This document shows, piece by piece, positions 1 through 24,155 of a stretch of DNA of 24,155 nucleotides. The translations under genes were made by a program, and so were the position numbers. Position 1 is the stretch's first letter; each line of letters begins with the position of its first letter. The DNA lies in IMG/VR virus record IMGVR_UViG_3300032265_001381, positions 1 through 24,155 of that record. One strand, written 5' to 3'. Source of the DNA: a virus. The notes below the pieces were generated by a model that saw only the letters and a list, made by a program, of their open reading frames with translations, was not told the DNA's origin and made no database searches.

Positions 1-1931
1 CCAGAGTAGCCAGAGATACCAGAGCCAGAGTAGCCAGAGATACCAGAGCCAGAGTAGCCAGAGATACCAGAGTATCCACTATAGCCAGATATGCCAGAGT
101 AGCCAGAGATGCCAGATCCAGAGTAGCCAGAGATACCAGAGCCAGAGTAGCCAGAGATGCCAGAGCCAGAGTAGCCAGAGATGCCAGAGTATCCGCTGTA
201 ACCAGAAATACCAGAGTATCCGCTGTAGCCAGAGATGCCAGAGTCTCCGCTGTAGCCAGAGATGCCAGAGCCAGAGTAGCCAGATATACCAGAGCCAGAG
301 TAGCCAGATATGCCAGAGCCACTGTAGCCAGAGATGCCAGAGTATCCGCTGTAGCCCGAGATACCAGAGTAGCCAGAGATGCCAGAGTATCCGCTGTAGC
401 CAGATGTTGAGTAGGCAATCTGTGATACATTAACAGTAACGCTTGGAGATGCTGGCCTTGTTGGGCTTGTTAACGGACCTTGATAAATTAAACTTACATT
501 GGTGTTTGAAGATGACCAGTATGTTGAAATTGTATCAGATGAAGCTACATCTACAATCCAAGAATAAATAATTGTTTGAACGGTGCCGACACCACCAAGA
601 AGTTGAATGTCTTGGGCAGTATTAGCAAGGTTAGTTCCATTTTTAGCTATCCAGGCGGAAACCGTTGGGTTTGCACCAACGGAACAAGTTACTGCAAGTT
701 CAATAATAATTTTATATTTACCCGCATTGGCAAATAATACTGCTGAACCGCTGTCTGTAATTCCGTTGTTTAAAACTGTTGTATCTACAAGAACTGTGTT
801 TGCAGCAGTAGCACCGGCGTTAGTTTGGTTAACAGTACTGACAAATAGTCCATACCAACCAATAGACCCGCCAACGCCAACCGCACCAGAGTAGCCAGAG
901 ATACCAGAGTAACCAGAGATACCGCTGTAACCAGAGATACCGCTGTAACCAGAGATGCCAGAGCCAGAATAGCCAGAGATACCAGAGCCAGAGTAGCCAG
1001 AGATACCAGAGCCACTGTAGCCAGATATGCCGCTGTAGCCAGAGATGCCAGAATAGCCGCTGTAGCCAGAGGTACCAGAGCCACTGTATCCAGAGATGCC
1101 AGATTGGCCTGCTATATTAAATTTCCAAGCTGAAAATGATCCGGAACCACCAATTGTGTCTACGTTAACTTCAAATACAATCGTACTGTAGGTAGTTACA
1201 ATACCTTCCATAAAGTTGGCGGGAAATGCAGAACTAGAAACTCTTACTCTTGCACCAACAACGTACGCATTAGTTCCCTGTGGTTGATTTACTGAAAATG
1301 TTTTAAAACTTGTACCAATTGTGATCGTTGACGTGGATGTTAAGTTGTCATAGCCTAAACCACTGTAGCCAGATATACCTGAATAGCCAGAGACACCAGA
1401 GCCACTATAGCCAGAGATACCAGAGTAACCAGAGTAACCAGAGATACCAGAGTAGCCGGAGACACCAGAGCCAGAGTAGCCAGAGATACCAGAGTAACCA
1501 GAGTAACCAGAAATACCAGAGTAACCAGAAATACCAGAGTAACCAGATAAACCTAATCCACTGTAGCCAGAGACGCCAGAGCCGCTGTAACCCGACTTAC
1601 CACTGTAGCCAGACGCGCCGACCACTTGTCCACAGTCAACCTGCACGCCTGTCGTTGTGGTTAGTATTAAGTGACCAGAGCCATTAATTGTAGCGGATAC
1701 AAACCCGGGTATTGGTCCAGTAACAGATTGTGTTCCGTCACTATAATAAAATATTAGATTGTACGTAGACGGATCTAAGTATACATTGGTGATAAGTTTG
1801 CCAGGCGAGGCCGCGTTAGCGATCTGCGATACAGACGCTTGCTTTGTAACACCAGCTTGTACGACTACGGTTTGCTCGTCACCTGTTAGGGCTGTAGCAA
1901 CTGGTAGTCGTGTTATCGGTTGATCTGCCAT
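1..1931 (-). CDS. Collagen-like tail fibre protein, 3' end beyond window
   Basis: The frame runs open from an ATG at 1931 to the left edge (over 640 codons, no stop). After about 100 residues (start MADQPITRLPVATALTG) it becomes long Gly-X-Y arrays of the type GYSGISGYSGSG, in three blocks at about 1620-1360, 1110-890 and 415-1. Two non-collagen domains separate the blocks. The first, at about 1360-1110, contains FKTFSVNQPQG and PANFMEGIVTTYS and is a module type seen in phage fibres. The second, at about 890-415, contains QTNAGATAANTVLVDTT and GKYKIIIELAVT and looks like a C1q/TNF-like beta-sandwich. It is probably a virion fibre or adhesin that folds as a trimer, which is inferred from the family. 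It is the last visible gene of the late operon, one base after its upstream neighbour. The near-identical repeats make length changes by recombination likely. The C-terminal tip is not in the window. Confidence 0.85.
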   Translation of the reverse strand, partial: MADQPITRLPVATALTGDEQTVVVQAGVTKQASVSQIANAASPGKLITNVYLDPSTYNLIFYYSDGTQSVTGPIPGFVSATINGSGHLILTTTTGVQVDCGQVVGASGYSGKSGYSGSGVSGYSGLGLSGYSGISGYSGISGYSGYSGISGYSGSGVSGYSGISGYSGYSGISGYSGSGVSGYSGISGYSGLGYDNLTSTSTITIGTSFKTFSVNQPQGTNAYVVGARVRVSSSAFPANFMEGIVTTYSTIVFEVNVDTIGGSGSFSAWKFNIAGQSGISGYSGSGTSGYSGYSGISGYSGISGYSGSGISGYSGSGISGYSGSGISGYSGISGYSGISGYSGISGYSGAVGVGGSIGWYGLFVSTVNQTNAGATAANTVLVDTTVLNNGITDSGSAVLFANAGKYKIIIELAVTCSVGANPTVSAWIAKNGTNLANTAQDIQLLGGVGTVQTIIYSWIVDVASSDTISTYWSSSNTNVSLIYQGPLTSPTRPASPSVTVNVSQIAYSTSGYSGYSGISGYSGISGYSGYSGISGYSGSGISGYSGSGISGYSGSGISGYSGDSGISGYSGYSGISGYSGYSGISGYSGSGISGYSGSGISGYSGSGISGYSGISGYSGYSGISGYSGSGISGYSGSGISGYS

Positions 1932-1932
1932 G

Positions 1933-2550
1933 TTATGTGTAGGTAAATCCACCGTGATCGGTGGCTGTTCCGAATGTTGAAATTGCAGAGACGTTGACAA
2001 TACCTGTTACCGCGTATGCTGGTGTCACTGCATTAATTTGTGTAGAGCTGATGATGTTAAAACTAGCGGCATTTGTACCACCAAACTTGACCGTGTTAAC
2101 ACCAGTAAAGTTTGCCCCTAAGATGACAACATTGGTTCCACCTAATTTTGTGCCAGTGTTTGGTGTGACACTGTAAATGTAGGGATTTAGCATCATTGGA
2201 GACGGGACCACGTTGCTATCTGTGTTTAAGTCCCCTTGTCCAGAAGATGTAGGAGGAACTCCGGTTATGAAGATCGAGTTCTCACCTTGGGTAAAGCCAC
2301 CATCTGTCATTATTTGATTTGCCGTCAACGCAACAGAAATGTCTGGGCGAGGAAAGCGTAGGGAAATGTTTTCTGTTTGAAGAGCGGGAAGCCGCCATGG
2401 GTCAAAGTCATCTAGGTCGTCCTTGCACACCCGCATCCCAGGAAAATTGGGATCGGGCATAAGTTCAGTGTAACCAAACTTCCTGTTGCAGCGGTCACAG
2501 ACCGCTACAGATAGGACAGAGTTACCTCGAGTGTCAAGGTAAACAGGCAT
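1933..2550 (-). CDS. Zinc-knuckle plus IPT/TIG-domain virion protein
   Basis: This 205-aa protein has an N-terminal knuckle with C18, C21 and C42. The fourth ligand expected in CxxC...CxxC knuckles is replaced by acidic residues after VCKDD. A linker rich in Pro and Ser follows. The C-terminal domain, about residues 123-205, starts PYIYSVTPNTG and contains GGTNVVILGANF and VKFGGTNA, the hallmarks of an IPT/TIG immunoglobulin-like fold. Such short zinc-knuckle proteins are common in phage tail regions. Its place between a large structural protein and the collagen fibre suggests a tail or fibre-attachment component. It starts one base after the stop of the 874-aa gene and ends one base before the fibre start, so the three genes are probably translationally coupled. 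The exact function is unknown. Confidence 0.7.
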   Translation of the reverse strand: MPVYLDTRGNSVLSVAVCDRCNRKFGYTELMPDPNFPGMRVCKDDLDDFDPWRLPALQTENISLRFPRPDISVALTANQIMTDGGFTQGENSIFITGVPPTSSGQGDLNTDSNVVPSPMMLNPYIYSVTPNTGTKLGGTNVVILGANFTGVNTVKFGGTNAASFNIISSTQINAVTPAYAVTGIVNVSAISTFGTATDHGGFTYT

Positions 2551-2551
2551 G

Positions 2552-5176
2552 TTAAGCCTGAGCTTCCTTCCAAGAAATACGAGCCAAGATAGATGCAGAT
2601 GTCACAGCTAAAGGAATTGCAACAACGTACAAAATATCTGGGCCGTCTGGGTATAAACCAGCTTGGGCTGTTGGAATTACGTTACTTGTACCGCCGCCTA
2701 AAATGGAGTTACCTAAGTCACGTACGTTTGACAAGTCAATCGTTGTCGGACCAGCAACCGCAGTGTAGATACCAGCAAGTGACTCGCCACCGCTGATTGT
2801 TACAGTTGCCGTGGTGTTACTGTTAACCTGAGCAAATGAAGACGTGGTTGGTGACTGTGGCGAAACTGGTGACACAAAGTTACCAGAGTTAGCCGAGAAT
2901 GTGCCAGTAACGTATCCATTTAACACTAAGTTAATCAAGTAACCCGTTGTTCCAGTGGTGAACAACTGTAAGTCGTTTAACTGTAACTGCATGCGGTTAA
3001 TGATTTCTTTAACGCCCAACAAGCCAGTTGTTCCGTTATCAACCGATGGCGCAACACGAATTGCTAAGATTGGAACGGGGGTTAAAGATGTGGTAACTAA
3101 AGGAGAAATCATACCATAGTTAAACACCAATGACTTATCGTCGTTAAACTGGCCGTCCATAATAACAGATGAACCCCAGTGCGACAAAGACGCCACGGTA
3201 TCCGGTGCCGCGTATTCCACGGCAATCGGTGCTGTTGCTGAGTATGTAAATGTTGTTGCAGCACTACCCCCAGTTTGAGCGCGAGTTAAACCATTTAACG
3301 TGGTTGAACTTTTACTTGCGTATTTGATATACTCAATTGCACCGGTTTGTGTTGCTGTTGTAATTTTTACAGTGCCACCGTTGGGATTAAAACCAGTTGT
3401 GTCACTCACGTTGATTGTAGTAGCTTCGCTGCTTAATAATGTTGACGTTAAATAGGTAGCTGGTAATTGACCGTTAGACTCATAGTGAGCGGCCATGTTA
3501 CCAGAACGCATATAGGCTTCAAAACGAGCATTGTTATTTTGTTGTGAATAAACATAAGTAACGGCACCGTTTGTAGCTCTAAAGCCCCAACGAATAACAC
3601 CAGCGCCGTACCATGAATAGTCGATGTACCACATCTGCATTTTGGTAAGGTCAAGGTTGTATCCCGATGGACCACTACCGTCACATGGGTCATACCATTG
3701 TGACTGTGGGACTCTTGTGTCAATTGTCTTGGATACTACAGCGTTTGCAATGGTAGCACCACGATACTCTGGGCTTATATACAGTACTGTGTCGCTTGTA
3801 ATTGTTAGCACTTTATACGACTGGCCACGGATAACAATGTAGTCATTTGGCTTTAACTGTGTTGAAAACTGCGTGCTAGTGCCAGTTACTGTACTACTAC
3901 CTTGTGTTACAGACACAACACCATTTATTTGATTTACCGAACTACGCCATACTGCGTACAAAACTGTACCATCATATTCAAAGAACATACCGTTTTGTTG
4001 GTCAAAGAAACCAATGCGGTTACTTGAGCCATACCAAGTTTGTGGGCTAATCTTAATGATTGCGCCAGTTGCCGTGGTTGCGCTTGGTGCTATGATTGCA
4101 ATATATGTTAGTGTGATGAGTGATGGGGTACTTGCAACAACAAAAGTTCCATTAAACCCAGTTTGATCAACACCAGAAACAGTAATTGTTGTGCCAACGG
4201 TTAGGTTGTGCGGGTAGCGTGTTGTGACAGTGATTGTTGAACCGACCGTTGTGCCAGATGAAGTAATTGATGTATTAAAGATTGAAGGCTTCATGCAACT
4301 ACCAGTGGAGAACTGGATACCTTTACCAGACTGGTAACGGAAATAACGACGGGTTTGCCGAATTAACTGTTGATTTGGAACTGCGGCACCCGCGGAGAAT
4401 GCTACACCGCCGTCAAATGCTCGTGGCTCTACATACCCAGCGGGACGAGCGAACAAGTTTGTTGTACCGGCTGCGTTAACTACCGTGCCCGCTGCACCAG
4501 TTGAGGCATATGTAAAAGTGTTTGCTGTCGGCACAGTTGCGACAACCCAAGCACCATTTACGTTAGTACCACCAGTTGTTCCTGTAACAAAAATAAAAGA
4601 ACCGGCGGACAAACCGTGGGGGTTTGTGGTGGTGACTGATACGGTGTTGGTTGAGGTAACAAATGCGCCAGTGCCTGTTAAGTTAATACCACAGTTGGTG
4701 TAGTAGTAGCCTAAATACACATAGGTTGATGTTGCGTTATATTGGTTACCTGAAGTTGCGGTGGCAACTGGAATTGTGTATGACACGCTTGTACTGGCAG
4801 TAACGGCAGATACTAAGTACCAACCATTTGCAAGTGGGTCTAACGAATTTTGAATATAGATTGGCGTGCCGACTGAAAAGCCAGAGGTGTCAGCCATGTT
4901 AAGCACAACTGTATTAGTTGCGTTGGTGGTAACTGTGGTAATTGTTCTTGGGGATTGGGCGATGTAGTACACCGACTGACGGGATTGTTGTAGTGAAATG
5001 GTTTCCCATTTTGTTGGCTGTGTGCCATACTCAAAGTCGGTGTCGATTAATGCTTGCGGGGTGGACACGCGTAACTTATCAACTGGGTCATACGCCGCAG
5101 ACATCATGGATGTTTGCGTTCTAATTTGGTTGTTGGTCTTGGTATCGGGGGTGTTGTAAACTACTATCTGAGCCAT
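2552..5176 (-). CDS. Large virion structural protein, probably tail or baseplate
   Basis: This is an 874-aa protein, rich in Thr, Ser, Val and Gly and predicted to be mostly beta structure. The N-terminus (KLRVSTPQALIDTDFEYGTQ, then PTKWE, about residues 35-58) resembles a segment I recall in structural proteins of large cyanophages. Two internal repeats are visible. One, near residue 185, reads TTNPHGLSAGSFIFVTGT and then NGAWVVATV. The other, near 315, reads TTRYPHNLTVGTTITVSG and then NGTFVVAST. These look like small FCCH/Ig-like modules. The ribosome binding site AGGAATTAAA precedes the ATG. A stable hairpin lies between this gene and the upstream 177-aa gene. Position after the capsid genes and before the fibre supports a tail role. 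No enzymatic motif is seen. Confidence 0.7.
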   Translation of the reverse strand: MAQIVVYNTPDTKTNNQIRTQTSMMSAAYDPVDKLRVSTPQALIDTDFEYGTQPTKWETISLQQSRQSVYYIAQSPRTITTVTTNATNTVVLNMADTSGFSVGTPIYIQNSLDPLANGWYLVSAVTASTSVSYTIPVATATSGNQYNATSTYVYLGYYYTNCGINLTGTGAFVTSTNTVSVTTTNPHGLSAGSFIFVTGTTGGTNVNGAWVVATVPTANTFTYASTGAAGTVVNAAGTTNLFARPAGYVEPRAFDGGVAFSAGAAVPNQQLIRQTRRYFRYQSGKGIQFSTGSCMKPSIFNTSITSSGTTVGSTITVTTRYPHNLTVGTTITVSGVDQTGFNGTFVVASTPSLITLTYIAIIAPSATTATGAIIKISPQTWYGSSNRIGFFDQQNGMFFEYDGTVLYAVWRSSVNQINGVVSVTQGSSTVTGTSTQFSTQLKPNDYIVIRGQSYKVLTITSDTVLYISPEYRGATIANAVVSKTIDTRVPQSQWYDPCDGSGPSGYNLDLTKMQMWYIDYSWYGAGVIRWGFRATNGAVTYVYSQQNNNARFEAYMRSGNMAAHYESNGQLPATYLTSTLLSSEATTINVSDTTGFNPNGGTVKITTATQTGAIEYIKYASKSSTTLNGLTRAQTGGSAATTFTYSATAPIAVEYAAPDTVASLSHWGSSVIMDGQFNDDKSLVFNYGMISPLVTTSLTPVPILAIRVAPSVDNGTTGLLGVKEIINRMQLQLNDLQLFTTGTTGYLINLVLNGYVTGTFSANSGNFVSPVSPQSPTTSSFAQVNSNTTATVTISGGESLAGIYTAVAGPTTIDLSNVRDLGNSILGGGTSNVIPTAQAGLYPDGPDILYVVAIPLAVTSASILARISWKEAQA

Positions 5177-5222
5177 TTTAATTCCTAGTTTTGGTGGATT
5201 GAATTGAAGTGAAGCTAGGGAA

Positions 5223-5244
5223 TTGCCACCCCGTAGGGTGGCAA
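5223..5244 (-). other. Intergenic RNA hairpin with UACG tetraloop
   Basis: On the minus strand TTGCCACCC, a TACG loop and GGGTGGCAA form a perfect 9-bp stem closed by C-UACG-G, an unusually stable UNCG-type tetraloop. It starts 9 bases after the stop of the 177-aa gene. No T tract follows (the next bases are TTCCC), so it is more likely an mRNA end-protecting or processing element than a classical terminator. Confidence 0.6.
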
Positions 5245-5253
5245 ATTTACAAA

Positions 5254-5787
5254 TTAGCTATTTGTATAGCCAGCACCCACTGGTGTGATAGAACCGTCAA
5301 TGTTACGTGCTGTGTACACTACAGTGAAAGTCTGTGACAGTGTGCCAGTAATAGCGCTAATAGTTGCTTGGCTAAATGTAACCGCAACGTCTGAAGTTCC
5401 AACGTTGTTTAACAATGCTGCAACGGCTGCAGAAGTTGTGAAAGAGATAGCAATTTGACCGCCAGAAGTTGTTGGGGTAATTGTACCAATAGATGTACCA
5501 GCAACGCTAACGGTAATAACGCCGCCAGTTAATGCTGAAGGGACGCCAGTTTCATAAAGAAAAACGTTTGCAATTTGTGCGCCGGCTGGTAATGTAAACT
5601 GGGTTGCAGTTGTTTGACCAACTTTAAAAGTTGACAAAGTGGTAGCAGAGGCAGTAGCTGTAATATCAGCGGCAAACTGTTGCTGTGAAAGTACTACGGC
5701 GCCAGTATTGTCTGGGGCAATTGTACCGTCGTTAGATGGGTTGTTACGCTTGAATACGCGAATTGGTTGTGTAAATGTAGATGACAT
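5254..5787 (-). CDS. Beta-rich virion structural protein, unknown
   Basis: This 177-aa protein starts MSSTFTQPIRVFKRNN. It is rich in Thr, Ala, Val and Ser with alternating hydrophobic residues (GGVITVSVAGTSIGTITP), typical of a beta-sandwich structural protein. It has no Cys, signal peptide or membrane segment. It lies directly downstream of the major capsid gene but is separated from it by a terminator and a candidate phage promoter, so it heads its own unit with a leader of about 100 bases. The ribosome binding site AAGGAAAC lies upstream of the ATG. A head-decoration, head-completion or tail role is plausible from position. I do not recognise the family. Confidence 0.6.
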   Translation of the reverse strand: MSSTFTQPIRVFKRNNPSNDGTIAPDNTGAVVLSQQQFAADITATASATTLSTFKVGQTTATQFTLPAGAQIANVFLYETGVPSALTGGVITVSVAGTSIGTITPTTSGGQIAISFTTSAAVAALLNNVGTSDVAVTFSQATISAITGTLSQTFTVVYTARNIDGSITPVGAGYTNS

Positions 5788-5886
5788 TTTAAATGTTTCC
5801 TTATCTCAGTGGGTTTCCCAAGCTGTCTCTGAGGCGTTTTACCGGGAAGTTTCGGTAATCAGAATGGGATTAATCTTCCTATACAT

Positions 5887-5898
5887 ATTAATGCAAAT
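5887..5898 (-). promoter_or_regulatory. Candidate phage promoter motif, copy 1
   Basis: The minus strand reads ATTTGCATTAAT followed by ATG and TATAGG. It lies between the capsid terminator and the 177-aa gene, about 100 bases before that start. The same motif recurs at 9869-9878, 13081-13092, 15817-15828 and, on the plus strand, 21354-21365, each time upstream of a transcription unit. A GGGCGG box (5911-5916) lies 12 bases upstream. Promoter function is inferred from recurrence and placement. Confidence 0.5.
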
Positions 5899-5926
5899 AA
5901 ATTAATCATTCCGCCCTAAAAAGCAA

Positions 5927-5951
5927 AAAACCCGCCTTGTGAGCGGGTTTT
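5927..5951 (-). terminator. Rho-independent terminator after capsid gene
   Basis: On the minus strand AAAACCCGC, a 7-base loop and GCGGGTTTT form a 9-bp stem followed by TTGCTTTTT. It begins 21 bases after the stop of the major capsid gene. The A/T-flanked stem is also plausible on the plus strand, but no rightward gene ends here. Confidence 0.85.
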
Positions 5952-5972
5952 CTGTTATTGCGAAGGTTTGTA

Positions 5973-6890
5973 TTACAAACCAGCCGTACCATAAATGTTA
6001 CGTGCATCGTGCCAGCCGGTCGCATAGCGCTCGGTAGCCTTATAACGCATGCTGTCTGTCTCGAAGTCACCTTCCATGGATTTCTCCATTGGACGACGCA
6101 TTACGAGCATTAAGCCATTTTCAGCGTCGGTCTGAATCCACCAAGCCTTGCTGGAGCTCAAACGGGTTACAACGTGTGTACCCTTTGGAAGCATACCAGT
6201 AGACTTAATTGGGTTCAAATCGTTGTCAGCTGTACCAGAACGGAGAACCGACTTCAGAATTACTTCTGCTTGGAACTCAAGTGCTGGGGGAACAACTAAC
6301 TGTTCAGCTTTTAGACGGATACGCTTACCATTGTTGTCAATGGCGGAACGGATCTGAATGAGCAACTGCTCAACTGAGGTTTGTGATAATGAAGCAGCAG
6401 TGCTTAATTGATTGCTAAAGGTTAAACCGTTAGCTACAGGGTGAGCTGTGTTAATCAATGTTACACCATCGCCACCAACGTAGCCGCTTGTGAACGCAAA
6501 GTTCAACAAGTTAGCGCAGAGGGTTTCCTTGGTTTCAATCATAGACTGAGCCAGGTGTTTAGCGAATGTGCTACCGATACGGATGTGATCACCGTCTTCC
6601 ATCAGCACTTTGGTCATAGCATAAGCCAAGCCATAGATTTGATAGATAAAACGGGTGATGTACAATGTACCACCTTGGTCATAGCTGACAGGAGTACCGT
6701 CAGGCATGGCAGGTGCAGCATTCATACCAAAAAGCATTACTTCTTCGTGATAGTTACGTGGAATACCTTGGATCTGTTCTACAAATCCTTTCCACTCGTC
6801 AGCACGTTGCTCATAAACACCATCAAAGACTTCGTTGATAATCGGTTCGACTACCGCACGAAAGTCTGTACTACGCATTGGGGTTGCCAT
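5973..6890 (-). CDS. Major capsid protein (HK97-fold, Mu gpT-like)
   Basis: This 305-aa protein starts MATPMRSTDFRAVVEPIINE. It carries features I associate with the Mu gpT-like major head subunit group: an N-terminal helical region with FDGVYEQRADEWKGFVEQ, a central TLCANLLNFAF helix, the segment QLVVPPALEFQAEVILKS near residue 200, and a C-terminal RYATGWHDARNIYG. It forms the icosahedral shell, probably with the scaffold-like protein encoded three genes upstream. The start has a good AAAGGATA ribosome binding site, shared with the two genes before it. A strong terminator follows, which fits a highly expressed gene at the end of a unit. The family name is by recognition; the capsid role is also supported by gene order. 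Confidence 0.85.
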   Translation of the reverse strand: MATPMRSTDFRAVVEPIINEVFDGVYEQRADEWKGFVEQIQGIPRNYHEEVMLFGMNAAPAMPDGTPVSYDQGGTLYITRFIYQIYGLAYAMTKVLMEDGDHIRIGSTFAKHLAQSMIETKETLCANLLNFAFTSGYVGGDGVTLINTAHPVANGLTFSNQLSTAASLSQTSVEQLLIQIRSAIDNNGKRIRLKAEQLVVPPALEFQAEVILKSVLRSGTADNDLNPIKSTGMLPKGTHVVTRLSSSKAWWIQTDAENGLMLVMRRPMEKSMEGDFETDSMRYKATERYATGWHDARNIYGTAGL

Positions 6891-6909
6891 TGCTTATCCT
6901 TTCGTTATA

Positions 6910-7581
6910 TTAGATCGAGACCGAAGCGGCTGCAAACATGTTGTTTGCGATCTGTACTTGAACAATCGTGTATGTATCACCCCAAGCATTGTTACTACCT
7001 GATGGGTATGCTACTTCACGGCCTAATCCAACAACACGTACTTGACCTTGAACCGTTGTAGCAACAGGAGTTGCTAAAAGAGCTGTAGTAGAGAAGCCTG
7101 CGCCACCTACACCGATAGATGTACCCGAAGTTACGAGTGATCCTGCGGTTGTGTCAAAGTTGTATTGAGTGCCGATAGCTGCCGTTGTTACAGAGCCATT
7201 ACACTGGATTTCATAAATCAATGCTGGGTCTTGGTAGATCCAGAAAAGGATTTGAGTTGAAGCATCAAGAGTTGCCTTAGAAGCGAATTTGGCTACCGAA
7301 CGACGACCGTCAGAGTTGGTGTACTCGACGCCATCAAAGGAACCATAAACGCGACCGACGGTCGTGCTTGCTGCTGCTTGTGCTGCAATTGTTAATTGAC
7401 CTGATGCTGTCAAAGCTACTGGCGTGTTCTGAAAAAACGACTGTCCAGAACTTAACGAGTAGGGAGCAGTGAACGTCGTACCGGCATTAAACGTGTTAGT
7501 TCCAACAAAAGGAACCGCACGATCAAGACCGCTAGGATGGTACACTGGCTTCAGGCCAAAGGGTTGAAATACTGTAGACAT
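6910..7581 (-). CDS. Virion structural protein upstream of capsid
   Basis: This 223-aa protein starts MSTVFQPFGLKPVYHPSG and is rich in Thr, Ala, Gly and Ser. It has the segment VGRVYGSFDGVEYTNSDGRR, then short beta-like stretches, and ends NNMFAAASVSI. Similar short structural proteins next to the capsid gene are common in environmental phages. It could be a head decoration or head-tail connector component. It lies 19 bases upstream of the capsid gene, with AAAGGATA ahead of its own start, in one operon. No catalytic or membrane features are visible. The function is inferred from context only. Confidence 0.65.
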   Translation of the reverse strand: MSTVFQPFGLKPVYHPSGLDRAVPFVGTNTFNAGTTFTAPYSLSSGQSFFQNTPVALTASGQLTIAAQAAASTTVGRVYGSFDGVEYTNSDGRRSVAKFASKATLDASTQILFWIYQDPALIYEIQCNGSVTTAAIGTQYNFDTTAGSLVTSGTSIGVGGAGFSTTALLATPVATTVQGQVRVVGLGREVAYPSGSNNAWGDTYTIVQVQIANNMFAAASVSI

Positions 7582-7611
7582 AGTCTATCTATCCTTTGTT
7601 TTTGAAGATTG

Positions 7612-8169
7612 TTATTGAAAACGAATGTTTTTATTATTCGCTCTTGCAGTTTCTTTTTCCATTTCCAAAGTACCACCTTCCAAAACTGAACGCCCGCCCT
7701 TATTACCCAACGCTGTATCACGCACATTGGCGGTGATATTTTTTTGGTGCTCGAGGGGATCCTCGAGGTGGAGCATACGCATTACTTCTTGGTAAATGTC
7801 TTCTGGTAACTTAAAAAGAATCATTTCGTTACAACTAATACAGCCTTCAAACTTGCCTGAGCTCATTTTGCCTAGTCCTTCAAAGCCTTTACCTAAATCC
7901 GAGGCTTTAACTGGCTCATAACCCAACGCCATACGTTTGTCGATACTGTCGTAAGTATTGGTTGTTGACAACCAACACAAGTGAAATCCCGGAATAACAC
8001 CGCCGGGTAAATCTGGCAACGCACTATTTGCCCACTTGTCTCTAAACGCATCAAGGCGTTCACGACGTGCAATTTCATCCGGAGCTGCTGTTGTAGTACG
8101 CTCCATTACTTCTTGTGCCCGATCCGCCATGCGGTCATCTAGGTCACGTTTTATTCTTGTATTTGCCAT
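7612..8169 (-). CDS. Conserved-type head-module protein, unknown
   Basis: This 185-aa protein starts MANTRIKRDLDDRMADRAQE. A charged helical N-terminus is followed by a compact middle containing VIPGFHLCWLSTTNTYDSID and GYEPVKASDLG, then FEGCISCNEMILFKLPEDIY. The pattern of a CISC pair with an upstream Cys could bind metal or be structural. The C-terminus is charged and probably disordered (ETARANNKNIRFQ). It sits between the scaffold-like and structural genes with an AAAGGAT ribosome binding site, so a minor virion or assembly role is likely. I recognise the type from phage head modules but cannot name a function. Confidence 0.6.
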   Translation of the reverse strand: MANTRIKRDLDDRMADRAQEVMERTTTAAPDEIARRERLDAFRDKWANSALPDLPGGVIPGFHLCWLSTTNTYDSIDKRMALGYEPVKASDLGKGFEGLGKMSSGKFEGCISCNEMILFKLPEDIYQEVMRMLHLEDPLEHQKNITANVRDTALGNKGGRSVLEGGTLEMEKETARANNKNIRFQ

Positions 8170-8174
8170 TTTGT

Positions 8175-9176
8175 TTATCCTTTATTAGCACGGTCATACG
8201 ATGCGTATGCCCGGATCATTTTGTTTCGTTTTTCTACATTGTCCCAAGAACCAGAATCTTTAATTGCTTGAACACGCTCGGGGCTTAGCACGATTGTGTT
8301 TTTATTTGTGCTGGTTGCACTTGCTACTCGACTAGAGGCCGTTGGGCCAGCTGATCGTCTTGGATTTGAACCACCTTTGCTAGTGTAGCGGTGTGGTAAA
8401 CGGGACTGTAAACGATTATCTAACTCTTCCCAGTACTCAGAATCACTAGGATCCCAGCCATCTGATGCGAGTTCTTGATCTATTCCTTTGGCAATTCTAC
8501 TATCTGTATCTCGAGCCTGCGGGTCATACCAAGAGTTTTTCTTTAGCCATGTCGTGGCATTTCTTTGTACTTCAGAAGACATCTCGTTTGGCACATTTTG
8601 TTTGGGTGCCTTGGCCTGCTCAAGCTGTTGTTTTTTGTAATGCTGAGCTTGGTTAAGACGTTGCTTAGCGTCTGTTAACTGCTCTAAATATTCTATTTGA
8701 GATTCTGCGTCATTACTTTGAGCAGCTTGCAACATTTTCATTTTTGCGTACTCAACTCGGGTAGCCTCATCTTCAATGGCTTTATCGATTTGTGCAAACT
8801 GGTATGATGCTGCGGTATTTTCTACCGCTGCCAAGCGTCTGGCTAAATCTTCGTTTCGTTTCTCAAGCGCACTAATTTTGTGTTTAGACGATGCCTCACG
8901 TTGCTTAGATAATTCTTTCTTTAATCTACGCTCTTCACGTCGGGCCTCACGAATCTTTTCGCGCTCATCTTCAGACTCATCTGCACTATCTTCTGCATCA
9001 TCTGCGTCTTCTTGTGCATCTTCTTTTTCTTCTTCCGACTGTTCGTCAGCAGCTTCTACTTTACCGCCTTCTTTGTGCTCTTCTTCATCAAACTCTTCTG
9101 GAGTTTCAATTTTGGCTAAAACGGAGCCATCTGCTTGTTCCTTAATGGGAACATCTTTCTTTTCATTGTCTGCCAT
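8175..9176 (-). CDS. Putative capsid scaffolding protein
   Basis: This 333-aa protein starts MADNEKKDVPIKEQADGS. Residues about 24-75 are extremely acidic and low complexity (EEEKEDAQEDADDAEDSADE). A long charged helix that should form a coiled coil follows, to about residue 190 (EARREERRLKKELSKQREAS, then ALEKRNEDLARRLAAVENTA). The C-terminal third is polar, with a basic stretch near HRYTSKGGSNPRRS and a final helix containing SPERVQAIKDSGSWDNVEKR. An acidic coiled-coil protein three genes upstream of the major capsid is the usual profile of a phage scaffold, which binds capsid subunits through its basic C-terminus and leaves after assembly. No protease motif is seen. The role is inferred from composition and gene order. 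Confidence 0.7.
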   Translation of the reverse strand: MADNEKKDVPIKEQADGSVLAKIETPEEFDEEEHKEGGKVEAADEQSEEEKEDAQEDADDAEDSADESEDEREKIREARREERRLKKELSKQREASSKHKISALEKRNEDLARRLAAVENTAASYQFAQIDKAIEDEATRVEYAKMKMLQAAQSNDAESQIEYLEQLTDAKQRLNQAQHYKKQQLEQAKAPKQNVPNEMSSEVQRNATTWLKKNSWYDPQARDTDSRIAKGIDQELASDGWDPSDSEYWEELDNRLQSRLPHRYTSKGGSNPRRSAGPTASSRVASATSTNKNTIVLSPERVQAIKDSGSWDNVEKRNKMIRAYASYDRANKG

Positions 9177-9200
9177 GCTATGCTTTCTTTTTTACAAAAG

Positions 9201-9650
9201 TTAATCTACAAACGATTTCATTTTTTGTGCGTATTCAAACGACTTAATGCGCGAAATGATTTCACGGGCCTGCAACGTAATAAAGACCACTGGTGATCCT
9301 TCGTCGTTTGGCTGTACAACAAACCGATCGCCGCCGTATTTAATGGTGCGAACTAAGTCACCTTCTTTACACCAAGGACCTTCGATCCAAGGGGTTAAGT
9401 CTTCTGGTGATTTGTATGCTAAAGGTCCAACTTGGATTACCTTAGCCACGGTCTCGTTGAAACGTAACGTTTGTTTGGTTTCATCAACTAGGATGATTCC
9501 ACCTTTGCTGGTACTTTTTTCCCTGCGTAACTGAACAAGTACTCTGTCTCCAGCAACCTCTAAACCAGGGTCAATATCGGGAAAACACTCCGATTCTGAT
9601 CTTAAATCTGGTTCATCTTTACTATTACTATCAAATGCGTACGCTGCCAT
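9201..9650 (-). CDS. GroES-like co-chaperonin
   Basis: This 149-aa protein aligns by eye with GroES over residues about 28-137. VAGDRVLVQLRR matches the first strand (GroES DRVIVKR). EKSTSKGGIILVDETKQ is the mobile loop, with the GGI(I/V)L tripeptide region that contacts GroEL. Further along come NETVAKVIQVGP, the roof/base segment CKEGDLVRTIKYGGDRFVVQ, and FITLQAREIISRI at the C-terminus. Compared with the usual length of about 97 aa it has an N-terminal extension of 25-30 residues and an insert at about 78-94. It should cap host GroEL and help fold the capsid protein, as T4 gp31 does. Its location in the head operon between portal and scaffold supports this. AAGGAG precedes the ATG. Confidence 0.85.
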   Translation of the reverse strand: MAAYAFDSNSKDEPDLRSESECFPDIDPGLEVAGDRVLVQLRREKSTSKGGIILVDETKQTLRFNETVAKVIQVGPLAYKSPEDLTPWIEGPWCKEGDLVRTIKYGGDRFVVQPNDEGSPVVFITLQAREIISRIKSFEYAQKMKSFVD

Positions 9651-9670
9651 TCGGCTGCTCTCCTTAACCT

Positions 9671-9862
9671 TTACAGGTCTTCTTCGTCTTCCGTCAATAT
9701 TTCGTTAATAATGTCAAGTACCATCTTAAAACCCTCATGCCTACCAACTAATCGTTGATAGTCATCAAAGGAATTGACATTCATCCCAGCTGTGACGGTT
9801 TCAGCTATTGAATTTTGCTCAGTCTTTACACGACCGATAATTTCACTAATAAAGTCTTTCAT
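9671..9862 (-). CDS. Small acidic protein, unknown
   Basis: This 63-aa protein starts MKDFISEIIGRVKTEQNSIA and ends NEILTEDEEDL; it is mostly helical and acidic. The ATG at 9862 is preferred over an in-frame GTG at 9868, because an ATG sits at exactly the same distance from the TTGCATTAAT motif in the 102-aa gene at 15810. No Shine-Dalgarno sequence is visible for either start, so the gene may be translated from a very short or leaderless transcript. It precedes the GroES-like gene by 20 bases. The function is not recognised. Confidence 0.6.
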   Translation of the reverse strand: MKDFISEIIGRVKTEQNSIAETVTAGMNVNSFDDYQRLVGRHEGFKMVLDIINEILTEDEEDL

Positions 9863-9868
9863 ACTCAC

Positions 9869-9878
9869 ATTAATGCAA
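9869..9878 (-). promoter_or_regulatory. Candidate phage promoter motif, copy 2
   Basis: The minus strand reads TTGCATTAAT, then GTGAGT and the ATG at 9862. A GGGCGG box lies 14 bases upstream (9893-9898), directly after the stop of the 73-aa gene. It would start a unit covering the small acidic protein, GroES-like, scaffold and capsid genes. Confidence 0.5.
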
Positions 9879-9905
9879 TATTGTGAATATTTCCGCCCTA
9901 ATTAA

Positions 9906-10127
9906 TTAATAAAAATTGCCTTGTTTAACATCTTTAAGGAATTTATCTTGTCCAATTTTGCTGGATCTTACGTTGTTTTTTGGAATAACTGCGTTATTTG
10001 AACGCTTGCTTCCAGATGCGCCTTGTTCTACTTTTTGATCAGGTCCGCCAGCGTAGCCAGGGGTTCCAGTCATTTTATAGGACTTACGAAAACCTAATTC
10101 GCCGCCGTCTTGTTTTTTATTTGCCAT
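9906..10127 (-). CDS. Small basic protein after portal, unknown
   Basis: This 73-aa protein starts MANKKQDGGELGFRKSYKMT and ends DKFLKDVKQGNFY. It is rich in Lys, Gly, Ser and Asn and is probably disordered, with no clear domain. Its ATG overlaps the portal stop codon by one base (TAATG), so translation is coupled to the portal gene. It is probably a minor head or assembly protein by position. The function is not recognised. Confidence 0.55.
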   Translation of the reverse strand: MANKKQDGGELGFRKSYKMTGTPGYAGGPDQKVEQGASGSKRSNNAVIPKNNVRSSKIGQDKFLKDVKQGNFY

Positions 10128-13033
10128 TAAATTGCTCCTGTTGGGGGTGTTGGTGGTTGTGCTGCTTGCTGCTCTAATGTTTGCTGATGTTGTTGGTCGT
10201 TTTGCTGCAAAGTTGCGGCGTGTTCCAAGCCTGTTTGCTGTGCCTGTTGCTGGGCGGCTTGTTCTGCTTGGGCAGATTGTTGCTGGGCAGCCTGTTGTGC
10301 CTGAGCTTCCTGTTGTTGAGCTGAAATTTGAGATTGAACCTGCTGTGCTTGTTGCTGGAATACTTGTTGTTCAATTTCTAAGCCATGCTGGCGAATATCT
10401 TGCTGTGCCGCATGTGACGCTTCCATGGCTGTTTGGTTTTGCTCATGTGCCATAGCCATCTGATCCGCACTTAACTGGGCATTTGCACTAATAGCGGCGA
10501 CACGTTCGCGGGATGCGTTGTTAATGTCCGCCATAGCGATTTGCGTGGCGTTTTTGTTAGCGTCAATGCTTGTCTGAGTATGGTACTTAGTCTGTAGTTC
10601 TTGTACTTTTTGCTGTAACTCAGCAATTTTAAGCTGGTATTCTTGTTGATCTTTTTGGTTTTCAATCTGCATTCTAGCTTGTGACTCGGCTTGTTTGCGC
10701 TGAGTCTCTGCCATTTGCGTTTTAAGAATAACCTGAGCCGTAGGATCTGATTCAGCGGCCTGTTGTTGTTTTGCTTGTTGGGCTTGCTGTACTTTTTGGG
10801 CCAATCCTTGGATTTGCTGTATAAACGGCGCCATGGTTTGCTGTGACTCTTGATTTACCAGTTGCGACGCAATGGCTAACGCCTGCTGTGCTTCTTGATC
10901 CAATGGTTTTTCTTGGTGTAACTCGAGCGTATCGCGGCCACCTTGAGCTTGGGCCACATAAGAACGCATGGACTGCAAATAATGCAACGTCAGATGCTGC
11001 TTAATGTGTTCCAAAGCCTGGGGCGCGAAAACTGGGCCAATTACGGGATTTGCACCATAAGCTGGGTTATTAGCGTACTCTAAATGAATCTTAATGTGTG
11101 AAATATGGTCTTGGTCTGGGTAGGCTGCGGCAGCTCGTCCCATGGTCATAGACACGTTTTCTAATGCTGGGTTAGATTCTTTAGCACCCAACGGATTTGG
11201 TAATACTTCATCAATCGCTGGAATTTTAAGTTGACCTAAAACACGACGGTACACCGCACGAATGTTAAACATTCCAGGGGGTGCACTAGTTGCCATTTGC
11301 AACAATGCTTGGTTTTGTGCAAGACGTTGTGTCTCAGAAAAAATATTTGGATCAGATACTGGTCTTACGTCATTGTTGTAAGCAAAATCACGAACTTGAA
11401 CTTCAGTGCCAGACTGGTTGTCCATGTCTTGCAAGTACCAGTGGTTTAACCTGGAAATAATTGCTAATGATTTAGCTTGACTGCGATGTAAGCGTGCATG
11501 GATGCTGGAGAATACCTTAGCACCCTGCTCAATTAACGCTTGAGTTGTGCCAACTGGCATGTTATTGGTGGCATCACCAATTTTTTCTTCAGATGTAGTA
11601 ACTACACCCTTAGCTGCGTCTGTTAGCCAACCCAGTAAATTAAACAATACACTTGATGGTGGGTTAAATGGCATCGGCATGGCAATCTTACGCACATCAT
11701 CGACACCAGGTGCACCTTCAATCTCAACTACCTGTGTTGGTTCTATTCTGTCGCTTTGCCCACCAATGCGTCCACCCTTGAGTTTAAGCATTGTCTGGCT
11801 GTTGTTGATATGCGCAGCGTCAAGTAAAGCACGAAGAGAACCGGTAAGAGCAGCACTAAGGCCACCAATAAGCTGAGGTAAGCCAATAGCGTAAGCTCCA
11901 CGCCAAGGAATAAACTTAAACTCGACGTACCACTCCAGTTTTTCGAATTTTTCATCGTTACATTCCCAGTTGCGGTACAAAGCAATGACTTTGCTTGTGG
12001 TCTCGTCAATTGTCATAATATACGGTGCACGACGACCTTCTGTTTCAGGATCGTCATCTAACCGCATAAAGCATGTTATCTCATAGACACGACGCAAACC
12101 ATCAATGTTTTTAGATGGTTCGTCTTTGCCTTCAATTTTGTTGTTTGCTTTTTGTGAACTTGTCTGTTCATTTAACGGTGCATCCGATGAATAGACCGTG
12201 TCTATGTCAATGTAGATACCTTGCTCAACACGTTGCAAAAACGTGTCTTCTGTAATGTCTTGTACTTCAGTTACCCGTGGTGAGGTATAAAAATTGGTTG
12301 ACGCGTACGGCAAAAGAATGTTATCAATTGCAACCCATTCACAAGTTGGTCTTGCTTGTTCAGCATCGTAACGCCATTTAAGAAACTGTGAGCCGCCAAG
12401 GGGCAGTTGTGTAAGCAACTGTTCCATCTCGTCGCGGTACTCTGGAACTTGTTCAGAAAGTTGCCAGTTAAGAAACGATACCTTACGATCCGCTGTCTCT
12501 TCTTTTATTCTGTCTGCATTACCTTTGATGTTTGACTTAACAATGCCTTCAGGTGGAAGTAATTCTTTTGTCGACGATGCGGCAAAATCAACACAGGCTT
12601 CTGCCATGACAGGGTGCACAACCTTAGACGCGCCGTCAAATGTGGCTCCTCCAGGTGCGTCTTTACCTAAACCAGTGCGGCGTAAACCTTCTTCGTACTG
12701 TTTATCACGCTGCTTACGTGACTCTTGGTCAACATCAATAAGATCTAAATACTCAACGGAAAGGGCTTGTAAAAGGCTATCATCAAACTCTTCTGCTAAA
12801 TTAGCATAAAACTCAGGTGCGTCTTTGGGGCTTTTTGTTGGTATAAAGTTAACGACAACGGAACCATCTTCCATTTCAATAACTTCTTCCTCTACTTCGT
12901 CTTCTTCAAGGCCCAATTCTTTTTCGTAGTAATCCATATCAGCGTCTTGCGCTTTTGCTTTTTGAATATCTTCTTCTTTGTCTAAAGAAGGGAGATATGA
13001 GCCTGATTGGATTGGTATTTGGGGATTCGCCAT
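10127..13033 (-). CDS. Portal protein with long Gln-rich C-terminal tail
   Basis: At 968 aa this is much longer than the portal of P22 (about 725 aa). The N-terminus is acidic (ELGLEEDEVEEEVIEMEDGS). The core, about residues 70-700, contains segments typical of P22-like portals of environmental phages: GGATFDGASKVVHPVMAEAC, SQFLKWRYDAEQARPTCEWV, AYAIGLPQLIGGLSAALTGS and NMPVGTTQALIEQGAKVFSS. From about 730 on, the protein is Gln/Ala-rich with heptad-like helices, ending AAQPPTPPTGAI. It forms the dodecameric DNA entry ring, and the tail may form a coiled-coil barrel inside the head. It lies directly after terL, the standard packaging-module order. The family call is strong; the role of the tail is inferred. 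Confidence 0.85.
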   Translation of the reverse strand: MANPQIPIQSGSYLPSLDKEEDIQKAKAQDADMDYYEKELGLEEDEVEEEVIEMEDGSVVVNFIPTKSPKDAPEFYANLAEEFDDSLLQALSVEYLDLIDVDQESRKQRDKQYEEGLRRTGLGKDAPGGATFDGASKVVHPVMAEACVDFAASSTKELLPPEGIVKSNIKGNADRIKEETADRKVSFLNWQLSEQVPEYRDEMEQLLTQLPLGGSQFLKWRYDAEQARPTCEWVAIDNILLPYASTNFYTSPRVTEVQDITEDTFLQRVEQGIYIDIDTVYSSDAPLNEQTSSQKANNKIEGKDEPSKNIDGLRRVYEITCFMRLDDDPETEGRRAPYIMTIDETTSKVIALYRNWECNDEKFEKLEWYVEFKFIPWRGAYAIGLPQLIGGLSAALTGSLRALLDAAHINNSQTMLKLKGGRIGGQSDRIEPTQVVEIEGAPGVDDVRKIAMPMPFNPPSSVLFNLLGWLTDAAKGVVTTSEEKIGDATNNMPVGTTQALIEQGAKVFSSIHARLHRSQAKSLAIISRLNHWYLQDMDNQSGTEVQVRDFAYNNDVRPVSDPNIFSETQRLAQNQALLQMATSAPPGMFNIRAVYRRVLGQLKIPAIDEVLPNPLGAKESNPALENVSMTMGRAAAAYPDQDHISHIKIHLEYANNPAYGANPVIGPVFAPQALEHIKQHLTLHYLQSMRSYVAQAQGGRDTLELHQEKPLDQEAQQALAIASQLVNQESQQTMAPFIQQIQGLAQKVQQAQQAKQQQAAESDPTAQVILKTQMAETQRKQAESQARMQIENQKDQQEYQLKIAELQQKVQELQTKYHTQTSIDANKNATQIAMADINNASRERVAAISANAQLSADQMAMAHEQNQTAMEASHAAQQDIRQHGLEIEQQVFQQQAQQVQSQISAQQQEAQAQQAAQQQSAQAEQAAQQQAQQTGLEHAATLQQNDQQHQQTLEQQAAQPPTPPTGAI

Positions 13034-13080
13034 TATTTTGAATTTTCGTGGGGGATTTTTAAATTATTCATCCTAATTAC

Positions 13081-13092
13081 AATAATGCAAAT
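13081..13092 (-). promoter_or_regulatory. Candidate phage promoter motif, copy 3
   Basis: The minus strand reads ATTTGCATTATT, one mismatch from the consensus ATTTGCATTAAT. It lies 47 bases before the portal start, right after the terminase gene. A GGGCGG box (13105-13110) lies 12 bases upstream and forms part of the adjacent hairpin. Confidence 0.4.
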
Positions 13093-13093
13093 A

Positions 13094-13112
13094 AAGGGCA
13101 TAATCCGCCCTT
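13094..13112 (-). terminator. Weak terminator-like hairpin at terL stop
   Basis: On the minus strand AAGGGC, a 7-base loop and GCCCTT form a 6-bp stem followed by TATTTGC. It overlaps the last bases of the terminase stop codon and abuts promoter-motif copy 3. The stem is short and the T tract poor, so termination is uncertain. Confidence 0.35.
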
Positions 13113-14556
13113 ATTGCGCATAGGGATTAGAAAATCGTTTTTTAGAGTCATCGTCGGCGTAGTCGTAGTCTCTTGCGGGCAATGGATCAAGCTGTAGCCA
13201 ACCTGAATCCCTAAGCACCCGCAACGCCTGAGACAGTGAGTCTACGTAGTCATCATGGCCGCCTGCCTCTGGAAACGAACATACCTGGCGCAAAAAACGT
13301 TTTGCCCAAGTGGCAAAGTCGCCCTTTTGTTCGGTGTCCTCTGGTATGAATACTTTACCTTTAGATACAAGGGGAGCGACAATGTTAAGCCGCTGTACCT
13401 TATCCGCTCTTCCAGGGTTGTAGCCACGGACAGGCACGGCCGCCCGCTGTAGTTCTTGGATTAGGCTAATGCCCGCCGACTTGTCTTCCATTAAGATCTG
13501 GTCTGCCTTACGGCCCTTACCAAACTCGTTATCTGATCCATAGACAACTTCTTTAAAGTCACTGATAACCTTACGACGCAGCTCAGGATACGACAAGTGC
13601 TCGTCCCATGCGTCCAGCAAGATGACCGACGTACCAGCGTCTTCTTGTTCAAATACTCCCCATACTGTGCAGGCCGTCGGGTCGTTCATTGTTTTTTCTG
13701 AGGTGGCTGGGTCGTACGAGGCTATGACGTACTCAAGGACTGGCGTTGGTTTATTTGCGGGCCACATCTTAAACTGTTTACGTTTAATAATGCCCGAGGC
13801 TTCTGGGTCAAGGATCTCGCCATAGATTTCTTGTCGGCCTTGGTCTGTGCCATCGTACGTCTCAAGCTGCTTAAAAAATGTCTCTGATAAATTGGCTCGG
13901 TTGTCGTACGAGCTGGCGTTGACCATGTACACGTCACCACCAATTTTACCTTCTGCTAAGTCTACAATTAATTCTTTTGGCTTTGGTGTGGTGGTAATAA
14001 TCTGCTGCACTCGAGCGATCCTGGGATCCTTGAGTCGGAGCGTAAACTGTACTCCGTCGTAGGCTTCATCGAGGTAATCAAACGCACACAGCTCGTCGAA
14101 CCAAGCGCCATGGTATTGTTTGCCGCGATACCGTTCAGGTTCAGAGGCGGGAATACCTTGAATGATAGAGCCGTTGGTAAGGGTGATCTCGAATAGAGAC
14201 TTGTTGTAGTCGCGGATGAGTGACTTGGGGATGATATTGATAAGCCCTGAGTCTCCCTCAAAACAAGTTGCACGTATATCGTTGGAGGTTGGGGCTGTGA
14301 CAAGCCATCTTGTATTGTCATAAAGCCAAGCACGAATACCAATCCAATGGCTGGCAGTGTGCGTCTTACCTGATCCACGGCCTGCAAGCATAAGGAACGT
14401 ATCATACTCATTGTCTTCTGGTTCTTTCTGATGGGGGAGTGCCTGTAACGACCACCTGACCTGCCACATAAGTGCCTCAAGCTGCTGGTTAGGCCAATGC
14501 TTACGCGCATCCGCAAACTTCTTTAGTGTAAGTTCTTGTTTGGGTGTTAAAGACAT
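13111..14556 (-). CDS. terL: Terminase large subunit
   Basis: This 481-aa packaging ATPase/nuclease has Walker A AGRGSGKT at about residues 58-65 and Walker B HGAWFDEL at about 149-156, followed by a coupling segment (IITTTPKP near 188). The RNase H-like nuclease carries the expected acidic residues in IASYDPATS (about 282), ILMEDKSAG (about 358) and GHDDYVDSLSQAL (about 436-440). It cuts concatemers and drives DNA into the head through the portal. The ATG at 14556 lies inside the end of the upstream Hint gene, and its ribosome binding site (AGGAGAAGG) is formed by Hint codons. No intein interrupts this gene. No small subunit is recognised nearby. Confidence 0.95.
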   Translation of the reverse strand: MSLTPKQELTLKKFADARKHWPNQQLEALMWQVRWSLQALPHQKEPEDNEYDTFLMLAGRGSGKTHTASHWIGIRAWLYDNTRWLVTAPTSNDIRATCFEGDSGLINIIPKSLIRDYNKSLFEITLTNGSIIQGIPASEPERYRGKQYHGAWFDELCAFDYLDEAYDGVQFTLRLKDPRIARVQQIITTTPKPKELIVDLAEGKIGGDVYMVNASSYDNRANLSETFFKQLETYDGTDQGRQEIYGEILDPEASGIIKRKQFKMWPANKPTPVLEYVIASYDPATSEKTMNDPTACTVWGVFEQEDAGTSVILLDAWDEHLSYPELRRKVISDFKEVVYGSDNEFGKGRKADQILMEDKSAGISLIQELQRAAVPVRGYNPGRADKVQRLNIVAPLVSKGKVFIPEDTEQKGDFATWAKRFLRQVCSFPEAGGHDDYVDSLSQALRVLRDSGWLQLDPLPARDYDYADDDSKKRFSNPYAQ

Positions 14557-15539
14557 GATATGAAGCCTTCTCCTACGAGAATCGTGTTGTCTTCCCCAGT
14601 GGTTTCTATATAAACACAGGATTGGGGTTGAATGGGATCTACGCTGCAGATGTACCGTCTACTCTGGTGCACCTTTACAGGCGGCGAGTTCTGGTTCTCT
14701 ATTAACTTGATGCGTGATTTAAAAAATAAAGTGTAGTGCTTAAACGTATTCTCAAAATTTTGGGTTGTTTTTATTCCAAGGGATTCAACTAAAAACTGAA
14801 TCTGAGAAATTAGGTTTAATTGTTTTGAAGAAAATTGAAACTTGTCTTTCTTTTGCGAGTAGACCCTGCTCTTAGTACAAAAAATTCCCCTAAGCAATTC
14901 AATTCGCTGTTCAGGAGAGCTTAGTAGGTAGTTATTTGATATTTTGGTGGGGATGTTGGGAACAAGCTGCGACTCAATGCTTGGGCTGACACTAAAATCC
15001 CTAGACCCTGTCTTTTGTTTTCTGCCAAATTTTGTTTTGTAGCCAAAGTCTTTAAACTGTTGCTCAACATAGTCTTGCATGCCGCGTGCTGCCGATAGTT
15101 TTCCGTTAGTTTTTCTAGCAAAAAACCAGAATCCCATAATGAACGGCGGGATTGGTAGTATCTGATGGGGTAGTTCCAGGGGTTGGGTGGTGGGGACAGA
15201 GTAGACTAAGCGGTTTCTTTTATTTCTAAGCGGTAAAGATCGTAGGTCATCAACCTTAGTAGGCTTTAGTGGGCGCCTAAATCGTTTAACTCCCATGTAG
15301 GAGTTAAGCCTGTTGCGGTACTTTTCATTTTCCAATGGAAGTCTAAGCGCACTATCGCCTTGGATGGTAAGCCAATCGCTAAAGGTAACCTTGTAGCACT
15401 CGGGCGCCTGGTAGTTTTGAATTAGCTTAATACGAACAATTTTGCCGTTCCTATCAAAGACATAATCACCCTCAACCAAACTACCTGCACGCTTCCAGTA
15501 ATCAAGCGTTAGTACTTTTTCTGTTGCTAATATCGCCAT
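14547..15539 (-). CDS. Free-standing degenerate intein (Hint/LAGLIDADG-like) protein
   Basis: This 330-aa protein is laid out like an intein with an endonuclease domain. Block A is WKRAGSLVEGDYVFDRNGKI (about 15-34) without the N-terminal catalytic Cys. The block B position (TIQGDSALRL, 58-67) lacks the T-x-x-H histidine. Two LAGLIDADG-like helices (FIMGFWFFARKTNG, 133-146; ELLRGIFCTKSRV, 214-226) have lost their acidic catalytic residues. FQFSSKQLNLISQIQFLVES then LGIKTT (235-258) is typical of such endonucleases. Block F (CVYIETTGEDN) and block G (ILVGEGFI) are followed by SCL instead of HN. Splicing and cutting are therefore both unlikely. It overlaps terL by 10 bases and its upstream neighbour by 38 bases. 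It could be a relic, or a structural or regulatory protein under selection; the intact frame favours the latter. Confidence 0.75.
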   Translation of the reverse strand: MAILATEKVLTLDYWKRAGSLVEGDYVFDRNGKIVRIKLIQNYQAPECYKVTFSDWLTIQGDSALRLPLENEKYRNRLNSYMGVKRFRRPLKPTKVDDLRSLPLRNKRNRLVYSVPTTQPLELPHQILPIPPFIMGFWFFARKTNGKLSAARGMQDYVEQQFKDFGYKTKFGRKQKTGSRDFSVSPSIESQLVPNIPTKISNNYLLSSPEQRIELLRGIFCTKSRVYSQKKDKFQFSSKQLNLISQIQFLVESLGIKTTQNFENTFKHYTLFFKSRIKLIENQNSPPVKVHQSRRYICSVDPIQPQSCVYIETTGEDNTILVGEGFISCL

Positions 15540-15810
15540 AAAAATTATTTAGGACCCAGCGGTCCAGCCAACGCCCTAGCGGCGCCCTTATGTTTGATTG
15601 TACTGAATACGGCAGCTTTTGTATTTCCAAAGCATCTGAAGACACCTTTAAACGAAACTGAATGTATTTAGCCGTCTCGTTGTTTAAAATCTCTGCCGGT
15701 ACGTTTACCACCTCAAAGTTGTTAAGGTCACACACTAGTACTTGGAATCCCTTGAACTCACCAATGGGACTTTCCAACGCACCTTTGATTTGGTATACAT
15801 AGTCATTCAT
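15502..15810 (-). CDS. First gene of packaging operon, unknown
   Basis: This 102-aa protein starts MNDYVYQIKGALESPIGEFK and ends GDISNRKSTNA. It has a beta-rich start (GFQVLVCDLNNFEVVNVPAE) and a helical, basic end (APLGRWLDRWVLNNF). The ATG at 15810 is chosen because it lies 6 bases after promoter-motif copy 4. An upstream in-frame GTG at 15894 would run through that motif and part of the repeat element. The gene overlaps the Hint gene by 38 bases. The position before terL is where a small terminase subunit is often found, but no helix-turn-helix is evident, so the function is left open. Confidence 0.55.
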   Translation of the reverse strand: MNDYVYQIKGALESPIGEFKGFQVLVCDLNNFEVVNVPAEILNNETAKYIQFRLKVSSDALEIQKLPYSVQSNIRAPLGRWLDRWVLNNFYGDISNRKSTNA

Positions 15811-15816
15811 ACTTAC

Positions 15817-15828
15817 ATTAATGCAAAC
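15817..15828 (-). promoter_or_regulatory. Candidate phage promoter motif, copy 4
   Basis: The minus strand reads GTTTGCATTAAT, then GTAAGT and the ATG at 15810, the same arrangement as copy 2. It would start the packaging operon (102-aa gene, Hint, terL). No GGGCGG box is present upstream. Confidence 0.5.
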
Positions 15829-15869
15829 AATCGTTGTTTTCCTTCCAATAATATAAATAAATGCCAAAA

Positions 15870-16025
15870 TGCACGGGTTGCGAGGATTATTCACTAGCTC
15901 CAGTACTTAATAATATTTTTTTTTAATTTTTTTTAAAAAGAATAAAAAGGGGTTACAACCCACTCAACCCGTGCACTGAAGTTGTAAGTGCTTGATTATA
16001 TTGAATCTAGATGATAATAATTCTC
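15870..16025. repeat. AT-tract element with inverted-repeat ends, copy A
   Basis: The ends are an exact 11-bp inverted repeat, TGCACGGGTTG (15870-15880) and CAACCCGTGCA (15965-15975). Between them lies a T9-AA-T8-AAAAAG tract that is identical in copy B (21188-21343). A small hairpin GGGT-TACA-ACCC precedes the right arm. Similarity to copy B extends about 50 bases past the right arm (TTGATT, TAGATGA). Both copies lie in the same orientation at starts of transcription units. It could be a replication origin (unwinding element plus binding sites) or a shared regulatory or recombination element. Confidence 0.75.
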
Positions 16026-16192
16026 AAGTAATTTTATAAAAAAATTTTACAATGCGGAATTGTTTAATAAATGTAGAAAAGTATAAAAACTCAGGCTTTG
16101 TGGGGCCCCCCGCCCGTCCCTCCCCGATGGGACCCTAAACGGTGTATGGCCTTATAAGAAAGGCCCCTTGCCCATTATGCCTCCTAGCGTAT

Positions 16193-16274
16193 GTGAGTAC
16201 TCACTTACAGGCCAAGCTGTCGCATGCACCATATTGGTGCACTAAGTAAGTGAGCGCTCACTGGGGGGCTTGGC
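16193..16274. promoter_or_regulatory. Nested palindrome cluster (operator-like)
   Basis: This segment holds the perfect palindromes GTGAGTACTCAC (16193-16204) and AGTGAGCGCTCACT (16249-16262). Between them is the dyad TGCACCATATTGGTGCA (16225-16241). The arms CTCACTTAC (16200-16208) and GTAAGTGAG (16246-16254) are mutually complementary, as are GCCAAGC (16211-16217) and GCTTGGC (16268-16274). Alternative cruciforms or two types of operator are possible. Confidence 0.55.
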
Positions 16275-16296
16275 ACTCAGGCACATCGACTGCTGC

Positions 16297-16355
16297 TAAT
16301 GGGGACAGAGTGGGTAGCGGGCCAGTGTGCTGCACTGCAGTAATGGGGACAGAGT
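16297..16355. repeat. 15-base direct repeat pair
   Basis: TAATGGGGACAGAGT occurs at 16297-16311 and 16341-16355, 44 bases apart start to start (about four helical turns). It is preceded by GCTGC or CTGCAG-like bases. This phased spacing suits a protein-binding repeat. Confidence 0.5.
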
Positions 16356-16390
16356 CGACGTGCTGCACTGTGTCATTGCCAGTTAGGCAG

Positions 16391-16407
16391 TGCACCATGT
16401 TGGTGCA
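16391..16407. promoter_or_regulatory. Second TGCACCA dyad (operator-like)
   Basis: TGCACCATGTTGGTGCA has 7-bp arms identical to those of the dyad at 16225-16241, differing in one central base. Two near-identical dyads 166 bases apart in a non-coding divergent region suggest a dimeric repressor or looping site. Confidence 0.5.
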
Positions 16408-16691
16408 TTGGCATAGGGGCGTCTAGACGGGCCGCCATGACGTGATCGCCAGTCAGGCTACTAGCGTATCACCGCGCCGAGATCTCTAGCAATCCAGTAG
16501 ACAGTGGGGTTGCGGGGAGGGGTTACGCGCAGGCGAGGCGATAGGGGGGAGTGGACCGCCATACCAGCAGCCGGCAGCCCCCACGCTATCCCACTATCCC
16601 CCACCGCGCCCCACTAATCGCCACCAAACCCAGTAGCCAATTGGGCCCCAAAGATTGTCAGATTAGAGGGTAGTTTTTTTGTCGAAAGTTC

Positions 16692-16720
16692 TTGTGTTTG
16701 TGCATATAGCTTGCGATACT
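16692..16720 (+). promoter_or_regulatory. Possible sigma-70 promoter for early genes
   Basis: TTGTGT (16692-16697), a 17-base spacer and GATACT (16715-16720) is a weak match to the -35/-10 consensus. It lies about 90 bases before the first hammerhead and is the best candidate found for driving the rightward small-gene operon. Confidence 0.3.
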
Positions 16721-16810
16721 GATTCTGTTGTAACGAAGTACGCAAACCCAACCGCGATAAATAAGGGGGAGCCGGCAGAACCGGTGCTGTTATCCAACAC
16801 AGCGTATGAG

Positions 16811-16861
16811 GGTCTCAGCGTTATGCGCTGACTGATGAGGCCAAGGACCAAGGCCGAAACC
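16811..16861 (+). ncRNA. Hammerhead ribozyme 1 (stem III open)
   Basis: The core is complete. GGTC (16811-16814) is the cleavage triplet with its stem III base. Stem I is TCAGCG/CGCTGA with a TTATG loop (16815-16831). CTGATGA follows (16832-16838). Stem II is GGCC/GGCC with a 9-base loop (16839-16855). GAAA lies at 16856-16859. Stem III is only GGT/ACC, but GGT at 16783-16785 and the hairpin GCTGT/ACAGC (16786-16803) could stack on ACC 16862-16864. Predicted cleavage is after C16814. The ribosome binding site AAGGAG (16865-16870) follows directly, with the ATG at 16878. Confidence 0.75.
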
Positions 16862-16877
16862 ACCAAGGAGATACATT

Positions 16878-17231
16878 ATGAAATACGATATTAGCGTAGC
16901 AACTGATCTTTATACCGCAGGTAATACCGAAGACGGCCAGCCGTTTATCGCCGAGTTATATTACGTAGTAATGCAATACGAAGATGGTCGTAAGTTTCAG
17001 CATCAAGCCATATTCTTCGGTGCAGAGTATAGCGAAGACGAAGACGGTTTTGGTTACGCAGATGTACGCGAAACAGCATTAGCTAACGCAGAACGTTTAG
17101 CCGAGCGCGTGCGCAATGGTAATATTAATTTTAGATGTTGGGATGAAGTAGATCCAGCCTACGGATCAGATGCATACGTAGCGCAGGGTACAGAGGCTAA
17201 GCGTGTATTCGCTGAACGTCTCGAAGGATAG
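16878..17231 (+). CDS. Early small protein, unknown
   Basis: This acidic 117-aa protein starts MKYDISVATDLYTAGNTEDG. It has beta-like segments (IAELYYVVMQYEDGRKFQHQ) and a helix (ETALANAERLAERVRNG). The ATG has AAGGAG 7 bases upstream, directly after hammerhead 1. The next ribozyme starts two bases after its stop codon. No family is recognised; it is probably an early host-takeover or accessory gene. Confidence 0.7.
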   Translation: MKYDISVATDLYTAGNTEDGQPFIAELYYVVMQYEDGRKFQHQAIFFGAEYSEDEDGFGYADVRETALANAERLAERVRNGNINFRCWDEVDPAYGSDAYVAQGTEAKRVFAERLEG

Positions 17232-17233
17232 CA

Positions 17234-17286
17234 GGTCGAAACAGCCTAACGGCTGTCTGAGCGTTAGGCGCTCACTGATGATGACC
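17234..17286 (+). ncRNA. Hammerhead ribozyme 2 (type II)
   Basis: The order is GGTC (stem II strand, 17234-17237), GAAA (17238-17241), stem III with arms CAGCC/GGCTG plus the A-T pair and a TAAC loop, and TC at 17256-17257. Stem I is TGAGCG/CGCTCA with loop TTAGG (17258-17274). Core CTGATGA (17275-17281), an extra T and GACC (17283-17286) close stem II. Cleavage is predicted after C17257, leaving a hairpin on each side of the cut. The ends lie in stem II, so this is the type II topology. It lies wholly between two genes. Confidence 0.85.
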
Positions 17287-17306
17287 AACCAACTAGGAGA
17301 TGCACC

Positions 17307-17528
17307 ATGATTACAACAGGCAAAACAGAATACGACGTAGGACTAAGCTGGAAAGCATACGAGCACCTCGGCAGCAAGGGCAAGTTGGCTCTCAAGCGGG
17401 AACATAACTTTAAGGAGCGCACGTTCAGAACCAAAGATGAGGCCGAGCAGTTTGCAGCGGCCGAACGCGAACGAACTGGGCTGGAGCTGCGCGTAGGTGA
17501 GTGCACCCCAATCTACGGCATTCTGTAA
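17307..17528 (+). CDS. Early small basic protein, unknown
   Basis: This 73-aa protein starts MITTGKTEYDVGLSWKAYEH. The middle is basic (KLALKREHNFKERTF). The FRTKDEAEQFAAAERE segment resembles ends of other small proteins here (67-aa protein at 18801, 28-aa fragment at 24072). The ribosome binding site AGGAG lies 8 bases before the ATG in the leader released by hammerhead 2. The function is unknown. Confidence 0.7.
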   Translation: MITTGKTEYDVGLSWKAYEHLGSKGKLALKREHNFKERTFRTKDEAEQFAAAERERTGLELRVGECTPIYGIL

Positions 17529-17532
17529 CACA

Positions 17533-17586
17533 GGTCGAAACCGCATGGACTGCGGTCTCCACGTTAGGCGTGGACTGATGATGACC
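17533..17586 (+). ncRNA. Hammerhead ribozyme 3 (type II)
   Basis: The architecture matches ribozyme 2 with different helix sequences: GGTC, GAAA (17537-17540), stem III with arms CCGCA/TGCGG plus the A-T pair and a TGGAC loop, TC at 17556-17557, and stem I TCCACG/CGTGGA with loop TTAGG (17558-17574). CTGATGA (17575-17581), one extra T and GACC follow. Stems I and III differ from ribozyme 2 by compensating changes, while the core and stem I loop are identical. Cleavage is predicted after C17557. Confidence 0.85.
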
Positions 17587-17606
17587 AACCAACTAGGAGA
17601 TACACC

Positions 17607-17792
17607 ATGACTAAATACCAACTTGAAGAGCATCTACGCGCCCTGCTAGTAGAAGATCGCCTTTGTTATGAAGAGGGTGACTGGGAACGCCGCAATTACA
17701 TCGGGATGTGCATTGATAACACCCGTGACCAGCTCGCGGACATCGAGGCCGAGTGGGCACTTGTAATGCACGAAGCACAAAATAACCAATAG
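17607..17792 (+). CDS. Early small acidic protein, unknown
   Basis: This 61-aa protein starts MTKYQLEEHLRALLVEDRLC. It is almost entirely helical and acidic (NTRDQLADIEAEWALVMHEA). AGGAG precedes the ATG in the leader downstream of hammerhead 3. Its stop codon lies inside the next gene's ribosome-binding leader. The function is unknown. Confidence 0.65.
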   Translation: MTKYQLEEHLRALLVEDRLCYEEGDWERRNYIGMCIDNTRDQLADIEAEWALVMHEAQNNQ

Positions 17793-17802
17793 GAGATACA
17801 CC

Positions 17803-18057
17803 ATGATCAAACTTAAATCAATCCGCGTGCCCCAATTTAAAAAGGGCCAGAGCGAGTGGCACGTAGTCAACCGCAATGATTACCAGTTGGTAGGCTTTAT
17901 TCGCTTCTATGGCTCTGACAACGACTACCATTACGTAGCCTATGTAAAGGACGACGAAGAGCCAAGCGGCCACCTGTTAGGCCGGTCACTGAGCCAATCG
18001 GGGGCGTTATCCTTAATCCGCAACCATTACAAGGCCAAGGAGGCTGTATGTTTATAG
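17803..18057 (+). CDS. Early small protein, unknown
   Basis: This 84-aa protein starts MIKLKSIRVPQFKKGQSEWH. It has beta-like strands with aromatic residues (YQLVGFIRFYGSDNDYHYVA) and a basic C-terminal helix. Its leader carries the same AGGAGATACACCATGA string as the hammerhead-linked genes but no ribozyme. Its end overlaps the next gene by 10 bases. The function is unknown. Confidence 0.65.
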   Translation: MIKLKSIRVPQFKKGQSEWHVVNRNDYQLVGFIRFYGSDNDYHYVAYVKDDEEPSGHLLGRSLSQSGALSLIRNHYKAKEAVCL

Positions 18058-18185
18058 TGTTTTATAAAACCCGGGGCGAGGAATACAGCGCCTCGTTCAA
18101 TGACATTAAACGAGCCAGGGCGTTTGCCCGGTTTGTGGGTGGCAAGCTGGAGAGCCGCCTGTCATGCATCTTTAATAAACTATAA
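18048..18185 (+). CDS. Very small basic protein (45 aa), unknown
   Basis: This short open frame starts MFIVFYKTRGEEYSASFNDI and ends SRLSCIFNKL. A strong ribosome binding site (AAGGAGG, 6 bases before the ATG) sits in the end of the previous gene and supports translation. The layout (FIV start, then F..I.RA.AFARF) resembles the partial gene at 24072. The function is unknown. Confidence 0.6.
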   Translation: MFIVFYKTRGEEYSASFNDIKRARAFARFVGGKLESRLSCIFNKL

Positions 18186-18256
18186 AAGCAGCAGGCTCGT
18201 TCTATGAGCTTGTGGCTCAGTACAATAAACAAATCAACACAAAAAGGAATACCACC

Positions 18257-18511
18257 ATGAAAAGAAATTACAGACTAGCATTTAACGCGCTCACCAAGTT
18301 GGGCGTGCCACTTTACCAACGCAGCGACATGGAAAACTGGGCCATAAGCGCAGAAGATAGCAACAGCTATAAATTCTGTGACTACTACGACGGATACAGA
18401 ATAGACGACTGGGAGTTTGGCGTGTCGCCAGTGATATTCAATACCCTGCGTAAATATGGCCTGCATGCAGAATGGATCAACCCGGGTGAGCTGGGTGTGT
18501 ACGAAGACTAA
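18257..18511 (+). CDS. Early small protein, unknown
   Basis: This 84-aa protein starts MKRNYRLAFNALTKLGVPLY and ends INPGELGVYED. It is acidic and rich in aromatic residues (FCDYYDGYRIDDWEFGVSPV). The ATG at 18257 has AAGGA upstream; an upstream in-frame GTG at 18212 lacks one. The 71-base gap before it holds only short weak hairpins. The type is familiar from environmental phages but has no known function. Confidence 0.65.
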   Translation: MKRNYRLAFNALTKLGVPLYQRSDMENWAISAEDSNSYKFCDYYDGYRIDDWEFGVSPVIFNTLRKYGLHAEWINPGELGVYED

Positions 18512-18525
18512 TAAGGAGATTTAAA

Positions 18526-18801
18526 ATGAATGACTTGCAATTTGCAGTACGTGAACTCGAAAAAGCCTTTTTCAAGGCCGAATATTTGAGGATGCACGAA
18601 GAGGTAATGTTGCTAGATAGCCCGGCCAAGCAGGTGGGTTACTTGCAAAGTGTTATGTCGAGCAACAGCTCGAGCTGGAGTGGTGCCCAGAGTGCCACCA
18701 ATTTGCAAGAGCAAATTCGTCGCGATATAGCGATTGATATTTTGCGCACAGTGGCTGGGCGTATGATGTATGAGGAAATTAAAATTAAGGAGTGTGCATA
18801 A
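18526..18801 (+). CDS. Early helical protein, unknown
   Basis: This 91-aa, mostly helical protein starts MNDLQFAVRELEKAFFKAEY, with a Ser/Asn-rich loop (SSNSSSWSGAQSATN) in the middle. The ribosome binding site AAGGAG is well placed. Its stop shares a base with the next start (TAATG), showing coupling. The function is unknown. Confidence 0.65.
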   Translation: MNDLQFAVRELEKAFFKAEYLRMHEEVMLLDSPAKQVGYLQSVMSSNSSSWSGAQSATNLQEQIRRDIAIDILRTVAGRMMYEEIKIKECA

Positions 18802-19004
18802 TGAATGACTTTAACCAACAGTGTGCCCAGTTGTGGAACACGCCAGTGGACGCACCAACGACCTACGAGGTGCAGGTGTGCCCATTTGGTGGGGGCACCT
18901 ACGAGATATATAAGCGTAAGGGCGGCATAGGTATGCCGTATGACCGTAAGCGTTTTAAAACCCGTGCCGAGGCACAGGCTCACTTTGAGGAGTTAGGACT
19001 ATGA
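18801..19004 (+). CDS. Small basic protein with FKTRAEA motif, unknown
   Basis: This 67-aa protein starts MNDFNQQCAQLWNTPVDAPT. The C-terminal half is a short beta-beta-alpha pattern (YEIYKRKGGIGMPYDRKRFK, then TRAEAQAHFEELG). The ATG at 18801 is preferred over a GTG at 18792 because AAGGAG lies 9 bases upstream. It overlaps the next gene by 4 bases (ATGA). The function is unknown. Confidence 0.65.
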   Translation: MNDFNQQCAQLWNTPVDAPTTYEVQVCPFGGGTYEIYKRKGGIGMPYDRKRFKTRAEAQAHFEELGL

Positions 19005-19270
19005 GCACCATGTACAACGTATTTACGATTGAGTTTGATAACAAAAAACCAAGCCGGGCCCAAGTGCTTAAAAAAGTACAGTCGGCCATTAAAGACGGCC
19101 ACAAGGCCATAGAGGTCCTGTGGGGCGAGAACTGGTTACAGCTGGACTTCCACCCCAGCCATCACAAATGGTATGGCAGCGGCTGGATTAAGGACATTGG
19201 CGGGGACGCTATTGTCGACACACTAAACGAGCAACATAAAAACGCAGTACTTAACCTATGGAATACTTAA
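19001..19270 (+). CDS. Early small protein, unknown
   Basis: This 89-aa protein starts MSTMYNVFTIEFDNKKPSRA. It contains a helix (QVLKKVQSAIKDGHKAIEVL) and an aromatic/His-rich middle (WLQLDFHPSHHKWYGSGW). It has GAGGAG and TTAGGA upstream and ATGA coupling to the previous gene. The next gene starts two bases after its stop. The function is unknown. Confidence 0.65.
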   Translation: MSTMYNVFTIEFDNKKPSRAQVLKKVQSAIKDGHKAIEVLWGENWLQLDFHPSHHKWYGSGWIKDIGGDAIVDTLNEQHKNAVLNLWNT

Positions 19271-19271
19271 C

Positions 19272-19505
19272 ATGAGTAAATTAGAACCCTGTGCAACGTG
19301 CACGAATCAAAGTCTATGTGGGTACGAAGAGATGGCCTGCATGGCATTTGTCGGATTTGTTTGTCGTGGTGAATATTATGAAAAAGATAAACAAAACCCC
19401 AACGCATGGAACTACATGATGATTTATAACAAATCAGCTGAAGTGACAATGAACTGGCTGTATAATGAACACATGAACAAGAAAAGAAAGGAAGCAAATG
19501 TTTAA
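19272..19505 (+). CDS. Small Cys-rich, possibly zinc-binding protein
   Basis: This 77-aa protein starts MSKLEPCATCTNQSLCGYEE, with Cys at 7, 10, 16, 23 and 31 (CATC, C, C, C). The spacing suggests one metal site or disulfide pair. The C-terminus is basic (NKKRKEANV). Its end overlaps the next gene by 8 bases. No known family is recognised. Confidence 0.6.
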   Translation: MSKLEPCATCTNQSLCGYEEMACMAFVGFVCRGEYYEKDKQNPNAWNYMMIYNKSAEVTMNWLYNEHMNKKRKEANV

Positions 19506-19641
19506 TTACTACTGCAATAACCACGGCTTTGACCGTTACGAAGACGCACGCAGCTACGCGGACTTGTTACTAAATCGGTATCGCATATACAAATGCATTT
19601 TCACAAAAGCCGAGATGGAATCAATGACCGTAGAGGCATAA
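19498..19641 (+). CDS. Very small protein (47 aa), unknown
   Basis: This frame starts MFNYYCNNHGFDRYEDARSY and ends ESMTVEA. AAAGGAAG lies upstream of the ATG within the previous gene, which supports translation. Its centre (FDRYEDARSYADLLLNRYRI) is helical. The function is unknown. Confidence 0.55.
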   Translation: MFNYYCNNHGFDRYEDARSYADLLLNRYRIYKCIFTKAEMESMTVEA

Positions 19642-19658
19642 ACCAAACTGAGTATTTT

Positions 19659-19667
19659 TGATATAAT
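19659..19667 (+). promoter_or_regulatory. Extended -10 promoter before the sigma-factor pair
   Basis: TGATATAAT is a perfect TGnTATAAT extended -10 element. It is followed 22 bases later by the ATG of the 88-aa gene with an AAAGGAA ribosome binding site. No -35 box is evident, as is usual for extended -10 promoters. It would be read by the host sigma-70 and give the phage sigma factor early expression. Confidence 0.55.
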
Positions 19668-19689
19668 TAACAACACAAAAGGAATCACC

Positions 19690-19956
19690 ATGAACATGAC
19701 AGAAAAAATTGACGAGTTAGGAATTTTAGTAAAAGAGATTGCACAGCGTGAGGCCGCAGCACGGGCCATCAAGGCAGAGTTAATCGCCTTGGGTGCTGGC
19801 AAGTACGAGGGGCTGCAGTTCTTTGCAGAGGTGCAGCACTACGACCGTGCAACGATTAGCCCAACGCTAGTACGCAAGCTAAGCAATGAAGAGTTTGTTG
19901 CCAGTGTTACAGAAGTTAAGGCAATCGACGCCGTAGTAGTTAAAGCAATCGAATAA
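19690..19956 (+). CDS. Small protein upstream of sigma factor, unknown
   Basis: This 88-aa protein starts MNMTEKIDELGILVKEIAQR. An N-terminal helical coiled coil (about 3-32) precedes a beta-like part (GKYEGLQFFAEVQHYDRATI) and a short helix (PTLVRKLSNEEFVASV). A second ATG lies two codons on. It shares the operon with the sigma factor gene, 9 bases away. This shape recurs in small phage proteins, but the function is unknown. Confidence 0.65.
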   Translation: MNMTEKIDELGILVKEIAQREAAARAIKAELIALGAGKYEGLQFFAEVQHYDRATISPTLVRKLSNEEFVASVTEVKAIDAVVVKAIE

Positions 19957-19965
19957 GGGAATTAC

Positions 19966-20535
19966 GTGGCTGACAATGACATAAAGACGGACTACCTGCA
20001 GTCACTTTTTGGCATTGAGCCACTAACCATGAAAGAAGAGCACGCACTCGGTGCTCGCATAGCCAAGGGTGACAGCCTTGCGCTAGATAAACTCGTAACC
20101 CACAACCTACGCTTTGTGCCACACGTGGTCTGTAAGACGACGTACTGGCAGCACGGCAAGATGCCGCTGGAGGACCTGCTCGCCATTGGTAATGAGCAGC
20201 TGCTCATCGCGGCCAAGCGTTGGAAGCCTATGAAGAATATTAGGTTTTCGGCGTTCGCCAGGTCATTCATACTGCGTGGACTTCAGCGCGAGCTGGACAA
20301 CACGTCAAACATCATCAGATTACCCATCAACATCATGGAAGAACTAAAGCGCATGAACTATAACGAGCGCATGCTACTACAAGAGCTGGGGCGTAAGCCA
20401 CTGGTATCTGAGATAGCAAAGACGATGGACGTAAAAGAGTCTAGGATTCACCAGCTCAAGGGCTTCATAGCCAGAGAGCCGGTGAGCCTAGACAACATTG
20501 AGAACGACAAGTTTTTTGAGGAAAATGATGATTAA
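19966..20535 (+). CDS. Sigma-70-like factor lacking region 4
   Basis: This 189-aa protein begins at a GTG with AAGGGAA upstream. Region 1.2 is LTMKEEHALGARIAKGDSLA (20-39). Region 2 runs from NLRFVPHVV through PLEDLLAIGNEQLLIAAKRW and IRFSAFARSFILRGLQRELD to IRLPINIMEE (47-126). Region 3 is MLLQELGRKPLVSEIAKTMD then VKESRIHQLK (136-165), followed by PVSLDNI. It ends there: region 4, which reads the -35 box, is absent. The ATWW of region 2.3 in housekeeping factors is replaced by ARSF, so strand-opening specificity may differ. It probably binds host RNA polymerase core and redirects it to phage promoters. The family call is strong; the target promoters are inferred. Confidence 0.85.
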   Translation: MADNDIKTDYLQSLFGIEPLTMKEEHALGARIAKGDSLALDKLVTHNLRFVPHVVCKTTYWQHGKMPLEDLLAIGNEQLLIAAKRWKPMKNIRFSAFARSFILRGLQRELDNTSNIIRLPINIMEELKRMNYNERMLLQELGRKPLVSEIAKTMDVKESRIHQLKGFIAREPVSLDNIENDKFFEENDD

Positions 20536-20875
20536 TTTGACAGATAAGCAACAACGGGCTTATCAGCGGTATATAAAGGCGCGTAACCGCGTCGGTCTTG
20601 TGCGGACCAAGGAATTTAACGCTAACAGCTACGTGCCACATCGGGACTACACTAGCACGGTGGATATAGCGGGAATGAACCACCCACTGTTCGAGTTAAA
20701 CGAGGAATGGGCCGAGTACAAGGAGGCATCGCAGGCGTGGTGGGACGCGGAGCCAGCGTTCAGAAAAGAAGAGCGCATGAGCTCTATCAGGGGAGATTAC
20801 GGAGTGCCAGACAGCTGGGACGAAATAAACTCAAGGGTGCAGGATATTTTTTCAGTGATAAAGGACGAGGACTAA
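20528..20875 (+). CDS. Early acidic protein, unknown
   Basis: This 115-aa protein starts MINLTDKQQRAYQRYIKARN. Charged and helical, it contains FELNEEWAEYKEASQAWWDA and ends DIFSVIKDED. The second of two adjacent ATGs (20528) fits the GAGG at 20518-20521 better than 20525. It overlaps the end of the sigma gene by 8 bases. The function is unknown. Confidence 0.6.
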   Translation: MINLTDKQQRAYQRYIKARNRVGLVRTKEFNANSYVPHRDYTSTVDIAGMNHPLFELNEEWAEYKEASQAWWDAEPAFRKEERMSSIRGDYGVPDSWDEINSRVQDIFSVIKDED

Positions 20876-21090
20876 TGGAAAACATAATCAAGGGCATTGT
20901 CATTACCCCAATGGACGTATACGACAAAGAGGGGAACCTTGTACGGATTGAGGGCATAGACTCCACCGGCAAGGCAGTCATAGACGCGGTATGGGATCCG
21001 AATGACAAGCAGACCAACGAGAACCGGATTAAGTTCAGGACGTGGGCATATAAGATGTTAAATCGAATGGGATACGAGGTGCGGATATGA
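20875..21090 (+). CDS. Small protein, unknown
   Basis: This 71-aa protein starts MENIIKGIVITPMDVYDKEG. A small beta-rich part (NLVRIEGIDSTGKAVIDAVW) is followed by a helix (KFRTWAYKMLNRMGYEVRI). It has GAGG upstream, TAATG coupling to the previous gene and ATGA coupling to the next. The function is unknown. Confidence 0.65.
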   Translation: MENIIKGIVITPMDVYDKEGNLVRIEGIDSTGKAVIDAVWDPNDKQTNENRIKFRTWAYKMLNRMGYEVRI

Positions 21091-21185
21091 AGCGCAATAA
21101 CAAGGACTTGGCGTTTAAGCTGTTTTTAATGTTCTCAGTGGTCTATTTTCTGGGCCATTTGGCACATTCGCTGTATAAAGTATGA
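21087..21185 (+). CDS. Tiny membrane protein (32 aa)
   Basis: This short frame starts MKRNNKDLAFKLFLMFSVVY and ends FLGHLAHSLYKV. A basic N-terminus is followed by one hydrophobic segment of about 18 residues, a plausible inner-membrane peptide with its N-terminus in the cytoplasm. Coupled by ATGA to the previous gene, it is the last gene before the second AT-tract element. The function is unknown; a lysis role would be a guess. Confidence 0.5.
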   Translation: MKRNNKDLAFKLFLMFSVVYFLGHLAHSLYKV

Positions 21186-21187
21186 AA

Positions 21188-21343
21188 GTGCACGGGTTGC
21201 GAGGCTTAATTGGTCACTATCAGTTAATAAATATTTTTTTTTAATTTTTTTTAAAAAGAGTTAAATGGGTCTACAACCCATTCAACCCGTGCACTGGTAT
21301 CATAACCCATTGATTTTATTGGAAATAGATGAGAATCATTATC
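21188..21343. repeat. AT-tract element with inverted-repeat ends, copy B
   Basis: A 13-bp exact inverted repeat, AGTGCACGGGTTG (21187-21199) and CAACCCGTGCACT (21283-21295), flanks the same T9-AA-T8-AAAAAG tract as copy A. A 7-bp hairpin AATGGGT-CTACA-ACCCATT (21264-21282) precedes the right arm. Right of it, TTGATTTTATTGGAAATAGA matches copy A with a few changes. It lies directly upstream of the primase-helicase gene. Confidence 0.75.
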
Positions 21344-21353
21344 ATTCACTATA

Positions 21354-21365
21354 ATTTGCATTAAT
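21354..21365 (+). promoter_or_regulatory. Candidate phage promoter motif, copy 5
   Basis: ATTTGCATTAAT, followed by ATACCC, lies 22 bases before the primase-helicase ATG. It is the only plus-strand copy of the motif found upstream of four minus-strand units, which links replication and late genes to one regulator. Confidence 0.5.
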
Positions 21366-21387
21366 ATACCCAAATAAAGAGGGAAAA

Positions 21388-23688
21388 ATGAGCAACAAAC
21401 CACTATGCCTGCAAGTAAAGTTTGACCAGATACCCATCGAGCTCAAGCAAACCCCCAGGTGGGTGCTATGGCGACTCGTCGAAGTTGGCGAAGAGGGGAA
21501 CAAGAGATGGTCCAAGCTGCCAACCCAAAACAACGGCCAGCCAGCCTCTTCGACAAACCCCAGCACGTGGACTGATTTCGTCACCGTACAGCACGCCTAC
21601 CAGACAAGCAACAACAAATACGACGGCGTTGGCTTTGTCTTTACCGACGACGATGACGTGATAGGCGTCGACTTAGACGACTGCTACGACGCCGACATGG
21701 GCGTTTTCACAAATACTGCACTGCAGCATATTGCGGACCAGATTGATGGCTACATGGAAGTCAGCCCGTCGGGTACCGGCGTAAAGATATTCACGCGGGC
21801 CAACTTACCGGCCAGCCACGTCGACCACGCCATCGGACTGGAGATCTACCCCAAGTCGCGGTACTTCACCGTCACGGGACACTACATCAAGGGCCAGATA
21901 CCAGCCGAGCCGCAGAACCTGACCGAGATCGTGCCACCGCGCACCATCAGCCAGACGGGTGATAAGTTTGCCGACTACGTCGCGCCGCTAGAAGAGTACG
22001 ACCTCAAGCGTGTAGAGGACGAGCTGCTGGCCCACTATAACGACTACGGCTACGAGAACTGGCTCAAGATAGGCATGATCCTGCACCACCAGTTTGAGGG
22101 CTCAGAGGACGCGCTAGAGGCTTGGGACCGCTGGAGCGCCGAGGGGCCTAAGTACCACTCGAACGCCTGCGAGAACAAGTGGCGCGGCTTTAAGGGGACG
22201 GGCGCGACGCTACGCTCACTGATCTTCATGGTCAACCAGCAGGAGCGGACGGAGGCCATGTCTTCGGGGACCATCATCCTCGACGCCGGGCCACTGAACC
22301 ACGCCAGAACTTTTTTGGAAAACTTTTTCACGGCCGAAGAGGGATATAAATTAGTGCACTACTCCGACGAGTTTTTTATGTACGTCGGGACTAACTACGA
22401 GGTGATCGAAGAGCAGACCATTCGCTCTAAGCTCTACACGTTCTTGGACAAGTGTAAGAAGTCGGGCAAGCAGGGGTCATTGGTGCCGTTTAATCCAACT
22501 CCCGCGTCGGTGTCTGCGGCACTAGACGCCGTCAAGTCTATCGTGCACTTGCCTAACCACCCGAACACTAAGCCACCGATATGGTTAGAGGGATACGCCG
22601 CATCTAAGCCGGCGTCGTTTAAGTTGGTGAGCATGCTAAACGGTATCTTCCACTTAGAGGACGGTATATTGTTGCCGCATTCACTGGGCTTCTTCACGCC
22701 GAACTCGCTACCGTTTGCGTACGACTCAAACGCCGAGTGCCCGACGTGGATAAAGTTTTTAAAGTCAGTGTGGCCAGAAGACCAAGAGTCGATTGACTGC
22801 CTGCAGGAGATGATGGGCTACATCCTATCGGGTGACACTCGTCAGCAGAAAATGTTTAACATGATAGGCCCACGCCGCTCAGGCAAGGGGACGATTAACA
22901 AGGTGCTAGTGTCGCTGCTAGGTCAGCACAATACTGTGGCACCTGAACTGGGAGAACTTTGTGATACTTTTGGTCTACAGCCTTGGATTAATAAGCTGCT
23001 TGCTTCTTTTACGGATGCAAGAGCACCCGAGCGCAATCGTGGCGCTGTTGTTAGTCAGCTGCTGCGCATCGTTGGTGGTGATACTGTTACAGTCAACCGG
23101 AAAAATAAAGACGCTTGGAATGGTTATCTACCCACTCGTATCGTGATCTACTCAAACGAGGCGCTGCAGCTGACAGAGAATTCAAACGCCCTAACGGGTC
23201 GGATGATTGTCTTTAAGATGACGCACTCGTTTTGGAAGATTGAAGATACGGACTTGTCCATTAAGTTAGATAAGGAATTGTCTGGCATTTTTAACTGGGC
23301 CATGGAGGGACTAAAACGCCGCATAGCACGCGGCGGCTACTTTATACAGCCAGAGACAGGCAAAGAATACCTTGACCTTATGGCCGAGCTTGGCAACCCT
23401 ATCGGGTCATTCGTAGAAGATACGCTGATCTTTGACCGGGAAGCCAGCGTCGAGAAGGATGACGTGTTTGCTTGTTACAAGCACTGGGCCCAAAGAAAGG
23501 GAATGCACCCGGGCGCGGAACAGGCGTTTAAGCGTCGGTTTTTATCTGCTACACAGGAGCATTTTGTGCGTGCTGACCAAATGCAAAAGAACGGTGAGCG
23601 CAACCATGTGTATTTAGGTGTAAGATTCAATGATAAAGCCGAGAAGTATTTACAGAGTATAGTTTCATTTGACGAAGGAGTTTACTAA
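21388..23688 (+). CDS. AEP primase-SF3 helicase replication protein
   Basis: This is a 766-aa, two-enzyme protein. The N-terminal primase/polymerase (about 1-175) starts IPIELKQTPRWVLWRL and has the metal-binding pair in VIGVDLDDC (D95, D97), SPSGTGVKIF (126-135; Lys stands where His is often found) and YPKSRYFTVTG. A PriCT-like helical domain follows (YENWLKIGMILHHQF, then CENKWRGF; about 205-280). The C-terminal D5/P4-type helicase has Walker A GPRRSGKGT (494-502), Walker B LLASFTDA (537-544) and motif C IVIYSNE (585-591). It should prime and unwind phage DNA, possibly at the adjacent AT-tract element. AGAGGGA is the ribosome binding site. No separate DNA polymerase is visible in the window. 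Confidence 0.9.
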   Translation: MSNKPLCLQVKFDQIPIELKQTPRWVLWRLVEVGEEGNKRWSKLPTQNNGQPASSTNPSTWTDFVTVQHAYQTSNNKYDGVGFVFTDDDDVIGVDLDDCYDADMGVFTNTALQHIADQIDGYMEVSPSGTGVKIFTRANLPASHVDHAIGLEIYPKSRYFTVTGHYIKGQIPAEPQNLTEIVPPRTISQTGDKFADYVAPLEEYDLKRVEDELLAHYNDYGYENWLKIGMILHHQFEGSEDALEAWDRWSAEGPKYHSNACENKWRGFKGTGATLRSLIFMVNQQERTEAMSSGTIILDAGPLNHARTFLENFFTAEEGYKLVHYSDEFFMYVGTNYEVIEEQTIRSKLYTFLDKCKKSGKQGSLVPFNPTPASVSAALDAVKSIVHLPNHPNTKPPIWLEGYAASKPASFKLVSMLNGIFHLEDGILLPHSLGFFTPNSLPFAYDSNAECPTWIKFLKSVWPEDQESIDCLQEMMGYILSGDTRQQKMFNMIGPRRSGKGTINKVLVSLLGQHNTVAPELGELCDTFGLQPWINKLLASFTDARAPERNRGAVVSQLLRIVGGDTVTVNRKNKDAWNGYLPTRIVIYSNEALQLTENSNALTGRMIVFKMTHSFWKIEDTDLSIKLDKELSGIFNWAMEGLKRRIARGGYFIQPETGKEYLDLMAELGNPIGSFVEDTLIFDREASVEKDDVFACYKHWAQRKGMHPGAEQAFKRRFLSATQEHFVRADQMQKNGERNHVYLGVRFNDKAEKYLQSIVSFDEGVY

Positions 23689-23837
23689 TGGAAGAGAAAG
23701 AAGAAATTACGTTTTTTGCTGCAATGGCCATGGTCGGCTTGGTGATGCGTGGAGAGTCACCTATGGACACAGCCGAGCGAGCTTGGGCATATGCTGAGTT
23801 TATGTATAACCACAAACCAAAAGATGTTGGAGTTTAA
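23688..23837 (+). CDS. Small protein after primase, unknown
   Basis: This 49-aa protein starts MEEKEEITFFAAMAMVGLVM and ends KPKDVGV. It shares one base with the primase stop (TAATG), with GAAGGAG 8 bases upstream. The short hydrophobic stretch (FFAAMAMVGLVM) is too brief for a clear membrane span. The function is unknown. Confidence 0.6.
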   Translation: MEEKEEITFFAAMAMVGLVMRGESPMDTAERAWAYAEFMYNHKPKDVGV

Positions 23838-24075
23838 CTTTCGCAAGACGGTAGCAAGAAATGATTTTACTAAAATTTTTGGTAGAGTTGGCGCTCGGCG
23901 TACGGTTACTAGGCTCCCTAAAAAGTGCCTAGTAACCAAGCGTTTTAAGTTACAAGCAATACGCCGCGCCCACCAAGGATGGCGTAATGTTACATTCGGT
24001 ATGCTACACGGTTTAAAGATCAGATTGAAGTACGGCAGACGCACGCCGATTAAGTGGTATGGGAGAACACCATGA
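23824..24075 (+). CDS. Small very basic protein, unknown
   Basis: This 83-aa protein starts MLEFNFRKTVARNDFTKIFG and ends GRRTPIKWYGRTP. It is strongly basic (about a quarter Arg/Lys), which suggests nucleic-acid binding. The ATG at 23824 overlaps the previous gene by 14 bases but has no clear ribosome binding site. Its stop overlaps the next start (ATGA), which supports a real gene. An 11-bp inverted repeat lies inside it. Confidence 0.5.
   Translation: MLEFNFRKTVARNDFTKIFGRVGARRTVTRLPKKCLVTKRFKLQAIRRAHQGWRNVTFGMLHGLKIRLKYGRRTPIKWYGRTP
23904..23937 (+). repeat. 11-bp inverted repeat inside a gene
   Basis: GGTTACTAGGC (23904-23914) and GCCTAGTAACC (23927-23937) are perfect complements with a 12-base loop. 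The RNA would fold into a stable hairpin within the basic-protein gene. No T tract follows. Confidence 0.7.
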
Positions 24076-24155
24076 GGTTTATTGTTTCAGATAATTTAGG
24101 TGAACTAAGACGCTTTAATTGGCTAGACGAGGCTAAACGTTTTATTGGCGATGAC
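24072..24155 (+). CDS. Small protein, 3' end beyond window
   Basis: The first 28 codons are visible: it starts MRFIVSDNLGELRRFNWLDE and continues AKRFIGDD. It is coupled to the previous gene by ATGA, with GGGAGA upstream. The FIV start and the RRFNWLDEAKRF segment resemble the small proteins at 18048, 18801 and 17307. The function is unknown. Confidence 0.6.
   Translation, partial: MRFIVSDNLGELRRFNWLDEAKRFIGDD

Follow-up and report, generated by a model that had tools for sequence, protein, structure and literature searches.

Three cis-acting hammerhead ribozymes in an early phage transcript would cut the polycistronic RNA into single-gene messages with defined, hairpin-capped ends, a reading to which we give, judging from sequence, a probability of about two in three. 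The window, i.e. the whole stretch of DNA that was analysed, is a 24,155-base IMG/VR virus record in which the minus strand carries the structural genes and an operon runs rightward. A hammerhead core lies ahead of each of the first three genes at the head of this operon, all on the + strand, and genes for a sigma-factor-like protein and a D5-type primase are located further on.

Hammerhead cores at the head of the early operon

The core CUGANGA / GAAA with a U-H cleavage site is present in all three elements, termed HHR1, HHR2 and HHR3. As the original prediction had claimed, one hammerhead stands before each of three genes, and two of them, HHR2 and HHR3, are in type II order; HHR1, the weakest, is in type III order. 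Our predicted cuts fall at the same positions that it had named, and ribosome binding sites were found just past the ribozymes where it had placed them. The features are as follows.

16743..16810, + strand: structured leader, module A (hairpins CCGG/CCGG and GCUGU/ACAGC), directly 5' of HHR1
16811..16861, + strand: HHR1, type III hammerhead, predicted cut after 16814, stem III of 3 bp
16865..16870, + strand: Shine-Dalgarno (SD) sequence AAGGAG of gene 1
16878..17231, + strand: gene 1, 117 aa, phrog_1507, homologues in L100-L110
17234..17286, + strand: HHR2, type II hammerhead, 2 nt past the gene 1 stop, predicted cut after 17257
17295..17299, + strand: SD sequence AGGAG of gene 2
17307..17528, + strand: gene 2, 73 aa, orthologues with and without an upstream ribozyme
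17533..17586, + strand: HHR3, type II hammerhead, 4 nt past the gene 2 stop, predicted cut after 17557
17595..17599, + strand: SD sequence AGGAG of gene 3
17607..17792, + strand: gene 3, 61 aa
17803..18057, + strand: gene 4, 84 aa, SD tail as in genes 1-3, no ribozyme (its orthologue in L121 has one)

The ATG start codons of genes 1, 2 and 3 lie at 16878, 17307 and 17607, and no family match was found for the products of genes 2 and 3. Gene 4 (17803) carries the same leader tail, CCAATAGGAGATACACC, as the ribozyme-bearing genes, but no ribozyme.

By their sequence, HHR2 and HHR3 are clear type II hammerheads. Both follow the order GGUC, GAAA, stem III, UC^, stem I (6 bp, loop UUAGG), CUGAUGA, U and GACC, with one additional U between A9 and stem II, and they differ from each other by compensatory changes in stems I and III. 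Fold prediction gave HHR2 as drawn (stems 0.77-1.0) and HHR3 largely so (stem II 0.42). The R1 covariance model (54 relatives) scored them at 74.2 and 70.1 bits, respectively, and in the alignment of these relatives the three helices around the core are kept by covariation. The loose core pattern GAAACN{6,30}GTCN{10,35}CTGATGA matched twice, against 0.03 matches expected by chance. No pseudoknot of at least 4 bp between loop I and the 3' tail was seen by inspection, the loop GUUAGGC having no 4-nt complement in the tail AACCAACUAGGAGAU.

HHR1 is laid out as GGU-C^, stem I (16815-16831), CUGAUGA (16832-16838), stem II (16839-16855), GAAA (16856-16859) and CC, with a stem I of 6 bp closed by the loop UUAUG and a stem II of 4 bp. 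Under permissive settings it matched Rfam Hammerhead_3 (RF00008) at 33.7 bits (E 5.1e-5 in 1.6 kb), below the gathering value of 48.5. In the predicted fold its 3-bp stem III was occupied at 0.07-0.08 and stem II was good, while stem I reached only about 0.66 because of competing pairings. A 3-bp stem III also occurs in several other viral type III copies. The R1-model score of HHR1 (26.2 bits) was rejected as evidence, since stemless chance pattern matches (L057, L058 and L067) score 25-31 bits. Hence three things speak for HHR1: its stems I and II, the match to Hammerhead_3, and the fact that no other type III descriptor match occurred in the loci first fetched. HHR1 is the least certain of the three ribozymes.

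Relatives, covariation and placement between genes

The first search used a pattern without any pairing requirement and yielded 54 viral-contig stretches and 13 genome-contig stretches. Both stems were formed in 69 of the 73 unique pattern matches, compared with 4 of 14,600 shuffles. In the alignment of 54 relatives, 97.7% of pair cells were paired and 12 of 16 pairs showed changes on both sides, a level of covariation reached by 0 of 500 shuffles; the aligned sequences were partly selected by stem length, whereas the 69/73 count is free of such choice. Three further narrow-pattern scans of IMG/VR enlarged the set to at least 297 distinct hammerheads (at least 238 of type II, at least 45 of type III and at least 14 of type I), with up to eight in one contig (within about 7 kb of a 100.8-kb contig). 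The same descriptors gave 0 matches on reversed sequences. Two type III calls, L302 and L306, probably represent type II cores that were miscalled, and the later counts exclude them. Among the matches listed whose stem II has 4 bp or more, 101 copies had the U after A9 and 130 lacked it, and an A immediately before stem II was nearly invariant (225/231); these frequencies apply to the sampled set alone, since parts of stem II and of the core were prescribed by the search patterns.

In the window as well as in its relatives, several hammerheads of the same direction border single phage genes, and they are tightly fitted between the stop codon and the SD sequence. In the first set, 73 of 83 ribozymes started within -12 to +3 nt of the stop of the upstream ORF, as compared with 6.4% of random positions, and an SD sequence with a start codon followed within 40 nt downstream in 74 of 83. 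Similarly, among the type II matches listed from the larger set, the start lay within -12 to +6 nt of the upstream stop in 195 of 228, and SD/start followed within 45 nt in 176 of 228.

Type III copies differ in what they can leave behind. As a type III ribozyme cannot leave a 3' hairpin on the upstream product, the separate hairpin frequently found just upstream of type III copies (25/43 among the matches listed) would be in keeping with a requirement for a capped 3' end. Such a hairpin was seen in 23% of dinucleotide shuffles, 26% of ribozyme-free gaps and 15% of type II copies. Among the matches listed, this hairpin accompanied 17 of 24 copies with a stem III of 3-4 bp and 8 of 19 with at least 5 bp; alternatively, it may support a short stem III by stacking. 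Many type III copies adjoining a stop codon have no upstream hairpin.

Rfam gives little of this picture. On the window, no Rfam 15 family reached the gathering threshold, Hammerhead_II (RF02276) and Hammerhead_3 included; under permissive settings HHR2 appeared at E = 5 only and HHR3 gave no match. When eight relatives were compared with Hammerhead_II, the only matches were pseudoknot-type copies with a 2-bp stem II in L038, a locus that carries both type II forms, i.e. a 2-bp stem II with a loop I-tail pseudoknot and a 4-bp stem II without the pseudoknot. About 45 copies of types I-III with a stem II of four to five bp, in 31 further loci, gave no Rfam match, and none of about 22 copies with a four-bp stem II, in 15 further loci, matched RF02276. 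Rfam alone was therefore rejected as a test of these hammerheads, for it missed the family. The covariance-model check put forward in the original prediction gives no gathering-level match and would be a false negative for this type II subtype. The failed match lies with the models rather than with the motifs. A common class of phage ribozymes is overlooked by standard Rfam annotation, which leaves phage operons without their predicted cut sites.

One viral contig with a type III hammerhead also holds a Pistol ribozyme (L252:8758-8824, Rfam 40.4 bits) at a distance of about 2.7 kb; different self-cleaving classes share phage neighbourhoods.

Predicted processing and known systems

Behind the passing RNA polymerase, each hammerhead would fold and cut its own strand at the predicted site, with the products 16815-17257 (443 nt), 17258-17557 (300 nt) and 17558 onward. 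In every case the downstream message would begin with a 5'-OH and a stem I hairpin of 6-7 bp, followed by a free tail and the SD sequence. At type II copies, the upstream message would close with the stem III hairpin, which would lie just past the stop codon and bear a 2',3'-cyclic phosphate at its end. The motifs, with their covariation, orientation and geometry, were observed; the cleavage, the message stability and the benefit we infer. The likely benefit would be the same defined ends, hairpin-capped and 5'-OH, for each small early gene, whichever gene has recombined alongside it. Such ends would be expected to slow both 5'-end-dependent and 3' exonuclease decay and to make expression independent of the neighbours. 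The splitting of one polycistronic RNA, as originally proposed, is supported for the array by its anatomy and by the comparison with hundreds of loci, but HHR1 is weak on paper.

RNase III cuts the early polycistronic mRNA of phage T7 at gene borders and leaves hairpin ends. The T7 processing needs a host protein, whereas the window RNA is predicted to cut itself. In the engineered RiboJ element (the sTRSV hammerhead plus a hairpin), a cut upstream of the ribosome binding site leaves a hairpin-headed mRNA; placed upstream of a gene in E. coli, RiboJ raised transcripts about twofold and protein 2-10 fold (PMC6206723). RiboJ, present as a single copy at a promoter, is a functional parallel to the window array rather than a member of the same group.

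Serial phage hammerheads are a known kind, because Perreault et al. in 2011 described type II hammerheads and clusters around single prophage genes, made the same processing proposal and reported cleavage of tandem arrays in vitro and, for one array, in E. coli (PMC3088659). A tandem series acting in intercistronic processing, which had been called unusual for the window, had accordingly already been proposed. The window array resembles those prophage clusters, in which hammerheads of types I-III lie close together around single genes or short blocks (PMC3088659). The type II motifs of Perreault et al. mostly have a short stem II and a pseudoknot between loop I and the 3' tail, of at least 4 bp in the majority (PMC3088659). 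Unlike them, the type in the window has a 4-bp stem II, the extra U, a GUNNKGC loop I, no pseudoknot and a tight stop-SD fit. With Rfam Hammerhead_II the window copies share the type II permutation and the catalytic core, though they do not match the model; HHR1 shares the type III order and core with Hammerhead_3.

A literature search for Hammerhead_II in phages retrieved nothing. In the open-access literature searched, we did not find the subtype with a 4-bp stem II that Rfam fails to recognise, a stop-ribozyme-SD geometry measured for hundreds of copies, gene-by-gene gain and loss of ribozymes, or the leader element that HHR1 replaces. What is new is therefore the Rfam-unrecognised type II subtype, the tight stop-ribozyme-SD geometry, the presence or absence at orthologues, and the replacement by HHR1 of a leader that is structured in relatives. 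A 2017 review calls the role of hammerheads in prokaryotes and phages an open question (PMC6155905). Direct tests of the mRNA-processing idea are made possible by the fixed stop-ribozyme-SD-ATG geometry, by the serial copies, and by close relatives that naturally have or lack the ribozyme at one and the same gene.

Gain and loss, the leader element and alternative readings

G009 (63.7 kb) is a close relative of the window, with 87% DNA identity over 11 kb and a 98% identical TerL. Its array holds four type II ribozymes and no HHR1, and its similarity to the window stops inside HHR1. The array is the variable segment between long colinear blocks common to both. The ribozyme upstream of gene 2 is present in the window, L111 and L112 and absent in L113-L120, while that upstream of gene 4 is present in L121 and absent in the window; orthologues of genes 2 and 4 without a ribozyme indicate that processing is not essential at a given gene. 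Among isolate phages, the nearest by TerL, Caulobacter phage GB2A (43%) and MW202545 (52.5%), have no array, and blastn of the array against isolate phages gave no match, HHR3 finding only chance pieces of 19-26 nt.

These observations also suit a genomic role, in which the ribozymes are real and the repeats of ribozyme and SD sequence mainly provide short homology at gene borders, by which early-gene cassettes shuffle between phages. The variable segment between colinear blocks, the orthologous genes with and without ribozymes beside different neighbours, and the near-identical core and tail sequences across copies all favour it. Recombination, however, needs neither the sense orientation nor the stop-SD geometry, and the stems are not conserved letter by letter but differ by compensatory changes, a sign of selection on the RNA fold. 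We therefore consider it unlikely that this is the main role, and keep to the processing of the early transcript.

In many relatives the array is preceded by a conserved leader element. The last leader hairpin (AAGAUAGUARUGCUC...GAGGCARUACUAAC) takes the place that HHR1 has in the window; over few sequences, it was 100% paired with 4 covarying pairs (slide -2). Its reference copy is located as follows.

L011:4004-4057 (G009 ~24541-24594): conserved leader hairpin, just before the first gene of array phages

The other loci with this hairpin are L006, L007, L010, L013, L018, L020, L025-L030, L033, L036, L039, L043, L044, L048, L053, L054, L126, L127, L170, L189, L200, L229 and L237. Module A of the window is near-identical in L011, L033, L007, L025 and L044 and shows few changes in L054. 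In 26 of the 28 leader-element loci, the serial ribozymes begin one gene (about 260-515 nt) downstream of the structured leader, and the remaining two loci (L126 and L127) stop close to the element. Where a phage has the conserved leader, every ribozyme found is downstream of it and none upstream. The leader element had no match in Rfam. Other structured modules often precede the leader hairpin, and a sigma-70-like promoter was seen by eye in some relatives. In G009 the leader hairpin comes after a perfect 24-bp stem that encloses a further folded domain (L123:4373-4620, G009 24373-24620, fold z = -7); this 24-bp-stem element may be a substrate for RNase III or a ribozyme not yet known. A wider reading would have the hammerheads of many environmental phages act as mRNA punctuation (stop codon-ribozyme-SD) that is gained and lost per gene, together with the leader hairpin as a processing element, possibly a site for RNase III or a self-cleaving RNA of a class not yet described; taken as a whole, we regard it as rather unlikely.

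The ribozymes might also be sensors instead of constitutive scissors, with a ribosome or an alternative pairing gating cleavage. Since the ribozyme starts 0-4 nt past the upstream stop, a ribosome that has reached this stop would hide the 5' strand of stem II, and the leader segment CAGCGUAUGA can pair with the 3' arm of HHR1 stem I. The tight spacing may nevertheless merely reflect a compact genome, no conserved sensor domain was seen, and hammerheads usually cut co-transcriptionally, all of which makes such a switch quite unlikely.

It is very unlikely that gene-length RNAs, set free by two hammerheads with 5'-OH and 2',3'-cyclic phosphate ends, are joined into circular mRNAs through RtcB or ribozyme ligation. 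Two hammerheads do flank each unit, and hybrid ribozymes could form since the type II halves meet only via the near-constant stem II (GGUC/GACC). Nonetheless, GGUC and GGCC stems are mixed within arrays, which means that this compatibility is not kept, and Perreault et al. sought circular or spliced products and found none (PMC3088659). That the motifs are inactive look-alikes or decayed ribozymes, as the missing gathering-level match and the extra U after A9 in HHR2 and HHR3 might suggest, is highly improbable in view of the strong covariation, the invariant core, the hundreds of copies with the same geometry and the lack of matches on reversed sequences.

Several minor features of the window were recorded as well. 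The early operon encodes a phage sigma-70-family protein (19966-20535; phrog_351, Pfam Sigma70_r3). On the minus strand, in the region 14547-15894, a 330-aa ORF that matches phrog_15, a TerL profile, directly precedes TerL (13111-14556) and resembles an intein or homing-endonuclease insertion; a 130-aa ORF in this region also precedes TerL. The window TerL may be split or have an intein-like insert. A long protein with collagen-like GYSG/ISGYSG repeats, probably a tail fibre, is encoded at 3-2000 on the minus strand. Between the divergent operons lies a GC-rich spacer with G and C runs (16250-16660), which is partly conserved in G009.
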